Source: Roseivivax isoporae LMG 25204 | GTDB lineage: Bacteria; Pseudomonadota; Alphaproteobacteria; Rhodobacterales; Rhodobacteraceae | Assembly: GCF_000521865.1 (NCBI RefSeq) | Contig: NZ_JAME01000006.1 | Coordinates: 1-64,000 of the forward strand | Reading direction: 5' to 3' | Length of the DNA: 64,000 nucleotides | Part shown: one piece after another, positions 1 to 64,000 of the stretch | Numbering within the stretch: position 1 is the first letter of the stretch | How the letters are laid out: every line of letters begins with the position of its first letter | Translations under genes and position numbers: made by a program | The notes under the pieces: model-generated | What the model was told of the DNA's origin: nothing | Database searches by the model: none | The model's input: only the letters and a program-made list of their open reading frames with translations

Positions 1-353
1 TCGTCCTGCACGTCGGCCTGCGGCGGCATCGGCACCGCCTCGGGCACGGTCTCGGGCTCGGGCTGCGGCGCGGGCTCGGGCTGCGGCGGGGTCTGCGCCT
101 CGGGCTCGGGCGTGGGCGGCTGGATCTCCGGTGCCGGGGCCGGTTCGGTCTCGGGCACCGGCGGCGCGGTCACGTCCTGCGTGCTTTCGGGCGGCGCGGC
201 ACGCTCGCTCAGCGCGGCGAATTCCTGCTCCGAGAGGACCGACACGTCCTGCACGCGCACCGCGTCGGGTTCGGAGCGGAACACTCCGCCGAACAGCACC
301 CAGAGGATGAGCGCCGCGTGCGCCGTACCCGAGATTGTGTGGCCCGTGTGCAT
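1..353 (-). CDS. tolA: TolA, N-terminal part (cut by window edge)
   Basis: Inner-membrane protein that links TolQR to the outer-membrane Tol-Pal complex. The visible N-terminus starts MHTGHTISG and has one short hydrophobic segment (about residues 8-24, HAALILWVLFGGVF), followed by a long proline- and glutamate-rich stretch typical of the periplasmic TolA linker. The start ATG lies 10 bases past the tolR stop, with a GAGG ribosome-binding sequence just ahead of it. The C-terminal domain III is outside the window. The identity rests mostly on position after tolR, because the linker is low complexity; the anchor-plus-linker architecture agrees. Confidence 0.75.
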   Translation of the reverse strand, partial: MHTGHTISGTAHAALILWVLFGGVFRSEPDAVRVQDVSVLSEQEFAALSERAAPPESTQDVTAPPVPETEPAPAPEIQPPTPEPEAQTPPQPEPAPQPEPETVPEAVPMPPQADVQD

Positions 354-363
354 GGGCCGCTCC

Positions 364-867
364 TCAGTTCCCCGTTCCGGCCGGCGCGAGCTGCGGGCCG
401 CCGTCGAGCGCGGGCCCGCCGAGGTCCGTCACCAGCCCGATCGACGTGAAGCCGCCGGCATTGAGCGCGCCCATGACCTGCGCGACGCTGTCGTAGCTGA
501 CCGCGCCGTCGGCGCGCAGGTAGACGCGGTCGTCCGACCGTTCCGCCGCGATGGCGCGCAGCCGGCCCACCAGTTCCCCGCGCGGGACCTCGGTGGTCAT
601 GATCGTCACGGTGCCGTCGCTGGCCACCGTCACCGTCAGCGGCTCCTCGTTGTCCGAGGGCAAGGCCGTCGCCGCCGTCTTGGGCAGCTCGACCGGCACT
701 CCCACGGTCAGGAGCGGCGCCGCAACCATGAAGATGATCAGCAGCACCAGCATCACGTCCACGAAGGGCGTGACGTTGATCTCGGCCATGGGCTGCGCGC
801 CGCCACGGCGATGCCGCCTGCGGCGCCCGCCGCCTCCGCCGCCCTTCTTGATGACCGATGCCGCCAT
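364..867 (-). CDS. tolR: TolR, biopolymer transport protein (ExbD/TolR family)
   Basis: 167-residue inner-membrane protein of the Tol-Pal system, which uses the proton gradient to keep the outer membrane invaginated during division. A Gly/Arg-rich cytoplasmic N-terminus leads to the family hallmark INVTPFVDVMLVLLIIFMV (about residues 30-48), whose Asp in FVDV is the proton-path residue. A periplasmic domain follows, containing the typical VYLRADGAVSYD region. The stretch of six glycines near residue 9 is unusual but in frame. Stop and start are 1 base from tolQ and 10 from tolA, so it sits in a tolQRA operon. Confidence 0.93.
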   Translation of the reverse strand: MAASVIKKGGGGGGRRRRHRRGGAQPMAEINVTPFVDVMLVLLIIFMVAAPLLTVGVPVELPKTAATALPSDNEEPLTVTVASDGTVTIMTTEVPRGELVGRLRAIAAERSDDRVYLRADGAVSYDSVAQVMGALNAGGFTSIGLVTDLGGPALDGGPQLAPAGTGN

Positions 868-868
868 G

Positions 869-1564
869 TCAGCCGTCCAGCTGGCGCGAGAGGATGGTCG
901 AGAACTCGTCGGCGAAGGCCTCGTAGCCGCCGATGAGGCGGTCCGCGTCGGCCGAGAGCTTGTTGTAGAAGATCACCGCAGGGATGGCCGCCAGCAGGCC
1001 GAGGCCGGTGGCGAGCAGCGCCTCCGCAATCCCCGGCGCCACGACCACGAGGCTGGTGTTCTGCTCGGCGGCGATCTCGATGAAGGCGTTCATGATGCCC
1101 CAGACCGTGCCGAAGAGGCCGACGAAGGGCGTGGTGGCGCCCACGGTGGCCAGCACCGGCAGGCCGCCCTGCAACGCCTCGGCCTCCTTCTGGATCGCCA
1201 CGTCCATCGAGCGGTCGATGCGCGCCTGCGCGCCGGCGATCAGCCCGCCGTCATCGCGGTGCGACCGGCGCCATTCGCTCATCCCCGCGGCAAAGACCCG
1301 TTCCGAGCGCCCGTCGGGATCGACGCCGATCTCGTCGAAGAGCTCGTCGAGCGGCTCGCCCGACCAGAACGCGCGGTCGAAGCGCGCCGCCTCGCGGCGT
1401 GCCGCGCGGTACATGATGATCTTCTGCACGATGATCGACCACGACCAGAAGGAGGAGAGGATCAGCGCGATCATCACCAGCTTCACCGTGAACGTGGCGC
1501 GCATGAAGAGCGCCCACATGGAGAAATCGATCTCCTGCGCGAGCGCGAGGGTTTCCGTTTCCAT
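869..1564 (-). CDS. tolQ: TolQ, proton channel subunit (MotA/TolQ/ExbB family)
   Basis: 231 residues, the usual length. Three membrane segments are visible: about 22-45, 133-158 (LATVGATTPFVGLFGTVWGIM, the conserved MotA/ExbB core with its GLFGTVWGI signature) and 172-195. Works with TolR as the proton-driven motor of Tol-Pal. It is the first gene of tolQRA; the 194-base gap back to ybgC holds a plausible promoter and a 12-base inverted repeat, described separately. The ATG has only a weak ribosome-binding sequence. Confidence 0.95.
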   Translation of the reverse strand: METETLALAQEIDFSMWALFMRATFTVKLVMIALILSSFWSWSIIVQKIIMYRAARREAARFDRAFWSGEPLDELFDEIGVDPDGRSERVFAAGMSEWRRSHRDDGGLIAGAQARIDRSMDVAIQKEAEALQGGLPVLATVGATTPFVGLFGTVWGIMNAFIEIAAEQNTSLVVVAPGIAEALLATGLGLLAAIPAVIFYNKLSADADRLIGGYEAFADEFSTILSRQLDG

Positions 1565-1590
1565 AAGCCTGCTCGTTTTCCTGCGGCCTC

Positions 1591-1659
1591 TTGGCGTCGG
1601 GCCGCGTTTCGCACATGATTCTAGCCGAATTGCCAGCCCGACGCCAACACATTGGCGTC
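1591..1659 (-). promoter_or_regulatory. Candidate tolQRA promoter with inverted repeats
   Basis: On the minus strand, a -10 like TAGAAT (1618-1623) lies 18 bases after TTGGCG (1642-1647). The same 12 bases, TTGGCGTCGGGC, occur at 1591-1602 on the plus strand and at 1636-1647 on the minus strand, bracketing the -10. A further TTGGCGTC at 1652-1659 makes an 8-base perfect inverted repeat with 1640-1647 (spacer CACA). This could be an operator or, if read through from ybgC, an RNA stem. No terminator-type T run follows it. Confidence 0.4.
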
Positions 1660-1758
1660 AACGCGCGCGACGGCACCCCCGGACCGGCGCGTTGCCGCCG
1701 GGCGGGCGGACTGACACGGGAAACCGCTTGCAGGCCCGGGCGCCGCGCGCCCCGCGAC

Positions 1759-2151
1759 TCAGTGGACGCGGCGGCGCACCGCGTCGGGCAGGCGCACCGG
1801 GTGCCCCGACAGCGTCAGGCACACCACCGTGACCTCGGCGCGGAACAGCACCTCGCCCTCGCGCAGCACCTCCTGCGCCATGACGAGCCGCGCGCCGGTG
1901 ATGGCGCGGGTGACCGTGCGCACGGTGAGCGCGTCGTCGAACTTTGCCGGCATCAGGTAGTCCGCCTCGACCCGCCGCACCGCGAACACGATGCCGTCGC
2001 GTTCGCGCATGGCGTTCTGGTCGATGCCGAGATCCCGCACCCAGGCCGAGCGCGCGCGCTCGATGTAGCGCAGGTAGTTGGCGTAGTAGACGATCCCCGC
2101 CATGTCGGTGTCCTCGTAGTAGACGCGGACGGCAAAGTCGTGCGGGCTCAT
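1759..2151 (-). CDS. ybgC: YbgC, tol-pal-associated acyl-CoA thioesterase
   Basis: 130-residue single hot-dog-fold thioesterase. The active-site segment YYEDTDMAGIVYYANYLRY (about residues 10-28) matches the 4-hydroxybenzoyl-CoA thioesterase/YbgC family, with the catalytic Asp in DTDMAGIVY. Acts on acyl-CoA or acyl-ACP in the cytoplasm; in other proteobacteria YbgC interacts with phospholipid synthesis enzymes and is the first gene of the tol-pal operon. Here it is upstream of tolQ on the same strand, with an unusually wide 194-base gap, so tolQRA may have its own promoter. Confidence 0.93.
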   Translation of the reverse strand: MSPHDFAVRVYYEDTDMAGIVYYANYLRYIERARSAWVRDLGIDQNAMRERDGIVFAVRRVEADYLMPAKFDDALTVRTVTRAITGARLVMAQEVLREGEVLFRAEVTVVCLTLSGHPVRLPDAVRRRVH

Positions 2152-2194
2152 GGGGATCTCCTCGTGGGTGTCGGGGGGCCGGCGGCGCGGAGGC

Positions 2195-2842
2195 TCACGC
2201 CGGCCGTCCCGCGGCGATCCGCGCCGAGAGGCGCAGCGCGTGGGCCGGGTCGTCGCTGACCGCGGGCAGGACCGGATCGTAGGCGGCGCGGATCACCGCC
2301 GCGATCTCGGGCCGCAGCAGCACGTGCCCGCCCTCCGTCCGCCCGAGGGCCGAGCGGTCGGTGAAGGCGGTGTCGGACCACAGGAGCATCGTCTGCGTCA
2401 CCTGCACCAGCGCCAGCGTGTCGGCCGGCACCGCCGACAGATCGGCATCCATCCGCAGGAAGACGAAGCAGGCGCGGATCGCGCCGCCGGCGTCGAAGCG
2501 GAACACCCGGTACTGGTTGGCGCCCGTGGCCTCGAGCCGCGCCACGAGGTCCGGCAGGCCCTCGATCAGCCGGTCGAGATTCGGCACCTCGGGCAGTTCG
2601 GACCATTCGCGGAAGAAGAACACCATGAGGTTCGCACCGAGCTCGGGATCGGTCTCGGCGATCTCGTGACCGGCGAGGGTGCACACCGCCTCGAGGGCGC
2701 CCTTGACGGTCGCCAGCGTCGCGTCGTCGACGCCGAACACCACGGGCGCGATCGGACGGCCCCAGCGCGCGCACAGGAACGTGCCGTCCGACCGGGTGAA
2801 GAGCGCCTCGATGTCCTCGGGCGGAATGATGTCGTCGGCCAT
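2195..2842 (-). CDS. Conserved hypothetical protein (215 aa)
   Basis: I do not recognise a named family. The start MADDIIPPED was chosen over one 19 codons upstream because AGGAGGG lies just ahead of it. The protein is soluble, mixed alpha/beta, with no signal peptide or membrane segment, and rich in acidic and aromatic residues (FFFREWSELPEVPNL near residue 80). It ends 43 bases before the ybgC start, on the same strand, so the two may be co-transcribed. Its coding quality (strong codon bias, no low-complexity) supports a real gene. Confidence 0.7.
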   Translation of the reverse strand: MADDIIPPEDIEALFTRSDGTFLCARWGRPIAPVVFGVDDATLATVKGALEAVCTLAGHEIAETDPELGANLMVFFFREWSELPEVPNLDRLIEGLPDLVARLEATGANQYRVFRFDAGGAIRACFVFLRMDADLSAVPADTLALVQVTQTMLLWSDTAFTDRSALGRTEGGHVLLRPEIAAVIRAAYDPVLPAVSDDPAHALRLSARIAAGRPA

Positions 2843-2912
2843 GGTCCTGGTGCCCTCCTGTCGGGCCTGCCCCTGCCACGGCGGCAGGGCCAAGATCAAG
2901 CAGCGTGCGCCC

Positions 2913-3893
2913 TCAGCGCCGGAACGGTCGCGTGCGTTGCCCGGGAGACGGGCGCCCGAGCCGCGCCTCGCGCAGCAGCACGAAGAGACCGGCGCCGACG
3001 ATCAGCGCGCAGCCCGCCCAGGTCTCGGCTGCGGGCCATTCGCCGAAGATCGACCAGCCCCAGACGATGGCGAGCGGCAGGCCGAGATATTCGAAGGGCG
3101 CGATCACCGACACCGCCGCCATGCGGTAGGACGCCGACAGGCAATAGCCGACGAAGCCAGACATGATGCCCACGAGCAGGAACGTCGCCCAGTCCTCGGC
3201 CGGCGGCCAGACCCACGCCCGGAGCAGGAACTGCACGCTGTCGTTGCCACTCCCCTCGGCGAAGCGGCCGTCGCCCGCCACGAGGAACATGAGCGCCGAG
3301 ACCACGAGGAACGCGCTCTGGATGTAGATGGCGAGCGCGACGGCGGAGCTCTTGACCCCGAGCCTGCGGGTCATCACCTGCAGCATCGCGTAGAGGAACG
3401 CCGCGAGCACCGGCAAGAGAAGCACGAGCCGCGGCACGTCGCCCGGCAGCGCGCCGAAGGGCTGCTGCATCACGAGGACGCCCGAGAACCCCACCGCCAC
3501 CGCGCCGAGCCGCAGCGCACCCACCCGCTCGCCGAGCAGCGGGATCGACAGGAGCGTGATGAAGAGCGGCGCGACGAAGAAGAGCGCGGTGGCGAGCGCG
3601 AGCGGCAGCGCCGCCACCGCGGCGTAGAAGGTCATGTTCGCCGCCACCACGAGGAGCCCGCGCAGCGCGTGCAGGCCCGGCGTGGCGGTGCGCAGCGCCG
3701 CGATCCCGCCCGAACGCGACAGCAGCACGAGCATCGGCAGGATGCCGATCGCCGCGCGGATGAACACGATCTGGTGCAGCGGGTAGCCGCCCGACAACAG
3801 CTTGATGACCATGTCGTTGACGGAGATCGCGGTCACCCCGAGCGAGATGAGCAGGATGCCGAGTGCCGGCCGGTCTTCGACGGGATGGGTCAT
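2913..3893 (-). CDS. DMT-family transporter (EamA type)
   Basis: 326 residues with about ten hydrophobic helices arranged as two EamA repeats, the drug/metabolite transporter architecture. The helix-1 motif SVNDMVIKLLSG and the helix-9 motif FEYLGLPLAIVWGWSIFGEWP (split over two segments) are typical of the EamA/RhaT-like group, which exports amino acids, metabolites or drugs. Substrate cannot be told from sequence. It starts 149 bases from the divergent ABC exporter operon. Confidence 0.88.
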   Translation of the reverse strand: MTHPVEDRPALGILLISLGVTAISVNDMVIKLLSGGYPLHQIVFIRAAIGILPMLVLLSRSGGIAALRTATPGLHALRGLLVVAANMTFYAAVAALPLALATALFFVAPLFITLLSIPLLGERVGALRLGAVAVGFSGVLVMQQPFGALPGDVPRLVLLLPVLAAFLYAMLQVMTRRLGVKSSAVALAIYIQSAFLVVSALMFLVAGDGRFAEGSGNDSVQFLLRAWVWPPAEDWATFLLVGIMSGFVGYCLSASYRMAAVSVIAPFEYLGLPLAIVWGWSIFGEWPAAETWAGCALIVGAGLFVLLREARLGRPSPGQRTRPFRR

Positions 3894-4042
3894 GGACCCG
3901 GCTTAGCCCGGCGTGCGGGCGGGCACCATGGGGGCCGTGCCGACCCGCGCGCGACGATGCACAGGCGGGACGCCCTCGACGCACATTGCCTTTCGCCCGC
4001 CCGCGGCTAGGCTGCACCCCCTGCGGAACGAGAGGGCGCGAC

Positions 4043-4984
4043 ATGCAGGCCATGGTGGAAATCGCGGACGCGCGAAAGACGTATGCCGGCGGCTTCGAGG
4101 CGCTGAAGGGCGTCTCGCTGGACATCCGGAAGGGCGAGATCCTCGCGCTCCTCGGCCCGAACGGCGCGGGCAAGACCACGTTGATCTCGTGCATCTGCGG
4201 GCTCGCGGTGCCCACGGGCGGCGCGATCCGCGTCGGCGGCCACGACGTCGTCGACGAGTACCGCCGGGCGCGCAACCTGATCGGCCTCGTGCCGCAGGAG
4301 GTCAACCTCGAGCCCTTCGAGAGGGTGTGGAACACCGTCCGCTTCACCCGCGGGCTCTTCGGCCGGCCGCGCGACGATGCCCGGCTGGAGGACATCCTCC
4401 GGCGCCTGTCGCTCTGGGACAAGCGCGACGCGAAGATCAACGAGCTCTCGGGCGGCATGAAGCGCCGCGTCCTGATCGCCAAGGCGCTGAGCCACGACCC
4501 CGAGGTGCTGTTCCTCGACGAGCCCACCGCCGGGGTCGACGTCGAGCTGCGCCGCGACATGTGGGAGATCGTGGCGGGCCTCAAGGCCCAGGGCACCACG
4601 ATCATCCTCACCACCCACTACATCGAGGAGGCCGAGGCGATCGCGGACCGGATCGGCGTCATCGCCCGCGGCGAGCTCCTGCTGGTCGAGGAGACCGCTG
4701 CGCTGATGGCCCGCATGGGCCGCAAGGAGCTGCGGATCGAGCTGTCGTCGCGGCTCGACGCGGTGCCCGCGGCGCTGTCCGGCTTCGACCTCGCGCTCGA
4801 GGAGGACGGCTGGACGCTGGTCTACGCCTACGACCGCTCGGCGGAACGCACCGGCATCGCGCGGCTCATGTCCGCCATGGGCGACGCCGGCATCGTCCTG
4901 CGCGACCTCAGAACCCATCAAAGCTCGCTCGAGGAGATCTTCGTCGACCTCGTGCACGGCGAACGCTCGGAGGGCGCGGCATGA
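4043..4984 (+). CDS. yadG: ABC exporter ATP-binding protein (YadG/DrrA type)
   Basis: 313-residue ATPase that powers the permease encoded next. Walker [10 protein letters not shown] (about residue 40), signature LSGGMKRR (about 138) and Walker [13 protein letters not shown] are all intact. The start MQAMVEIAD follows a weak GAGGGCGCG; MVEIAD three codons later is possible. Its 3' end overlaps the permease start by ATGA, implying translational coupling. Closest in organisation to E. coli YadGH, an ABC-2 exporter of unknown substrate. Confidence 0.9.
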
Positions 4985-5742
4985 ACTGGACGGCGATCGC
5001 GGCGATCTACCGCTTCGAGATGGCACGTTTCTTCCGCACGCTGCTGCAGAGCTTCGTGTCGCCGGTCATCTCGACCTCGCTCTACTTCGTGGTGTTCGGC
5101 GCCGCGATCGGCAGCCGGATCGAGGAGGTCGAGGGCGTGAGCTACGGCGCCTTCATCGTGCCCGGCCTCATCATGCTGTCGGTCATCACGCAGGCGATCT
5201 CGAACGCGTCCTTCGGCATCTACTTCCCGAAATTCATCGGCACGATCTACGAATTGCTGTCCGCGCCGATCAGCTTCCTCGAGATCGTCATCGGCTACGT
5301 GGGCGCGGCGGCGACCAAGTCGCTCTTCATCGGCGTGGTGATCCTCGGCACGGCGGCGCTGTTCGTCGACCTGTCGATCGCGCATCCCTTCGCCATGCTG
5401 GCCTTCCTCGTGCTCACCTGCCTCAGCTTCGCACTTCTCGGCTTCATCATCGGGATCTGGGCGTCGAATTTCGAACAGCTGCAGCTCGTGCCGCTGCTCA
5501 TCGTCACGCCGCTCATCTTCCTCGGCGGGTCGTTCTACTCGATCTCGATGCTGCCGCCGGTCTGGCAGACCATCGCGCTGGCCAACCCCGTCGTCTACCT
5601 GATCTCGGGCTTCCGCTGGTCGTTCTACGGGCTCGCGGACGTGCCGGTGGCGGTGAGCCTGTTCGCGATCGCCGTCTTCACCGCGATCTGCCTCGGCGTG
5701 ATCTGGTGGATCTTCCGCACCGGCTGGCGCATCCGCAACTGA
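4981..5742 (+). CDS. yadH: ABC-2 type permease (YadH-like)
   Basis: 253 residues with six predicted membrane helices, the ABC-2 membrane fold. Segments such as [20 protein letters not shown] and [13 protein letters not shown] are characteristic of the YadH/NodJ group. Forms the pore for the preceding ATPase, with which it shares a 4-base ATGA overlap. The substrate is unknown. The MFS gene downstream (56-base gap, same strand) may be part of the same transcript. Confidence 0.9.
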
Positions 5743-5797
5743 GGGCTTGCCATCGTGGCGCTCGCCTATTCCGCGGAAAGGCCGTAATCGGGTCCGC

Positions 5798-7030
5798 ATG
5801 ACACGGATCGTTCCCCTTGGCGAAGCGCGGTCGCTGCCGGTCTGGCAGCGCCCGCAGACGCTTCTGTTCCTCATGGCCATCGCCATGCCGCTCAGCTTCG
5901 CCACGTGGTCGGCGCTCCTGAACAACTTCGTCATCGACCGGGCGAACTTCGACGGCGCGGATATCGGCTGGCTGCACTCGGTGCGCGAGATCCCGGGCTT
6001 CCTCGCCGTGGGCGTGATCGCGGTCATCATCTTCATGCGCGAACAGACGCTGGCGCTGGTGTCGCTGGCGCTTCTCGGGGCAGCGACGGCGGTGACCGCG
6101 TGGTTCCCGAGCCTCGCGGGCATCCTCACGATCACCATGCTGTCCTCGATCGGGTTTCACTACTACGAGACGGTGAACCAGTCGCTCCAGCTGCAATGGC
6201 TGCCCAAGGACCGCGCGCCGCAGATGCTGGGCTGGCTCGTGGCTGCGGCCTCGGCCGCGACGCTCGTGGCCTACGTCGCCATCGTCATGACCTGGGACGC
6301 GCTCGGGCTCTCCTACAACGCGGTCTACCTCGCCTCGGGGGGGCTCACGCTGCTGATCGTCGGATGGTGCGCGCTGATGATGCCACATTTCGAGGCGCCG
6401 AACCCGCAGGTGAAGCGGTTCGTGCTGCGCCGGCGCTACTGGCTCTACTACGCGCTGCAGTTCATGTCGGGGGCGCGGCGGCAGATCTTCGTGGTCTTCG
6501 CGGGCTTCATGATGGTCGAGCGCTTCGGCTTCGAGGTGCACGAGGTGACCTCGCTCTTCCTCGTCACGCTGGTCGCCAACATGGTCTTCGCCCCGCTCAT
6601 GGGCCGTGCCGTGCACGTCTTCGGCGAGCGGCGCACGCTCCTCGTGGAATATGCAGGGCTCGTGGCGGTGTTCCTCGCCTATGGCGGCATCTACTGGTTC
6701 GGCTGGGGCGTGGTGCTGGCGGCGGTGCTCTACGTGCTCGACCACCTGTTCTTCGCGCTCGCGCTGGCGCTCAAGACCTACTTCCAGAAGATCGCCGATC
6801 CCGGCGACATCGCTCCCACCGCCGCGGTCGCCTTCACCATCAACCACATCGCCGCGGTGTTCCTGCCAGCGCTCCTCGGGTATGTCTGGCTGACGGCGCC
6901 GCAGCTCGTCTTCGCGCTCGCCGCCGGCATGGCCTCGGTGTCCTTCGCGCTGGCCCTGATGATCCCGCGTCACCCCTGCCCCGGGCACGAGACGGTGTTC
7001 GCCGGCGCGGTGCCCGCGCCGGCGGAGTGA
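5798..7030 (+). CDS. MFS transporter
   Basis: 410 residues with about twelve membrane helices. The start MTRIVPLGEARS is chosen because the cytoplasmic N-terminus QRPQTLLFLMAIAMPLSF begins soon after; an upstream ATG adds 17 residues of poor coding character. It has a hydrophilic central region (about 195-215, MPHFEAPNPQVKRF) between the two six-helix halves, as in the major facilitator superfamily. No substrate-specific motif was recognised. It converges with the symporter gene 3 bases away. Confidence 0.85.
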   Translation: MTRIVPLGEARSLPVWQRPQTLLFLMAIAMPLSFATWSALLNNFVIDRANFDGADIGWLHSVREIPGFLAVGVIAVIIFMREQTLALVSLALLGAATAVTAWFPSLAGILTITMLSSIGFHYYETVNQSLQLQWLPKDRAPQMLGWLVAAASAATLVAYVAIVMTWDALGLSYNAVYLASGGLTLLIVGWCALMMPHFEAPNPQVKRFVLRRRYWLYYALQFMSGARRQIFVVFAGFMMVERFGFEVHEVTSLFLVTLVANMVFAPLMGRAVHVFGERRTLLVEYAGLVAVFLAYGGIYWFGWGVVLAAVLYVLDHLFFALALALKTYFQKIADPGDIAPTAAVAFTINHIAAVFLPALLGYVWLTAPQLVFALAAGMASVSFALALMIPRHPCPGHETVFAGAVPAPAE

Positions 7031-7033
7031 GGA

Positions 7034-8629
7034 TCACCAGAACAGGACCAGGATCGCCAGCATCGACGCGGCGAGCAGCCACGCCCAGATCTTGACGTTG
7101 GCCCAGATCGGGGCGTCGTCCGACAGCGCCATGGTGGCCATGTCCGGCGTCCAGGTGGCGCCCTCGACCTCCTCGTCCTCGTCGTGGCTGGTGTTCAGGC
7201 TGACGATCACGAAGATCGCGCAGCTCACCGCCGTCATCAGGCCCACATTCGCGGTGAAGTGGATCGGCCAGATCCCCACCTGCGTCAGGATGAAGACGCC
7301 GATCGCGATCAGGTGCCCGCCCCACAGCGTGATGAAGGCCGCGCTGTTGGTGCCGCGCGTCCACAGCGCACCGAGGACGAAGATCGCCACGACCGGCGGC
7401 ACGAGGACCGAGAACATCTGCTGCAGGTAGTCCCAGAGACCGCCCATGTCCGCGATGAAGGGCGCCCAGACGACGGCGATCACCATCAGGACCAGCGTCG
7501 TGATCTGGCCGATGCGGCGCTGCTCGCGCTCCTCGCGCTTGCCCACGTCGAGGAAGTCGTGCCCGATCAGCGTCGAGGACGAGTTGAGCGTCGAGTCGAC
7601 GCTCGACATGATCGCGGCCACGAGACCGGCGAGGACGAGGCCGGTCAGGCCCGCCGGCAGGACGGTCGTGGTGATCGTCGGGAACACCATGTCCGCGTTC
7701 GAGAGGTCCGGCACCACGGTGATCGCCATGGCGCCGGGCAGGACCATGATGAACATCGGGATGATCTTCAGGAAGCCGCCCAGGATCGCGCCCCGCTGCG
7801 CCTCGCGCAGGTCGCGCGCACCGAGGACGCGCTGCACGATGTACTGGTTGGTGACCCAGTACCAGAACCCCAGGAGTGGCACGCCGAAGAACAGACCGGT
7901 CCACGGCAGCGTCTCGTCGGACAATGGCTGAACGAGCCGCAGATGGTCGGGATCGGGCATGCTCGCCTTCACCTGTTCCCAGGAAAAGCCCATCTGCCCG
8001 AACAGGATGAAGGTCATCGCGGCGCAGCCGAGGATCAGCACCACGGCCTGCAGCACGTCGGTGTAGACCACCGCCTTGAGCCCGCCGCCCGCGGTGTAGA
8101 GCCCCGCGAAGATGCCGAGCGCAACGCAGGTCTGCCAGATCGGGATGCCGGGAAAGAAGGTCTTGACCACCACGCCGCCGGCATAGAGGCCGCCCGCGGT
8201 GTCGACGATGACGGTCAGCACGATCGTCACGCCCGAGAAGTAGAGCCGCGCCCGCCGGTCGAAGCGGCGCTCAAGCCATTCCGGGATCGTCGTCACCTTG
8301 GCCTTGAAGAAGAGCGGCGCAAAGATGAAGGCCAACGCGATGAGCGGGATGCCCGCCATCCACTCGTAGGCCGACGTCGCGATACCGGTGGTGTAGGCCG
8401 CCCCTGTGAGGCCGATCAGCGTGGTGGAGGAGATATTCGAGGCAAAGAGCGAGAAGCCCACGACCCCCCAGGTCAGCGTCCGCCCTGCAAGGAACAGGTC
8501 CTCCCCCGATTCCGTCCGTCTCGACACCCAGACGCCGATGGCGATGACGACGAGAAAGTAGAGTACCAGAACCGTGATATCGAGACTGGTGATCGCGCCC
8601 GAGACCGCTTGCGACGCACCTTCTTCCAT
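7034..8629 (-). CDS. Sodium:solute symporter, SGLT-like (SSS family)
   Basis: 531 residues with about 14 membrane helices. NISSTTLIGLTGAAYTTGI (helix 2 region), YWVTNQYIVQRVLGARDL and SSVDSTLNSSSTLIGHDF match the SSS family, and the WVTNQ/QRVLGA block resembles the SGLT (sugar) branch. It imports a solute, probably a sugar, with sodium. The start MEEGASQAV follows GGGAGGG; reading frame upstream of it is antisense to prmA. The gene faces prmA divergently across 87 bases. Confidence 0.9.
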   Translation of the reverse strand: MEEGASQAVSGAITSLDITVLVLYFLVVIAIGVWVSRRTESGEDLFLAGRTLTWGVVGFSLFASNISSTTLIGLTGAAYTTGIATSAYEWMAGIPLIALAFIFAPLFFKAKVTTIPEWLERRFDRRARLYFSGVTIVLTVIVDTAGGLYAGGVVVKTFFPGIPIWQTCVALGIFAGLYTAGGGLKAVVYTDVLQAVVLILGCAAMTFILFGQMGFSWEQVKASMPDPDHLRLVQPLSDETLPWTGLFFGVPLLGFWYWVTNQYIVQRVLGARDLREAQRGAILGGFLKIIPMFIMVLPGAMAITVVPDLSNADMVFPTITTTVLPAGLTGLVLAGLVAAIMSSVDSTLNSSSTLIGHDFLDVGKREEREQRRIGQITTLVLMVIAVVWAPFIADMGGLWDYLQQMFSVLVPPVVAIFVLGALWTRGTNSAAFITLWGGHLIAIGVFILTQVGIWPIHFTANVGLMTAVSCAIFVIVSLNTSHDEDEEVEGATWTPDMATMALSDDAPIWANVKIWAWLLAASMLAILVLFW

Positions 8630-8716
8630 GAAACAACCCTCCCTGATCCGAAGCGCAGGGACACAACCGGGAAGTGCAGAGGTCGGTTCCCGCAATATTT
8701 GCAAAGGTTTGATCCC

Positions 8717-9598
8717 ATGGCGACATTCACCGCGCTGACCACGCTCCGGGGCCGCGAGGCGGCAGAGGCGCTTGGCGAGGCCATGGAGGCGCTCGATCCC
8801 GAACCGACCGGCGTGGGCGTGTTCGAGATCGAGGACGGCTCGGGTCTCTGGGAGGTCGGCGGCTATTTCGAGGACCGTCCCGACACCGCGGGACTGGCGC
8901 TTCTGGCCGCCGCCTACGAGGCGGCACCGTTTGCCGTGTCCGAGCTTCCCGAGACCGACTGGGTCGCCAAGGTGCGCCGCGAATTGTCGCCCGTCGAGGC
9001 GGGCCGCTTCTTCGTCTATGGCAGCCACGACGCCGACCGGGTGCCCGAGGGGTCGATCGCGCTGCTGATCGAGGCGGCGATGGCATTCGGCACCGGGCAC
9101 CACGGAACGACCCTCGGCTGCCTGCGCGCGCTCGACCGGCTGGCCGAGGCCGGCATGCAGGGCCGCTCGGTCATCGACGTGGGCTGCGGCACAGCGGTCC
9201 TTGCCATGGCGGCCGCGCGTCTGTGGTCCGACACGCTACCGGGTCCGGTCCTCGCTTCGGACATCGATCCCGTGGCGGTCGAGGTCGCGGCGGCGAACGT
9301 CGCGGCGAACGGGCTCGAGGGCCGCGTGAGCTGCCTCGAGGCCACCGGGTTCGACCATCCCGACATCGCCGCTGCCGCGCCCTTCGACCTCGTCTTCGCC
9401 AATATCCTGATGGGTCCTCTGATCGACCTCGCTCCCGCGATGGCGGGCGCCACGGCATCGGGCGGCATCGCGATTCTGTCGGGCCTGCTCAACCCGCAGG
9501 CCGACGCGGTGATCGAGGCCTACCTGGCTTCGGGCTTCACGCTGCGTCACTCCGAAATCGTCGGCGACTGGACGACACTCACCCTCGAACGCGCCTGA
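8717..9598 (+). CDS. prmA: PrmA, ribosomal protein L11 methyltransferase
   Basis: 293-residue SAM-dependent enzyme that trimethylates lysines and the N-terminus of L11. FGTGHHGTT (about residue 116), the SAM loop DVGCGTAVLA (about 154) and NILMGPL (about 229, the NxLxxPL substrate-binding motif) are diagnostic. The N-terminal substrate-recognition domain is present but short. Start MATFTALTTL is the first ATG with good coding character. A GGTTTGATCCC precedes it rather than a clear ribosome-binding site. Confidence 0.95.
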   Translation: MATFTALTTLRGREAAEALGEAMEALDPEPTGVGVFEIEDGSGLWEVGGYFEDRPDTAGLALLAAAYEAAPFAVSELPETDWVAKVRRELSPVEAGRFFVYGSHDADRVPEGSIALLIEAAMAFGTGHHGTTLGCLRALDRLAEAGMQGRSVIDVGCGTAVLAMAAARLWSDTLPGPVLASDIDPVAVEVAAANVAANGLEGRVSCLEATGFDHPDIAAAAPFDLVFANILMGPLIDLAPAMAGATASGGIAILSGLLNPQADAVIEAYLASGFTLRHSEIVGDWTTLTLERA

Positions 9599-9724
9599 CC
9601 GTTTCCAATACTGGGGCAACCCCGTGGCGAAGCGCCTCAATGCCGCCCAATTCCAGGTTTAATCAAAGCCTGTTAGATAAAGAACCGGGTGTTTTCCGGT
9701 CATGTGTGTGTGCAAGAGGTAACC

Positions 9725-10066
9725 ATGGACGACTCTCTGAAGAATTTCGAGAAGCGGCACAGGGACATTAGACGCAAGCATCGCCGCCTCGCGCGCGGCT
9801 ACGTCACCCGGCTCCAGCCCAACGGTACGATCGTTCATGAACCCAGCCGCGACGTCTCGGGCGTCGTCGCCTGGCCGCTCATGCTGCTCGTCGCCACGTT
9901 CTTCGGCTTCAAGGCACTGCTGCTCGCGCAGCTCGGCGCCGAGACCTACGCGAGCCACCTCGCCACGCTCTCGCAGGGGAACTTCGCCGAACAGGCGGGC
10001 GCCGTCATCATGGGCGCCGACCCGCTGACCCGCGCGATCATCGCCATCGCCGGCGCGATCGTCTGA
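9725..10066 (+). CDS. Small membrane protein, unknown (113 aa)
   Basis: Not recognised as a named family. The start MDDSLKNFEK is preceded by AGAGGTAACC. A very basic N-terminal part (EKRHRDIRRKHRRLARGY, residues 9-26) is followed by a membrane helix (about 48-70, VVAWPLMLLVATFFGFKALLL), and a weaker hydrophobic end (ADPLTRAIIAIAGAIV). The charge pattern suggests the basic end stays in the cytoplasm. An upstream ATG at 9689 has no ribosome-binding site. Monocistronic, 126 bases after prmA. Confidence 0.75.
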   Translation: MDDSLKNFEKRHRDIRRKHRRLARGYVTRLQPNGTIVHEPSRDVSGVVAWPLMLLVATFFGFKALLLAQLGAETYASHLATLSQGNFAEQAGAVIMGADPLTRAIIAIAGAIV

Positions 10067-10195
10067 GATCGCCTGCGACCGCACCGCGCGCTCGGCGCGG
10101 TGCCACCCCGCCTGCGCGCGACGCCGGAGCCGGGGCATTCCCCGTCACGTCGGCTGGCCGCGTGCACCCTGTCCGATCGATCCCCGGAAACGAGA

Positions 10196-10228
10196 CGGGG
10201 CCGCGTCCCCCCCAGAAACGCGGCCCCG
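10196..10228 (-). terminator. Hairpin, likely terminator of the DUF1127 gene
   Basis: Perfect 11-bp stem (CGGGGCCGCGT paired with ACGCGGCCCCG) around an 11-base loop, 26 bases past the DUF1127 stop on the minus strand. Only a weak T-rich tail (TCTCGTTTCC) follows on the minus strand. It could serve both strands, since the plus-strand gene ending at 10066 also lacks another terminator. Confidence 0.5.
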
Positions 10229-10253
10229 GTCGTGTCGGTCCGTGCGTCGCGCC

Positions 10254-10463
10254 TCAGCGGCGCGAGACGCGGAGGATGTCGCTGCGGGTCAGCCCGATGT
10301 CGTCGAGTTCGCGGTCCGACAGGCTCGACAGCAGCCGCTCGGTGCGGCGGGCATCGCGCCAGTCCACGAGGGCGGCGTAGGCAGAGGCGATCACGGCGCC
10401 GACGCGGCCTGCGACGGCGGCGGCGGCATGGTTGGTGCGCGGGGGCGTGTAAATGTTCATCAT
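10254..10463 (-). CDS. DUF1127 domain protein (69 aa)
   Basis: Small basic protein with the DUF1127 (YjiS-like) C-terminal motif: RRTERLLSSLSDRELDDIGL (residues 39-58) followed by TRSDI. DUF1127 proteins in Rhodobacter and Agrobacterium have been linked to RNA handling, stress adaptation and phosphate or carbon metabolism. Start MMNIYTPPRTN lies after CCCCGAG, a modest ribosome-binding site; M2 is possible. Followed by a strong hairpin. No membrane segment. Confidence 0.88.
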   Translation of the reverse strand: MMNIYTPPRTNHAAAAVAGRVGAVIASAYAALVDWRDARRTERLLSSLSDRELDDIGLTRSDILRVSRR

Positions 10464-10793
10464 CTCGGGGGTTCCACGATTGGCGTTGTTGCGGGCGGTT
10501 TCACTACCTTGATGCGCAGTTAGTAGGCGTCCTGAAAACTCTCAAGATCGAAAAACCGCATGCGTCCCTTGCAGTTTCTGCATGGCAGCATTCCCGCCAT
10601 ATGTCTGAAATTTTTGTAAAAATCCGGATGACCCAGATCCGGCCCCGCGTCGCGTCGCGCCCGGGATGCGAAGCGTCGCAAACAGGCGACGACACGCCGG
10701 CCATCCAAGGGGGCTTGGAGGATGTTCGCCTTTCGTGCTAGTCCTCGCGCAGCTACGGCACAACAAGAACACCTCGACAGGGCGCGGGCGGCA
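10464..10793. other. 330-base intergenic region between the DUF1127 gene and ruvC
   Basis: No convincing gene on either strand. It holds divergent upstream regions for the DUF1127 gene (minus) and ruvCAB (plus). An AT-rich inverted repeat ATTTTT-GT-AAAAAT at 10610-10623 stands out in this GC-rich sequence and could be a promoter UP element or protein site. Open frames crossing it (10504-11243, minus) are antisense to ruvC and have poor codon character. Confidence 0.5.
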
Positions 10794-11294
10794 GTGATCA
10801 GGATACTTGGAATCGACCCGGGGTTGCGCAACCTCGGCTGGGGTATCGTGGAGGCGGCGAATGGCCGCCTGCGCCACGTGGCGAACGGCGTGTGCCATTC
10901 GGGCACCGGGGAACTCGCGACGCGACTGCTCGAGCTGCACCGCCAGCTGACCGCCATCCTCGTCGAACACCGACCCGAAACCGCCGCCGTCGAACAGACC
11001 TTCGTCAACAAGGACGCGGTGGCGACGCTCAAGCTGGGGCAGGCCCGTGCGGTGGCGCTGCTGGTGCCCGCCTCGTTCGGGCTCGATGTCGGCGAATACG
11101 CCCCGAACAAGGTCAAGAAGACCGTGGTGGGCGTGGGCCACGCCGACAAGCGGCAGGTCGAGCACATGGTGCGCATGCAGCTGCCGGGCGTGCAGATCGC
11201 GGGGCCCGACGCCTCGGACGCGCTGGCCGTCGCCATCTGCCATGCCTTCTACATGCGTGCGCCGCGCGTGCCCCTGGCGGAGGCGGGCGCATGA
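10794..11294 (+). CDS. ruvC: RuvC, Holliday junction resolvase
   Basis: 166 residues, typical length. Cleaves Holliday junctions after RuvAB branch migration. Acidic catalytic residues are present in GIDPGL (Asp8), VEQTF (Glu about 66) and [12 protein letters not shown] (two Asp near 138-141). The start is GTG at [10 protein letters not shown], which gives the canonical N-terminus; an ATG 24 codons upstream adds non-family sequence. Overlaps ruvA by ATGA. Confidence 0.96.
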
Positions 11295-11965
11295 TCGGGC
11301 GCGTCGCGGGCCGCATCGTCTACAAGGCGGACGATCACGTGCTGATCGACACGGGCGGCGTGGGCTACGTGGTGTTCTGCTCGGACCGCGTGCTGGCCGG
11401 GCTCGGCGCCCCGGGCGAGGCGACGGCGCTCTTCACCGACCTCATGGTCCGCGAGGACCTGATGCAGCTCTTCGGCTTCCCGACGCTGGTCGAGAAGGAA
11501 TGGTTCCGCCTCCTCCTGAGCGTGCAGGGCGTGGGCGCCAAGGCGTCGCTCGCGATCCTGGGTGCGCTCGGCCCCGACGGCGTGAGCCGCGCCATCGCGC
11601 TCGGCGACTGGACCGCGATCAAGGCCGCGCGCGGCATCGGCCCCAAGACCGCGCAGCGCGTGGTGAACGAGCTCAAGGACCGCGCGCCCGCCATCATGGC
11701 GATGGGCGCGGGCCCCATGGCCGTGCCGCCACCGGTCGCGGCGACGGGGACGGAGCCCGCCTCGACCGCCCCCGCGGCGCCGCGATCCGCGGCGACACCC
11801 TCGGGCGGCGCCGCGCAGTCCGAGGCGCTGTCCGCCCTCACCAATCTCGGCTACGGGCCGGGCGAGGCCGCGGGCGCGGTGGCGCAGGCCGCCGGTGACG
11901 CGCCCGACGCCGACACCGCGGGCCTCATCCGCGCGGCGCTGAAGCTCCTGGCACCCCCGGCATGA
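11291..11965 (+). CDS. ruvA: RuvA, Holliday junction branch-migration subunit
   Basis: 224 residues. N-terminal OB fold ([20 protein letters not shown]), two helix-hairpin-helix units ([14 protein letters not shown] near 78 and [19 protein letters not shown] near 113), an Ala/Pro-rich flexible linker (about 140-178) and the RuvB-binding C-terminal domain ([10 protein letters not shown]...). Start overlaps the ruvC stop; stop overlaps the ruvB start, so ruvCAB are translationally coupled. Confidence 0.96.
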
Positions 11966-12987
11966 GCGGCTCCGACCCCACGCTCAGGCCCGAACCGCTG
12001 GCCGAGGACCGCGACCGCGCGCTGCGGCCGCAGATGCTCGACGATTTCGTGGGCCAGGCCGAGGCGCGCGCGAACCTGCGGGTGTTCCTGCAATCCGCCC
12101 GCTCGCGCGGCGAGGCCATGGACCACACGCTGTTCCACGGACCGCCCGGCCTCGGCAAGACGACGCTTGCCCAGATCCTCGCGCGCGAGCTCGGCGTGAA
12201 CTTCCGCATGACCTCGGGTCCCGTGCTGGCCAAGGCCGGCGATCTCGCCGCGATCCTCACCAACCTCGAATCCCGCGACGTCCTCTTCATCGACGAGATT
12301 CACCGCCTGAACCCCGCGGTCGAGGAGGTGCTCTATCCCGCGATGGAGGATTACGAGCTCGACCTCGTGATCGGCGAGGGTCCCGCCGCGCGCACCGTGC
12401 GAATCGAGCTGCAACCCTTCACGCTGGTGGGCGCCACCACGCGGCTCGGGCTTCTGACCACGCCGCTGCGCGACCGCTTCGGCATCCCGACGCGGCTCAA
12501 CTTCTACACTGTCGAGGAACTCGACGCGATCGTGACCCGGAACGCGACCAAGCTCGGCGTGCCGGCGGAACCGGATGGCGCGCGCGAGATCGCGCGGCGT
12601 GCCCGCGGCACGCCCCGCATCGCCGGGCGGCTCCTGCGGCGGGTGGTGGATTTCGCGGTCGTCGAGGGCGACGGCGTCGTGACGCGCGCGCTTGCGGACA
12701 ATGCGCTCACCCGTCTCGGCGTCGACGGGCTCGGGCTCGACGGTGCGGACCGGCGCTACCTGCGTCTCATCGCAGAAAACTACGCCGGCGGTCCCGTGGG
12801 GATCGAGACGATCTCGGCCGCCCTGTCGGAAAGCCGCGACGCCATCGAGGAGGTGATCGAGCCCTACCTGCTGCAGCAGGGCCTGATCCAGCGCACGCCG
12901 CGCGGCCGGATGCTCGCACAGAAGGGCTGGTCGCACCTGGGACTGCCGGCGCCGCGGGCGCCGGGCCAGTCCACGCTATTCGACTGA
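11962..12987 (+). CDS. ruvB: RuvB, Holliday junction branch-migration ATPase
   Basis: 341 residues. AAA+ motor that drives branch migration with RuvA. Walker [10 protein letters not shown] (about residue 60), Walker [11 protein letters not shown], sensor [20 protein letters not shown] with the arginine finger region, and a C-terminal winged-helix domain ([14 protein letters not shown]). Full length. Its 3' end faces hemE 7 bases away, with no strong terminator between them. Confidence 0.97.
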
Positions 12988-12994
12988 GCCAGGC

Positions 12995-14020
12995 TCAGCC
13001 GCGGATCGCCTCGATCATGCGGCTGACATTGTCGGGATCCGCATCGGGCGTGATCCCGTGGCCCAGGTTGAAGATGTGCGGCCCGCCCGAGAACGCCTCG
13101 ACCACCTTGCGCGTCTCCGTCACCAGGGCGTCGCCGCCGGTGACCATGTGCCCCGGCGCGAGGTTGCCCTGCACGCAGCCCGACACCTGCACGTTGGCGG
13201 CAGCCCAGTCGGGCGCCACGTGGTCGTCGAGCGCGACGCAGTCCGCGCCCGTCGCCGCGTGGAAACCCACGTATTTCTCGCCCGCCTGGCGCGGGAAGGC
13301 GATGACCGGAACGCCCGGGTGACGCCGCTTCAGCGTCTCGACGATGATGCGCGCGGGCTCGGTCGCGTAGCGGTCGAACTCCTCGCCCGCGAGCGACCCG
13401 GCCCAGCTGTCGAAGACCTTGACCACCTCGGCGCCGGCCTCGATCTGGCGCGAGAGATACTCGATCGTGCCCTCGGTGATCTTGCCCAGAAGCTGCTCGA
13501 AGAGCGGACGGTTCGCGTTCTTCAGCGCGTGCGCCGGCCCCTGGTCCGGCGTACCGCGGCCCGCGATCATGTAGGTCGCGACCGTCCAGGGCGCGCCGGC
13601 AAAGCCGATCAGCGTCGTCTCGGCGGGCAGTTCCCGCCGCAGGATGCGCACCGTCTCGTAGACGGGCGACAGCGTCTCGTCGATGGCGTGCACGGGCTTC
13701 AGCGCCGCGAAGTCGTCTTCGGTCGTGACCGTGGACAGCCGCGGCCCCTCGCCCGTCACGAACCACAGGTCCGCGCCCAGCGCCTGCGGCAGCAGCAGGA
13801 TGTCGGCAAAGAGGATCGCCGCGTCGAAACCGTAGCGCCGGATCGGCTGCAGCGTGACCTCGGCAGCGAGTTCCGGGTTGTAGCAGAGCGACAGGAAATC
13901 GCCCGCCTTCTCGCGCGTGGCGCGGTATTCCGGAAGGTAGCGCCCCGCCTGCCGCATCATCCAGACCGGTGGCACGGCCCATGTTTCGCCCGCCAGGGCA
14001 CGCAGGATGGTCTTGGTCAT
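12995..14020 (-). CDS. hemE: HemE, uroporphyrinogen decarboxylase
   Basis: 341 residues. Converts uroporphyrinogen III to coproporphyrinogen III in haem and bacteriochlorophyll synthesis. The N-terminal signature [16 protein letters not shown] (about 19-34) and the [14 protein letters not shown] block (about 139-152) are diagnostic. Start [11 protein letters not shown] is supported by AGGAGCCCCG ahead of it; a longer form from 14089 would run into the hemE/hemC palindrome. Divergent from hemC. Confidence 0.96.
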
Positions 14021-14069
14021 CGGGGCTCCTTCGGTCGGCACCCGCCCGTGGTCGGACACGGGCGGCGAA

Positions 14070-14089
14070 GTGTCAAGCATGCTTGTCAC
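14070..14089. promoter_or_regulatory. Palindrome between divergent hemE and hemC
   Basis: A perfect 12-base palindrome CAAGCATGCTTG (14074-14085) sits in a 20-base near-palindrome broken only at the fourth position from each end. It overlaps a perfect -35 TTGACA for hemE (minus, 14071-14076) and TTGTCA for hemC (plus, 14083-14088). The half-site spacing TGT-N12-TCA is one base off the TGT-N12-ACA box bound by PpsR/CrtJ in Rhodobacter, but the match may be coincidental. The -10 elements are weak. Confidence 0.5.
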
Positions 14090-14118
14090 GTCCGCGCGGC
14101 CCCTCTAAGCCTTTGCGC

Positions 14119-15078
14119 ATGAGCGACACGAAGCCCTCCCCCGACGCGCCCCTGAAGATCGGCACCCGCGGCTCGCCGCTGGCGCTGGCCCAGGCCCACG
14201 AGACCCGCGACAGGCTGTCGGCCGCGCACGGATTGCCCGTGGCCGCCTTCGAGATCGTGGTCATCAAGACCACCGGCGACGACCGCGCGCTGATCGACGC
14301 CGACCGCCCGCTGAAGGAGATCGGCAACAAGGGCCTCTTCGTACGCGAGATCGAGCAGGCGATGCTGTCGGGCGACATCGACATCGCCGTGCACTCGATG
14401 AAGGACATGCCCGTCCTGCAACCCGAGGGGCTCGTGCTCGACTGCTACCTGCCGCGCGAGGATCCCCGCGACGCCTTCCTCTCGCCGGGCTACGACGGCA
14501 TCGCCGCGCTGCCCGCGGGATCGGTCGTGGGCTCGTCCTCGCTCCGCCGCCGGTCGCAGGTGCTGCACCGCCGGCCCGACCTCAGGGTGGTGGAATTCCG
14601 CGGCAACGTGCAGACCCGCTTGCGCAAGCTGCAGGACGGCGTGGCCACCGGCACCTTCCTTGCCCGCGCCGGCCTTAACCGTCTCGGCATGACGGACCTG
14701 CCGCACAGCCCCATCGCGCCGGAGGACATGCTGCCCGCGGTCGCGCAGGGTGCCATCGGGATCGAGCGGCGCAGCGACGACGACGCGACGGCGGCGCTTC
14801 TCGCGGCGATCCACGACAGAGCCACCGGCGAGCGGCTCGCGGCCGAACGCGCCTTCCTCGCGGCGCTCGACGGCTCGTGCGAGACGCCGATCGCGGGCCT
14901 CGCAGAGATCGACGGCGACGTCCTGACGCTGCGCGGCGAGGTGCTGCGCCCCGACGGGTCCGAGGCACATTCCGGATCGCGCACCGGCAGCGTCGCCGAC
15001 GGCCCCGATATGGGCCGCGACCTCGCGCGCGAGCTTCTCGACCGCGCGGGTCCCGGCTTCTTCGACTGGATGCGCTGA
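14119..15078 (+). CDS. hemC: HemC, porphobilinogen deaminase (hydroxymethylbilane synthase)
   Basis: 319 residues. Polymerises four porphobilinogens into hydroxymethylbilane. IGTRGSPLALAQA (about 13-25), HSMKDMP (about 94-100), SSLRRRSQ and RGNVQTRLRKL are family landmarks, and the Cys that holds the dipyrromethane cofactor is in LDGSCETPIAGLA (about residue 254). Start MSDTKPSPDAP. Stands opposite hemE, which acts two steps later in the same pathway. Confidence 0.96.
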   Translation: MSDTKPSPDAPLKIGTRGSPLALAQAHETRDRLSAAHGLPVAAFEIVVIKTTGDDRALIDADRPLKEIGNKGLFVREIEQAMLSGDIDIAVHSMKDMPVLQPEGLVLDCYLPREDPRDAFLSPGYDGIAALPAGSVVGSSSLRRRSQVLHRRPDLRVVEFRGNVQTRLRKLQDGVATGTFLARAGLNRLGMTDLPHSPIAPEDMLPAVAQGAIGIERRSDDDATAALLAAIHDRATGERLAAERAFLAALDGSCETPIAGLAEIDGDVLTLRGEVLRPDGSEAHSGSRTGSVADGPDMGRDLARELLDRAGPGFFDWMR

Positions 15079-15086
15079 AGCGGGCC

Positions 15087-15551
15087 TCAGCCCTGCTTGA
15101 GCCGCGCCTCGAGGTCGCGCGCGTAGTCCGACGCGCGCGCCTTGACCTTCCGCTCCGCCCGCGTCCGCGCCAGTTTCAGCGACTGCACGAGGAGCCGCGC
15201 CGACAGCGTCTTCGGCAGCAGCGTCAGGTCGCCCGCGATGCGCGTGCGCGTGCGCGACAGCGCCACGAGGTCCAGGACGCTGCGCACCTCGAGGCCGCCC
15301 GACACGCTGTCGAACACCATGCGGTTCGGCGGGTCGTATTCGGTCAGGGTGATCGTCGCCTCGCGCGGCTTGCCGCGGAAGGTGAACACCGTGCGCCATG
15401 CCATGCCCGGCCCCGGCTCGGCCCGCGCGTCGATGCGCTCGAGCTCGAGACCCCGGCGCATGGCCGAGCGCTCCAGCGCGCCGAAATCCGACAGCGCGGC
15501 AAAGACCTGTTCCTGCCCGCCCTCGATGTCTTCCCGTACCGAAAACTGCAT
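15087..15551 (-). CDS. SRPBCC-fold protein (polyketide cyclase/START type)
   Basis: 154 residues. Start MQFSVREDIEG; the sequence has the SRPBCC pattern of a helix after the first strand (EQVFAALSDFGALERSAMRRG) and strands WRTVFTFRG, REATITLTEYDPPNRMVFDS. Such proteins bind lipids or other hydrophobic ligands. Function unknown. A basic C-terminus (RTRAERKVKARASDYARDLEARL) is typical of the Rhodobacterales members. It ends 8 bases from the convergent hemC. Confidence 0.75.
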   Translation of the reverse strand: MQFSVREDIEGGQEQVFAALSDFGALERSAMRRGLELERIDARAEPGPGMAWRTVFTFRGKPREATITLTEYDPPNRMVFDSVSGGLEVRSVLDLVALSRTRTRIAGDLTLLPKTLSARLLVQSLKLARTRAERKVKARASDYARDLEARLKQG

Positions 15552-15609
15552 CCTGCCGACGCCCTTCCCGTATCTCTTGCCCGTACCGCCCCGGGAGCGG
15601 ACTGTCGCG

Positions 15610-16581
15610 TCAATCCAGCCGGTCCGCAAGCCAGTTGCGCAGCAGGAAGCGAGCGATCGCGCCCTCGCGCGCCGGCCTGAGCCCCGGATCGCTGCCGTCG
15701 AAGGACAGCGCCACGTCCTCGCGGCTGACCCAGCGCGCATCCTCGATCTCCTCGGGGTCGACGTCGATCTCCTCGCTCAGCGCCTCGCCGTGGCACCCGA
15801 TCATCAGCGAGGCCGGGAACGGCCATGGCTGGCTGGCGAGGTAGCGCACCCGCCCGACCCGCACGCCCGTCTCCTCGAAGACCTCGCGCCGCACCGCCGC
15901 CTCGACCGTCTCGCCCGGCTCGACGAACCCCGCGAGGCAGGAATACATGCCCTCGGGCCAGGCCGGCGCCCGGCCGAGCAGCGTCCGGTTGCCGCGCGTC
16001 ACCAGCATGATGACCACCGGGTCGGTGCGCGGGAAATGCCGCCTGCCGCAGGCCGGGCAGTGCCGCTGCCAGCCGGCCTCGGCCACGTCGCTCTTGGCGC
16101 CGCAACAGGCGCAGAACCCGTGCGTGCGGTGCCATTCAAGAAGACCCCGCGCCGTTGCGGCAAGTTCCGCGTCCCGCGGCGAGAGCCACGTCATCGCCCG
16201 GCGCAGTTCCACGAAGCGCTGCGTCTCGGGCAGGCCGGGATGACGCTGCTCGGAGGCATCGACGAAGGCGCCGACGGTCGTGGTGTCGTCGTCCTCGGGC
16301 GTCCAGCCGGAGAGGTCCGCGGCGAAGCGCGCCGCGCCGCCCTCTCGCCCCAGCAGGATGTCGATGTGCGCGCCCTCGAGCGCAGGGTGGTCGAGCGGCA
16401 GCCGCACCAGCGTCGCCGCCCCGTCCGGACCGGGCTCGAGCAGCGGCTTGCCCCGCCACAGGACCACCGCCGCGGCCGCCGGGTCCGCCCGCAGCGCCGC
16501 GACCGCCTCCGCGTCGCGCCGCAGCTCCGCCGCCCGGTCCAGCGCCGATCCTCCGAAGGTCACCTCTTCCGCGTGTCGCAT
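15610..16581 (-). CDS. nudC: NudC, NAD(+) diphosphatase / NADH pyrophosphatase
   Basis: 323 residues. Hydrolyses NAD(H) and removes NAD caps from RNA in other bacteria. A zinc ribbon (FCACCG and HCPACGRRHFPR, about 150-180) precedes a full Nudix box starting GFVEPGE and ending REVFEETG (about 215-237), and the NudC-specific SQPWPFP motif follows at about 247. Start MRHAEEVTFGG is preferred; longer forms run antisense to intergenic DNA. It is divergent from the nucleotidase gene. Confidence 0.94.
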   Translation of the reverse strand: MRHAEEVTFGGSALDRAAELRRDAEAVAALRADPAAAAVVLWRGKPLLEPGPDGAATLVRLPLDHPALEGAHIDILLGREGGAARFAADLSGWTPEDDDTTTVGAFVDASEQRHPGLPETQRFVELRRAMTWLSPRDAELAATARGLLEWHRTHGFCACCGAKSDVAEAGWQRHCPACGRRHFPRTDPVVIMLVTRGNRTLLGRAPAWPEGMYSCLAGFVEPGETVEAAVRREVFEETGVRVGRVRYLASQPWPFPASLMIGCHGEALSEEIDVDPEEIEDARWVSREDVALSFDGSDPGLRPAREGAIARFLLRNWLADRLD

Positions 16582-16775
16582 GCCCTGCCCCGTCCTCGCG
16601 TTCCCTGGCCACAGGCATGTCACGTCCCCGCGGCGGAGGCAATTTGGCGGCGCGCCGGGCCCGTGCCGCGCGGCGGCGGTGCGCAGTTGTCCTGCGACAC
16701 ATCTGGCGATTGCATCGCGGGCCTCGCGCAGCTTATCTTGGATGTATCGCGGCCCGTTTCCCCAGACGGCGCCAC

Positions 16776-16847
16776 ATGACGCAAGCCTTTGATCTGCCGA
16801 CGGAAGGGGACCGCATCCTGCACGTGACGCGCGCCCGGGTGACATGA
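16776..16847 (+). CDS. Possible 23-aa leader peptide or gene remnant
   Basis: Frame MTQAFDLPTEG... of 23 residues whose stop overlaps the next gene's start by ATGA, the usual sign of translational coupling. No good ribosome-binding site is seen. Its sequence weakly resembles, from memory, the first residues of cytosine-deaminase-type amidohydrolases, so it may instead be the scar of a deleted gene. Treat as tentative. Confidence 0.25.
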   Translation: MTQAFDLPTEGDRILHVTRARVT

Positions 16848-18727
16848 CTGAGCGGGGCCGGACCGGATCGTCAGCGGATGCGGGACACGTGCATCTGCGC
16901 ATCCTCGCCACGACCGACCTGCACATGGCGCTCGCCGCGTGGGACTACCTCGCGGACCGCCCGGCACCGCTTTCCGGGCTCGCGGCCCTCGCGCCGCTGA
17001 TCGAGTCCGCCCGCGCCGAGGTGCGCAATGTCCTGCTGCTCGACAACGGCGACCTGATCCAGGGCGGCCCCATGGGCGAGATCGCCGCAAGCCGCGCCGT
17101 CACCGCCGGCGCGGGCACCCATCCGGCGATCGCCGCGCTCGATGCGCTGGGATACGACGCGGCGGGGCTCGGCAACCACGACTTCAACTACGGGCTCGAC
17201 ATCCAGCGGCGCATCTACGGCGCGGCGTCGTTCCCGGTGGTGCTGACCAACGTGACGCCCACGCCCCTCGCGCCGCCGGTGGCGTTCCGGCCGCACGCAC
17301 TGCTCGATCGGCAGGTGATCGATGCCGAGGGCGCGCGCCACCGGCTACGCATCGGGATCCTCGCATTCTGCCCGCCGCAGATCCTGCGCTGGGACCGCGC
17401 CCACCTGCGGGACCGCGTCACCGTCACGCCGATCCTCGAGGCCGCGGCCGCGGCGATCCCCGCGCTGCGCGCCGCGGGCGCCGACATCGTCGTGGCGCTG
17501 TCGCATTCGGGCCTCGGCAGCGGCGCCCCGCCCCGGACCGAGGCGGAGGCCGAGAACGTCACGCTCGCGCTCGCCGAACTGCCGGGCCTCGACGCGGTGA
17601 TCGGCGGGCACGACCACGTCGCCCACCCGCAGGACGTCGGCCCCGGGACGCCACTGCCCGCAACCGGCCCGCCGGTAGTGGGGCCGGCCGCGAACGGGGC
17701 GGCGCTCGGCGTCGTCGACCTGACGCTCGCGCGCGACGCGGGCGGCTGCTGGCGCCGGATTTCCGGCTCCGCGCACCTGCGCAGCCCGGACCACGCCACC
17801 GCGACAGGGCAGGACCGGACGATCACGGCGCGACGGCTCGCCCGCGCCATCGCCGACGACCATGCGCGCACCCGCGCCGCCATGGCCCGCGACATCTGCC
17901 GGCTTCCCGGCCCGCTCACCACCTACTTCGCCGCGGCGGGCGACGGGCGCGCCGCGAACCTCCTGGCCGACACCCTGCGCCGCGCCGCCGCGCCCGTGGT
18001 CGCGCGCCACGACCCGGACGTGCCGCTGCTCGTCTCGGTGGCGATCTACCGCGCCGGCGGCCGCGCCGGGCCCGACAACTACCTCGACATTCCCCCGGGC
18101 CGGCTCGCGGCGCGGCACGTGGACGCGCTCTGCCCCTTCGCGAACGCCCTCACGCTGCACCGCGTCACCGGCGCCTTCGTGGCGGCGTGGCTCGAGCGCG
18201 CCATGTCGGTCTACGCGACGCTGCGCCCCGGCGCCGAGGACACGCCTCTCGTCGACCGCCGCTTCGCGCTCTACGACCTCGACCTCCTGCACGGGCTGAC
18301 ATGGCGGGTCGACCTCGCGGTGCCGGCACGGCACGGACCCGATGGCGCGGTGGTCGCGCCGGGCGCCACGCGCGTCAGCGATCTCGCGGTGGAGGGCCGC
18401 CCGGTCCGCGACAGCGACCGCTTCCTCCTCCTGGCCAACAGCTACCGCGCGGCGGGCAGTGGCGGCTTCCCGGAACTGGCGCCCGAAAGCCTCGTGGCCG
18501 AGGTCACCGCCAACGCGCCCATCCTCCTCGCCGACACGCTCGCCCGTCACGGCACGGGGCCGCTGCGGCCCGAGCTGCCCTTTGCCTTCCGCCCGGCCGG
18601 GGGCGCGCGCGTGCTCTTCGAGACCGGGCCGGGCGCCCGCGCCCATCCCGAGCTCGCGCACGCGCTCGGCCTTGCCGAGGCCGGCGCGGACGACGCGGGC
18701 TTCGTGCGCTACCGCGGCCGGCTCTGA
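16844..18727 (+). CDS. 2',3'-cyclic-nucleotide phosphodiesterase / 5'-nucleotidase family protein
   Basis: 627 residues. Metallophosphatase domain with ATTDLHM (about 26), LLDNGDLIQGG (about 65), GLGNHDFNYG (about 105), ALSHSG and GGHDHVAHP (about 253), which together give the two-metal site, followed by a 5'-nucleotidase C-terminal domain (about 350-560). Closest to CpdB. CpdB and UshA are normally exported, but this N-terminus (MTERGRTGSSADAG) has no signal peptide, so it appears cytoplasmic. Divergent from nudC. Confidence 0.85.
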   Translation: MTERGRTGSSADAGHVHLRILATTDLHMALAAWDYLADRPAPLSGLAALAPLIESARAEVRNVLLLDNGDLIQGGPMGEIAASRAVTAGAGTHPAIAALDALGYDAAGLGNHDFNYGLDIQRRIYGAASFPVVLTNVTPTPLAPPVAFRPHALLDRQVIDAEGARHRLRIGILAFCPPQILRWDRAHLRDRVTVTPILEAAAAAIPALRAAGADIVVALSHSGLGSGAPPRTEAEAENVTLALAELPGLDAVIGGHDHVAHPQDVGPGTPLPATGPPVVGPAANGAALGVVDLTLARDAGGCWRRISGSAHLRSPDHATATGQDRTITARRLARAIADDHARTRAAMARDICRLPGPLTTYFAAAGDGRAANLLADTLRRAAAPVVARHDPDVPLLVSVAIYRAGGRAGPDNYLDIPPGRLAARHVDALCPFANALTLHRVTGAFVAAWLERAMSVYATLRPGAEDTPLVDRRFALYDLDLLHGLTWRVDLAVPARHGPDGAVVAPGATRVSDLAVEGRPVRDSDRFLLLANSYRAAGSGGFPELAPESLVAEVTANAPILLADTLARHGTGPLRPELPFAFRPAGGARVLFETGPGARAHPELAHALGLAEAGADDAGFVRYRGRL

Positions 18728-18739
18728 CGCCCCGGGGGG

Positions 18740-18768
18740 TTGCGAATCCGGTCCCGTCCGCCTATCTG
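18740..18768 (+). promoter_or_regulatory. Promoter of ffs
   Basis: TTGCGA (18740-18745), a 17-base spacer and TATCTG (18763-18768). The start expected 7 bases downstream coincides with the 5' end of the SRP RNA stem (18776), so element spacing and RNA position agree. Confidence 0.6.
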
Positions 18769-18775
18769 AGGGATC

Positions 18776-18869
18776 GAGAGGTTGGTGCGGGCAAGCGCCT
18801 CGCCAACCCGGTCAGGTCCGGAAGGAAGCAGCCGTAACGAGACCCGCTTGGGTCGCTCTCCAGCCTCTC
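18776..18869 (+). ncRNA. ffs: Small signal recognition particle RNA (4.5S, ffs)
   Basis: The invariant domain IV segment GGTCAGGTCCGGAAGGAAGC followed by AGCCGTAACGAG lies at about 18810-18841, and the ends pair (GAGAGGTTGG at 18776 with CCAGCCTCTC at 18860, one G-U). This is the Ffh-binding RNA of the signal recognition particle that targets membrane proteins. Exact ends are set from the closing stem and may be a few bases off. It lies between the nucleotidase gene and the phosphatase gene. Confidence 0.93.
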
Positions 18870-18890
18870 ACCCTTCCCCGCATCGCCGCG

Positions 18891-19406
18891 TCAGGATGTC
18901 CGTGCCCGGACAAACCGCGCGGCGCCGCGGTCGGCGCGGTTTGCCCAGTCCATCTGCGCCGCGGTCTCGACCGCCCCGGGCACCACCCCCCGCAATCGCT
19001 CCAGTGCCTCGTCCGGCGCCTCTCCCGCCTCGATCATCAGGCGCAGCGCGACCATTCCCGACCGGCCACGGCCGGCATGGCAGTGCACCAGCACCCGGCC
19101 CCCGCCCATGAGCGCGCGCCGGGCAAAGGCGCTCACCTCGGGCCAGCGCGCCATGAACGCGTCGTCCGGCACGCCCATGTCAGCGACCGGAAGGTGCACC
19201 CAGCGCGTCGCCCGTTCCTGCAGCTGCGCGCCGAGCGCCTGCGCCCCCACCGCCAGCATCTCGACCTCGGTGGTCAGTGACACCACCACCGCCGGCGTCC
19301 AGTTCAGAACGTGGCCGAGATCGCCGCGGTAATCGCCCGACGCGCCCGGCAAGGGCGCCAGCGCCAGGATCCCGCCACCGACCGGAAGGGCGTGGATGAC
19401 CGTCAT
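18891..19406 (-). CDS. Dual-specificity/tyrosine-type protein phosphatase
   Basis: 171 residues. The P-loop HCHAGRGRSG places the nucleophile at Cys109 and the Arg at 115, and an Asp in VADMGVP (about 76) fits the general acid. This is a compact DSP-like fold of the kind found in Rhodobacterales. Target unknown. It starts 3 bases after the peptidase gene stop, on the same strand, so the two are probably co-transcribed. Confidence 0.88.
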   Translation of the reverse strand: MTVIHALPVGGGILALAPLPGASGDYRGDLGHVLNWTPAVVVSLTTEVEMLAVGAQALGAQLQERATRWVHLPVADMGVPDDAFMARWPEVSAFARRALMGGGRVLVHCHAGRGRSGMVALRLMIEAGEAPDEALERLRGVVPGAVETAAQMDWANRADRGAARFVRARTS

Positions 19407-19409
19407 CGC

Positions 19410-20240
19410 TCAGGGCTCCCGCACCGTGAAGGTGTCGCAATCCTCGATCACGCCCGAGCGGTAGCCGGTCGCGAACCAGCGCGCGCGCTGCTCGGACGTC
19501 CCGTGGGTGAAGGTGTGGGGCTGCGGCACCCGGCCGGCGCGCGCCTGCAGCGTGTCGTCGCCGATCTGCCGGGCCGCGTTCAGCGCCTCTTCCAGGTCGC
19601 CGGGATCGAGCATGCCGCGGACCCTGCCCGCCCAGATGCCGGCGAGGCAGTCCGCCTGCAGCTCGAGCCGGACGGTCAAGGCGTTGGCCTCGGCCTCGCC
19701 CACCTCGGCCCGGCGGGACGCCACCGCCCCGAGAATGCCGAGCTCGTTCTGGATGTGATGGGCGACCTCATGGGCAATCACGTAGGCCGCTGCGAGGTCG
19801 CCGCCAGCGTCCAGCCGCTGCTCGAGCACCGCGAAGAATTCGGTGTCGAGATAGGCCTTCTCGTCCGCCGGGCAGTAGAACGGGCCCGTGGCGCCACTCG
19901 CCGTGCCGCAGGGCGACGGCGTGACCCCGGCGAACAGCACGAGGATCGGCGGCGCGTAGGCGATGCCCACCTGGTCGGGCAGCACCTCGGACCAGACCTC
20001 TTCGGTGGTCGCGAGCACGCGCGCGGCGAAGGTGCCCGCCTGCTCCTCCGCGCGGGTCAGCTCCCGCGGGACCGCCGCGCCGCGCGCGTCGTCGATCAGC
20101 GGCATCACGTCGATGCCCGCGAAATACCCGATCGCGAGAACGATCAGCAGGCCCACGCCGCCGATGCGCGTGGCTCCTCCGCCACCGCCCCGGCGTCTGT
20201 CCTCGACGCGTACACTGCGCCGCACACCCCTCAACCGCAT
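19410..20240 (-). CDS. ypfJ: YpfJ-type neutral zinc metallopeptidase
   Basis: 276 residues. One N-terminal membrane helix (about 24-44, ATRIGGVGLLIVLAIGYFAG) preceded by a basic stretch, then a periplasmic domain with the zinc motif HEVAHHIQ (about 154). The Glu-rich ADCLAGIWAG and GTSEQRARWFATGYRSG blocks are typical of the family. Function not established. Start MRLRGVRRSVR was chosen because GGAGGGGAA precedes it. Confidence 0.9.
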   Translation of the reverse strand: MRLRGVRRSVRVEDRRRGGGGGATRIGGVGLLIVLAIGYFAGIDVMPLIDDARGAAVPRELTRAEEQAGTFAARVLATTEEVWSEVLPDQVGIAYAPPILVLFAGVTPSPCGTASGATGPFYCPADEKAYLDTEFFAVLEQRLDAGGDLAAAYVIAHEVAHHIQNELGILGAVASRRAEVGEAEANALTVRLELQADCLAGIWAGRVRGMLDPGDLEEALNAARQIGDDTLQARAGRVPQPHTFTHGTSEQRARWFATGYRSGVIEDCDTFTVREP

Positions 20241-20349
20241 CGGGTTCCCCTCCGTTGCGTGGGCGATGATAGCCAGTGATCCCTGTCCGGGACAGTCCCT
20301 TGTGCGGGCGCGCCCCTTGCCCGGAGGCACGCCGCGCTAGCTCCGGCGC

Positions 20350-20631
20350 ATGACGGATGCGCGGCCCGACGATGACGAGATCGCAGAGGTGCTGATGGCG
20401 CTCGCCCGCGCCCGCGGGCCCGCGTCGAGCTTCTGCCCGTCCGAGGCGGCGCGGACGCTGTCCGACGACTGGCGCCCGCTCATGGCCGAGGTACGGCGCG
20501 TCGCGGCGAGCCTGCCGCTGCGCGCCACGCGCCGCGGCGCGCCGGTCGATCCCTGCGCGCCCGGCGGGCCTATCCGGCTGTCCCTCGCGCCGCCCGGCGG
20601 GCCTCAGTCGCGGCGCGGATCGCGCGGGTAG
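20350..20631 (+). CDS. DUF3253 protein (93 aa)
   Basis: Small helical protein with the family pattern ARGPASSFCPSEAARTL, DWRPLMAEVRRVAASL and GPIRLSL. DUF3253 looks like a winged-helix DNA-binding fold but has no known role. The 3' end overlaps pheA by 28 bases on the opposite strand, so the last residues (SRRGSRG) are constrained by two genes. Start ATG lacks a strong ribosome-binding site. Confidence 0.8.
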   Translation: MTDARPDDDEIAEVLMALARARGPASSFCPSEAARTLSDDWRPLMAEVRRVAASLPLRATRRGAPVDPCAPGGPIRLSLAPPGGPQSRRGSRG

Positions 20632-21443
20632 GTCCCGAGGATCTCGAGCATCGAGGTGAAGTAGGCGAGTTCCTCGAGCGCGCGCGCCACCGCCGGGTCG
20701 TCGGGATGCCCCTCGATGTCCGCGTAGAACTGCGTCGCGGTGAACGAGCCCTCGATCATGTAGCTCTCGAGCTTGGTCATGTTGACGCCGTTCGTGGCGA
20801 AGCCGCCCATCGCCTTGTAGAGCGCCGCGGGGATGTTGCGCACCTGGAACACGAAGCTCGTGAGCATCCCGTGGCTGCCGCGCCGGCGCATGTCCACCTC
20901 GGGCGACATGACGAGGAACCGCGTCGTGTTGTTGCCCTGGTCCTCGATGTGCCGCGCCAGCACGTCGAGCCCGTAGATCTCGGCCGCGAGCTCGCTCGCC
21001 AGCGCCGCGACCGAGGGATCGCCGCGCTCGGCCACCTCGCGCGCGGCCCGCGCGTTGTCGGGGCTCACGCGCCCCTCGATGCCGTGGGTGCGCAGGAAGC
21101 CCGCGCATTGCGGCAGCAGCACGAGATGCGAATAGGCCTCGCGCACGTCAGCGAGCGCGGCCCCCTTCACGCCCAGAAGGTTGATGTGCACCCGCACGAA
21201 GGCCTCGCCGACGATGTGCAGCCCCGAACGCGGCAGCAGGCGGTGGATGTCGGCCACCCGGCCATAGGTGGAATTCTCCACCGGCAGCATCGCCAGCGCC
21301 GCCGCGCCGCTGCGCACCGCCTCGATCGCGTCCTCGAAGGTGCGGCAGGCAAGCGGCGCGTGGTCGGGGCGGGCTTCGCGGCAGGCCTGGTCGGAATAGG
21401 CGCCGGGTTCGCCCTGGAAGGCGATCTTGGGTCGGTCGGTCAT
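20604..21443 (-). CDS. pheA: Prephenate dehydratase (PheA-type, monofunctional)
   Basis: 279 residues. Decarboxylates and dehydrates prephenate to phenylpyruvate for phenylalanine synthesis. The catalytic domain starts IAFQGEPGAYSDQAC and has VENSTYGRV and the catalytic loop NNTTRFLV (about 174-181). A C-terminal ACT domain (TSFVFQVRNIPAALYKAM... KLESYMIEG) gives feedback inhibition by phenylalanine. A -10 TATACT (21501-21506, minus) fits a promoter that overlaps the cytochrome gene promoter. Confidence 0.95.
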   Translation of the reverse strand: MTDRPKIAFQGEPGAYSDQACREARPDHAPLACRTFEDAIEAVRSGAAALAMLPVENSTYGRVADIHRLLPRSGLHIVGEAFVRVHINLLGVKGAALADVREAYSHLVLLPQCAGFLRTHGIEGRVSPDNARAAREVAERGDPSVAALASELAAEIYGLDVLARHIEDQGNNTTRFLVMSPEVDMRRRGSHGMLTSFVFQVRNIPAALYKAMGGFATNGVNMTKLESYMIEGSFTATQFYADIEGHPDDPAVARALEELAYFTSMLEILGTYPRDPRRD

Positions 21444-21508
21444 GGGTCGTGTCTCGGGTCTTGTCCAGCGGCCGGCATGGCCGGGCGTTTGGTCGCGGCT
21501 AGTATACC

Positions 21509-21537
21509 TTGCCTCGGCCGAAGGGAACCAATAGATA
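21509..21537 (+). promoter_or_regulatory. Promoter of the two-haem cytochrome gene
   Basis: TTGCCT (21509-21514), 17-base spacer, TAGATA (21532-21537), 36 bases ahead of the ATG. The oppositely oriented pheA -10 lies just upstream of it, so the two promoters are back to back and cannot easily fire together. Confidence 0.4.
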
Positions 21538-21573
21538 GCGGCGCCATACGGACCTCAGACGGACACGCGACCC

Positions 21574-22779
21574 ATGTTTGACACCATGACGTTCACCAAG
21601 GTTGTCGGCGGCTTCTGCGGCGCCCTGCTTGTGTTTCTCCTCGGCAAGTGGGCCGGGGAAACCATCTACCATGTCGGCGATGCCGGCCATGGCGAGGAGC
21701 ACACGGCGGCCTGGGTGATCGAGACCGGCGAGGAAGACGCGGGCGCAGAGGAAGAGGCCCCGGCCGATTTCGCCTCGCTGTGGGCGAATGCCGACGCCGA
21801 TGCGGGCGAGCGCGTGTTCAACTCCTGCCGCGCGTGCCACCAGCTCGAAGAAGGCGCCAACGCGGTCGGTCCCTACCTCTACGGCGTCGTGGGCCGCGAG
21901 ATCGGGTCGGCGGACGGCTACGGCTCCTATTCGGGCGCGCTCAGCGAGCAGGGCGCCGATGTCTGGGATCCCGAGACGCTGTCGAACTTCCTCGAGAACC
22001 CGCAGGGCTGGGCGCCCGGCACGTCCATGAGCTATTCGGGCGTCAAGGATGCCGAGGACCGCGTGAACCTGATCGCGTACCTCAACACCTTCGGCGGCAA
22101 CGCCGAGGTGGGCGCGCCGGCCGAAGGCGGCGACGCCGCCGGCTCCGAGGAAGAGGCGGCCGCAGGTGACGACGCCGCGTCCGAAGAGCAGGCGACCGAG
22201 GAGGCCGCCGCAGAGGACGCCCCCGCCGAGGAACAGGCGACCGAGGAAGCCGCCGCCGAAGAGGCCCCTGCCGAGGAGCAGGCATCCGACGAGGCCGCAG
22301 CCGAGGAGGCCCCCGCCGAGGAGCAGGCATCCGACGACGCGGCAGCCGAGGAGCCCGCGACCGAGCAGGCCGCTGCAGAGGAGGCGCCTGCCGAGGAGCA
22401 GGCGACCGAGGAAGCCGCCGCCGAGGAGGCCCCGGCAGATGCGGGCGGCGATGCCGGCAGCGCGATCCTCGCAAATGCCGACGCGGCCGCGGGCGAGCGC
22501 GTCTTCAACAAGTGCCGCGCCTGCCACAAGGTCGACGGGACCGATGGCGTCGGCCCGCACCTGAACGGCGTGGTGGGCCGCGAGGTCGACTCGGTCGAGG
22601 GCTACAACTACTCGGGCGCGCTCGAGGAAGCGGCGGATGTCTGGACCCCCGAGAACCTCGACGCCTTCCTCGAGAACCCGCGCGGCTACGCCCCGGGCAC
22701 CAAGATGAGCTTCGCCGGCCTGCGCAGCGAGGAAGAGCGCGCCAACGTGATCGCCTACCTGCAGAGCACCGGGAACTGA
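21574..22779 (+). CDS. Membrane-anchored di-haem cytochrome c with acidic repeats (CycM-like)
   Basis: 401 residues. N-terminal signal anchor (about 5-26, FTKVVGGFCGALLVFLLGKW). Two class I cytochrome c domains: about 66-185 (haem CRACHQ, axial Met in PGTSMSY) and about 300-401 (haem CRACHK, Met in PGTKMSF). Between them is a linker of about 85 residues made of 15-residue repeats of the type EEQATEEAAAEEAPA. CycM/cytochrome c552 homologues normally carry one haem domain and shuttle electrons from bc1 to aa3 oxidase, so this looks like an internal duplication. A strong terminator follows. Confidence 0.85.
   Translation: MFDTMTFTKVVGGFCGALLVFLLGKWAGETIYHVGDAGHGEEHTAAWVIETGEEDAGAEEEAPADFASLWANADADAGERVFNSCRACHQLEEGANAVGPYLYGVVGREIGSADGYGSYSGALSEQGADVWDPETLSNFLENPQGWAPGTSMSYSGVKDAEDRVNLIAYLNTFGGNAEVGAPAEGGDAAGSEEEAAAGDDAASEEQATEEAAAEDAPAEEQATEEAAAEEAPAEEQASDEAAAEEAPAEEQASDDAAAEEPATEQAAAEEAPAEEQATEEAAAEEAPADAGGDAGSAILANADAAAGERVFNKCRACHKVDGTDGVGPHLNGVVGREVDSVEGYNYSGALEEAADVWTPENLDAFLENPRGYAPGTKMSFAGLRSEEERANVIAYLQSTGN
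22183..22440 (+). repeat. 45-bp acidic/alanine coding repeats in the cytochrome linker
   Basis: About six in-frame tandem copies encoding variants of EEQA(T/S)(E/D)EAAAEEAPA. The copies differ by point changes, mainly at codon third positions, and one copy has EEPATEQAAAEEAPA. Repeat number probably varies between strains, by slippage or recombination. Confidence 0.85.
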
Positions 22780-22823
22780 TCCGGGCCGCACGCGCCCCGC
22801 ACTGACCGCGGGGCCCGAAACAG

Positions 22824-22856
22824 GGGCCGCTGCCCGGAGGGGCGGCGGCCCTTTTT
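22824..22856 (+). terminator. Rho-independent terminator of the cytochrome gene
   Basis: A 12-bp stem (GGGCCGCTGCCC with GGGCGGCGGCCC, one T-G) around a GGAG loop, followed by TTTTTC. It lies 44 bases past the cytochrome stop and isolates that gene from yejA. Confidence 0.9.
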
Positions 22857-22980
22857 CATGCGCCGCGACGCGCCTGCTCGCGCAAGATAACACAGACGCA
22901 ACTTGATCGTGGCGAGCCGCGACCTGTAGCTTACATGAAGGCCGAGAAGAGACGCGCACAGAGCGCCGGAGGGGAGCACG

Positions 22981-24972
22981 ATGACCATCACCAGACGATC
23001 CGCGCCGCATGCGCCACGGGCCCGCGCCAGGGCCGCGGCCCCCGATGCCCCGCGCCTCGTCCTGGCCGCGCTGACGGCGCTCGGCATCGCTTTCGCCGCG
23101 ACCTCGGCGGTCTCGCAGGCCGCCGATGCCACCGCCGGCGCCGCCGCGCAGGAAGGCTCGGGCGACATCATCTCGGCCCACGGCTATTCCTATTTCGGCG
23201 ACCTCAAGTACCCGCCCGATTTCGAGGCGCTCGACTATGTCAACCGCGAGGCGCCCAAGGGCGGCGAGGTGGTGATCGCCACCACCGGCACCTTCGACAG
23301 CATGAACCCCTATGCCCGCCAGGGCCGCGCCTACATCTACTCGATCTTCCCCTACGAGGGCCTCTTCGCCGAGAGCGTGTCGAACGAGACGCTGCCCGCG
23401 GACGACAACGAGGCGCTCTACGGCCTGCTCGCCGAGCGGGTCGAATACGACGAGGGCAAGACCTACGCGATCTTCCACCTGCGCCCCGAGGCCACGTTCT
23501 CGGACGGCACGCCGGTGACAGCCGACGACGTCGTCTTCACGCACGAGCTCTTCGTGACGCAGGGCCTGCCCTCCTATGCCGAGGCGGTGCGGGCCCGCAT
23601 CAAGAGCGCGACCGTGATCGACGAGCACACCGTGCGCTACGACTTCGCCGAGGGCATCTCGCGCCGCTCGCTCATCGACCAGGTGGGCACCACGCCCGTC
23701 TTCCCGCGGAAGTGGTTCGAGGAGACCGGCGCCCGCCTCGACGAGAGCCGCCTCGAGACCCCGCCGGGATCGGGCCCCTGGCTCATCGACGAAGTCGTGC
23801 CGAACCGCCGCATCGTGCTCAAGCGCAATCCCGACTACTGGGGCGCCGACCTGCCGATCAACCGCGGGCGGCACAACTTCGACACCATCCGGGTCGAGTT
23901 CTTCTCGGACACGATCGCGGCGTTCGAGGCGTTCAAGGCCGGCAACATCACCTACCGCACCGAGGCCAACTCGCGCCTCTGGGCCACCGCCTACGACTTT
24001 CCCGCGCTGACCCGCGGCGATGTCGTCAAGGAGGAGATCCCCGACGGCAACCCGCCGGCACCGGTGGGCTTCGTCTTCAACCTCGGCGTGGAAAAGCTGC
24101 AGGACCGCCGCGTCCGGCAGGCGATCGCGCTTGCCTACAACTTCGAATGGACGAACGAGTCCCTGCAATACGGCCTCTTCGAGCAGCGCGTCTCCTTCGC
24201 GCAGGACACCGACCTGCAGGCGACGGGCGTGCCCGAGGGCCGCGAGCGCGAAATCCTCGAATCCCTGGGCGACCTCGTGCCCGACGAGGTGCTGAACGGC
24301 GAGGCAGTGGTCCCCCACAGCTCGGACGGCAGCCGCCTCACCGACCGCGGCAACCTGCGCCGCGCCGGCCGCCTGCTCGAGGAGGCAGGCTGGACCGTGG
24401 GCGACGACGGCGTCCGGCGCAACGCGGCCGGCGAGGCGCTCACCCTGCGCATCCCCCTCGCGGCGAATTCCGACCCGACCGTCGAATCGATCCACGAGAC
24501 CTTCGCCGAGAACCTGACCGCCATGGGCATCGAGCCGCGGATCGAGAAGATGGATCCCTCGCAGTACTCGCTGCGCACCCGCGACCGCGACTACGACATG
24601 GTCTACGACAGCTACGGCGCGCTGACCGGCGCAGGCACCGGGCTCCGGCAGATGTACGGGTCCGAATCCGCCGAGTTCTCGCTCTTCAATCCCGCCGGCC
24701 TCGCCGACCCGCTGGTCGACGCGCTGATCGAGGTCGCCCTCGAGAGCGAGACGCAGGAGGAGGAGGACGCCGCGATGATGGCGCTCGACCGGGTCATGCG
24801 CTACACGCTCTTCCAGATCCCCATGCACTATTCCAGCGTCCACCGCGTGGCCTACTACCGCCACATGCAGCATCCCGACCAGATGCCGCCCTACGCGCTC
24901 GGCGTGCTCGATTTCTGGTGGGTCGACGCCGACGCGGCGTCCGAACTGCGGGCCGACGGCGCGCTCAAGTAG
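22981..24972 (+). CDS. yejA: YejA-type peptide ABC transporter substrate-binding protein
   Basis: 663 residues. A signal peptide with a long basic n-region (to about residue 25), hydrophobic core LVLAALTALGIAFAATSAV and a likely cut after VSQA. The mature part is an SBP_bac_5 (DppA/OppA) protein: GGEVVIATTGTFDSMNPY, TFSDGTPVTADDVVFTHEL and VLKRNPDYWG are typical, and similarity is closest to the YejA/microcin C branch. It begins after GGAGGGGAGCACG. First gene of yejABEF; a poorly matched -35 TTGATC lies at 22903. Confidence 0.9.
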   Translation: MTITRRSAPHAPRARARAAAPDAPRLVLAALTALGIAFAATSAVSQAADATAGAAAQEGSGDIISAHGYSYFGDLKYPPDFEALDYVNREAPKGGEVVIATTGTFDSMNPYARQGRAYIYSIFPYEGLFAESVSNETLPADDNEALYGLLAERVEYDEGKTYAIFHLRPEATFSDGTPVTADDVVFTHELFVTQGLPSYAEAVRARIKSATVIDEHTVRYDFAEGISRRSLIDQVGTTPVFPRKWFEETGARLDESRLETPPGSGPWLIDEVVPNRRIVLKRNPDYWGADLPINRGRHNFDTIRVEFFSDTIAAFEAFKAGNITYRTEANSRLWATAYDFPALTRGDVVKEEIPDGNPPAPVGFVFNLGVEKLQDRRVRQAIALAYNFEWTNESLQYGLFEQRVSFAQDTDLQATGVPEGREREILESLGDLVPDEVLNGEAVVPHSSDGSRLTDRGNLRRAGRLLEEAGWTVGDDGVRRNAAGEALTLRIPLAANSDPTVESIHETFAENLTAMGIEPRIEKMDPSQYSLRTRDRDYDMVYDSYGALTGAGTGLRQMYGSESAEFSLFNPAGLADPLVDALIEVALESETQEEEDAAMMALDRVMRYTLFQIPMHYSSVHRVAYYRHMQHPDQMPPYALGVLDFWWVDADAASELRADGALK

Positions 24973-24981
24973 AAGGCCCTC

Positions 24982-26076
24982 ATGGCAGCCTACATCCTCC
25001 GACGCCTGCTGCTCATCATCCCGACGCTGCTCGGGATCATGGTGGTGAACTTCGTGCTCGTGCAGTTCGTGCCGGGCGGCCCGATCGAGCAGGTCCTGGC
25101 CAACATCCAGGGCCAGGGCGATGCCTTCGGCGGCTTCGCCGGCCAGCAGGGCACCGACGCGGCCAACACCGAGCTGCTCGGCCCCGGCGACAGCCAGTAT
25201 ATCGGCGCGCAGGGCCTGCCGCCCGAGTTCATCGAGCAGCTCGAGCGCGAGTTCGGCTTCGACAAGCCGCCGCTCGAGCGCTTCCTGAACATGGTCTGGA
25301 ACTACGCGCGCTTCGATTTCGGCGAGAGCTACTTCCGCTCCATCGACGTGACCGACCTCGTGCTCGAGAAGATGCCGGTGTCGATCTCGCTCGGGCTCTG
25401 GTCGACGCTGATCGCCTATCTCGTCTCGATCCCGCTCGGCATCCGCAAGGCGGTGCGCGACGGCACGTCCTTCGACACCTGGACCTCCGCGCTCATCATC
25501 GTGGCCTACGCGATCCCGGGCTTCCTTTTCGCGATCCTCCTGCTCGTGCTCTTCGCCGGCGGCTCCTATTTCCAGATCTTCCCGCTGCGCGGGCTGACCT
25601 CCGACAACTGGGACCAGCTGTCGCTCCTCGGCAAGATTGGGGACTACTTCTGGCACATCGCGCTGCCGGTGACGGCCTCGACCATCGCCGCCTTCGCCAC
25701 GCTGACGCTCCTGACCAAGAACAGCTTCCTCGACGAGATCAAGAAGCAGTACGTCATGACCGCCCGCGCCAAGGGCCTCTCGGAACGAGGCGTGCTCTAC
25801 GGCCACGTCTTCCGCAACGCGATGCTGATCATCATCGCCGGCTTCCCGGCGGTGTTCATCGGCGTGTTCTTCACCGGCTCGCTCATCATCGAGACGATCT
25901 TCTCGCTCGACGGGCTCGGCCGGCTCGGCTTCGAGGCGGCGGTGCAGCGCGACTATCCGGTGATCTTCGGCACGCTCTACCTCTTCGGCCTGATCGGCCT
26001 CGTGGTGAACATCCTGTCCGACCTCATGTACGTGATCGTCGATCCCCGCATCGACTTCGAGAAGCGGGAGGGCTGA
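24982..26076 (+). CDS. yejB: YejB, peptide ABC transporter permease
   Basis: 364 residues, six membrane helices. The N-terminus [20 protein letters not shown] is the DppB/YejB helix 1, and a large periplasmic insert follows (about 40-130). The EAA loop is in [20 protein letters not shown] (about 258-277). The Gln/Gly-rich insert ([17 protein letters not shown]) is typical of YejB. It pairs with YejE. Confidence 0.94.
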
Positions 26077-26079
26077 GCC

Positions 26080-27273
26080 ATGGCCGCGAATCCCGACCCG
26101 CGCGAGGACATCGTGCCCCAGCCCATGCCCGGCAAGTCCGTGGCGCCGCAGCCGCCGCGCGGCCGCTTCGCGCTCTCGCCGCTCAACCAGCGGCGCTGGC
26201 GCAACTTCAAGCGCAACCGCCGCGCCTACTGGAGCCTTTGGATCTTCGCCGTCCTCTTCGGGCTGTCGCTGTTCGCCGAGTTCCTCGCCAACGACAAGCC
26301 GATCCTCGTCAACTATCGTGGCGAGTACCGGATGCCGATCTTCTCGTTCTACCCCGAGACGGCGTTCGGCGGCGACTTCCGGACCGAGGCCGCCTACCGC
26401 GACCCGGAGGTGCGCTGCCTGGTCGAGACGGGCGGCCTCGTCGACTGCTTCGACGATCCCGACGGGCTGATCGCGGCGGCGCGCGCGGGAACGATCGACG
26501 ATCCCGACTTCCGGAAGGGCTGGATGGTCTGGCCCCCCATCCCCTATGCCTACGACACCACCGTCGACCGCCCCGGCGCGGCGCCCTTGCCGCCCAACGG
26601 CCAGAACCTGCTCGGCACCGACGACACCAAGCGCGACGTGCTCGCGCGGGTGATCTACGGCTTCCGGCTCTCGATCCTCTTCACGCTGATCGTCACCGCC
26701 GCCTCCTCGCTCATCGGCGTGGTCGCCGGCGCGGTGCAGGGCTATTTCGGCGGGCTCACCGACCTCGTCTTCCAGCGGGTGATCGAGATCTGGGCGGCGA
26801 CGCCCTCGCTCTACATCATCATCATCCTCTTCGCGATCCTCGGGCGCAGCTTCTGGCTGCTCGTGGTGCTCATGGTCCTTTTCGGCTGGATCGCCCTCGT
26901 GGGCGTGGTCCGGGCCGAGTTCCTGCGCGCGCGCAACCTCGAATACGTGCGCGCGGCCAAGGCGCTCGGCGTGTCGAACCTCACCATCATGTTCCGCCAC
27001 ATGCTGCCGAACGCCATGGTGGCGACCGTCACCATGCTGCCCTTCATCGTCACCGGCACCATCTCCACCCTCGCGGGCCTCGACTTCCTGGGCTTCGGCC
27101 TGCCCTCCTCGGCGCCGTCGCTGGGCGAGCTCACGCTGCAGGCCAAGCAGAACCTGCAGGCGCCCTGGCTCGCCTTCACCGCCTTCAGCGTCTTCGCCTT
27201 CATGCTCTCGATCCTCGTCTTCATCTTCGAGGGCGTGCGCGACGCGTTCGACCCGCGAAAGACCTTCTCGTGA
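26080..27273 (+). CDS. yejE: YejE, peptide ABC transporter permease
   Basis: 397 residues. An extended cytoplasmic N-terminus (about 1-45), then membrane helix 1 and a periplasmic segment that includes KGWMVWPPIPYAYDT, as in YejE/microcin C permeases; the EAA loop is VRAAKALGVSNLTIMFRHMLPN. Starts 3 bases after the yejB stop. A 145-base gap before yejF is unusual in this operon. Confidence 0.94.
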   Translation: MAANPDPREDIVPQPMPGKSVAPQPPRGRFALSPLNQRRWRNFKRNRRAYWSLWIFAVLFGLSLFAEFLANDKPILVNYRGEYRMPIFSFYPETAFGGDFRTEAAYRDPEVRCLVETGGLVDCFDDPDGLIAAARAGTIDDPDFRKGWMVWPPIPYAYDTTVDRPGAAPLPPNGQNLLGTDDTKRDVLARVIYGFRLSILFTLIVTAASSLIGVVAGAVQGYFGGLTDLVFQRVIEIWAATPSLYIIIILFAILGRSFWLLVVLMVLFGWIALVGVVRAEFLRARNLEYVRAAKALGVSNLTIMFRHMLPNAMVATVTMLPFIVTGTISTLAGLDFLGFGLPSSAPSLGELTLQAKQNLQAPWLAFTAFSVFAFMLSILVFIFEGVRDAFDPRKTFS

Positions 27274-27299
27274 CCGCATGTCCCGGCCCAGCGTCCCCC

Positions 27300-27356
27300 G
27301 GCCCGCTGCTTCTTCTTGGGAAAAATATCCCGGGAGCGCGAGGGCAGCGCCCTCGC
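27300..27356 (+). repeat. Hairpin-bearing intergenic element between yejE and yejF
   Basis: The segment CTTCTTGGGAAAAATATCCC (about 27312-27331), then a perfect 8-bp hairpin (GCGAGGGC-AGC-GCCCTCGC, 27338-27356). From memory, similar TTCTTGGnAAAAATATCCC units are scattered through Rhodobacterales genomes, but only this one is seen here. It may alter the yejE/yejF expression ratio by pausing or RNA processing. Confidence 0.4.
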
Positions 27357-27418
27357 ACGGCCCCGCGCTGCGGACGCGGCCCCGACCGAAACCAGACCAG
27401 CGTTCCGAAGGCCCTGAC

Positions 27419-29014
<1,596 letters not shown>

Positions 29015-29031
29015 CCGGCCCGAAAAAAGAA

Positions 29032-29064
29032 CGACCTCCGCGGCACGCAGGCCTCCGGAGGTCG
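29032..29064 (-). terminator. Terminator of the small-protein operon (minus strand)
   Basis: A 9-bp stem (CGACCTCCG with CGGAGGTCG). On the minus strand it is followed by TTCTTTTTTCGG, a good rho-independent layout. On the plus strand no T run follows, but the hairpin may still help end yejF. Confidence 0.75.
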
Positions 29065-29123
29065 CAGTCTTGGTCCCGGGCCGCCACAGGGATCGGCAGC
29101 CGGGACCGAACGCGTGCGCGCGC

Positions 29124-29270
29124 TCAGCGCGCGCGGCGGATCCGCGGCGGCACCGGCCGGCGGCCCTCGGTCCAGACCGACGGCGGCAGCAGGGCCCAGC
29201 GCATCTTCTGCGCGGCGTCGATGTCGCCGCGCAGCAGGGCCTCGGTCTGGCGCAGGATGGGATCGATCAT
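29124..29270 (-). CDS. Small protein, 48 aa, unknown
   Basis: Begins MIDPILRQTEALLRGD after AAGGAGACACGCC, a strong ribosome-binding site, and ends in a basic tail (RRPVPPRIRRAR). Helical first half (DPILRQTEALLRGDIDAAQK), then MRWALLPP. No membrane segment. I do not recognise a family. Second gene of a two-gene unit that ends at a good terminator. Confidence 0.65.
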   Translation of the reverse strand: MIDPILRQTEALLRGDIDAAQKMRWALLPPSVWTEGRRPVPPRIRRAR

Positions 29271-29300
29271 GGCGTGTCTCCTTCGCAGGAGGGATGTGTC

Positions 29301-29420
29301 TCAGCCGCGGATGCGGCGCGTCTCGTCGCGGCGGCGCGGGGGCGTCCAGCGGACTGCGCGGCGGGGATCGTCGGCATGGCCGGTCGCGGTCATGAAGCTT
29401 CGGGCGTAGATACCGAGCAT
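29301..29420 (-). CDS. Small basic protein, 39 aa, unknown
   Basis: Begins MLGIYARSFMTATGHAD after ACAGGAGATGCGCC. The second half is Arg/Pro rich (RRAVRWTPPRRRDETRRIRG). It shares an RW-x-PP-like element with the 48-aa protein downstream (VRWTPPRR and MRWALLPPS). Thirty bases separate the two genes. First gene after the region shared with the divergent LysR regulator. Too short for the usual gene finders; function unknown. Confidence 0.6.
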   Translation of the reverse strand: MLGIYARSFMTATGHADDPRRAVRWTPPRRRDETRRIRG

Positions 29421-29504
29421 GGCGCATCTCCTGTCTCGCTGGCATCGATACCCCGAATATTGCGCCGACACGCATTCCATGCGACTCAGGAATTCTTGGA
29501 CCCT

Positions 29505-29519
29505 GTAAGCCAGGCTTAC
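29505..29519. promoter_or_regulatory. LysR-type operator (T-N11-A palindrome)
   Basis: Perfect 7-base inverted repeat GTAAGCC-A-GGCTTAC, which contains a T-N11-A core typical of LysR boxes. It ends 2 bases before the LysR ATG and 85 bases upstream of the divergent 39-aa gene start. A half-site GTAAGCC recurs at 29615 inside the LysR gene. Confidence 0.6.
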
Positions 29520-29521
29520 GC

Positions 29522-30391
29522 ATGCCCCATCGCCTGCCCGCGCTCTCGGCCCTCAAAGCCTTTCATTTCTTTGCAGAAACCGGCTCCGCGACCCGTGCAG
29601 GCGCAGCGATGAATGTAAGCCACGCTGCGGTCAGCCAGCAATTGCGCAACCTCGAGGCGCATCTCGGCGTGCGGCTGATCGACCGCGCGGGCCGCACCCT
29701 GACGCTGACGCCCGAGGGCCGCCAGCTGGCCGAAGCGCTCGCAGCGGGGTTCGGACGCATCGCCGAGGCGGTGGAGGCGCTGACCGGCGCCGACGCGGAC
29801 CGGCCACTGCACGTCTCGACGACCCCGAGCTTTGCCGCGAACTGGCTGATGCCGCGGCTCGCGGGATTTCGCATGGCCCATCCCGAGATCGACATCATGA
29901 TCGACCCGACGCCCGCCATGAACGACCCGGTCCCCGGCGGCATCGACGTGGCGCTGCGCTACGGCGACGGCGGCTGGCCCGGGCTGACGAGCGAGCCGCT
30001 GCTGACCTCGCCGATCTGGATCGTCGCCGCGCCCGAGCTGATCGGCGACCTGGTGCCGGAGCGGCCGCAGGACCTGCTCGCCTTCCCGTGGCTGCAGGAA
30101 CTCGGCACGACCGAGGCGACGGAATGGTTCGCGCAGCACGGCGTCACCGGGCGGCGCGCCAAGGGCGTCGTGCACGTGCCGGGCAACCTCATGCTCGACG
30201 GCGCACGCAACGGCCAGGGCATCGTCGTGACCACCCGCGTCTCGGTGGAGGAGGACGTGCGCGCGGGGCGCCTGCGGCTCCTCTTCGAGGAGCGCCGGCA
30301 CGGCGGGTACCACATCGTCACCGCGCCGGGGGTGCCCCGGCGTCCGCTTGCCGATTTCCTGCGCTGGCTCAGGCGCGAGGCGGGCCTCTGA
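29522..30391 (+). CDS. LysR-family transcriptional regulator (GcvA-like)
   Basis: 289 residues. N-terminal winged helix-turn-helix (LSALKAFHFFAETGSATRAG, NVSHAAVSQQLRNLEAHLGV), then a periplasmic-binding-like ligand domain with the GcvA-type WLMPRLAGFRMAHPEID and DVALRYGDGGWPG. Divergent from two small basic proteins, which are its probable targets. A perfect LysR box lies against its start codon, pointing to autoregulation. Confidence 0.92.
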   Translation: MPHRLPALSALKAFHFFAETGSATRAGAAMNVSHAAVSQQLRNLEAHLGVRLIDRAGRTLTLTPEGRQLAEALAAGFGRIAEAVEALTGADADRPLHVSTTPSFAANWLMPRLAGFRMAHPEIDIMIDPTPAMNDPVPGGIDVALRYGDGGWPGLTSEPLLTSPIWIVAAPELIGDLVPERPQDLLAFPWLQELGTTEATEWFAQHGVTGRRAKGVVHVPGNLMLDGARNGQGIVVTTRVSVEEDVRAGRLRLLFEERRHGGYHIVTAPGVPRRPLADFLRWLRREAGL

Positions 30392-30400
30392 GACGAGAAA

Positions 30401-30426
30401 GGCGCGCCGGATGTCTCCGGCGCGCC
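30401..30426. terminator. Bidirectional hairpin between convergent genes
   Basis: An 11-bp perfect stem (GGCGCGCCGGA with TCCGGCGCGCC) around TGTC, between the LysR gene and the convergent carboxypeptidase gene. The minus-strand tail is TTTCTCGTCTC; the plus-strand side is not T rich. Confidence 0.65.
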
Positions 30427-30461
30427 AAGGTCACGTCCCTCGTGTGTCTTTTGTTGTTGTC

Positions 30462-32000
30462 TCAGCTGGGCCCGATCATGAAGCAGGTCACCTGCTGCGC
30501 CTGCAGGCGCCGGCAGGCGAGGTCCGCCATCTCGCGCGTCATGCCCATGAAGTTCGCGTCGTAGCCGCCGGGGCGGTCCACCACCTTGCGCAGGCTGCCG
30601 TCGAGCGACGACATCTCCGACAGGGCGGTCTTCACCAGCACCTTCTCGGCGGCGTAGCGGCTGGGGAAGCGGCCCACGTTGATGCCCCAGTGGCGTCCGC
30701 CCGAGGTCGACACCCGGCTCACCACCTCCGTGGCCTCGGGCTGCGGCGTGGCGACCGCGTCGGCATCGACCGACGCGAGCGTCACCTGCGCCATCTCGAC
30801 CGGGCGGGCCCGGGGCGCGACCGAGGCGCCGGGCGCGACGGCCGTGGCCACCGCCGCCTCGACGGCCTGCGCGACGATCTCGGATTCCGCCTCGACCACC
30901 TGTTCGGCCGCGGCGATCTGTTCGGCCGCCGCCACCTCCTGCGCCTCGGCGATCACCGTCTCGATGTCCAGCTGGACCTCGGCGACGAGCGGCGCGGGCT
31001 CGGGCTCGGATCCCGGCCGCAGCATCGGCCGCAGGCTGCGCGTGGTCGCGGCCGATGCCATGCGCACCGCCTTGCCGTAATTCCCGAGCGAGGGATCGGA
31101 ATCGCGTGCGACCTCGATGTTCAGGCCCGAATTGCCCATGTAGCCCGGCCGGCCCGGCGCGCTGAAGGCGACCCGGTTCGGCGCCTTCTGGAAGCCCAGT
31201 TCGAGCAGCTTTGCCACCTGCGCGTTGCGCGACGCTGTGGAGTTGCCGCCGAAGACCGTCGCGATCACCCGCTCGCCGCCGCGCTCCGCCGACGCCACGA
31301 GGTTGAAACCCGCCGCACGGGTATAGCCCGTCTTGATGCCGTCGGCGCCGGCGTAGCTTTCCAGCATCCGCCGGTTGGTGTGCGACACCATCCGCACGCC
31401 CGCATCCGCCGTCACCCGGCTGAACAGGTTGTAGTATTCGGGGTAGTCGTAGAGTACGTGGCGCCCGAGGATCGTCATGTCGCGCGCGGTTGACAGGTGG
31501 CCCTCCTCGGTCAGACCGTGCGCGTTCTTGAACGTGGTGCGCGTCATGCCCAGCGCCTTGGCGGTGCGGTTCATGCGCCGCGCAAAGGCCGCCTCGGAGC
31601 CCGAGATCGCCTCGCCGATCGCGGTGGCGGCGTCGTTGGCGGACTTCACCGCCGCCGCCCGCACGAGGTAGCGCAACTGGATCTTCTGACCCGCCCGGAG
31701 CCCCAGCTTGGAGGGCGGCTCGGACGCCGCGTTCCGCGACACCGTCACCATCGTGTCCATGCTGAGTTCGCCGTGCTCCACCGCCTCGAAGGCGATGTAG
31801 AGCGTCATCATCTTTGTCAGCGACGCCGGATGGAGCCGCGTGTCCGCATTCTCAGAGTAATAGACCTCACCGGATCGCGCATCCATGACCATGCCCGCGT
31901 AGGGCGCCGCCCGCGCCGCCAGCGGGATCAGGACAAGGAACCAGATTGCCGTGAGAATCAACAGACCGGTATGGCCCGGCCGCCTGCGCCGTCCCGTCAC
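30462..32000 (-). CDS. D-alanyl-D-alanine carboxypeptidase with C-terminal SPOR domain
   Basis: 512 residues. Signal peptide (RRRR then LLILTAIWFLVLIPLA, cut near ARA). Peptidase S11 (PBP5/6) domain with catalytic SLTK (about 60-63), SAN (about 120) and KTG (about 222). Trims the terminal D-Ala from peptidoglycan peptides in the periplasm. A Glu/Ala-rich linker (about 345-430) leads to a SPOR domain (WGINVGRFPSRYAAEK... to the end) that binds denuded glycan at septa. A GTG start at 32000 follows AGAAGG; a TTG at 32024 is also possible. Confidence 0.9.
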   Translation of the reverse strand: MTGRRRRPGHTGLLILTAIWFLVLIPLAARAAPYAGMVMDARSGEVYYSENADTRLHPASLTKMMTLYIAFEAVEHGELSMDTMVTVSRNAASEPPSKLGLRAGQKIQLRYLVRAAAVKSANDAATAIGEAISGSEAAFARRMNRTAKALGMTRTTFKNAHGLTEEGHLSTARDMTILGRHVLYDYPEYYNLFSRVTADAGVRMVSHTNRRMLESYAGADGIKTGYTRAAGFNLVASAERGGERVIATVFGGNSTASRNAQVAKLLELGFQKAPNRVAFSAPGRPGYMGNSGLNIEVARDSDPSLGNYGKAVRMASAATTRSLRPMLRPGSEPEPAPLVAEVQLDIETVIAEAQEVAAAEQIAAAEQVVEAESEIVAQAVEAAVATAVAPGASVAPRARPVEMAQVTLASVDADAVATPQPEATEVVSRVSTSGGRHWGINVGRFPSRYAAEKVLVKTALSEMSSLDGSLRKVVDRPGGYDANFMGMTREMADLACRRLQAQQVTCFMIGPS

Positions 32001-32104
32001 GATGTTCCGCCTTCTCTGCCTCAACGCCCCCGATGTTTCGGTGGGCTGCTCGCTCTAGTTTTTTTAACGTGGTCCGACTGACGCGAACCTTTACCGCCGA
32101 TCGC

Positions 32105-32132
32105 ATGATAGCACAGGAAAAGCGGCTCGCAA
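32105..32132 (-). promoter_or_regulatory. Candidate promoter of the carboxypeptidase gene
   Basis: On the minus strand TTGCGA (32127-32132), a 16-base spacer and TATCAT (32105-32110), with an extended TG just before the -10. The 250-base leader region 32001-32254 otherwise holds no gene I can support. Confidence 0.4.
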
Positions 32133-32254
32133 AGCACTCCAATGCATGAATTTTTCCCAGTCGCGCCTTGGCGATGCACCAGATCTTGTCGTTCCGTGGC
32201 CCCACGCACACCACTTCGGCGATCGCGCCAAAAGAGTGGCAACGCCCTCGCGAC

Positions 32255-32953
32255 TCACCCGAGCGCGGCGACGAGATCCGGCAGCGCGCCGAGGTCCGCC
32301 ACCTCGCGGTAGCGCGGTGCCTCGGGGGCCTCCGCATGCTCGAGATCCCAGGCGAGGTCGTGCGGCACGAAAACGCCCCAGGCCCCCGCCTCGATCGCCG
32401 GCCGGACATCGGATTTCATCGAGTTGCCGACCATCATCGCGCCCTCCGCCCCGCCCGGGGTGGTGGCGAAGATCCGCGTGTAGGTCGCGGGCCGCTTGTC
32501 CGACACGATCTCGACCCGCGAGAAATGCGCGCCGAGGCCCGACTGCGCCAGCTTGCGCTCCTGGTGCAGCAGGTCGCCCTTGGTGATGAGGACGATGTGG
32601 TGGCTCGCGGACAGGGCCGCGACCGTGTCCGCCGCATGCGGCAGGAGCTCGACGGGATGGTCCAGCATCTCGCGCCCGGCCTCGAGAAGCTCGGCGATCA
32701 CGTGCCCCGGCACCCGCCCCTCGGTCACCTCGACCGCGGTCTCGATCATCGACAGCACGAATCCCTTCACGCCGAATCCGTAATGGCCGATGTTGCGCCG
32801 CTCCGCCTCGAGCAGCCGCCGGTCGAGGTCGGGCGCGTCGCAATGCGCGGCGAGAAGCGACCGGAACCGGTCCTGCGTCAGCTGGTAGAACCGTTCGTTG
32901 TGCCAGAGGGTGTCGTCGGCATCGAAGGCGATGGTCTGAAGCGCGGTCGTCAT
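32255..32953 (-). CDS. HAD-family hydrolase (HAD-IA, YjjG-like)
   Basis: 232 residues. The nucleophile motif is FDADDTLWHNE (Asp in DADDT), motif II is LITKGD (about 122), and motif III/IV is MMVGNSMKSD (about 173) with the metal-binding acid. A cap of about 65 residues lies between motifs I and II. Phosphatase of small substrates; the substrate is not predictable. Divergent from clpS. Confidence 0.9.
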   Translation of the reverse strand: MTTALQTIAFDADDTLWHNERFYQLTQDRFRSLLAAHCDAPDLDRRLLEAERRNIGHYGFGVKGFVLSMIETAVEVTEGRVPGHVIAELLEAGREMLDHPVELLPHAADTVAALSASHHIVLITKGDLLHQERKLAQSGLGAHFSRVEIVSDKRPATYTRIFATTPGGAEGAMMVGNSMKSDVRPAIEAGAWGVFVPHDLAWDLEHAEAPEAPRYREVADLGALPDLVAALG

Positions 32954-33064
32954 GAATCGTGACTTTCTGATCTCCGGCGAGTCTGTCTCAACCCTTTTCT
33001 AGTCTATGTCACCCATTATATGTTGCGTTCGATCCCGCATCCGACACGGACAGCCCCCGTCCTC

Positions 33065-33433
33065 ATGACACATCCGACCCCGACCTTCCGCCACACGACA
33101 AGCAGCGCCGCGACTCCGCCCGGTCGCGACGGCGGCAAGGACGAGACCGGCGTCGTCGTCGACACGAAGCCGCGGACCAAGCGTCCCCCGCTCTACAAGG
33201 TCCTGCTCCTGAACGACGACTACACGCCCATGGAATTCGTGGTGCACGTGCTCGAGCGATTCTTCGGCATGACCCACGCGCAGGCGTTCGAGGTCATGCT
33301 CACCGTCCACAAGAAGGGCGTGGCGGTCGTGGGCGTCTTCAGCCACGAGATCGCCGAGACCAAGGTGGGCCAGGTGATGGATTTCGCCCGGCGCCACCAG
33401 CACCCCCTGCAATGCACAATGGAAAAGGAGTGA
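33065..33433 (+). CDS. clpS: ClpS, adaptor of ClpAP protease
   Basis: 122 residues from [12 protein letters not shown], or 137 from an ATG at 33020. I prefer the later start because the earlier ATG sits in a -10-like TTATAT (33016-33021). Neither has a ribosome-binding site. A disordered N-terminus (about 1-40) precedes the N-degron-binding core: [20 protein letters not shown], containing the Asn-Asp pair that grips the N-terminal residue, and the ClpA-contact region [10 protein letters not shown]. Delivers N-degron substrates to ClpA. A clpA gene is not adjacent. Confidence 0.92.
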
Positions 33434-33464
33434 TCCCGGTCACCGCGCCCGGATCTCCGACCCG

Positions 33465-34457
33465 ATGTCCCGCTCCCGCCTGAACCACGCGCTCGACACG
33501 GGCGCGCTCGCGCTGCCCACCGAGGGCCGCATCGTCGTGTTCGGCCTGCCGGGTGACGCCGAGCTGCCCGACATCGCCCCTGAGCGGATCGAGGTGGTGC
33601 AGCCGTTCTTTCCGGACCGCGCCACCCTGACCGCGCGCGGCGTCCGCTGCGTCGCTGCGCCGGAGGGCCGGTACGCCGCGGCCGTCGTGACCCTGCCGCG
33701 GGCACGCGAACGCGCCATGACCTGGATCGCCGAGGCCGCGGCCGCGACCGACGGGCCGGTGGTGGTCGACGGCGCGCGCACCGACGGCGCCGACGCGATG
33801 CTCAAGGCCTGTCGCGCGCGCGCGACCGTCGCGCCGCCCGTGGCCAAGGCGCACGGCAAGGTCTTCCTGTTCGACGCCGACGCGACGGCCTTCGCCGACT
33901 GGCACCGCGGACCCGCGGCGCTGCCCTCGGGCTGGATCACGGCGCCGGGCGTGTTCTCGGCCGACGGTCCCGATCCGGCGTCCGAGGCGCTGGCCGCGGC
34001 CCTGCCCGCGATCCCCGGGCAAACCGTGGCGGACCTCGGCGGCGGCTGGGGCTACCTCGCGCGGCGGATGCTCGATCGGTCCCCCGACATCGCGGCCCTG
34101 CACGTGGTCGAGGCCGACGCGGTCGCTCTCGACTGCGCGCGCCGCAACGTCACGGATCCGCGCGCGGCCTTCCACTGGGCCGACGCCACCACGTGGCGGC
34201 CCCCCGCGGGCCTCGACGCCGTCGTGATGAATCCGCCCTTCCACGCCGGCCGGCAGCCCGATCAGGCACTCGGGCGCGCCTTCATCGCCGCGGCGGCCGG
34301 AATGCTGGCGCCCACCGGCGCGCTCTGGCTCGTGGCGAACCGCCACCTGCCCTACGAGACCACCCTTGCGGAGCGTTTCCGCGATGTGTCAGAGGCGGGC
34401 GGCGACACGCGTTTCAAGATCCTGCACGCCGCCCGGCCCTGCCGCGCCGCCGCGTGA
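33465..34457 (+). CDS. Class I SAM methyltransferase, RsmC-like
   Basis: 330 residues. An N-terminal degenerate methyltransferase-like half (about 1-160) and a C-terminal catalytic half with the SAM loop VADLGGGWGYLARRML (about 188-203) and the substrate motif NPPF (about 257-260), the architecture of RsmC, the 16S rRNA G1207 N2-methyltransferase. NPPF supports base methylation in RNA or DNA. Starts 31 bases after clpS and may be co-transcribed with the SDR 19 bases downstream. Confidence 0.85.
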   Translation: MSRSRLNHALDTGALALPTEGRIVVFGLPGDAELPDIAPERIEVVQPFFPDRATLTARGVRCVAAPEGRYAAAVVTLPRARERAMTWIAEAAAATDGPVVVDGARTDGADAMLKACRARATVAPPVAKAHGKVFLFDADATAFADWHRGPAALPSGWITAPGVFSADGPDPASEALAAALPAIPGQTVADLGGGWGYLARRMLDRSPDIAALHVVEADAVALDCARRNVTDPRAAFHWADATTWRPPAGLDAVVMNPPFHAGRQPDQALGRAFIAAAAGMLAPTGALWLVANRHLPYETTLAERFRDVSEAGGDTRFKILHAARPCRAAA

Positions 34458-34476
34458 CCTGCCAGGGAGCCCCGGC

Positions 34477-35277
34477 ATGAGCTTTTCCATCGAAGGCAAG
34501 ACCGCCATCGTCACCGGGGCCGCGAACGGCGTCGGGCTCGCCATCGCGCGCCATTTTGTCGAGAAGGGGGCGAACGTGATGTTCGCCGACATCGACGAGG
34601 GCCGCCTGATGAAGGAGGTGGGCAAGCAGGCCGAGGAGGCGCGCATGCGCTACTTCGCCGGCGACCTCCGCGAACGGCTGACGCTGGCGAACCTCCTGTC
34701 GGCGACGCTCGACTCCTTCGACCGGGTCGACATCCTCGTGAACGGCTCGCGCCAGATGATGCCGACCGATCCGCTCGACATGGACGACACCTCGGTCGAG
34801 ACGCTGATGGACCAGAACCTGATGACCGCGCTGCGCCTCTCGCAGCAGGTGGCCAAGCGGATGATCAAGCAGGCCGAGGGCCAGGAGGGCGGACAGGCGG
34901 GCGCCATCGTCAACCTGTCGTCCATCGCGGCACGGCGCACGCATCCCTCGCTCCTCGGCTACTCGGTGTCCTGCGCGGCGCTCGACCAGATGACGCGATC
35001 GCTGGCGGTGGCGCTGGCGCCGCACCGCATCCGCGTCAACGCGGTGTCCTTCGGGTCGGTGATGTCGGCGAGCCTCAAGCAGACGCTCAAGGACCACCGC
35101 GAATACCGCGGCGACATCGAGGAGCACACGCCGCTCGGGCGCATCGCGTCGCCGGACGAGCTGACCGAGGCGGTGCAGTTCCTGTGCTCGGATTCCGCGC
35201 GTTTCGTCACCGGCCAGATCATGACCGTGGACGGCGGGCGCACCCTGCTCGACCCGGTCGCGGCCCCTGCGCACTGA
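34477..35277 (+). CDS. SDR-family protein with altered catalytic motif
   Basis: 266 residues. Rossmann core TGAANGVGLAIARHF (about 13-27) is intact, as are the C-terminal GxxxGQIMTVDGGRTLLD features. But the active-site YxxxK reads YSVSC (about residues 162-166, Lys replaced by Cys), and the NNAG loop reads VNGSRQM. Both changes are seen directly in the DNA (TGC codon). It may be a binding or regulatory paralogue rather than a dehydrogenase. It sits between the RsmC-like gene and hemF. Confidence 0.85.
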   Translation: MSFSIEGKTAIVTGAANGVGLAIARHFVEKGANVMFADIDEGRLMKEVGKQAEEARMRYFAGDLRERLTLANLLSATLDSFDRVDILVNGSRQMMPTDPLDMDDTSVETLMDQNLMTALRLSQQVAKRMIKQAEGQEGGQAGAIVNLSSIAARRTHPSLLGYSVSCAALDQMTRSLAVALAPHRIRVNAVSFGSVMSASLKQTLKDHREYRGDIEEHTPLGRIASPDELTEAVQFLCSDSARFVTGQIMTVDGGRTLLDPVAAPAH

Positions 35278-35352
35278 CCCGCGCCCGCGTCCCGCTCTTG
35301 CGAGCGCTCCGATGCCCCGGCTAGGAAGAAGCCGGACAGGAGAGGACGCCAG

Positions 35353-36243
35353 ATGACCGAAGAGATGGGGCCGGAAAAGGCCCGTGCCAGCGCATGGTTC
35401 CGGGAACTGCGCGACGCCATCGTCGCAGCCTTCGAGGATGTCGAGACGCGCCATGACGGCCCCGGTGCGGACCTGCCCGCTGGCCGGTTCGAGGTGACCG
35501 AGACGCGGCGCGCCTCGGATGACGGATCGGACGCGGGCGGCGGGCTCATGAGCGTGATGCGCGGCGGCCGCGTGTTCGAGAAGGTCGGGGTAAACGTCTC
35601 GACGGTCTATGGCACGCTCGGCGCCCGTGCGCAGGCGGCCATGGCCGCGCGCAAGGGCATTCCCGGCATGGCGGACGACCCGCGCTTCTGGGCGAGCGGC
35701 ATCAGCCTCGTCGCGCACATGCGCAACCCGCACGTCCCGGCCGTGCACATGAACACGCGCATGTTCTGGACGCCGCATGCCTGGTGGTTCGGCGGCGGAT
35801 CGGACCTGAATCCCTGCATCGAATATGCCGAGGACACGGCGCATTTCCACGGCCAGCAGCAGGCGCATCTCGATCCCCACGGACCCGACCACTATCCGCG
35901 CCTCAAGGCTTGGGCGGACGAGTATTTCTACATTCCACACCGCGGACGCGCGCGCGGGGTCGGCGGCATCTTCATGGACGACCATTCCACGGGGGACTGG
36001 GAGGCGGACTTCGCGCTGACGCAGGACATCGGCCGGGCGTTCCTGCCCGCCTACCTGCCCCTCGTCGACCGCCGCCGCGTCCAGCCCTGGACCGAGGCGG
36101 ACCGCGACACGCAGCTCGTGCACCGCGGGCTCTACGCGGAATACAACCTCGTCTACGACCGCGGCACCAAGTTCGGGCTTGAGACCGGGCACGACGCGAA
36201 CGCGGTGCTCATGTCGCTTCCGCCCCTCGCGAAATGGGTCTGA
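35353..36243 (+). CDS. hemF: HemF, oxygen-dependent coproporphyrinogen III oxidase
   Basis: 296 residues. Uses O2 to convert coproporphyrinogen III to protoporphyrinogen IX in the cytoplasm. PHVPAVHMNTRMFWT (about 131-145), WWFGGGSDLNPCI (about 148-160) and the C-terminal KFGLETGHDANAVLMSLPP are diagnostic. AGGAGAGGACGCCAG lies ahead of the ATG. Third haem gene in the window, about 21 kb from hemC/hemE. Confidence 0.96.
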   Translation: MTEEMGPEKARASAWFRELRDAIVAAFEDVETRHDGPGADLPAGRFEVTETRRASDDGSDAGGGLMSVMRGGRVFEKVGVNVSTVYGTLGARAQAAMAARKGIPGMADDPRFWASGISLVAHMRNPHVPAVHMNTRMFWTPHAWWFGGGSDLNPCIEYAEDTAHFHGQQQAHLDPHGPDHYPRLKAWADEYFYIPHRGRARGVGGIFMDDHSTGDWEADFALTQDIGRAFLPAYLPLVDRRRVQPWTEADRDTQLVHRGLYAEYNLVYDRGTKFGLETGHDANAVLMSLPPLAKWV

Positions 36244-36252
36244 GCGCCGCGC

Positions 36253-36795
36253 TCAGACCCTGCGCCACGTCCCCGGCGCGATCCCGTCGAGCGTCCAGTC
36301 GCCGACCGACCACCGCACGAGCCTGAGGCATGGCAAACCCACATGGGCGCACATGCGCCGCACCTGCCGGTTGCGCCCCTCGGTCAGCGACAGCTCGAGC
36401 CAGGCGTCGGGCACGCTCTTGCGGAACCGCACCGGCGGGTCGCGCGGCCAGAGCGCGGGCGGCGCGATGAGCCGCGCGCGTGCAGGCCGGGTCGGCCCGT
36501 CCTTCAGCACCACGCCCCGGCGCAGCGCCTCGAGGCTTGCCTCGTCGGGCGTGCCCTCGACCTGAACGAGGTAGGTCTTGGGCCGCTTGTGCCGCGGGTC
36601 GGCGATGCGCGCCTGCAGACGTCCGTCATCGGTCAGGACGAGAAGCCCCTCGCTGTCGCGGTCGAGCCGCCCGGCAGGGTAGACGCCCTTCACGTCCACG
36701 TAGCGCGACAGGGTGGGCCGCGCCGATCCCTCCGTCCCGCGATCGGTGAACTGCGAAAGGACGCCGAAGGGCTTGTTGAACAGGATCACCGTCAC
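36253..36795 (-). CDS. rluE: RluE, 23S rRNA pseudouridine synthase
   Basis: 180 residues. Lacks an S4 domain and aligns over its whole length with E. coli RluE (YmfC): [32 protein letters not shown] with the catalytic Asp, then [15 protein letters not shown] and [10 protein letters not shown]. Modifies U2457 of 23S rRNA in E. coli. The GTG start overlaps the tadA stop by GTGA, which decides the start. Confidence 0.92.
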
Positions 36796-37262
36796 GGCGC
36801 GTCCCCCCCCGGCAAGCGCCGCGCGACGAAGAAGTCGCGCAGCAGCGTCTCTGCCTCGCGCGCGGACAGGCCGTCGTAGATCTCGGGCACGTGGTGGCAT
36901 TGCGGGTGCGCGAACACCCGGGCCCCGGCGGCGACACCGCCCGATTTCGGGTCGGCCGCGCCGTAATATAGCCGCGAAATCCGCGCAAACGAGAGCGCGG
37001 TCGCGCACATGGCGCAGGGCTCCAGCGTGACGTAGAGATCGTGGTCCGGCAACCGCTCCGACCCGGCCGCCCTGCAGGCCGCGCGCAGGGCGAGGATCTC
37101 GGCATGTGCGGTCGGGTCGCACAATTCGCGGGTCCGGTTGCCGGCCGAGGCGACGACCGACCCGCCGGGCGCGACGACGACGGCGCCCACGGGCACCTCG
37201 CCGCGCATGGCGGCGGCGCGCGCCTCGGCAAGCGCGAGATCCATGTGGCTCCGGAACCGCAT
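36792..37262 (-). CDS. tadA: TadA, tRNA(Arg) adenosine-34 deaminase
   Basis: 156 residues. Zinc-dependent deaminase that makes inosine at the wobble position of tRNA-Arg(ACG). The zinc and proton-shuttle motifs AHAEIL (about 60) and EPCAMC (about 89) are intact. Start [14 protein letters not shown] matches the usual family N-terminus; MDLALAEA six codons later is an alternative. It is divergent from rluB and coupled to rluE. Confidence 0.93.
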
Positions 37263-37364
37263 GAGGCGCTTTACCGCGTCGCGCGCGCCGATGCCAACGG
37301 AACGGCGCGCGATTGTGCGTGCGCCCCCTTTCCGGACGCGGCGCAACCGGCTAGAGCCACGGGC

Positions 37365-38162
37365 ATGAAGAAACCCACCCCTCCCGGCGACCGCATCGCG
37401 AAGGTCATCGCGCGCGCGGGTCTCGCGTCCCGCCGCGAGGCCGAGCGCCTGATCGAGGCGCGCCGCGTCACCGTGAACGGCACGGTGATCGACAGCCCCG
37501 CGCTGAACGTCACCTCCGCCGACCGCATCACCGTCGACGGACGGCCGCTGGGTGCGGCCGAGGCGCCGCGGCTCTGGCGCTACCACAAGCCTTCGGGGCT
37601 CGTGTCGACGACGCGCGACGAACAGGGCCGGCCGACGATCTTCGACGCCCTGCCCGAGGACATGCCGCGGGTGATGAGCGTCGGACGGCTCGACCTCAAT
37701 TCCGAGGGCCTGCTGCTCCTGACCAATGACGGCGGGATCAAGCGGCAGCTGGAACTTCCGTCGACCGGCTGGCTGCGCCGCTACCGGGTGCGGGTGAACG
37801 GCTCGCCCTCCGACGCCACGTTCGAGCCGCTGCGGCAGGGAATCGAGGTCGACGGCATCCGCTTCCAGCCGATGATCATCACGCTCGACCGCCAGCAGGG
37901 CGCCAACGCCTGGCTGACGATCGGCCTGCGCGAGGGCAAGAACCGCGAGATCCGCCGCGCCATGGCGGATGTGGGCCTGAGCGTGAACCGGCTGATCCGC
38001 GTGTCCTACGGCCCGTTCCAGCTGGGCCAGCTCGGCCGCGGCGAGGTCGAGGAGGTTCGGCCGCGCATCGTGCGCGACCAGCTCGGGCTCGATGCCGCCA
38101 CGCCGCAGGCCGACGGCACGCCGCCCCCGCGCAAGCCGAAACGGGCGCCGCGCCGCCGCTGA
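37365..38162 (+). CDS. rluB: RluB-type 23S rRNA pseudouridine synthase
   Basis: 265 residues. An S4 RNA-binding domain (DRIAKVIARAGLASRREAE, about 8-26) is followed by the RsuA/RluB catalytic core with GRLDLNSEGLLLLTNDGG (about 107-124) and EGKNREIRRAM. A basic Pro-rich tail (PPPRKPKRAPRRR) ends the protein. RluB modifies U2605 of 23S rRNA in E. coli. The alternatives RsuA/RluF are less likely, given the length and the tail. Confidence 0.9.
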   Translation: MKKPTPPGDRIAKVIARAGLASRREAERLIEARRVTVNGTVIDSPALNVTSADRITVDGRPLGAAEAPRLWRYHKPSGLVSTTRDEQGRPTIFDALPEDMPRVMSVGRLDLNSEGLLLLTNDGGIKRQLELPSTGWLRRYRVRVNGSPSDATFEPLRQGIEVDGIRFQPMIITLDRQQGANAWLTIGLREGKNREIRRAMADVGLSVNRLIRVSYGPFQLGQLGRGEVEEVRPRIVRDQLGLDAATPQADGTPPPRKPKRAPRRR

Positions 38163-38235
38163 TTGCGGCAGTCTTTCCCGAATCCTTCCCGTCTCCGGCC
38201 CCGATTTTGCCGCGAATCGCAGGCATCTCGGGACC

Positions 38236-38433
38236 ATGTTGATCACGTCCGTCGCCATCCTCATCGCCGTCGTGTCGGCCGCGCTCGCCGTCCTCTCCAT
38301 GCGGGAGGTCGCCAGCGGGACCGCGCTCCTGATGCGGTCGGGCGTGCGGCGGACGCTGCGGTCGGGACGGCTGGCGCCCACGATCGCGTTCGTCTGCCTG
38401 TGGCTGATGATCTTCGGCCTGAGCTTCGCGTGA
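38236..38433 (+). CDS. Small two-helix membrane protein (65 aa)
   Basis: MLITSVAILIAVVSAALAVL begins a first membrane helix, then a basic loop (REVASGTALLMRSGVRRTLRS), then a second helix (about 49-64, TIAFVCLWLMIFGLSF). No family recognised. It ends just before AGGAGG and the first XpaC-like gene, so it is probably the first gene of the stress cluster. Confidence 0.7.
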   Translation: MLITSVAILIAVVSAALAVLSMREVASGTALLMRSGVRRTLRSGRLAPTIAFVCLWLMIFGLSFA

Positions 38434-38443
38434 GGAGGTGACC

Positions 38444-39268
38444 GTGACCCACATCCCGTCGATCCCGCGGCCGTCCGAACGCACCCTGGCCGACGCGCTG
38501 CCGCTGCTGCTGCTGTCGGCGTGCCCCCTCCTCTTCTGGCTGCTCGACGGCTCGCTCCTGATGATGCTGGGCGCGGTGTTCCACTTCGCGCTGCTCGTGG
38601 GCGGCGCGCTCCTGATCGGGGCGGGCCACCGGCGCGCGCAGGGCTACGACGCGGCCGAGGCCGCCGCGCGCCCGCGCGTCCCCCGCAAGCTGCTCGGCTC
38701 CGCGCTCCTCGGGCTTCTCGTCTTCCTGCTGGCCGCGGCGCAGTTCACGGTCTGGCTGCCGCCGGTGGCGCTGGGCCTCGCGGGCTTCGGCTTCGCGGTC
38801 GCGGCCTTTGGCGCGGACCCGTTGCGCGACAAGGGGCTCGACGATCCGACCTATCTCGGCCGCAAGGCCGCCGAGGCCCTGCTGACGGAAACCGACGGCG
38901 CGCTGCGCGACATCGTCGACCGGGTTGCGGGGCTGGGCGATCCGAACCTCGCGCTCCGGACCGAGGCGATGCACGGCGCGATCCTGCGGCTCCTGCGGGC
39001 GTTCTCGGCCGATCCGGGCCAGCTCCTCGACCTCGAGCGGCCGCTCGACAAGTTCCTGCGCCTCGCCTCGGCCGAGGTCGGCAGGCTGGAGCACGGCTGG
39101 CGGCACGACCGCGCCACCGCGGCGCAAAGCTACGCGACGCGGCTCGCGGCGCTGACGGCGGCCTTCGAGACCGGCGCGCGCCAGCGGCGCCAGCGGGCGA
39201 CGCCGGACACCTACGCGCTCGACGCCGACCTGCTGCTGCAGCGCATGGGCGGGCACGCGGCCGCCTGA
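38444..39268 (+). CDS. XpaC-like protein with four membrane helices
   Basis: 274 residues. A GTG at 38444 is preferred because AGGAGG lies 5 bases before it; a GTG at 38438 touches the ribosome-binding site. Four hydrophobic segments (about 15-35, 40-60, 82-100, 104-123) precede a helical cytoplasmic domain that starts FGADPLRDKGLDD. This FGxDPxRxKGL boundary is shared with the second XpaC-like protein downstream, so the two appear to be diverged paralogues. XpaC (5-bromo-4-chloroindolyl phosphate hydrolysis family) has no established role. Confidence 0.7.
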   Translation: MTHIPSIPRPSERTLADALPLLLLSACPLLFWLLDGSLLMMLGAVFHFALLVGGALLIGAGHRRAQGYDAAEAAARPRVPRKLLGSALLGLLVFLLAAAQFTVWLPPVALGLAGFGFAVAAFGADPLRDKGLDDPTYLGRKAAEALLTETDGALRDIVDRVAGLGDPNLALRTEAMHGAILRLLRAFSADPGQLLDLERPLDKFLRLASAEVGRLEHGWRHDRATAAQSYATRLAALTAAFETGARQRRQRATPDTYALDADLLLQRMGGHAAA

Positions 39269-39363
39269 CGCACCGCCGGCGATGCTGCATCCGCGGCAAT
39301 CGCACTGGTAACACCCGGACCTTTCGCCTAGATTTGGAGCGAACCTAGGACGACGGGGGCGTC

Positions 39364-39453
39364 ATGTCGGCCACCGGCCTGCAGAAACTCGCATTTGTGC
39401 TGCTCATCCTGCTGCAACTCGGCGTGGCGACCGGCCTCCTGGGCGGGTTCTGA
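39364..39453 (+). CDS. 29-aa single-helix membrane protein
   Basis: Sequence begins MSATGLQKLAFVLLILLQLG and consists of one membrane helix with almost no soluble part. GGGGGCGTC lies ahead of the ATG. Its stop is 3 bases before the XpaC gene start. The tight spacing and hydrophobic content suggest a real small subunit. Family unknown. Confidence 0.6.
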   Translation: MSATGLQKLAFVLLILLQLGVATGLLGGF

Positions 39454-39456
39454 GCC

Positions 39457-40359
39457 ATGGCGGAACGGTTCGGCGGCAAATACAGCCCCGGTGCGTCCCG
39501 TCCTGCCGGCGCGCCGCGCAAGGACCCGCCCGCCTATGCGGGGGCCCGCGTCAACCCTGTCGGCGCGCGCGCGAACGTCATGTTCGTGCCCCCGGTGGTG
39601 CTGGCCTTCCTGTCGCTCGGCGCCGGGGCCGCGGGCCTCGCGCTCGGGCTCGCCGGCGCGGGCGCGCTCGTGCTCGGCGCATGGCTGCTGCGCGACGGGC
39701 TCAAGGCCGAGGCGGCGTTCCACGCGCGCAAGGTCGCGAACCGGCCCGCCCTGCCGCGCAAGACCTTCGCCGCGATCCTGTCGGGCGTCGGCACCGGCTT
39801 CGCGGTCCTGTCCGGCGACGGCGGGGTGACCACCGCCGCGCTCTACGGGATGATCGCGGGCGGGCTGCACCTCGCGGCCTTCGGGATCGACCCGATGCGG
39901 GGCAAGGGGCTCGAGGGGGTCGATCAGTTCCAGCAGGACCGCGTCGCGCGGGTCGTGGACGAGGCAGAGACCTATCTCGCGGACATGGACGCGGCGGCGC
40001 GCCGGGCGGGCGACCGCGAGGTGATGGCGCGGGTCGAACGCTTCGTCACCACCGCGCGCGGCCTCATCCGCACGGTCGAGGAGGATCCGCGCGACCTGAC
40101 GGCCGCGCGCAAGTATCTGGGCGTCTACCTGATGGGCGCCCGCGACGCGGCGGTGAAGTTCGCCGACATCTTCGCCCGGTCCCGCGATGCCGGGGCGAAG
40201 GACGATTTTCTGGCGCTGCTCGGCGATCTCGAGGAGAGTTTCGGCACCAAGACGCGGGCGCTGCTTCTCGACACGAACAGCGACCTGCAGGTCGAGATCG
40301 ACGTGCTGCGCGACCGGCTGAAGCGCGAAGGCGTGCGGCCGGGCGCCGACGCGTCCTAA
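39457..40359 (+). CDS. xpaC: XpaC-family protein (5-bromo-4-chloroindolyl phosphate hydrolysis type)
   Basis: 300 residues. Basic Pro-rich N-terminus, then two to four membrane segments (about 42-77 and 102-137), FGIDPMRGKGLEG, then a long helical cytoplasmic domain (about 160-300). In Bacillus subtilis xpaC is co-transcribed with a TelA homologue (yaaN); here telA follows after 25 bases. The enzymatic name comes from an old plate assay and is not evidence of function. Confidence 0.82.
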   Translation: MAERFGGKYSPGASRPAGAPRKDPPAYAGARVNPVGARANVMFVPPVVLAFLSLGAGAAGLALGLAGAGALVLGAWLLRDGLKAEAAFHARKVANRPALPRKTFAAILSGVGTGFAVLSGDGGVTTAALYGMIAGGLHLAAFGIDPMRGKGLEGVDQFQQDRVARVVDEAETYLADMDAAARRAGDREVMARVERFVTTARGLIRTVEEDPRDLTAARKYLGVYLMGARDAAVKFADIFARSRDAGAKDDFLALLGDLEESFGTKTRALLLDTNSDLQVEIDVLRDRLKREGVRPGADAS

Positions 40360-40384
40360 CGTGGTCTGAAGGGGATGACGACGA

Positions 40385-41587
40385 ATGTCTGATGCAGTCC
40401 GGGCCAAGGCCCAGGAAACCGCCGCGCTGGTCGAGGACGTGAACGGCGCCGCCCTCCCTGAACCCTCGGCGGCCGACGCCATCGTCGGGCTCGACGGCGC
40501 CGATCCGCGCCAGAGCGAGGAGATCCGGTCGCGCATGGACGAGATCGATATCGGCGACACCAACTCGATTGTCTCCTTCGGGTCGGCGGCACAGGCCGAG
40601 CTGCAGGAGATCAGCCAGTCGATGCTGACCGGCGTGCGCAACAAGGACGTGGGCCCGGCCGGCGACAGCCTGCGCGGGATCGTCGCCACGATCCGCGGAT
40701 TCTCGGTCTCGGAACTGGACACGCGGCGGGACCGTTCCTGGTGGGAGCGGCTGATGGGGCGCGCGACGCCCTTCGCCAAGTTCACCGCGCGTTACGAGGA
40801 GGTCCAGGGCCAGATCGACCGGATCACCGATGACCTCCTCAAACACGAGCATGCACTGCTGAAGGACATCAAGTCGCTGGACCTGCTCTACGAGAAGACG
40901 CTGCAATTCTACGACGAGCTGGCGCTCTACATCGCGGCCGGCGAGGCGAAGCTTGCAGAGATCGACGGGACCGAGATCCCCGCCAAGGAGGCGGAGGTGC
41001 AGGCGGCGGTCGAGGCCGACCAGGTGATGAAGGCGCAGGAACTGCGCGACCTGCGCGCGGCCCGCGACGACCTCGAACGCCGGGTGCACGACCTGCGGCT
41101 GACGCGACAGGTCACCATGCAGTCTCTGCCCTCGATCCGGCTCGTGCAGGAAAACGACAAGTCGCTGGTGACCAAGATCAACTCGACGCTCGTGAATACC
41201 GTGCCGCTGTGGGAGACGCAGCTGGCGCAGGCCGTCACCATCCAGCGGTCCAAGGAGGCGGCCGCCGCCGTCCGGGACGCCAACGACCTGACCAACGAGC
41301 TGCTGACCGCGAACGCCTCGAACCTGCGCGATGCCAACCGCACCGTCCGGCAGGAGATGGAGCGCGGCGTCTTCGACATCGAGGCGGTGAAGAAGGCCAA
41401 TGCCGACCTGATCGGCACCATCCAGGAAAGCCTGCAGATCGCCGACGAGGGCAAGGCACGCCGCGCGGCCGCCGAGGAGGATCTGCGCCGCATGGAAACC
41501 GAACTGCGCGACACGCTCTCCGCGGCACGCGCGCGCCGCGACGGATCGGGCGACACGTCCGGCACCGCCGTGCCCGCAGGACACTGA
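40385..41587 (+). CDS. telA: TelA-family toxic-anion resistance protein
   Basis: 400 residues. Almost wholly helical with long coiled coils (about 90-200 and 290-380) and the conserved TelA blocks RRDRSWWERLMGRATPF, LDLLYEKTLQFYDELALYI and RLVQENDKSLVTKINSTLVNTVPLW. TelA homologues are linked to tellurite and other toxic stress, and to the cell envelope, but their molecular action is unknown. Pairs with XpaC. Confidence 0.92.
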   Translation: MSDAVRAKAQETAALVEDVNGAALPEPSAADAIVGLDGADPRQSEEIRSRMDEIDIGDTNSIVSFGSAAQAELQEISQSMLTGVRNKDVGPAGDSLRGIVATIRGFSVSELDTRRDRSWWERLMGRATPFAKFTARYEEVQGQIDRITDDLLKHEHALLKDIKSLDLLYEKTLQFYDELALYIAAGEAKLAEIDGTEIPAKEAEVQAAVEADQVMKAQELRDLRAARDDLERRVHDLRLTRQVTMQSLPSIRLVQENDKSLVTKINSTLVNTVPLWETQLAQAVTIQRSKEAAAAVRDANDLTNELLTANASNLRDANRTVRQEMERGVFDIEAVKKANADLIGTIQESLQIADEGKARRAAAEEDLRRMETELRDTLSAARARRDGSGDTSGTAVPAGH

Positions 41588-41595
41588 GAGGCGCA

Positions 41596-42597
41596 ATGCA
41601 CCGACCGAGCAGGTTCCAGGCTTTCGGCGCCGCGATGGCGTTCGCGGCGCTTGCCGCCTGCGACTTCGGCCCGAGCGAGGGGCTCGACACGTCGAGCAAG
41701 CCGCAGGTGCGGCCCGACCGCCCCGCGGCGACACCCGACACGCGCCCTCCCACGACGCGGGAGCCGTCGGCGCGCAGCCGCGACCTTGCCACCTACTACG
41801 CGCGTCTCGAGGCGGATCTCGTGGGCCAGGGCCTCTTGCGCACCGACGGCGGCGGCGTCGACACGCCCTTCACCGAGACGCAGCTTGTCCGCAACTTCGA
41901 ACGCATCGCGCTTGCGGAGGAATACGAGCGCGGCGCGGGCTTCCGTCCGTCCTCGGGCGGGCTCGGCCGGATCAAGAAATGGACGCAGCCCGTCCGCGTG
42001 CAGGCCGAGTTCGGCCCGTCGGTGGACCGCGACCAGCGCGCGCGCGAAAGCGGGACGCTGTCGCGCTATGTCGACCGGCTGGCGCGGGTGACAAGCCACC
42101 CGATCACCATGTCGTCGAGCAACCCGAACTTCCACGTGCTGTTCATGGGCGAGGACGACCGCGGGCAAATCGCCCCGCGGGTGCGCTCGATCGTGCCGGG
42201 CATCGACAGCGCCTCGCTGGCCGCGCTCACCTCGCTGCCGCGCGAGATCCACTGCCTCGTGGTCGCGTTCTCGGACCAGCCGGGCGGCTACGCCTACGGC
42301 CAGGCCATCGCGCTGATCCGCGCCGAACATCCCGACCTCCTGATGAAGTCCTGCATCCACGAGGAGCTGGCGCAGGGCCTCGGGCTCGCCAACGACAGCC
42401 CCGGCGCGCGGCCGTCGATCTTCAACGACGACGACGAGTTCGCGCTCCTGACCACGCATGACGAGATGCTGCTCAAGATGCTGTACGACCCGCGGCTGCG
42501 CCCCGGCATGACGCCCGACGAGGCGCGGCCGGTGGTGCAGCGCGTCGCGCTGGAACTGGCCGGCGGCGACAGGCTCGCCAGCATCGACGCCGAGTGA
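41596..42597 (+). CDS. DUF2927 lipoprotein
   Basis: 333 residues. Signal peptide with lipobox LAAC (Cys22), so probably anchored to a membrane facing the periplasm. After a Pro/Thr-rich linker comes the DUF2927 domain, including SHPITMSSSNPNFHVLFMGEDD and CIHEELAQGLGLANDS (about 250-265), a HEE-x2-Q pattern that could bind metal. Role unknown. Eight bases after telA, so part of the same operon. Confidence 0.85.
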   Translation: MHRPSRFQAFGAAMAFAALAACDFGPSEGLDTSSKPQVRPDRPAATPDTRPPTTREPSARSRDLATYYARLEADLVGQGLLRTDGGGVDTPFTETQLVRNFERIALAEEYERGAGFRPSSGGLGRIKKWTQPVRVQAEFGPSVDRDQRARESGTLSRYVDRLARVTSHPITMSSSNPNFHVLFMGEDDRGQIAPRVRSIVPGIDSASLAALTSLPREIHCLVVAFSDQPGGYAYGQAIALIRAEHPDLLMKSCIHEELAQGLGLANDSPGARPSIFNDDDEFALLTTHDEMLLKMLYDPRLRPGMTPDEARPVVQRVALELAGGDRLASIDAE

Positions 42598-42622
42598 CGA
42601 AACGCAACCAAGGGGACTACGG

Positions 42623-43744
42623 ATGGGCATCCTCGACTTCCTGAGCGGCCAGTTCATCGACGTCATCCACTGGACGGACGACACCCGCGACACCATGGTC
42701 TGGCGCTTCGAGCGCGAGGGACACGAGATCAAGTACGGGGCGAAGCTCACCGTGCGGGAAGGCCAGGCGGCGGTCTTCGTGCACGAGGGGCAGCTCGCGG
42801 ACGTGTTCACACCCGGGCTCTACATGCTCGAGACCAACAACATGCCGATCATGACCACGCTGCAGCACTGGGACCACGGGTTCCGGTCGCCGTTCAAGTC
42901 CGAGGTCTACTTCGTCTCGACCGCCCGCTTCACCGACCTGAAATGGGGCACCAAGAACCCGATCATCGCGCGCGATCCGGAATTCGGGCCCGTGCGGCTG
43001 CGCGCCTTCGGCACCTACAGCGTCAAGGTCACCGATCCCGGCCTCTTCCTGACCGAGATCGTCGGCACCGACGGCGAATTCACCATGGCCGAGATCGGGT
43101 TCCAGATCCGCAACATCATCGTGCAGGAGGTCGGGCGCGTGCTGGCCTCCTCCGGTATCCCGGTGCTCGATATGGCGGCGAACACCGCCGATCTCGGCCG
43201 GCTCGTGGCCGGCGAGGTGTCGAAGACCCTCGCCACCTACGGGCTGGTGATGCCCGAGCTCTACATCGAGAACATCTCGCTGCCGCCCGCGGTGGAAAAG
43301 GCGCTCGACGCGCGGACCTCGCGCGGGATCGCCGGCAATCTCGACGAGCACATGAAATGGCGCGCGGCCGAGGCTTTTGCCGATGGCGGCAGCGCCGCGG
43401 GCGGCGCCATGGGCATGGGCTTCGGCGCGGGGCTCGGCATGCAGATGGCGGGCCAGGCGGGCCGCGCGGGTCCCTGGGGCGCCGCGTCTGTCGCCGCGGG
43501 CGCCGCCACGCCGCCCCCGCCGCCGGTCGAACATGTCTGGCACATCGCGGAGAACGGCCAGACGCAGGGCCCGTTCTCGAAGGCGCGCATGGGCCGGATG
43601 GCCGCCGAGGGTGCGCTCACCCGCGACACGCTCGTGTGGACCGCCGGGCAGGACGGCTGGATGAAGGCCGGCGACGTGACCGAGCTGGCGCAGCTCTTCA
43701 CCGTCATGCCCCCGCCGCCGCCGCCCCCGCCGCCCGCGGGCTGA
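42623..43744 (+). CDS. SPFH-domain protein with C-terminal GYF_2 domain (YdjI-like)
   Basis: 373 residues. N-terminus FIDVIHWTDDTRDTMVWRF and an SPFH/band-7 core (about 35-245) match the YdjI/virion-core group, soluble SPFH proteins that act at membranes. After a Gly/Ala/Met linker comes a GYF_2 (DUF4339) domain (about 307-362: WHIAENGQTQGPF ... GQDGWMKAGDV), a proline-peptide-binding fold. The protein ends in a run of nine prolines, possibly a partner motif. In Bacillus the YdjI gene lies with pspA and a zinc-ribbon gene. Confidence 0.87.
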   Translation: MGILDFLSGQFIDVIHWTDDTRDTMVWRFEREGHEIKYGAKLTVREGQAAVFVHEGQLADVFTPGLYMLETNNMPIMTTLQHWDHGFRSPFKSEVYFVSTARFTDLKWGTKNPIIARDPEFGPVRLRAFGTYSVKVTDPGLFLTEIVGTDGEFTMAEIGFQIRNIIVQEVGRVLASSGIPVLDMAANTADLGRLVAGEVSKTLATYGLVMPELYIENISLPPAVEKALDARTSRGIAGNLDEHMKWRAAEAFADGGSAAGGAMGMGFGAGLGMQMAGQAGRAGPWGAASVAAGAATPPPPPVEHVWHIAENGQTQGPFSKARMGRMAAEGALTRDTLVWTAGQDGWMKAGDVTELAQLFTVMPPPPPPPPPAG

Positions 43745-43751
43745 ACCGGCT

Positions 43752-44123
43752 TCAGGAGCTGACGGCCGCCGCACGCAGCGCCGCGAGGCGCGCGTGCAGC
43801 TCGCGCGTGCGGGCGCCGAACGTGCCCGCTGCCATCGCCTCGAGCGCGCGGCGGCGCTCGCCCCGGGCGATGAGCCCCGCGATGCGGTCCGCCTCGCGCG
43901 CATAGGAGGCGCCGAGCGGACCGAGAAGCGGCGCCACCGGGTCCGTCCGCGTATCCGCGCGCAGCGCCTCCGCAAGGGCGGCGAGCCGTCGCGCGGTCTC
44001 TGCCCCGAGGCCCGGATCGGCACAGGTGCCGTCCCCGATCGCCGCCGCGCGCAGCGCCTGCGCGCACGCACCCTCGGCGTCGAGCGCGCGGGCGATCAGT
44101 GCCTGCAGGTCGTGCCCTTTCAT
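43752..44123 (-). CDS. Helical hypothetical protein (123 aa), opposite strand
   Basis: Begins MKGHDLQALIARALDAEG. Nearly all helix, with four predicted amphipathic helices and no membrane segment. It interrupts the plus-strand cluster. The coding pattern is good and the alternative plus-strand frame has poor amino-acid use (Arg/Ala/Pro shadow), so the minus-strand gene is preferred. Family not recognised; the four-helix pattern loosely resembles sensor bundles. Confidence 0.6.
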   Translation of the reverse strand: MKGHDLQALIARALDAEGACAQALRAAAIGDGTCADPGLGAETARRLAALAEALRADTRTDPVAPLLGPLGASYAREADRIAGLIARGERRRALEAMAAGTFGARTRELHARLAALRAAAVSS

Positions 44124-44242
44124 CCGCGGCCCCCCGCCTCATCCCGGCCGCCCGAGGCTATGCGCTGCCCGGGGTGAAGATGGCGTAAAGCGGCGGCACG
44201 ATTCCGTCTTGAGTCCCCCCGCGCGCCGCCTAGGCTGCGCCC

Positions 44243-45376
44243 ATGACAGCCACGCCCCCACCACCGCCCCCGCCGCCCGGCGCAGACGGAAGCCCCGTCG
44301 AGGAACACCGCTTTCCCTGCGATCAGTGCGGCGCCGACCTGCGCTACGATCCCGCCGCCGCGGAGCTGCGCTGCGCCCATTGCGGCCATGCCGAGGCCGT
44401 GGCGCCGCGCGGGCCGTGGGAAGGGGGACTGCGCGAGCTCGATTTCCGCGCGGCGCTCGACAACCTGCTGCCGCTGCAGGACATGGAGATCACGCGCGTC
44501 TCGTCCTGCCCGAATTGCGGGGCGCAGGTGGAATTCGATCCCGCGAGCCATGCCGCGGAATGTCCGTTCTGCGCCACGCCGGTCGTGACCGACACGGGCG
44601 AGAACCGCCATATCAAGCCGCGCGGCCTCCTGCCCTTCGCCATCGGCGAGGAGGAGGCGCGGCAGGCCGTGTCGACCTGGCTCGGCACGCTCTGGTTCGC
44701 GCCGAACGGGCTCAAGGACTATGCCCGCAAGGGGCGGCGGATGCAGGGCATCTACGTGCCCTACTGGACGTTCGACGCCGACACGGCCTCGCGCTACACG
44801 GGGCAGCGCGGGACGGTCTACTACGAGACGCGCACGGTGGTCCGGGACGGCAAGCCGCAGACGATCCAGGTCCAGAAGGTGCGCTGGACGCCGGTCTCGG
44901 GGCGCGTGGCGCGGTTCTTCGACGACGTGCTGGTGCTCGCCTCGCAATCGCTGCCGAAGACCTACACCGACGCCCTGCCCCCGTGGGACCTGACGCGGCT
45001 CGAACCCTACCGGCCGGAATACGTCGCGGGGTTCCGCGCCGAGGCCTACACGGTGGAGCTCGACGCGGGCTTCGCCGAGGCGCGCGCGGTCATGGACCGC
45101 CAGATCGAGCGCGACGTGAAGTTCGACATCGGCGGGGACCGCCAGCGGGTCGGCCGCGTCGACACCGACGTGCGCGACGTGACCTTCAAGCACGTGCTGC
45201 TGCCGGTCTGGCTCGCCGCCTACAAGTTCCGCGGCGAGACCTACCGCATCGTGCTGAACGGGCAGACCGGCCGCGTCCAGGGCGAGCGGCCGTGGTCGGC
45301 GTGGAAGATCGCGCTCGCCGTTTTGGCCGGCCTCGTGGTGGCCGCCATCGTGGGCTACGTCGCCGCGCGGTCCTGA
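44243..45376 (+). CDS. Zinc-ribbon protein with C-terminal membrane anchor
   Basis: 377 residues. A run of eight prolines near the N-terminus, then two zinc ribbons with eight Cys (26/29, 44/47, 89/92, 107/110), a beta-rich domain (about 140-340; KGRRMQGIYVPYWTFDADT, TYRIVLNGQTGRVQG) and a single C-terminal membrane helix (about 352-374). The arrangement resembles Bacillus YdjG-type proteins found beside SPFH and PspA genes. It probably works with the SPFH-GYF protein; GYF domains bind proline-rich segments such as its N-terminus. Confidence 0.82.
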   Translation: MTATPPPPPPPPGADGSPVEEHRFPCDQCGADLRYDPAAAELRCAHCGHAEAVAPRGPWEGGLRELDFRAALDNLLPLQDMEITRVSSCPNCGAQVEFDPASHAAECPFCATPVVTDTGENRHIKPRGLLPFAIGEEEARQAVSTWLGTLWFAPNGLKDYARKGRRMQGIYVPYWTFDADTASRYTGQRGTVYYETRTVVRDGKPQTIQVQKVRWTPVSGRVARFFDDVLVLASQSLPKTYTDALPPWDLTRLEPYRPEYVAGFRAEAYTVELDAGFAEARAVMDRQIERDVKFDIGGDRQRVGRVDTDVRDVTFKHVLLPVWLAAYKFRGETYRIVLNGQTGRVQGERPWSAWKIALAVLAGLVVAAIVGYVAARS

Positions 45377-45452
45377 CCTTGGTCGCCACCTTGCGCGGGG
45401 CGGGCTTGGGCGGCATGGTCTCGCGCACCGGCCGATCAGAAGGAGGGGACAC

Positions 45453-46355
45453 GTGATCCTGTGCTGCGGCGAGAGCCTCATCGACATGCTGCCGCGCGAG
45501 AGCGCCGCGGGCGAACCCGCCTTCGCGCCCTACGCGGGCGGCGCCGTCTTCAACACCGCGATCGCGCTCGGGCGCCTCGGCGCGCCGTCGGGCTTTTTCG
45601 GCGGCGTGTCGAACGACCTCTTCGGGCAGATGCTGGCCTCGGGGCTGGAACAGTCGCGGGTCGACACCCGCCACTGCGCGCGCAGCGACCGGCCGACGAC
45701 GCTTGCCTTCGTGACGCTTACCGACGGGCACGCGCAATACGCCTTCTACGACGAGAACACGGCCGGTCGGATGCTCGATCCGGCGGACCTGCCGATCCTG
45801 GGCGACGAGGTCGCGGCCCTGTTCTTCGGGGGCATCTCGCTTGTCTCCGAACCCGCCGCCGATACCTATGCCGCGCTGGCCGAACGCGAGGCCGGCCGGC
45901 GGGTCGTGATGATCGACCCGAACGTGCGGCCGGGCTTCATACGCGATGCGGCCCGGTACCGCGCGCGGCTGTCGGCGATGCTTGGCCGCGCCGACATCGT
46001 CAAGGTGTCGGACGAGGACATGTCCTGGCTCGACGTCACGCCCGAAAGCCTGATCTCGGGCGGCGCGGCGCTCGTCCTCGTGACGCGCGGGGCCGAGGGC
46101 GCGGACATGGCCACCGCCGCCGGCACGACGCGGATCCCGGCCGAGTCCGCGACGGTGGTCGACACGGTGGGCGCGGGAGACACGTTCAACGCGGGCCTGC
46201 TCTGCGGGCTCTGGCGCGACGGGCTCCTGACCCGCGAGGCGCTCCGCGCGGCCCATCCCGCCGCGCTCGAGCCCGCGGTGCGCCTGGGGGGCCGGGCCGC
46301 CGCCGTCACCGTCAGCCGCGCCGGCGCGAACCCGCCCTGGGATCACGAGCTGTGA
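45453..46355 (+). CDS. PfkB-family sugar kinase (fructokinase-like)
   Basis: 300 residues. PfkB signatures: [15 protein letters not shown] (about 29-43, sugar site) and [13 protein letters not shown] (about 237-249, the catalytic Asp and anion hole). Phosphorylates a sugar, most likely fructose, with ATP. The GTG start is preceded by AAGGAGGGGACAC, a strong site. Ends overlapping dtd by GTGA, so the two are coupled. Confidence 0.88.
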
Positions 46356-46795
46356 GGGCGCTTCTCCAGCGGGTGACCGAGGCGTCGGTGCGCGTCGACG
46401 GCGCCGTGCTGGGCGAGGTCGGCCCGGGCCTCCTGATCCTCGTCTGCGCCATGGAGGGCGACACCGAGGCGGAGGCCGAGAAGCTCGCCCAGCGCATCGC
46501 GCGGCTGCGCATCTTTGCCGACGCGGCCGGCAAGATGAACCTTTCGGTGAAGGACGCGGGCGGCGCCGCGCTGGTTGTCAGCCAGTTCACGCTCGCCGCC
46601 GACACCTCGCGCGGCAACCGGCCCGGGTTTTCGGCCGCCGCGGCGCCCGACGAGGGCCGGCGGCTTTACGAGCATGTCGCGGCCCGGCTGCAAGCGGAGG
46701 GGATCGAGGTCGCCACCGGCCGGTTCGGCGCCGACATGAAGGTGCACCTCGTCAACGACGGTCCCGTGACCATCTGGCTCGACACCGCCGCCTGA
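46352..46795 (+). CDS. dtd: Dtd, D-aminoacyl-tRNA deacylase
   Basis: 147 residues. Removes D-amino acids mischarged onto t[12 protein letters not shown] (about 77-85) and the Gly-cisPro motif NDGPVTIWL (about 134-142) form the chiral selection site. GTG start [13 protein letters not shown] overlaps the kinase stop. Confidence 0.95.
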
Positions 46796-46802
46796 ACGCG
46801 GC

Positions 46803-47504
46803 TCAGCCGTGGCGCGAGACGTAGACCGCGACCGAGGTGTCGATCCAGTTCAGCGACAGCTCCGCCTCGCGGCCGTCCTGCGCCCAGCCGCGGCGCTCGG
46901 CGACGAGCGCGGTGGCGCCCGGCCGAACGCCGAACGTCGCCGGCGCCCAGTGCGGCACCGCGCCGACCGCCAGCCGGTCCTCGACCCGCGTGATCCAGAG
47001 GTCGAGCCGTTCGCGGTAGAAGAGGTAGAGCGATTCCGACAGGTCGTCGGGATCGATGCCGTCCGCGAAGGCGCCGTCGAGCCAGATCTCCTCGAGCACA
47101 GCGGGCTGGCGGTTGAGCGAGCGCAGCCGGCGGATGCGGTAGGCGCGGTCCGCGGCGCCGAACGGCGCGGGTGCGGCCGATTTCGGGCAGGCGTCGAATG
47201 ACAGGAGATCCGCGCGCGGAAGGCCGCCGCCGCCGATCAGCTCCACCCGGAAGAAGGCGTAGACCGACTTGGCATCGGAGCGCGCGCGCACGTAGTTGCC
47301 CGAGCCCTGCCGCCGTTCCAGCATGCCCTTGTCGGTGAGGTCCGCCAGCGCCTTGCGCAGCGTGCCGACCGAGGTGCCGAGCGACGCCGCCATGTCGCGC
47401 TCGGGCGGCAGGCGCTCGCCCTCGGAATAGCGGCCCGCCTTGATCTCGCGGATGAGCATCTCGCTCAACTGGATGTAGAGCGGCAGGGCGTGGCGGTCGG
47501 ACAT
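46803..47504 (-). CDS. GntR-family regulator (HutC/UTRA subfamily)
   Basis: 233 residues. A winged helix (PLYIQLSEMLIREIKAGRYSEGERLPPERDMA) and a UTRA ligand-binding domain (AYRIRRLRSLNRQPAVLEEIWL). Ligand unknown. Start MSDRHALPLYIQ lacks a strong ribosome-binding site. It converges with dtd and follows the Crp-type gene on the same strand. No operator was found upstream. Confidence 0.88.
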   Translation of the reverse strand: MSDRHALPLYIQLSEMLIREIKAGRYSEGERLPPERDMAASLGTSVGTLRKALADLTDKGMLERRQGSGNYVRARSDAKSVYAFFRVELIGGGGLPRADLLSFDACPKSAAPAPFGAADRAYRIRRLRSLNRQPAVLEEIWLDGAFADGIDPDDLSESLYLFYRERLDLWITRVEDRLAVGAVPHWAPATFGVRPGATALVAERRGWAQDGREAELSLNWIDTSVAVYVSRHG

Positions 47505-47608
47505 GAAGGCGCGTTCCGGATGCGTCGGGCGATCCACGCACCTTCGACGCAACGGGCGTCCCGCGCAACCGGGCGGGCGGACCCCGCCCGCGGGGCGTGG
47601 CGGCGCGC

Positions 47609-48337
47609 CTACATCAGCGGACGGGTCTGCGGCAGCCGCGATTCGACAAGCCCCATCTCTTCCAGCTGGTGGATGTCGTTGACGGTGAGCCGCCCGTCGT
47701 TCCACGTGGCCACCTGCCGCTCGCGCAGCCGGGCCAGCGTCTTGTTGGTGTGCACGAGCGAGAGCCCCAGCGCGTCCGCGAGGTCCTGCTGGCGATAGGG
47801 CAGCGGCACCGATTTCGTGTCGTCGAGCTTCAGCGCCTCGAGCCGGCGATAGATCCGCGCGAGTGCCCAGCACAGGCTCTCGAGGGCGGATTTCTGTCCG
47901 ATCGCGGTCAATGCCTCGCCCAGGAACCGCTCCTCGGACGCGGCGAGCCAGGTCAGGTCGTAGGCCCGGGCGGGCAGGTTCCGGAACAGCGACCAGATCT
48001 GGTTGCGGTTGAACACGCACAGCGTCATGGCGGTCGTCGCCTCGACGTGGTGCGTCATCTGGTGCATCACGCCGGACTGGAGCCCGATCAGGTCACCGGG
48101 AAAGATGAAGCTCAGAACCTGCCGCCGTCCGTCTGGCAGGAGATTGTAGCGCAGCCCGAAGCCGCGCAGCGCGGTGAAGAGTTGCGGGGAACTCGCGCCC
48201 GCGGACAGAAGCGGCGTGCCGGGCTGGACCTGCATTTCGCCGACCTTGAACCCCTCCATGAAGGCGAGTTCGGAATCCGTCATCTGCTGGAAGAGCGGAA
48301 GTCCGCGTATCGGGCAATTTCTGCATTTGATAGACAT
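47609..48337 (-). CDS. Crp/Fnr-family transcriptional regulator
   Basis: 242 residues. Cyclic-nucleotide-like sensor domain (about 20-130) and a C-terminal winged helix (PYRQQDLADALGLSLVHTNKT). It has Cys5-x2-Cys8 and Cys107, but not the fourth Cys of an Fnr [4Fe-4S] cluster. The recognition helix reads VHTNKTLARL instead of the E-xx-S-R pattern of Fnr. So it is probably neither a cAMP sensor nor a true Fnr. Confidence 0.9.
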   Translation of the reverse strand: MSIKCRNCPIRGLPLFQQMTDSELAFMEGFKVGEMQVQPGTPLLSAGASSPQLFTALRGFGLRYNLLPDGRRQVLSFIFPGDLIGLQSGVMHQMTHHVEATTAMTLCVFNRNQIWSLFRNLPARAYDLTWLAASEERFLGEALTAIGQKSALESLCWALARIYRRLEALKLDDTKSVPLPYRQQDLADALGLSLVHTNKTLARLRERQVATWNDGRLTVNDIHQLEEMGLVESRLPQTRPLM

Positions 48338-48340
48338 TAA
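48327..48340. promoter_or_regulatory. Fnr-like box at the Crp/Fnr gene start
   Basis: TTGATAGACATTAA matches TTGAT-N4-ATCAA except at one base, and overlaps the start codon (48335-48337). It may be coincidence because it is partly coding. Confidence 0.3.
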
Positions 48341-48400
48341 TGCCCTTCCGGTATGTCACAGTTTAATGCGCGGATCTTCGGAACGTTCCATGGGTGGTCC

Positions 48401-48817
48401 ATGGAAACACATCTGATTCCCGAAGGAGTCTCGCCCATTTCCCGACCGGAAGCCGAGCGACGCTATGTCGTGCTGAGCGACGACAGTTTCGTCGGACAGG
48501 ACGCGGCACACAGCATCGGTGACATCGATCCCGGTGCGTCGGTCGTGTTCTGCCGCACGCTGGACGACGCCGTCGACGCGGTCGCGGCACCGCGGCCGCT
48601 GACGGCGCTGTTCATGCTGTCGCCGCGCAAGCCGCTCGCGGGGAATCCGCTGCTGCCGCTGCTGCGCGCACGGGATGCGGCGCTCGTCGTGCTGACCTCG
48701 AACCGGACGTTCGAGATCCCCGAGGGCGAGGACGTGGTTCTGGACGAGATGCCGTTCTCGGCCCAGAGCATCCGGGCATTGGTTTCGAAAGTGCGGACCG
48801 GCCGGCCGCAAGGCTGA
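48401..48817 (+). CDS. Receiver-like protein lacking the phosphoacceptor Asp
   Basis: 138 residues from METHLIPEG; an ATG at 48353 would add 16 residues and leave only 15 bases to the divergent Crp-type gene, so it is less likely. The alternation RYVVLSDDSFV, LTALFML, ALVVLTSNRTF and VVLDEMPFSAQSIRALV follows the receiver fold, including a degraded KPF motif. The expected Asp after the third strand is missing (LFMLSPRKPL). Function unknown; perhaps linked to the neighbouring regulator. Confidence 0.65.
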   Translation: METHLIPEGVSPISRPEAERRYVVLSDDSFVGQDAAHSIGDIDPGASVVFCRTLDDAVDAVAAPRPLTALFMLSPRKPLAGNPLLPLLRARDAALVVLTSNRTFEIPEGEDVVLDEMPFSAQSIRALVSKVRTGRPQG

Positions 48818-48856
48818 GGGGCCACTCGCGGTCGGTCGCACGCGCTTTTGGAGCGC

Positions 48857-48885
48857 AAGGGTCGCATCCCGCCGGTGCGGCCCTT
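48857..48885 (+). terminator. Terminator-like hairpin after the receiver-like gene
   Basis: A 10-bp stem (AAGGGTCGCA with TGCGGCCCTT, one T-G wobble) around a 9-base loop, followed by GTCGTTTCC. It lies between convergent genes and fits plus-strand transcription. Confidence 0.5.
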
Positions 48886-48924
48886 GTCGTTTCCGGACCC
48901 AAGTTCCGCCACGGCCTGACGCCG

Positions 48925-49404
48925 TCAGAGCAGGTCCTGCAGCCAGGGCTGGCTGCCGGGCTTGCAGCTGTCGAGTTTCGCCAGGAGCTGCGCCAGCTCG
49001 GGTTCGTCGACCCGGCGCGCCGCTGCGCGGGGCCGAAACCAGCACCGCTTGCGCTGTCCGCGTTCCTTCCAGTTGCGCTTCAGCTTGTCCACGACCATCG
49101 GGTAGAGGCGGACGCGGCACGGCAGCACCTTGCCGTCGTCCAGCACCTTTCCGTAGACGTATTCGCCGATCGGCACCTTCGCGATGGTGCCCTTGGCGCC
49201 CGCCTCTTCCAGCGCCTCGATGGCGGCGGCGTCCCACGGTTTCTTGCCGTCCATCTCCCAGCCCTTGGGCATCACCCAGCGGCCGGTGTCCCGGGAGGTG
49301 ACCATGAGCACGCGCAGTATGCCCGATCCGTCCACGCGGACCGGCAATGCCGCGATCTGCGCCCCCGGGCAGCTCATGTCCTTGAACCTTGTCTGAAATG
49401 ACAT
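48925..49404 (-). CDS. Nudix-family protein with atypical Nudix box
   Basis: 159 residues. The Nudix helix reads GWEMDGKKPWDAAAIEALEE followed by AGA (about 48-70), which keeps the catalytic Glu residues of the REUXEE half but has Lys for the first Glu and Ile for the Arg. The PKGW-x-M-x-GK lead-in resembles the diphosphoinositol-polyphosphate hydrolase-like group. It may act on a nucleotide or polyphosphate substrate. The C-terminus is basic (KRNWKERGQRKRCWF). Confidence 0.82.
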   Translation of the reverse strand: MSFQTRFKDMSCPGAQIAALPVRVDGSGILRVLMVTSRDTGRWVMPKGWEMDGKKPWDAAAIEALEEAGAKGTIAKVPIGEYVYGKVLDDGKVLPCRVRLYPMVVDKLKRNWKERGQRKRCWFRPRAAARRVDEPELAQLLAKLDSCKPGSQPWLQDLL

Positions 49405-49522
49405 GCGTCTCGAAATGCCTGTTCTTGTCCCGCCGTGTTCCCGCCCACGGAAAGGTCGTTCGGACCGGAGGGTATTATCTGGAGGTTAAGGTAAGGCTTC
49501 GTCACCCGATGACAAAAATGTT

Positions 49523-50152
49523 TTACCCAGCGTCAGGCGCCCAGCCCCGGAGGGCGTAGCCTGCCTGCAACGCCGCGACCGTCGGGGCCGGTGTCAGGAC
49601 GCGCACCGTTCCCCCGGGCCGCGGGATTGCGACGTAGCCCTCGGGCGTCCAGCGCAGGCAGCGGCCGTCGTGCAGGGTCGCGGGCGCCCCCTCCACGTCC
49701 TCGAAGAACGCGCCGTCGGGCAGAGCATCCAGCCGCGCCGCGTGCGTCACCTGCCGCCGCGAGCGGGGATCGACACGGGCGGCATGCATCACGCGGTCGA
49801 GGTCGCCCGCCCCGGGCGCGGGTCCGAGCGCGGGATCGGCGGCGGCCATGGCGTCTCGGAACCGAAGGTAGTCGATCCGCCGGCACTCGCCGCAGGGCCG
49901 GTGGCCCGCGGCGAGCGCCACCGCCTCGTCGGTGAAGAACAGCTCGGTGTAGCTGCCCGGCGCCATGATCCTGCGCCGCCTGCCCTTGAAGTCGAGCAGG
50001 CAGGCGACCCAGGCGTGGTGCCGCCACCGCGCCCTGCCGAGCGTGCCGTCCGGCCCGTGCAGGATGCCGCGATTGCCCATGACCGTGCCGCGCGCGGCGT
50101 GCGCGACGATCTCGCCGTGCGGCGTCACGCGGTTCCGTCGTGGTTCGCCCAT
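49523..50152 (-). CDS. Conserved hypothetical protein with CxxC motif (209 aa)
   Basis: Starts MGEPRRNRVTPHGEIVAHAARGT, followed by GNRGILHGPDGTL. The motif GHRPCGECRR (about 82-91) carries the only conserved Cys pair and may bind metal. The pattern is familiar from alphaproteobacterial hypothetical proteins, but I know no function. No signal peptide or membrane helix. It is divergent from the GntR operon across 122 bases. Confidence 0.78.
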   Translation of the reverse strand: MGEPRRNRVTPHGEIVAHAARGTVMGNRGILHGPDGTLGRARWRHHAWVACLLDFKGRRRRIMAPGSYTELFFTDEAVALAAGHRPCGECRRIDYLRFRDAMAAADPALGPAPGAGDLDRVMHAARVDPRSRRQVTHAARLDALPDGAFFEDVEGAPATLHDGRCLRWTPEGYVAIPRPGGTVRVLTPAPTVAALQAGYALRGWAPDAG

Positions 50153-50237
50153 TGGCGCCTCCCTCTCTCCCCTGCTGCAAACGCACGCAGACCACGCGCG
50201 GATCCCGCGCCCGGACTGACATCTCAGGTTCGCAGCC

Positions 50238-50248
50238 TTGACATGTCA
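50238..50248 (+). promoter_or_regulatory. -35 element with operator palindrome for the GntR operon
   Basis: A perfect -35 TTGACA (50238-50243) overlaps a perfect 10-base palindrome TGACATGTCA (50239-50248), 26 bases before the GntR ATG. Its size and placement fit an operator of a FadR/FCD-type GntR repressor. No clear -10 follows. Confidence 0.45.
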
Positions 50249-50274
50249 GACGGCACGCTAAACCCTGCCTCATC

Positions 50275-51048
50275 ATGTTCGATCCGCAATCGCCCTTCAC
50301 GCCGACGGCGCCCGGCCCCGAGCCGATGCAGGACTTCGCCTACCGCCGGCTGCGGGACGCGATCATGTGCTGCGACCTGGCCCCGGGCGCGACGCTCTCC
50401 GAGGGCGCGCTGGCCGCGCGCTTCTCGCTCGGCCGCGCGGCGGTGCGCAGCGCGCTCGCGCGGCTGTCCGAGAGCGGCATCATCGAGGCCGCGGCGCGGC
50501 GCGGCTGGCAGGTCGCGCCCGTGACGGGGGCCGAGCTGCGCCGGATCGTCGCCGCGCGGCTCAGGATCGAGCCGGCCCTCGCCCATGTCCCCCTCGACCC
50601 CGAGGAGGCGGCGTTGCTGCAGGGCCGCGACGCGCTCGTCCGGCGCAGCTTCGACGCGGGCGACCGGGCGGCGGCGCACGCGGCCGCACGCCAGCTCCGC
50701 GACACGCTCGCCGCACGGCTCGACAATCCCTTTCTCGCCCGCGCGCTCGCCGATCTCTGGGACCGCGGCGCGCGCATCCTTGCGCTCGGCCCTGCCAGCC
50801 CGCCGGTCCCGCTCGCGCCGCTTTTCGCGGCGCTCGCACGCCGCGACGCGGGCGCGGCAGAGACGGCGATCGCCGCGCAGATCGAGAGCTTCCGGGCAAC
50901 GGCGACCGACATCCTTCTGGATGCGGCGCGGGTCGCGCCACCCGCTCCCGGCCCGCGGCGTGGCAACGCCGGCAGACCGGACCACGTTGAACCGACAACA
51001 GACCGGACCGACAGAGGAGACAGACCATGCCCGGAACACTGGGACTGA
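50275..51048 (+). CDS. GntR-family regulator (FadR/FCD type)
   Basis: 257 residues. A winged helix (DFAYRRLRDAIMCCDLAPGATLSEGALAARF, split in two here) and a helical FCD-like ligand domain (about 85-220). First gene of a nine-gene operon; its 3' end overlaps the transporter substrate-binding gene by 22 bases. Probably senses the imported compound and represses the operon through the palindrome ahead of it. Confidence 0.87.
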   Translation: MFDPQSPFTPTAPGPEPMQDFAYRRLRDAIMCCDLAPGATLSEGALAARFSLGRAAVRSALARLSESGIIEAAARRGWQVAPVTGAELRRIVAARLRIEPALAHVPLDPEEAALLQGRDALVRRSFDAGDRAAAHAAARQLRDTLAARLDNPFLARALADLWDRGARILALGPASPPVPLAPLFAALARRDAGAAETAIAAQIESFRATATDILLDAARVAPPAPGPRRGNAGRPDHVEPTTDRTDRGDRPCPEHWD

Positions 51049-52544
51049 GGCAGGCCACCGCTGCGGCGGCGCTTGCGATCGCGGCGCTCGTCGCGCCCCT
51101 GCCGGCGTCCGCGGCCCCGCCCGAGACGCTGGTGATCGACATCGTGAACGAGCCCTCGTCGCTCGATCCGCACATGCAGTGGAACCCGGACAGCTACTAC
51201 GTCTACCGCAACATCTTCGACAACCTGCTGACCCGGACCGACGAGGGCGAGATCGCGCCGCAGATCGCGACCGAATGGACCTACGTCTCGGACACCGAGA
51301 TCGCCTTCACCATCCGTGACGACGTGACCTTCCACGACGGGACCGCGCTCACGCCCGAGGACGTGGTGTTCTCGGTCGAGCGCATCACCGATCCCGAGTT
51401 CGGCTCGCCGCAGCTCGGCCAGTTCTCGTCCATCACCGGGGCCGAGGTCACCGGCGACAACGAGGTCACGCTGACCACCGAGACGCCCTATCCCGCGCTG
51501 CTCGCGCAGCTCGTGAAGCTGTCCATCGTGCCCAAGGCGCACGTGGAGGAGGTCGGCACCGAGGCGTTCAACCTCGCGCCGGTGGGCTCGGGCCCCTACG
51601 CCTTCGACGAGTGGCAGCGCGGCGTGCAGGTCACGCTGACCCGCAACGATGCCTATTGGGGCGACACCGCGCCCTTCGCCGCGGCCGAGTTCCGCGCCGT
51701 GCCCGACGCGGCGACGCGGGTCGCCAACCTGCAGGCGGGCCAGTCGCATCTGGTCGTGTCGCTCGATCCAGATCTCGCGCTGCAGCTGCAGGGCGCCGCG
51801 GGGGTCGAGGTGCGCGACGTGCTGACCGAACGGGTGGGCTACCTCAACCTCAACGCGCAGAAGCCCGGCCTCGACGATGTCGAGCTGCGCCGCGCCGTCG
51901 CCATGGCGATCGACAAGGAACTGATCGTCGAGGGCCTGCTCGGCGGCTTCGACGCGCCGATCGACAGCATGATCACCGAGGTGCACGCGGGCTACGGCGG
52001 CGGCGTCGAGGGCGTGCCCTACGATCCCGAGGCGGCGCGCGAGATCATCGAGGGCCTGGGCGAGGCCGCGGACCGCGAGTTCTCCTTTGCCACCTCGCCG
52101 GTCTTCGACCAGCGCATCGTGCAGGCGCTGCAGCAGATGCTGACCGACGTGGGCCTCGACGTGTCGATCGAGATGACCGACATGTCCACCTACCTCTCCA
52201 AGGTGCGCTCGGCGCCCGCGGACGCTCCCGACATGAGCTTCGGCCGCTGGTCCTGCGCCTGCCAGGACGCCGACGGCGTGCTCTATCCGCTGCTCGACTC
52301 GGATTCGTCCTGGTCCAAGACCCGCGACGAGACCTTCGACCGCCTGCTGAGCGAAGCGCGCAACACGCTCGACGAGACGGAGCGGCAGGAGCTCTACCAT
52401 CAGGTCAACGAGCGCGTGGCGGAGCTCGTGCCCTTCGTGCCGCTCTACCGCGCGGCGATCCTCTACGGCGCCGACGCGAACCTCGTCTGGCAGCCGACGC
52501 CGAACGAGAGCATGTTCCTGAACCGCATGGACTGGTCCGAGTGA
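51027..52544 (+). CDS. Peptide-type ABC transporter substrate-binding protein
   Basis: 505 residues. Signal peptide (about 1-29, ATAAAALAIAALVAPLPASA). SBP_bac_5 (OppA/DppA) domain: DIVNEPSSLDPHMQW, FHDGTALTPEDVVFSVERI, TRNDAYWGDTAPF. Periplasmic receptor for the operon's importer. Overlap with the regulator gene suggests coupled translation. The ligand cannot be read from sequence; the neighbouring enzymes suggest a gamma-glutamyl or amido-sugar compound. Confidence 0.9.
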   Translation: MPGTLGLRQATAAAALAIAALVAPLPASAAPPETLVIDIVNEPSSLDPHMQWNPDSYYVYRNIFDNLLTRTDEGEIAPQIATEWTYVSDTEIAFTIRDDVTFHDGTALTPEDVVFSVERITDPEFGSPQLGQFSSITGAEVTGDNEVTLTTETPYPALLAQLVKLSIVPKAHVEEVGTEAFNLAPVGSGPYAFDEWQRGVQVTLTRNDAYWGDTAPFAAAEFRAVPDAATRVANLQAGQSHLVVSLDPDLALQLQGAAGVEVRDVLTERVGYLNLNAQKPGLDDVELRRAVAMAIDKELIVEGLLGGFDAPIDSMITEVHAGYGGGVEGVPYDPEAAREIIEGLGEAADREFSFATSPVFDQRIVQALQQMLTDVGLDVSIEMTDMSTYLSKVRSAPADAPDMSFGRWSCACQDADGVLYPLLDSDSSWSKTRDETFDRLLSEARNTLDETERQELYHQVNERVAELVPFVPLYRAAILYGADANLVWQPTPNESMFLNRMDWSE

Positions 52545-52616
52545 CCATTGCGGGGCCGGCCCGCCCGGCCCCGTTCCCCCCACCGCGCCACCGCCGAGAC
52601 GGAGCCTTCGACCGCC

Positions 52617-53546
52617 ATGGCCGCCTTCCTTGCCGCGCGCCTCTTCCAGGCGATGATTGCCCTCTGGGGCGTCGCGACGCTCGTCTTCTTCCTCGCGCGG
52701 ATGACGGGCGACCCGGTGCTGCTGCTCGCGCCCGAGAACGCCACCGAGGCCGACCTGCAGCAGCTGCGTGTCAGCCTCGGCTTCGACCGGCCGCTGCCGG
52801 TGCAGTACGCCGATTTCCTCGCAGGCCTCGTGCAGGGCGATCTGGGCCGGTCCGTGGCGCAGGGCGTGCCGGTGGCCGACATCATCGCCGCGCGCCTGCC
52901 CTACACGCTGTGGCTCGCCGGCGGCGCGCTGGTCGTGGCGCTCGGACTCGGCCTGCCCGCGGGCATCTACATGGGCGTCCGGCGGCAGAGCCGCGGCGCC
53001 AAGGCGCTGATGGCGCTCGTCTATGCCGGCCAGTCGCTGCCCACGTTCTGGAGCGGCATCCTCCTGATCCTCGTCTTCGGCATCACCCTCGGCTGGCTGC
53101 CGACCTCGGGCGCACGATCGGTCTCCTCCATGATCCTGCCTTCCGTCGCGCTCGGCCTTCTGTCCATGGCGACCTTCGCGCGGATCGCGCGGACCTCGAT
53201 CCTCGACGAGATGCCCAAGCTCTATGTCCGCGCAGCCCGCGCCCGCGGCCTCGGGGCGCGCGCGACGGTCGTGCGCCACGTGCTGCGGAACGGCGCGATC
53301 CCGGTGATCTCGGTCGCGGCGCTCGAGATCGCGAACCTCCTGGCCGGGGCCGTCATCGTCGAGACGGTCTTCGCCTGGCCGGGGCTGGGGCTCCTGACGG
53401 TGCAGTCGATCAACGCGCGCGACTTTCCCGTCGTGCAGGGCGTCGTGCTGCTCGGCGCCGCGGCGGCGATCCTGCTCAACCTGGTGGCGGACCTTCTCTA
53501 CAGCGCGGTCGATCCGCGCATCCGGCTCGGGGGACGGGCCACATGA
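52617..53546 (+). CDS. Peptide-type ABC permease (DppB-like)
   Basis: 309 residues, six membrane helices, N-terminus FLAARLFQAMIALWGVATLV typical of DppB. The EAA loop is VRAARARGLGARATVVRHVLRN (about 203-224). Overlaps the next permease by ATGA. Start MAAFLAARLFQ was chosen over an ATG 23 codons upstream that runs through the intergenic sequence. Confidence 0.93.
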   Translation: MAAFLAARLFQAMIALWGVATLVFFLARMTGDPVLLLAPENATEADLQQLRVSLGFDRPLPVQYADFLAGLVQGDLGRSVAQGVPVADIIAARLPYTLWLAGGALVVALGLGLPAGIYMGVRRQSRGAKALMALVYAGQSLPTFWSGILLILVFGITLGWLPTSGARSVSSMILPSVALGLLSMATFARIARTSILDEMPKLYVRAARARGLGARATVVRHVLRNGAIPVISVAALEIANLLAGAVIVETVFAWPGLGLLTVQSINARDFPVVQGVVLLGAAAAILLNLVADLLYSAVDPRIRLGGRAT

Positions 53547-54382
53547 TCGCGCGCACCCTACCCCGCCCGCGCCCCGCGCTCTGGCCCTTCATCCCGATCC
53601 TCGCGGGCTTCGTGCTCGTGGCGGTCTTCGCGCCGCTGATCGCGCCGCACGACCCCGACGCGCAGAACCTGCTCGGCCGGCTGAAGGCGCCCGGGACCAC
53701 GGCGCGCGACACCTTCTACCTGCTCGGCTCGGACGAACTCGGGCGGGACCTCTTGTCGCGCATCGTCCACGGTGCGCGCATCTCTCTGGCGGTCGCCATC
53801 GCCTCGGTCGTGGCGTCGGGCATCATCGGCACCGCGCTCGGGATGGTCGCGGCGCTGCGCGGCGGCTGGACCGGCACGATCATCATGCGGGTCGTGGACA
53901 TCGTGCTGTCGATCCCGCCGATCCTGCTTGCGATCATCACGGTCGCGGTGCTGGGACCGGGCATCGTCAACGTGGTCGTCGTCCTGGCGCTCACCCGCTG
54001 GCCGCGCTACGCCCGCGTCGCCTACGGCCAGACCCTGTCGGTCGTGACCATGCCCTACCTGCGCATCGCGCGCTTCACAGGGGCGGGGCCGGTGCGGCTG
54101 CTGTGGCGTCACGTGCTGCCCAACATCATCGGCCCGATCATCGTCGTCGCGACGCTCGAATTCGGGCTCATGGTGCTGTTCGAGGCGGGCCTGTCCTTCC
54201 TCGGCCTCGGCGTGCAGCCGCCCACCCCGTCCTGGGGGTCGATCCTGTCCACCGGGCGCAACTACGTGTCGACCGCGTGGTGGATCGCGACCTTCCCGGG
54301 CCTGTGCCTGTTCCTGCTGGTGCTATCGGTGAACGTCATCGGCGACACCCTGCGCGACCGCGTCGACCGCGGATCGGATTGA
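53543..54382 (+). CDS. Peptide-type ABC permease (DppC-like)
   Basis: 279 residues. FYLLGSDELGRDLLSRIVHGAR (about 58-79) is the DppC signature, followed by five to six helices and FTGAGPVRLLWRHVLPNIIG as the EAA loop. The second permease of the importer. The Asp/Glu-rich N-terminus before helix 2 is as expected. Confidence 0.93.
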   Translation: MIARTLPRPRPALWPFIPILAGFVLVAVFAPLIAPHDPDAQNLLGRLKAPGTTARDTFYLLGSDELGRDLLSRIVHGARISLAVAIASVVASGIIGTALGMVAALRGGWTGTIIMRVVDIVLSIPPILLAIITVAVLGPGIVNVVVVLALTRWPRYARVAYGQTLSVVTMPYLRIARFTGAGPVRLLWRHVLPNIIGPIIVVATLEFGLMVLFEAGLSFLGLGVQPPTPSWGSILSTGRNYVSTAWWIATFPGLCLFLLVLSVNVIGDTLRDRVDRGSD

Positions 54383-54392
54383 GGAGAGCTGA

Positions 54393-55178
54393 ATGAACTA
54401 CGAAGGCGAATTCGACGGCAAGTGCGCCGTCATCACCGGGGCGGCCGGCATCTACGGCCGCTGGATGGCCGAGGCCTTCGCGGCCGAGGGCATGCGCCTG
54501 CTCCTGTCCGATGCCGACGCGGCCGGGCTCGACGCCTTCGCGGCCACGCTGCCCAACAGACCCGAGACCATCGTGACGGACCTGACCCGCGATGCCGACC
54601 TCGAGGCGCTCCTGTCGCGGGCCGAGGCCCTGTTCGGCGCGCCCGACATTCTCGTGAACAATGCCGGCGTCTTCCCGTCCGGCTGGCTTCTCGACATCGA
54701 CCTTGCCGAATGGGACCGCATCATGGGCGTGAACCTGCGGGCGGTCTTCGCGCTGACCCGCGGCACCGCGCGGCAGATGATCGCCGCCGGAAAGGGCGGG
54801 TCAGTGATCAACGTCTCCTCGGGCGCCTCGCGCAAGATGCGCACCACGGTCGTGCCCTACTGTACGTCCAAGACCGCCCTCGACCGGCTGACCAAGGGTT
54901 TCGCGCTGGAACTCGCGCGCTTCGGCATCCGCGTGAACGCGCTGGAGCCGGGCTTTGCGCCCGGCAGCGCCGCGAGCCCGCTGACCGATGCCCATGTTGA
55001 GGCGACGACCGCGGGCATCCCGCTCGGCCGGCAGAGCGGGCCCGCGGACGCACCCGGCGCCGCGCTCTGGCTCGCCTCTCAGGCCGCGTCCTACGTGACC
55101 GGCGCGACGCTCGCGGTCGACGGCGGCAATTCCATCGGCACGAGCGCCGTCTTCCAGGACAAGAAGGAGCCGCTGTGA
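54393..55178 (+). CDS. SDR-family oxidoreductase
   Basis: 261 residues. Classical SDR: TGAAGIYGRWMAEAF (cofactor loop, about 16-30), NNAGVFPSG (about 89), Ser in NVSSGASRK and active YCTSK (about 150-154). All catalytic residues are present, unlike the SDR at 34477. It may oxidise or reduce a hydroxy acid or sugar from the imported compound. Coupled to the next gene by GTGA. Confidence 0.88.
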   Translation: MNYEGEFDGKCAVITGAAGIYGRWMAEAFAAEGMRLLLSDADAAGLDAFAATLPNRPETIVTDLTRDADLEALLSRAEALFGAPDILVNNAGVFPSGWLLDIDLAEWDRIMGVNLRAVFALTRGTARQMIAAGKGGSVINVSSGASRKMRTTVVPYCTSKTALDRLTKGFALELARFGIRVNALEPGFAPGSAASPLTDAHVEATTAGIPLGRQSGPADAPGAALWLASQAASYVTGATLAVDGGNSIGTSAVFQDKKEPL

Positions 55179-56035
55179 CCGACTACGCCTGGCCCGGGGG
55201 GCGCCGGTCCGCCGCCTGTTTCAGCGTCGACGTGGACGCCGAGAGCCCCTATCTCTGGCAGCACCGCAAGGGGCTGCCGCGCACCATCGCGACCGTCGAG
55301 GCGCGCCGCTTCGGCGTGCGCACAGGCCTCTGGCGGCTGCTCGACATGCTCGACCGCGTGAAGGTGCGCGGCTCGTTCTTCGTGCCGGGCGTCGTCGCCG
55401 ACCTGCACCCAGAGGTGCTGCCGGCGCTCGTCGAACGCGGCCACGAGGTGGGCCTGCACGGCTGGCTGCACGAACTCGTGGCCGAAACCGACATCGACAC
55501 CTTCCGCCGCGCGCTCGACCGGTCCCTCGCCCTGTTCGAGGCGCAGACCGGCCGGCCGCCACGCGGCTTCCGCTCTCCCGCGTGGGAGATGACGGCCGAG
55601 ATGATCGCGGCGCTGAAGGACCGCGACATCGCGTGGGACAGCTCGCTCAGCGGCTTCGACCACCCCTACGAGATCGACGGGATCACGGAGGTCCCGATCC
55701 AGTGGCTGACCGACGACGCCATCTACTTCAAGTTCATGGGCGGCGGCGCCGACAAGTGGCCGCCGGTGCCCGCCCGCCAGATCGGCGAGGCCTGGCGAGA
55801 CGAGTGGGATGCCGGCCGGCACTACGGCGCACTCTTCATGCAGACCGTGCATCCATGGATCTCGGGCCGGGCGAGCCGCGTCGCCATGCTGGAACGTCTC
55901 TGGGAAGAGATCGCCGAGGCGGGGGACGTCTGGATCGCCACCGCAGGGCAGATCGCGGACTGGCATGCCGAGACCGGCCATGTGGGCCACCGCCCGGTCT
56001 CTGCGGACCTCCGCCCGCTCGAGGCGCGGCTGTGA
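55175..56035 (+). CDS. Polysaccharide-deacetylase-family hydrolase (PuuE/PgdA-like)
   Basis: 286 residues. NodB homology: CFSVDVDAESP (metal-binding Asp, about 16-26), HEVGLHGWLHE (about 90-100) with the two His ligands, and GFRSPAWEMT (about 130). Closest in look to the allantoinase PuuE and HpPgdA-type cytoplasmic members; there is no signal peptide. Hydrolyses an amide such as an N-acetyl group or a ring amide. The substrate is unknown; GTG start. Confidence 0.87.
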   Translation: MTDYAWPGGRRSAACFSVDVDAESPYLWQHRKGLPRTIATVEARRFGVRTGLWRLLDMLDRVKVRGSFFVPGVVADLHPEVLPALVERGHEVGLHGWLHELVAETDIDTFRRALDRSLALFEAQTGRPPRGFRSPAWEMTAEMIAALKDRDIAWDSSLSGFDHPYEIDGITEVPIQWLTDDAIYFKFMGGGADKWPPVPARQIGEAWRDEWDAGRHYGALFMQTVHPWISGRASRVAMLERLWEEIAEAGDVWIATAGQIADWHAETGHVGHRPVSADLRPLEARL

Positions 56036-57567
56036 GCGTCTGGCGCACGGAGAAGCGCGCGGCGCACGGCCCCCGCGGCATGGTCGCCTGCCAGCACTGG
56101 CGCGCGGCCGAGGCCGGCGCGGCCGCCCTCGCGGCCGGCGGGAACGCGGTCGACGCGGCCGTCACCGCGGCGCTGACGCTGTCGGTGGTCGAGCCCTGGC
56201 TGTCGGGCCTGGGCGGCGGCGGCTTCATGGTCCGCATGGACCGCGACGGCGCGGCGCAGGTCCTCGACTTCAACGTCGCCTCGGGCAGCCGGGTCGATCC
56301 GGCGGACTACCCGCCCGCGGGCGGGCGCGACGGCGACTGGTTCGACTGGCCGGCGGTCGTGGACGACCGCAACCTGCGCGGCTGGACGTCGGTCTGCGTG
56401 CCGGGCGCGGTCGCGGGCCTCGCCGAAGCGCTCGAGCGCTTCGGCTCGCTCACCTTTGCCGAGGCGCTGGCGCCCGCCATCGCGGAGGCCGAGCACGGGC
56501 TCAGGGTCGACTGGTACACCGCGCTCTGCCTTGCCATCGACGCGCCGAACCTCGCGCGCTGTCCCGATGCCGCGGCGCTCTTTCTCGAGGACGGCCGCGC
56601 GCCCGCGCTGCCCGAAGGCACGGCCGAGATCGCGCGCCCCTGGCCCGCGAAGGCCGCGCTGCTGAAGCGGCTGGCAGAGGCCGGACCGCGCGACTTCTAC
56701 GAGGGCGAGAGCGCGGCGCTGCTCCTCGCGGACCTTGCCGAAGGCGGTGCGCCGATCGAGGCCGCCGACCTCGCCGCCTACAGGCCCGCCTGGCGCGCGC
56801 CGCTCGGCGCGCGCTACCGCGATCTCGACCTCGCGCTGGTGCCGGGCGCAAGCGGCGGTCCGGCCCTCGCCGACGCGCTCGGGCGGATGACGACGTCGAT
56901 CGTCCCCGGCGGCGCCGCCGACGGCGCGCACATGGCCGCCTGCGCCGACGCGATCCGCGCGGCCTACGAGGTGCGGCTCCGCACCCAGCCCCATGGCGGG
57001 CAGAGCTGCACGACCCATATCAGCGCGGTCGACGCTGACGGCACGTTCGTGTCGCTGACCAACACGCTCCTGTCGCGCTTCGGCGCAAAGGTCGTGTCGG
57101 GCCGCACCGGCCTGCCGCTGAACAACGGCATGATGTGGTTCGACCCGCGCCCCGGCACACCCAACGCCATCGCGCCGGGCACCCGGCCGCTGGCCAACAT
57201 GTGTCCGCTCGTCGCGGCGCGGGACGGCACGCCGGTGCTGGCGCTCGGCGCGGCGGGCGGTCGGCAGATTTTCCCGGCCATCGCGCAGATCCTGTCCTAT
57301 CTCGCCGATGTGGGCATGGACCTCGAGACGGCGTTCCATGCCCCGCGCATCGACGCGTCCTCGCCGCTCGTCGCCGTGCCCGACACCGCGCCGGCCGATG
57401 CCGCGGGCCGCATCGCGCGCAGCCACAAGGTGGCGGTGGTGGCCGACACGCTCTACCCGGTCCGCTTCTCGGTGCCCTCGGCGGTGATGCGCGCCGAGGG
57501 CGGGAGCGTCGGCATGGCGCACCCGAACCATCCCTGGTCCGCGGCCGTGGCGGAGCCTGCGCGATGA
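56032..57567 (+). CDS. Gamma-glutamyltransferase-family protein
   Basis: 511 residues. The Ntn-hydrolase precursor: a large-subunit part with GGNAVDAAVTAALTLSVVEP and LSGLGGGGFM (about 37-66), and the self-cleavage site before Thr327 in SCTTHISAVD (about 325-334), then the small subunit with PLNNGMMWF and ALGAAGGRQI. Normally periplasmic, but no signal peptide is seen here (MSVWRTEKRAAHG), so it may act in the cytoplasm on the imported compound. GTG start overlaps the deacetylase stop. Confidence 0.9.
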   Translation: MSVWRTEKRAAHGPRGMVACQHWRAAEAGAAALAAGGNAVDAAVTAALTLSVVEPWLSGLGGGGFMVRMDRDGAAQVLDFNVASGSRVDPADYPPAGGRDGDWFDWPAVVDDRNLRGWTSVCVPGAVAGLAEALERFGSLTFAEALAPAIAEAEHGLRVDWYTALCLAIDAPNLARCPDAAALFLEDGRAPALPEGTAEIARPWPAKAALLKRLAEAGPRDFYEGESAALLLADLAEGGAPIEAADLAAYRPAWRAPLGARYRDLDLALVPGASGGPALADALGRMTTSIVPGGAADGAHMAACADAIRAAYEVRLRTQPHGGQSCTTHISAVDADGTFVSLTNTLLSRFGAKVVSGRTGLPLNNGMMWFDPRPGTPNAIAPGTRPLANMCPLVAARDGTPVLALGAAGGRQIFPAIAQILSYLADVGMDLETAFHAPRIDASSPLVAVPDTAPADAAGRIARSHKVAVVADTLYPVRFSVPSAVMRAEGGSVGMAHPNHPWSAAVAEPAR

Positions 57568-58526
57568 GCCCGCTTCTCGCCATCGAGGACCTCACCGTCG
57601 AGATCCGCGGCGCGCCCGTGGTCGACGGCGTGAGCCTGTCCATCGCGGCGGGCGAGACGCTCGCGCTCGTGGGCGAATCGGGCTGCGGCAAGAGCATGAC
57701 CGCCATGGCGATCCTCGGCCTCGCGCCCGAGGCCGCCGCGCCGCGCGCCGCCCGCGCCACGCTCGACGGCCACGCGATCGACCCCGCGCGGCCCGACCGC
57801 ATGGACGGGCTGCGCGGGCGCGTCGTCTCGACGATCTTCCAGGAACCGGTGCTGTCGCTCGACCCGACCATGCGCATCGGCGCGCAGGTGATGGAGGCGC
57901 TGCGCCTGCACGATCCCATGCCGCGCGCGGCCGCCGCCGAGCGGGTCGCCGCGATGCTCGCCGACGTGGGGATTCCCGATCCCCGGCTCCGGATGCGGCA
58001 GTACCCGCACGAGCTGTCGGGGGGCATGTGCCAGCGCGTGATGATCGCCATGGCGCTGATCACCCGGCCGCGGCTCCTGATCGCGGACGAGCCGACGACG
58101 GCGCTCGACGTCACCACGCAGGCGCAGATCCTCGACCTGATCGCGCGGCTCCGGGACGAGACCGGCACCGCGGTCCTGCTCATCACCCACGACATGGGGG
58201 TGGTGGCCGAGGTCGCGGACCGCGTCGCCGTGATGTATGCCGGCCGTATCGTCGAGCAGGCGCCGGCGGCCACGCTGTTCGCGCGCCAGCGGCACCCCTA
58301 CACGGCGCTGCTGCTCCGGACGATCCCGCGCCTCGACGGCCCGCGCAAGACCGCCCTGCCGGCGATCCCCGGGGCGGTTCCCGCGCCCGCCGACTGGCCG
58401 CAGGGTTGCCGCTTCGCCCCCCGCTGCCCGCTCGCCATCGACACGTGCCGCGCCGAATCGCCGCCATTCGCGGAGGTGGCTCCCGGACATGCCGCCGCCT
58501 GCTGGCGCAGCGAGGAGGTGACATGA
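57564..58526 (+). CDS. Peptide-type ABC ATPase (OppD/DppD-like)
   Basis: 320 residues. Walker A GESGCGKSM (about 38), signature LSGGMCQRV, Walker [13 protein letters not shown], and the C-terminal oligopeptide/dipeptide tail with CRFAPRCPLAIDTC, whose Cys residues usually bind an iron-sulfur cluster or metal in this family. Overlaps the next gene by ATGA. Confidence 0.93.
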   Translation: MSPLLAIEDLTVEIRGAPVVDGVSLSIAAGETLALVGESGCGKSMTAMAILGLAPEAAAPRAARATLDGHAIDPARPDRMDGLRGRVVSTIFQEPVLSLDPTMRIGAQVMEALRLHDPMPRAAAAERVAAMLADVGIPDPRLRMRQYPHELSGGMCQRVMIAMALITRPRLLIADEPTTALDVTTQAQILDLIARLRDETGTAVLLITHDMGVVAEVADRVAVMYAGRIVEQAPAATLFARQRHPYTALLLRTIPRLDGPRKTALPAIPGAVPAPADWPQGCRFAPRCPLAIDTCRAESPPFAEVAPGHAAACWRSEEVT

Positions 58527-59494
58527 CCGAACCGCTTCTCGACGTGCGGGACCTGCACGTGCACTTCCCGATCCGCGAGGGCGCGCTGCGCCGCGTGACC
58601 CGCCATGTCCGCGCGGTCGACGGCGTGTCGCTGACCGTGGGCCGCGGCGAGATCCTGGGCCTCGTCGGCGAATCGGGCTGCGGGAAATCCACCGCCGGCG
58701 CCGCCGTCCTCGGGATGCAGGCACCGACCTCGGGCAGCGTGCGGTTCGACGGCCGCGACGTGGCCGAGATGCCCGCGCGCGAGATCGCGCGCCGCATGAG
58801 CGTGGTGTTCCAGGACCCAACCGCGGCGCTCAACCCCCGCATGAGCATCGGCGACAGCATCGGCGAGCCGCTGGCGATCCACCGCACCGGGTCAGCGCGG
58901 GCGCGCGCCGACCGCGTGGCCGAACTCATGTCGCTCGTGGGGCTCGACCGCAGCATGGCCGGCCGCCGGCCCGGTGCGCTCTCGGGCGGGCAGCGGCAGC
59001 GCGTCGTCATCGCGCGGGCGCTGGCGCTCGATCCGGACCTCGTCGTCCTCGACGAGGCGGTGTCGGCCCTCGACGTGTCGATCCAGAGCCAGATCCTGAA
59101 CCTGCTCCTCGACCTGCAGGCGCGGCTGAACCTTTCCTACCTCTTCATCAGCCACGACCTGTCGGTGATCCGCCACGTGACCGACCGCGTCGCGGTCATG
59201 TATCTCGGGCGCATCGTCGAAGAGGCGGCGGCGGAGGACCTCTTTGCCGCTCCGCGCCATCCCTATACCGCCGCGCTCCTGAGCGCCGTGCCGCGGCCGG
59301 AACCCGGCCGCCGCAGCGGGCGCGTGGTGCTGCCGGGCGATGCGGGCGCGGACATGACGGGCGGCTGCCGCTTCGCGCCCCGCTGCCCCGTCGCCCGCCC
59401 CGATTGTCGCGACAACGACCCCGCGCTCGTCGGCGGCGCGCATCGGGCCGCGTGCTTTTACCCGGACGAGCTGTCGCCGGACCCCGGAGACTGA
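58523..59494 (+). CDS. Peptide-type ABC ATPase (OppF/DppF-like)
   Basis: 323 residues. Walker A GESGCGKST (about 50), signature LSGGQRQRV, Walker B VVLDEAVSALD, and the C-terminal Cys motif CRFAPRCPVARPDC. Partner of the previous ATPase. In LDEAVSALD, Ala-Val replaces the usual Pro-Thr, a common variation in this branch. The 3' end overlaps cueR by 37 bases on the opposite strand. Confidence 0.93.
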   Translation: MTEPLLDVRDLHVHFPIREGALRRVTRHVRAVDGVSLTVGRGEILGLVGESGCGKSTAGAAVLGMQAPTSGSVRFDGRDVAEMPAREIARRMSVVFQDPTAALNPRMSIGDSIGEPLAIHRTGSARARADRVAELMSLVGLDRSMAGRRPGALSGGQRQRVVIARALALDPDLVVLDEAVSALDVSIQSQILNLLLDLQARLNLSYLFISHDLSVIRHVTDRVAVMYLGRIVEEAAAEDLFAAPRHPYTAALLSAVPRPEPGRRSGRVVLPGDAGADMTGGCRFAPRCPVARPDCRDNDPALVGGAHRAACFYPDELSPDPGD

Positions 59495-59874
59495 CCGGCG
59501 AGCCCTTCGAGGATCGGGCAGTCGGGCCGGTCGTCGCCGTGACAGCGGTCCACCAGCTGCTGCAGCGTCTCGCGCATGGCGCGCAGTTCGTCGATCTTGC
59601 GGTCGATGTCGGCGAGGTGCGCATGCGCGACGCGCTTGACGTCGGCGCTGGCCCGCCCGCGATCGTCGTAGAGCGACAGGAGCGTGCGGCACTCCTCGAT
59701 GGAAAAGCCGAGGGACCGCGCGCGCCCGAGGAACGACAGCACATGCGCGTCGCGCGTGCTGAACGCCCGGTACCCGTTGGCTGCGCGTGCCGGCGCGACG
59801 AGCCCGATCTCCTCGTAGTAGCGGATCGTCTTCGACGGCAGCCCGCTGGCCGCCGCGGCTTCCTTGATGTTCAT
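59458..59874 (-). CDS. cueR: CueR-type MerR regulator (copper-responsive)
   Basis: 138 residues. N-terminal MerR helix-turn-helix (MNIKEAAAASGLPSKTIRYYEE). The metal loop CHGDDRPDCPI puts Cys111 and Cys119 where CueR has 112 and 120, and Ser76 matches CueR Ser77, a monovalent-metal discriminator. Senses Cu(I), Ag(I) or Au(I). No copper ATPase is adjacent; the nearest copper gene is the amine oxidase about 0.7 kb away. Its own operator was not found. Confidence 0.9.
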   Translation of the reverse strand: MNIKEAAAASGLPSKTIRYYEEIGLVAPARAANGYRAFSTRDAHVLSFLGRARSLGFSIEECRTLLSLYDDRGRASADVKRVAHAHLADIDRKIDELRAMRETLQQLVDRCHGDDRPDCPILEGLAGQSPGSGDSSSG

Positions 59875-59950
59875 GGCCGTCCTTCCGGATGTGGCGCCCG
59901 GTTGCGGGACGATCCTACCCGATGGGCCACATGGTGGGGAACCGCGCGAT

Positions 59951-60424
59951 TCAGCCCGTCGCCGCCCAGCACGCGGCGACGGCCAAGGCGGCGACGCCCA
60001 TCTGCGCGGGCCTGAGCCGTGCGAAGTAGTGCGGAGCGGCGCCGCTGCGCGCAGCCAGCGGATCGGCCACGGCGAGCGCCGCGAGCGCCAGGCTCCCGAG
60101 CGGCAGCGCCCAGTCGGGCGGCAGCACGAGGATCGCGGCCCCGCTCAAGAAGAGCACCGCGAAGGTGACGAGCTGCGCGGCCCGCGGTCCGCCTTCGGTG
60201 CGAAAGCTGAGGCCCCGGCGCACCCCAGAGAGGAAGATCAGGATCGCCCCCGCCCAGAGACGCGCGGCTTCGCGCGCAAGACCGGGCCAGGGCTCGCCGG
60301 CCCCCCAGGCGATGCCGGCCAAGGCCGCGAAGGGCAGCATGGCCCCCCAGCCGAGGACGAGCCCGTCCCAGGGGATGCGCGGGGTCTCGGTCAGGACGAT
60401 GCGGCGGGTCGTGCGGGGCATCAC
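59951..60424 (-). CDS. DUF3429 membrane protein
   Basis: 157 residues. About five hydrophobic segments (about 20-42, 55-68, 82-100, 107-125, 138-155). The DUF3429 pattern IPWDGLVLGWGAMLPFAALA and IFLSGVRRGLSF is recognised. Function unknown. It lies between cueR and the divergent amine oxidase gene; M1 or M2 may be the start. Confidence 0.82.
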   Translation of the reverse strand: MMPRTTRRIVLTETPRIPWDGLVLGWGAMLPFAALAGIAWGAGEPWPGLAREAARLWAGAILIFLSGVRRGLSFRTEGGPRAAQLVTFAVLFLSGAAILVLPPDWALPLGSLALAALAVADPLAARSGAAPHYFARLRPAQMGVAALAVAACWAATG

Positions 60425-60548
60425 GTGGACGAAGCCCTCGAGGCCCCGCCCCGGTTCCGCGCAGCCGCGCCCGCGGATGCAACTTTCCGTTTACGCAGGC
60501 CATCCCCCGCAGCTAGCGTTCCCCCGAGGGATACCGAGGGAGGACAGG

Positions 60549-62531
60549 ATGCCGGTTCCGAAAACATCACACCTTGCCTGCGCGGCGGCGCTTCTTTGTG
60601 CCGCGTCGGCGGGGGCGCACCCGCTCGACGGGCTGACCGCGGAAGAGATGACCGCGACGCGCACCATCCTGGCCGAAGCCGGGCACGTGACCGAAGAAAG
60701 CCGCTGGCCGCTGATCGAGCTCTACGAGCCCGAGAAGGACTTCGTCCTCGAGTGGCAGGAGGGCACGCCCGAGCGCCGGCAGGTGCGCGTCAACGTCACC
60801 ACCGCGGAGGGCACGTTCCGCGGTCTCGTCGATCTCGATTCGGGCAGCGTTGTGGAATGGGCCCCGGCCGAGGGGCAGTCGATGCTGCTGCTCGAGGAAT
60901 TCGTGGGCGCGATGGAGCTTGCGCTCTCGCATCCCGACTTCATCGCGGGGCTCGAGGCGCGCGGCGTCACGCCCGACGACGTGTTCTGCCTGCCGCTGAC
61001 CGCGGGCGCCTTCGGCGATCCCGACGAGGAGGGGCGCCGCTTGATGAAGGTGCCCTGCTATCTCCTGCCCGAGCAATCGAACTGGTATGCCCGGCCGATC
61101 GAGGGGCTCTATGCCACCGTCGACCTGACCGGCGGCGAGGTGGTCGAGGTCATCGACACGGGCGTGGTGCCGATCCCCGAGGACCCCTGGGGCTACACCA
61201 CCGAAGAGATCGGCGCGCGGGACGACATGGAGCTGCGCGAGAGCGTGACGCGCGCGGGCCTCGCGCAGGAGGGCGCGGGCAACGTCACCGTGGACGGCAG
61301 CCGGGTCACGTGGGACATGTGGTCGTTCCGCTGGCGCATCGACAAGCGCCCGGGGGTCGTGCTGTCGGACATCCGCGCCGATGGGCGCGAGGTGCTCTAC
61401 CAGGCGCACCTCTCCGAGGTCTTCGTGCCCTACATGGACCCGTCCGAAGGCTGGTACTGGCGGACCTACATGGATTCGGGCGAATACGGCTTCGGCATCT
61501 TCCTGTCGCCGCTGCGCGCGGGCGTCGACTGTCCCGCCTACGCGACCTACCTGCCGGCGCTCGTTCACGCAGATGACGGCACCCCGCTCGAGATCCCCGA
61601 CGCGGTCTGCATCTTCGAGCGGCAGGTCGGCGATCCGGCCTGGCGGCATTTCGAGGTCTTCGCCCAGGGGCCAGAGACCTTTACCCCGACCGAGGGCCGG
61701 CCGGCGACGGAACTGGTGGTGCGTTCGGCGTCGGAGGTGGGGAACTACGACTACCTGATCGACTACCGCTTCGACCAGTCCGGGCGCATTCACATCGCCG
61801 TGGGCTCCACCGGGCTCGACGCGGTCAAGGGGGTGGCGGCGACGTCGATCACCGATCCGACCGCGGCGGAGGACACCGCCCACGGCACCCTGATCGCGCC
61901 GAACCTCGTGGCGCCGAACCACGACCACTTCTTCAACTTCCGGCTCGATTTCGACATCGACGGCACCGCGAACAGCTTCATGCGGACCGGGATCGTGCCG
62001 GCCGAGGCGCCCGCGGACATCCCGCGCCGCACGCTCTGGGTGACCGAGCACGACATGCCCATGACCGAGGGAGAGGCCAAGTACCGCATCACTCCCGAGA
62101 CGCCGGCCATGTACCACGTGGGCAACATGAACGAGACCCGCAAGCTCGGCCATCATCCGAGCTACATGATCAATCCGGGGAACTCGGTCGCCTACAGCCC
62201 GCTCGACGTGACCATGGACCCGCCGGCCATGCGCAACCCCTACATCGCGCATACCCTCTACGTGACGCCCTATGACCGCGACCAGCGCTATGCGGGGGGC
62301 GAATACGCCTTCCAGGGCGACGGATCGGACAGCCTGCTCGCGTGGATGGAGGAGGACCGCTCTATCGCCGACACCGACATCGTGGCGTGGTACACGATGG
62401 GCTTCCACCACATCCCGCGGATGGAGGACTGGCCCGTCATGCCGCTCATGTGGAAGTCGATCACGCTCGCGCCGTTCAACTTCTTCGACCACAACCCGGC
62501 GATCACCGTCCCGCTCGACGCGGAGGAGTGA
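60549..62531 (+). CDS. Copper amine oxidase (TPQ-type), periplasmic
   Basis: 660 residues. Signal peptide (KTSHLACAAALLCAASAGAHP). The TPQ cofactor Tyr is residue 400 in EVGNYDYLIDYRF; the active-site base Asp is in YMDSGEYGFG; copper ligands are His458 and His460 in NHDHFFNF and a His of GFHHIPRMEDWPV (620/621). Oxidises primary amines to aldehydes with release of NH3 and H2O2. GGGAGGACAGG lies ahead of the ATG. CueR and a DUF3429 gene are next to it. Confidence 0.94.
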   Translation: MPVPKTSHLACAAALLCAASAGAHPLDGLTAEEMTATRTILAEAGHVTEESRWPLIELYEPEKDFVLEWQEGTPERRQVRVNVTTAEGTFRGLVDLDSGSVVEWAPAEGQSMLLLEEFVGAMELALSHPDFIAGLEARGVTPDDVFCLPLTAGAFGDPDEEGRRLMKVPCYLLPEQSNWYARPIEGLYATVDLTGGEVVEVIDTGVVPIPEDPWGYTTEEIGARDDMELRESVTRAGLAQEGAGNVTVDGSRVTWDMWSFRWRIDKRPGVVLSDIRADGREVLYQAHLSEVFVPYMDPSEGWYWRTYMDSGEYGFGIFLSPLRAGVDCPAYATYLPALVHADDGTPLEIPDAVCIFERQVGDPAWRHFEVFAQGPETFTPTEGRPATELVVRSASEVGNYDYLIDYRFDQSGRIHIAVGSTGLDAVKGVAATSITDPTAAEDTAHGTLIAPNLVAPNHDHFFNFRLDFDIDGTANSFMRTGIVPAEAPADIPRRTLWVTEHDMPMTEGEAKYRITPETPAMYHVGNMNETRKLGHHPSYMINPGNSVAYSPLDVTMDPPAMRNPYIAHTLYVTPYDRDQRYAGGEYAFQGDGSDSLLAWMEEDRSIADTDIVAWYTMGFHHIPRMEDWPVMPLMWKSITLAPFNFFDHNPAITVPLDAEE

Positions 62532-62537
62532 GCGTCC

Positions 62538-62564
62538 CGGGGCCCGCGCGCGCCGCGGGCCCCG
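62538..62564. terminator. Hairpin between convergent amine oxidase and DMT genes
   Basis: An 11-bp perfect stem (CGGGGCCCGCG with CGCGGGCCCCG) around CGCGC, filling the gap between the amine oxidase stop and the next gene's stop. No T run follows on either side, so it may work as a bidirectional or rho-assisted stop. Confidence 0.6.
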
Positions 62565-63449
62565 TCATTCCGCCGGCGGCGGCACCTTCTGGGCCCGCGA
62601 CAGCTGCACCGCGAGGATGCCGGCCGCGATGATCGCCACGCCCACGACGTCGAGGGCGCCCAGCGCCTCGCCGAGGAACGCGGCGGCGATGGCCACCCCG
62701 AAGAAGGGGTTGAGGAAGTGGAAGGTCGCGGCCTTGACCGCCCCGATGCGGTCGACGAGCAGGAACCACACGAGCGTCGCGATCACCCCGGGCACGATCG
62801 TGGTGTAGGCGAAGGCCCAGAAGAGCGTCCAGGACGGTTCGAACACCGGCTCCTCGAGGACCAGCGCGGGCAAGAGGAGCGCGGCGGCACCGACCAGCAT
62901 CTGGTAGCCCACCACCATCAGCACGTTGCCCCCCGAGCTGGCCGAGCGCAGCGACAGGGTGGCGGTGGCCAGCGCCGCGGCGCCCAGCACGCAGAGCGCC
63001 ACGCCCCCGAGGTCGACGCCGCCCGACAGCCGCGCCCCCATGATGACGACGACACCCGCGACCCCCGCGGCGAGGCCCGCGACGCCCAGCGCCGGCAGTC
63101 TCTGCCCGAGGACGGCCCAGCCGGCAAAGGCCACCATGAGCGGCATGGTCGAGGCGATGATCGCGGCGAGCGAGGCCTCGACGCTCTGCATCGCGACGAA
63201 GTTGAGGCCCAGATAGAGCGCGTTCTGGCAGATGCCGAAGACGAGGGTCGCGCGCCACTGCGCCCGCGTCAGGCCGAAGCCCTGACCGAGCGCGCGGGCG
63301 ATCACGATGGCCAGGAGCCCCGAGATCAGGAAACGCAGCGACAGCGCGAAGAGCGGCGGCGCCGCGGTCACGATGATCCGCGCCGAGGTGAAGGCGGAGG
63401 ACCACATCGCCGCGAAGGCGAGGCCCATGAGGATGGCTTTGAGGTCCAT
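62565..63449 (-). CDS. DMT-family transporter (EamA type)
   Basis: 294 residues with ten hydrophobic helices in two EamA repeats. N-terminus MDLKAILMGLAFAAMWSSAF, with WSSAF typical of RhaT/YdcZ-like carriers, and the helix-9 GAVKAATFHFLNPFFGVAIA motif. Start MDLKAIL is chosen because GGAG lies nearby. Substrate unknown. Unrelated in sequence to the DMT gene at 2913. Confidence 0.88.
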   Translation of the reverse strand: MDLKAILMGLAFAAMWSSAFTSARIIVTAAPPLFALSLRFLISGLLAIVIARALGQGFGLTRAQWRATLVFGICQNALYLGLNFVAMQSVEASLAAIIASTMPLMVAFAGWAVLGQRLPALGVAGLAAGVAGVVVIMGARLSGGVDLGGVALCVLGAAALATATLSLRSASSGGNVLMVVGYQMLVGAAALLLPALVLEEPVFEPSWTLFWAFAYTTIVPGVIATLVWFLLVDRIGAVKAATFHFLNPFFGVAIAAAFLGEALGALDVVGVAIIAAGILAVQLSRAQKVPPPAE

Positions 63450-63563
63450 GGCGGGGCTCCGGGTCGGTCGCCGCACCTGACCTGCCGGTTGCCGGAAGGT
63501 CAAGGCACTCGCCGCGGAGGGCAGCCTTGCACGCCACGCAACGGACGATTGCCCGGGCGCGGG

Positions 63564-64000
63564 CTAGGCTTCGGGCCGGCTTGCCGCTCCGGCCGCCGCA
63601 ACGGGCCGGTCGTCGCTGCGGAGCGCGATCTCGGTCAGAGCGAGGCCGAGGCAGCCCGCCAGCAGGAACGCCCCTGCGACGACCGCGACCTCGCCCGCGT
63701 AGAAGCTGCCTGCGACGAGGGCGAAGAGCGCGGCGACGAGGCTCGACCCCGATGCCAGCAGCGACGAGCCGATGCCGGCCACGGCGCCGAGCGAGCGCAT
63801 GGTCATGGCGTTCAGGTTGCCGAAGAGGATGCCGATCGCGAGGAAGACGGCGAGCCCGAGTCCCATGAAGGCCGCCAGCGGGAGCGGGCCCTCCGTCAGC
63901 GCGCAGGCGGCGAGCATTGCGGCGCTTGCAACGCACAGCCCGACGAAGCCGATGCGCGCCATGGCGTCGGCGCCGAACCGTTCGACAAACATCCCGTTGG
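63564..64000 (-). CDS. MFS transporter, C-terminal part (cut by window edge)
   Basis: At least 145 residues in frame to the window end, four or five membrane helices. The pattern GNLNAMTMRSLGAVAGIGSSL is typical of the Bcr/CflA subgroup of drug exporters. An internal ATG at 63992 is not the true start, since the frame stays open upstream (NG-MFVERFG). Substrate unknown. Confidence 0.78.
   Translation of the reverse strand, partial: NGMFVERFGADAMARIGFVGLCVASAAMLAACALTEGPLPLAAFMGLGLAVFLAIGILFGNLNAMTMRSLGAVAGIGSSLLASGSSLVAALFALVAGSFYAGEVAVVAGAFLLAGCLGLALTEIALRSDDRPVAAAGAASRPEA

Follow-up and report, generated by a model that had tools for sequence, protein, structure and literature searches.

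The genes for XpaC, TelA, an SPFH protein with a GYF domain (SPFH-GYF) and a zinc-ribbon protein (ZnR) look like one unit, because the four were lost together in three genomes (G011, G085 and G106) and TelA and XpaC were most diverged in a genome without SPFH (G081). They lie in a plus-strand row at positions 38236–45376 of the stretch analysed, 64,000 nucleotides of a Roseivivax isoporae LMG 25204 contig (hereafter the window). We propose that the four proteins and a tiny membrane protein beside XpaC work as a single module for inner-membrane maintenance, a reading to which we give a probability of about 0.55, and that the row probably protects the membrane in an order whose members mostly lack the usual PspA. 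The module would unite two pairs that are also found apart, XpaC-TelA and a YdjI/YdjG-like SPFH-ZnR pair.

An ORF search and Pfam scan recovered all eight plus-strand genes named in an earlier sequence-only reading of the window, and the two-helix protein, lipoprotein, SPFH-GYF and zinc-ribbon protein were as described there. The XpaC membrane protein (39457–40359; PF10112, 78 bits) adjoins TelA (40385–41587; PF05816, 359.5 bits), a helical protein without a predicted membrane segment, and the window thus holds an XpaC-TelA pair. These genes are followed by a DUF2927 lipoprotein (41596–42597; PF11150, 217.7 bits), the YdjI-like SPFH-GYF with its proline-rich C-terminus (42623–43744; PF13421 (Band_7_1), 327.5 bits; GYF_2, 75.7 bits) and the YdjG-like ZnR (44243–45376), which has a C-terminal membrane helix at residues 356–374 and matched zinc-ribbon Pfam models only below the cut-off. 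The minus-strand ORF between SPFH-GYF and ZnR (43752–44123), which had been described as a gene interrupting the row, is real as a frame; however, its only match among the other fetched loci (L105) was weak (E 2e-4). It lies outside the module, was rejected as a member on account of that single weak match, and is apparently a lineage-specific insertion. A scan for promoters and terminators found nothing above chance, and PADLOC gave weak matches only (best E 0.0023).

Conservation of the neighbourhood across Rhodobacterales, proposed as a check in the sequence-only reading, was borne out, as XpaC, TelA, DUF2927, SPFH and ZnR lay on one strand and in the same order in 112 of 123 loci, a count that is partly non-independent in that unnamed and named loci overlap (L043/L112 and L067/L107, for example, look like the same genomes). 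The synteny counts required 6 kb or more of sequence on each side of TelA, a filter that reduced 139 loci to 123; loci of less than 5 kb had been left out of the 139-locus set (140 to 139, the named locus L078 being dropped and L166 being exempt and uncounted), and 30 short loci of ~4 kb (L001–L030) were excluded from the counts. Full-length TelA is present in 118 genomes, and wide flanks were fetched for 60 of these. In the 11 loci without the full row, the genes missing on that strand within the stretch were ZnR only (five loci), DUF2927 only (two), XpaC only (two), SPFH and ZnR (L068), or DUF2927, SPFH and ZnR (L211). The flanking genes for RluB (105/123 loci) and a sugar kinase (58/123) were less constant than the row, and are an imperfect internal control, both being farther from TelA than the row genes.

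The genes also co-occur across the genomes of the order: full-length TelA and XpaC were each found in 118 of 121 genomes and SPFH above the cut-off in 117, with one copy of each in nearly all of them. XpaC was absent from exactly three genomes, of three genera (G011, G085 and G106), and the same three were without full-length TelA, SPFH above the cut-off and ZnR (XpaC versus SPFH, Fisher P 1.4e-5 with genomes treated as independent). The locus of G106 had shrunk to RluB-DUF2927-Hsp20-kinase; its congener G099 keeps the full row. In one genus of six genomes (g7), XpaC was unlinked from TelA, yet XpaC, TelA and SPFH were kept in all six. G081 has no SPFH in its genome and no ZnR at the locus and, when scored against the window, its TelA (z -3.8) was the lowest of 60 loci and its XpaC (z -2.7) the lowest of 58, with ordinary divergence of RluB (z -0.2) and DUF2927 (z -0.8). 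This rate-coupling argument is that of one genome; next in divergence were the TelA and XpaC of L211, from a genome (G110) that retains SPFH ~13 kb away. The Bacillus-type xpaC-telA and ydjG/ydjI-type pairs that the sequence-only reading saw united here were, then, inherited and lost jointly, with coupled rates in one genome.

The same evidence bears on an alternative in which two independent functions sit side by side, oxyanion or bacteriocin tolerance for XpaC-TelA and membrane organisation for SPFH-ZnR, the gene order being plain synteny of a young order. Separate functions would agree with three genomes outside the order (G124, G155 and G161) that have XpaC and TelA and only a weak SPFH match below the cut-off, with plasmids of Vibrio, Comamonas and Tsukamurella that carry SPFH-ZnR with no TelA annotated within 7–8 kb, and with the plasmid records as a whole, where few TelA-matching records can hold SPFH because 593 match TelA and 23 match SPFH. 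Against them stand three genomes, each of a different genus, from which the two pairs are missing together, the lesser conservation of the flanking genes, the diverged TelA and XpaC of SPFH-less G081 and the retention of XpaC even where it is unlinked, and we consider two independent functions unlikely. Of three other genomes outside the order, G176 and G183 have XpaC-TelA-SPFH-ZnR with no DUF2927 next to it, and in G132 the parts separate, with TelA, an unlinked SPFH and PspA present and XpaC absent.

As in B. subtilis pspA-ydjGHI, a Band_7_1 SPFH gene lies here beside a gene for a zinc-ribbon membrane protein. In contrast to pspA-ydjGHI, the genome is without PspA and the row is without a TPM/YdjH-type gene (a Pfam scan of the row's proteins gave no match to the TPM domain) and has XpaC and TelA instead. 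The pairing of XpaC with TelA is shared with B. subtilis xpaC-yaaN, Lactococcus llmg_1115-telA1 and Listeria lmo1966-lmo1967; unlike those pairs, the one in the window is joined to SPFH-ZnR, has a membrane microprotein in front and is preceded by a second, hp65-XpaC-like unit. We infer a putative membrane-stress function for the module from the Bacillus, Lactococcus and Listeria literature. YdjI, YdjG and YdjH are required for PspA membrane foci in Bacillus (PMC8581546), the sigma-W regulon covers both xpaC-yaaN and pspA-ydjGHI (PMC3498285), and a table of the Lactococcus response to membrane-protein overproduction gives 10.3 for an XpaC-like gene and 3.44 for telA1 (PMC3139573). A Listeria telA mutant had raised nisin and tellurite sensitivity, as reported in PMC12791056. 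A staphylococcal TelA/XpaC pair is only listed in a table of PMC3480535, as raised ~2-fold, and SPFH/YdjI has been linked to PspA and ESCRT-III (PMC10936438). By analogy with Bacillus, where YdjI recruits PspA to the membrane jointly with YdjG and YdjH, we think it most likely that an SPFH oligomer would be anchored at the cytoplasmic face by ZnR and XpaC, and that this scaffold would gather TelA, a long helical protein, at the damaged or stressed membrane.

The module could instead serve an envelope protein or a lipid process as a constitutive chaperone or assembly platform, built of an SPFH ring and a ZnR/XpaC membrane part, with no role in stress or repair. Its near-universality in the order, where almost every genome has one copy, suits housekeeping, and SPFH/band-7, TPM and CesT/Tir domains have been proposed to be chaperone-like (PMC11237479, the main text of which has 14 occurrences of "band-7" and none of "TelA" or "SPFH"). 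However, the control of the Bacillus counterparts by the stress factor sigma-W (PMC3498285), the rise of the Lactococcus pair on membrane-protein overload (PMC3139573) and the antimicrobial sensitivity of the Listeria telA mutant (PMC12791056) argue for a stress-related role, and a purely constitutive platform seems improbable to us.

TelA and XpaC are widespread, and the available portions of openly licensed PMC papers yielded no description of a mechanism for them. TelA is usually classed as toxic-anion resistance; its co-inheritance and co-loss with SPFH-ZnR would tie TelA and XpaC to membrane maintenance. The protein belongs to the same family as the plasmid TelA/KlaA-type tellurite resistance proteins (22.9–29.3% identity in the matches listed, a range that omits a 73.0% match in Pseudorhodobacter and a short fragment at 37.8%), but unlike the plasmid type its gene sits within an order-wide module. 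TelA is annotated as oxyanion resistance, and this annotation was counted against the membrane-module reading.

PspA, noted previously as absent from the window, is absent genome-wide as well, with no match to PF04012 (PspA/IM30) in the whole genome (99.85% complete) and matches by the control in 9 of 14 named genomes. The description of the module as PspA-less is true for this genome; it does not extend to the whole order, as 40 of 121 genomes had a distant PspA-family match (39 above the cut-off, the best at 85.4 bits). A score of 100 bits was reached by none of the 121 genomes, versus 17 of the 19 matching genomes of the class sample. A PspA-family match above the cut-off was found in 39 of 118 module-bearing and none of three module-less genomes (P 0.55), and replacement of PspA by the module on a one-for-one basis was rejected, there being no reciprocal pattern and the three module-less genomes also being without a PspA match. 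With the threshold set at E 0.1, Pfam matched TelA to its own family only, and hhalign of 36 TelA against 10 PspA sequences gave a probability of 0.1 and E 0.43; the TelA profile was a shallow one (Neff 1.4). The AF2 model of TelA, of low confidence (pLDDT 69.5, pTM 0.51), matched no PDB structure in Foldseek at E ≤ 0.001, and in VIA this low-confidence model matched mixed helical bundles, with no PspA/ESCRT-III chain among the matches listed. TelA was rejected as a relative of PspA for want of a profile match or a convincing fold match, a result that does not exclude a PspA/ESCRT-III fold. In a bolder reading, which we rate as less likely than not, TelA would have replaced PspA/ESCRT-III membrane guarding in Rhodobacterales, as a TelA-XpaC effector on a YdjI/YdjG-type SPFH-ZnR scaffold, with the 29-aa microprotein helping and a zinc-less metzincin lipoprotein in the row. 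If true, this would be a second, non-ESCRT-III route to SPFH-guided membrane maintenance, across a large and widespread bacterial order.

The last 25 residues of SPFH contained a run of at least five prolines in 125 of 140 sequences, and the GYF domain may bind this tail of its own protein. The ZnR of the window has a run of eight prolines; a run of at least four occurred in only 18 of 126 ZnR sequences, the starts of which were guessed, and binding of the SPFH GYF domain to a proline-rich ZnR N-terminus was rejected as not general. The C-terminus of SPFH carries GYF here, versus zinc-ribbon-like cysteine motifs in the Enterococcus SPFH (DZR below cut-off). In an Enterococcus SPFH-ZnR-TPM row, ZnR matched the middle gene (tblastn E 3e-26) and appears homologous to the protein in the YdjG position, a link to B. 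subtilis YdjG that is indirect, running through the Enterococcus row. In openly licensed PMC papers, a scope that does not prove absence in print, we found no paper on GltJ with GYF, none on DUF2927 and none treating TelA, XpaC, PspA and SPFH together.

Two further outcomes of the analysis are a conserved membrane microprotein and the reading of DUF2927 as a putative pseudo-metzincin. The DUF2927 lipoprotein, earlier taken for a module member, behaves as a separable neighbour, a constant one that survives loss of the core four. In 120 of 123 loci it occupies the row in the same orientation, as would suit a periplasmic sensor of the module. However, G106 and G011 retain it at the locus without XpaC, TelA, SPFH and ZnR, two loci with all four core genes (L042 and L045) have no DUF2927 next to them, and none was found anywhere in G176; together with the ordinary divergence of DUF2927 in G081 and a paralogue elsewhere in the R. 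isoporae LMG 25204 genome, this makes a sensor quite doubtful. DUF2927 may rather be a periplasmic protein that shares the operon position and is dispensable for the other four. The lipobox Cys22 was invariant in all 36 aligned sequences. The predicted model (pLDDT 86.3) superposed on matrilysin and karilysin in VIA with Z 10.6 and rmsd 3.0–3.2 over 149–150 residues, and in Foldseek the best E was only 0.02 (prob 0.97), with none at E 0.001; on the model, DUF2927 is predicted to have the matrix-metalloprotease (metzincin) fold. While the predicted fold is alike, the zinc motif HExxHxxGxxH of active metzincin peptidases was not found in the 36 aligned sequences and reads EExxQxxGLxND, with all three zinc-ligand histidines replaced and E256, E257, Q260, G263 and D267 invariant (36/36). 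In one distant family member (L188, from G183) these columns read HExxHxxGLxGH.

The 29-aa membrane protein (39364–39453) is a single helix encoded immediately 5' of XpaC; of 139 Rhodobacterales loci, 125 contain an ORF homologous to it, in keeping with its earlier listing as a member of the row. The family includes 117 ATG-started ORFs, 100 of them of 27–29 aa, and has a pN/pS of 0.43; judged from these ORFs, it is a conserved, predicted membrane microprotein. The first gene of the XpaC-paralogue unit encodes hp65 (38236–38433), a 65-aa two-helix membrane protein with hydrophobic segments at residues 2–20 and 46–64. Its second helix resembles the 29-aa protein, the HMM of which matched 25 of 34 hp65-family ORFs, 12 of which scored higher than any of 1000 shuffles (47 shuffles matched), a likeness possibly inflated by 29-aa-type ORFs, such as that of L150, within the hp65 HMM. 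XpA (38438–39268), with N-terminal membrane segments, had no Pfam match, yet it is homologous to XpaC (pairwise BLASTP, 25% identity over 138 aa, E 2e-7), which upholds the earlier count of two XpaC-like proteins. Iterated HMMs of this diverged paralogue and of XpaC converged, with 177 ORFs matched by each, and a second XpaC-family ORF was present in 32 of 139 loci.

The gene row described in the sequence-only reading holds. It lies on the plus strand at 38236-45376 and comprises a 65-aa two-helix protein (hp65), a diverged XpaC paralogue (XpA), a 29-aa membrane protein, XpaC, TelA, a DUF2927 lipoprotein, an SPFH-GYF protein and a YdjG-like zinc-ribbon protein (ZnR) with a C-terminal membrane helix, and is bordered by a pseudouridine synthase gene (RluB) before and a PfkB-type kinase gene after. 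The intergenic gaps were 3 to 25 nt with two exceptions: the 29-aa ORF was preceded by 95 nt, and SPFH and ZnR were 498 nt apart. The latter gap houses a minus-strand ORF of 123 aa (43752-44123) that splits SPFH from ZnR; it had no Pfam match and only a weak match in a single other fetched locus (L105). A small signal recognition particle RNA was also identified in the window, at 18776-18872 on the plus strand (RF00169, 66.3 bits).

Full-length TelA occurred in 118 genomes of the order, and loci were fetched from 60 of these, in addition to 80 named loci (Roseivivax, Salipiger, Roseovarius, Ruegeria, Sulfitobacter and others); the two sets overlapped in part. Among the 139 TelA-bearing loci that entered the count, the same-strand neighbours of TelA were XpaC upstream (137), DUF2927 downstream (135), SPFH (136) and ZnR (122). 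The corresponding counts in a stricter set of 123 loci with at least 6 kb on each side of TelA were 121, 120, 121 and 116, and all five genes occurred in order in 112 of them, indicating that the neighbourhood is conserved across Rhodobacterales. The flanking RluB and kinase genes were present in 105 and 58 of the same 123 loci, which is a rough control only because these genes are farther from TelA than the core genes. A TelA-DUF2927-SPFH-ZnR row was also observed on a 1.46 Mb plasmid record (Paracoccus ferrooxidans pFER4, L218), with no XpaC annotated alongside.

Full-length TelA was found in 118 of the 121 genomes of the order (some TelA match in 119), XpaC in 118 and SPFH (PF13421) above cut-off in 117. 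The three genomes without XpaC (G011, G085 and G106, of three different genera) were exactly those without full-length TelA and were three of the four without SPFH above cut-off; ZnR was sought in all three and not found. The site in G106 consists of RluB, DUF2927, Hsp20 (minus strand) and the kinase, whereas its congener G099 has the full row, showing that DUF2927 was kept while the genes on either side vanished; the suggestion that the lipoprotein is a module member is thus unsupported. As DUF2927 is close to a contig end in G011, that genome is locally readable on the upstream side only. The only TelA match in G085 is a short, diverged protein positioned after RluB (L197, 2160-3062; 301 aa; PF05816, 70.5 bits), perhaps a relic; XpaC, SPFH, ZnR and DUF2927 were sought in this genome and not found.

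The fourth SPFH-less genome, G081, retained XpaC, TelA and DUF2927, and no ZnR was found at its locus. Scored against the window proteins relative to other loci, its TelA was the lowest of 60 (z -3.8) and its XpaC the lowest of 58 (z -2.7), while its RluB and DUF2927 had ordinary scores. This rate argument is suggestive only, because the second-lowest scorer (L211, from G110) does have SPFH, ~13 kb from TelA. In one genus (g7) XpaC is distant from TelA, yet XpaC, TelA and SPFH were kept in all six genomes. The module genes are therefore inherited and lost together, with diverged TelA and XpaC in one SPFH-less genome, and the co-loss strengthens the earlier proposal that these parts form one module.

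In Bacillus subtilis, membrane recruitment of YdjI and PspA depends on YdjG and YdjH, and PspA foci require YdjI (PMC8581546); the sigma-W regulon includes both xpaC-yaaN and pspA-ydjGHI (PMC3498285). Band-7 and zinc-ribbon partners of PspA have been described (PMC11237479, PMC9239133), and a Lactococcus transcriptome table on membrane-protein overproduction gives 10.3 for an XpaC-like gene and 3.44 for telA1 (PMC3139573). We propose that an SPFH-ZnR scaffold, together with membrane-located XpaC and 29-aa microprotein, serves TelA here. The core proteins would form a physical complex, TelA would be recruited to the membrane, and the module may have a stress role. TelA had a mean column identity of 87% across 36 Rhodobacterales sequences. 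Its low-confidence predicted model was all-helical, with two helices of ~79 residues each, and gave no reliable match to solved structures; a profile comparison of TelA with ten PspA sequences revealed no similarity. Proline-rich peptides are ligands of GYF domains. Proline runs were present at the C-terminus of 125 of 140 SPFH proteins, and these are a candidate ligand for the protein's own GYF domain.

The description of the module as PspA-less stood for the window's own genome, in which PspA was sought and not found. It is not general, as 40 of the 121 genomes of the order had a PspA-family match (39 above cut-off; best 85.4 bits). Roughly one third of the sample thus combines the module with a distant PspA-family protein. 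The ORFs surrounding the match were listed in three genomes, and their families were scanned in one, G003. Its locus (L174, 7453-10815) differs from the module locus and encodes a TetR protein, the distant PspA-family protein, a YiaAB-like two-helix protein (weak, below cut-off), an acyltransferase and a CdsA-type cytidylyltransferase. Rows of this type are possibly a lipid-linked PspA-family locus in part of Rhodobacterales. A resembling ORF row was seen in G047 (L173).

The class-level sample of 115 genomes contained TelA in 11, XpaC in 7, DUF2927 in 16 and PspA in 19, the first three counts including the window's own genome and G001. XpaC, TelA, SPFH and ZnR occurred together in G176 and G183, two genomes from two other families. 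Three genomes (G124, G155 and G161) had XpaC and TelA without SPFH above cut-off, and G132 had TelA, PspA and a far-off SPFH, without XpaC. Plasmids of Vibrio, Comamonas and Tsukamurella carried SPFH-ZnR pairs that had no annotated TelA in the surrounding 7-8 kb, and a plasmid of Enterococcus carried a trio of SPFH, ZnR and TPM. Since the XpaC-TelA and SPFH-ZnR pairs occur separately elsewhere, the row unites two separate pairs.

The AF2 model of the DUF2927 lipoprotein was confident (pLDDT 86.3, pTM 0.79). Foldseek placed MMP-13 on top, at an E of 0.02 only (prob 0.97), with no match at E 0.001. In VIA-align, karilysin and matrilysin scored Z 10.6, with an rmsd of 3.0-3.2 over 149-150 residues; the 50 matches listed consisted entirely of matrix metalloproteases and karilysin. 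The key residues of the motif C-x-H-E-E-x-x-Q-G-x-G-L-x-x-D were invariant in 36 of 36 sequences, and a distant family member in G183 (L188, G183:C414; 82.7 bits) has an intact HExxHxxGLxGH in the same columns. We read the row's DUF2927 protein as a putative pseudo-metzincin. A paralogue on another contig of the window's genome (G000:C2:149542-150138) has a variant HEELAQ..ND motif.

The 29-aa protein upstream of XpaC (consensus MSGTGLQKVAYVLLIVLLFGVTTGWLGGL) had an HMM-matching ORF in 125 of the 139 loci. Among the 117 ORFs of this type starting with ATG, the window's included, 100 were 27-29 aa, and in most the stop was no more than a few nt away from the first in-frame start codon of XpaC. 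The pN/pS was 0.43 (600 random pairs among 63 unique 29-aa copies). The second helix of hp65 resembles the 29-aa protein: the HMM matched 25 of 34 ORFs of the hp65 family versus 47 of 1000 shuffles, and 12 of the ORFs outscored the best shuffle. As XpA likewise resembles XpaC, the first two genes of the window's row look like a duplicate of a small-protein-plus-XpaC unit. A second XpaC-family ORF was present in 32 of the 139 loci.
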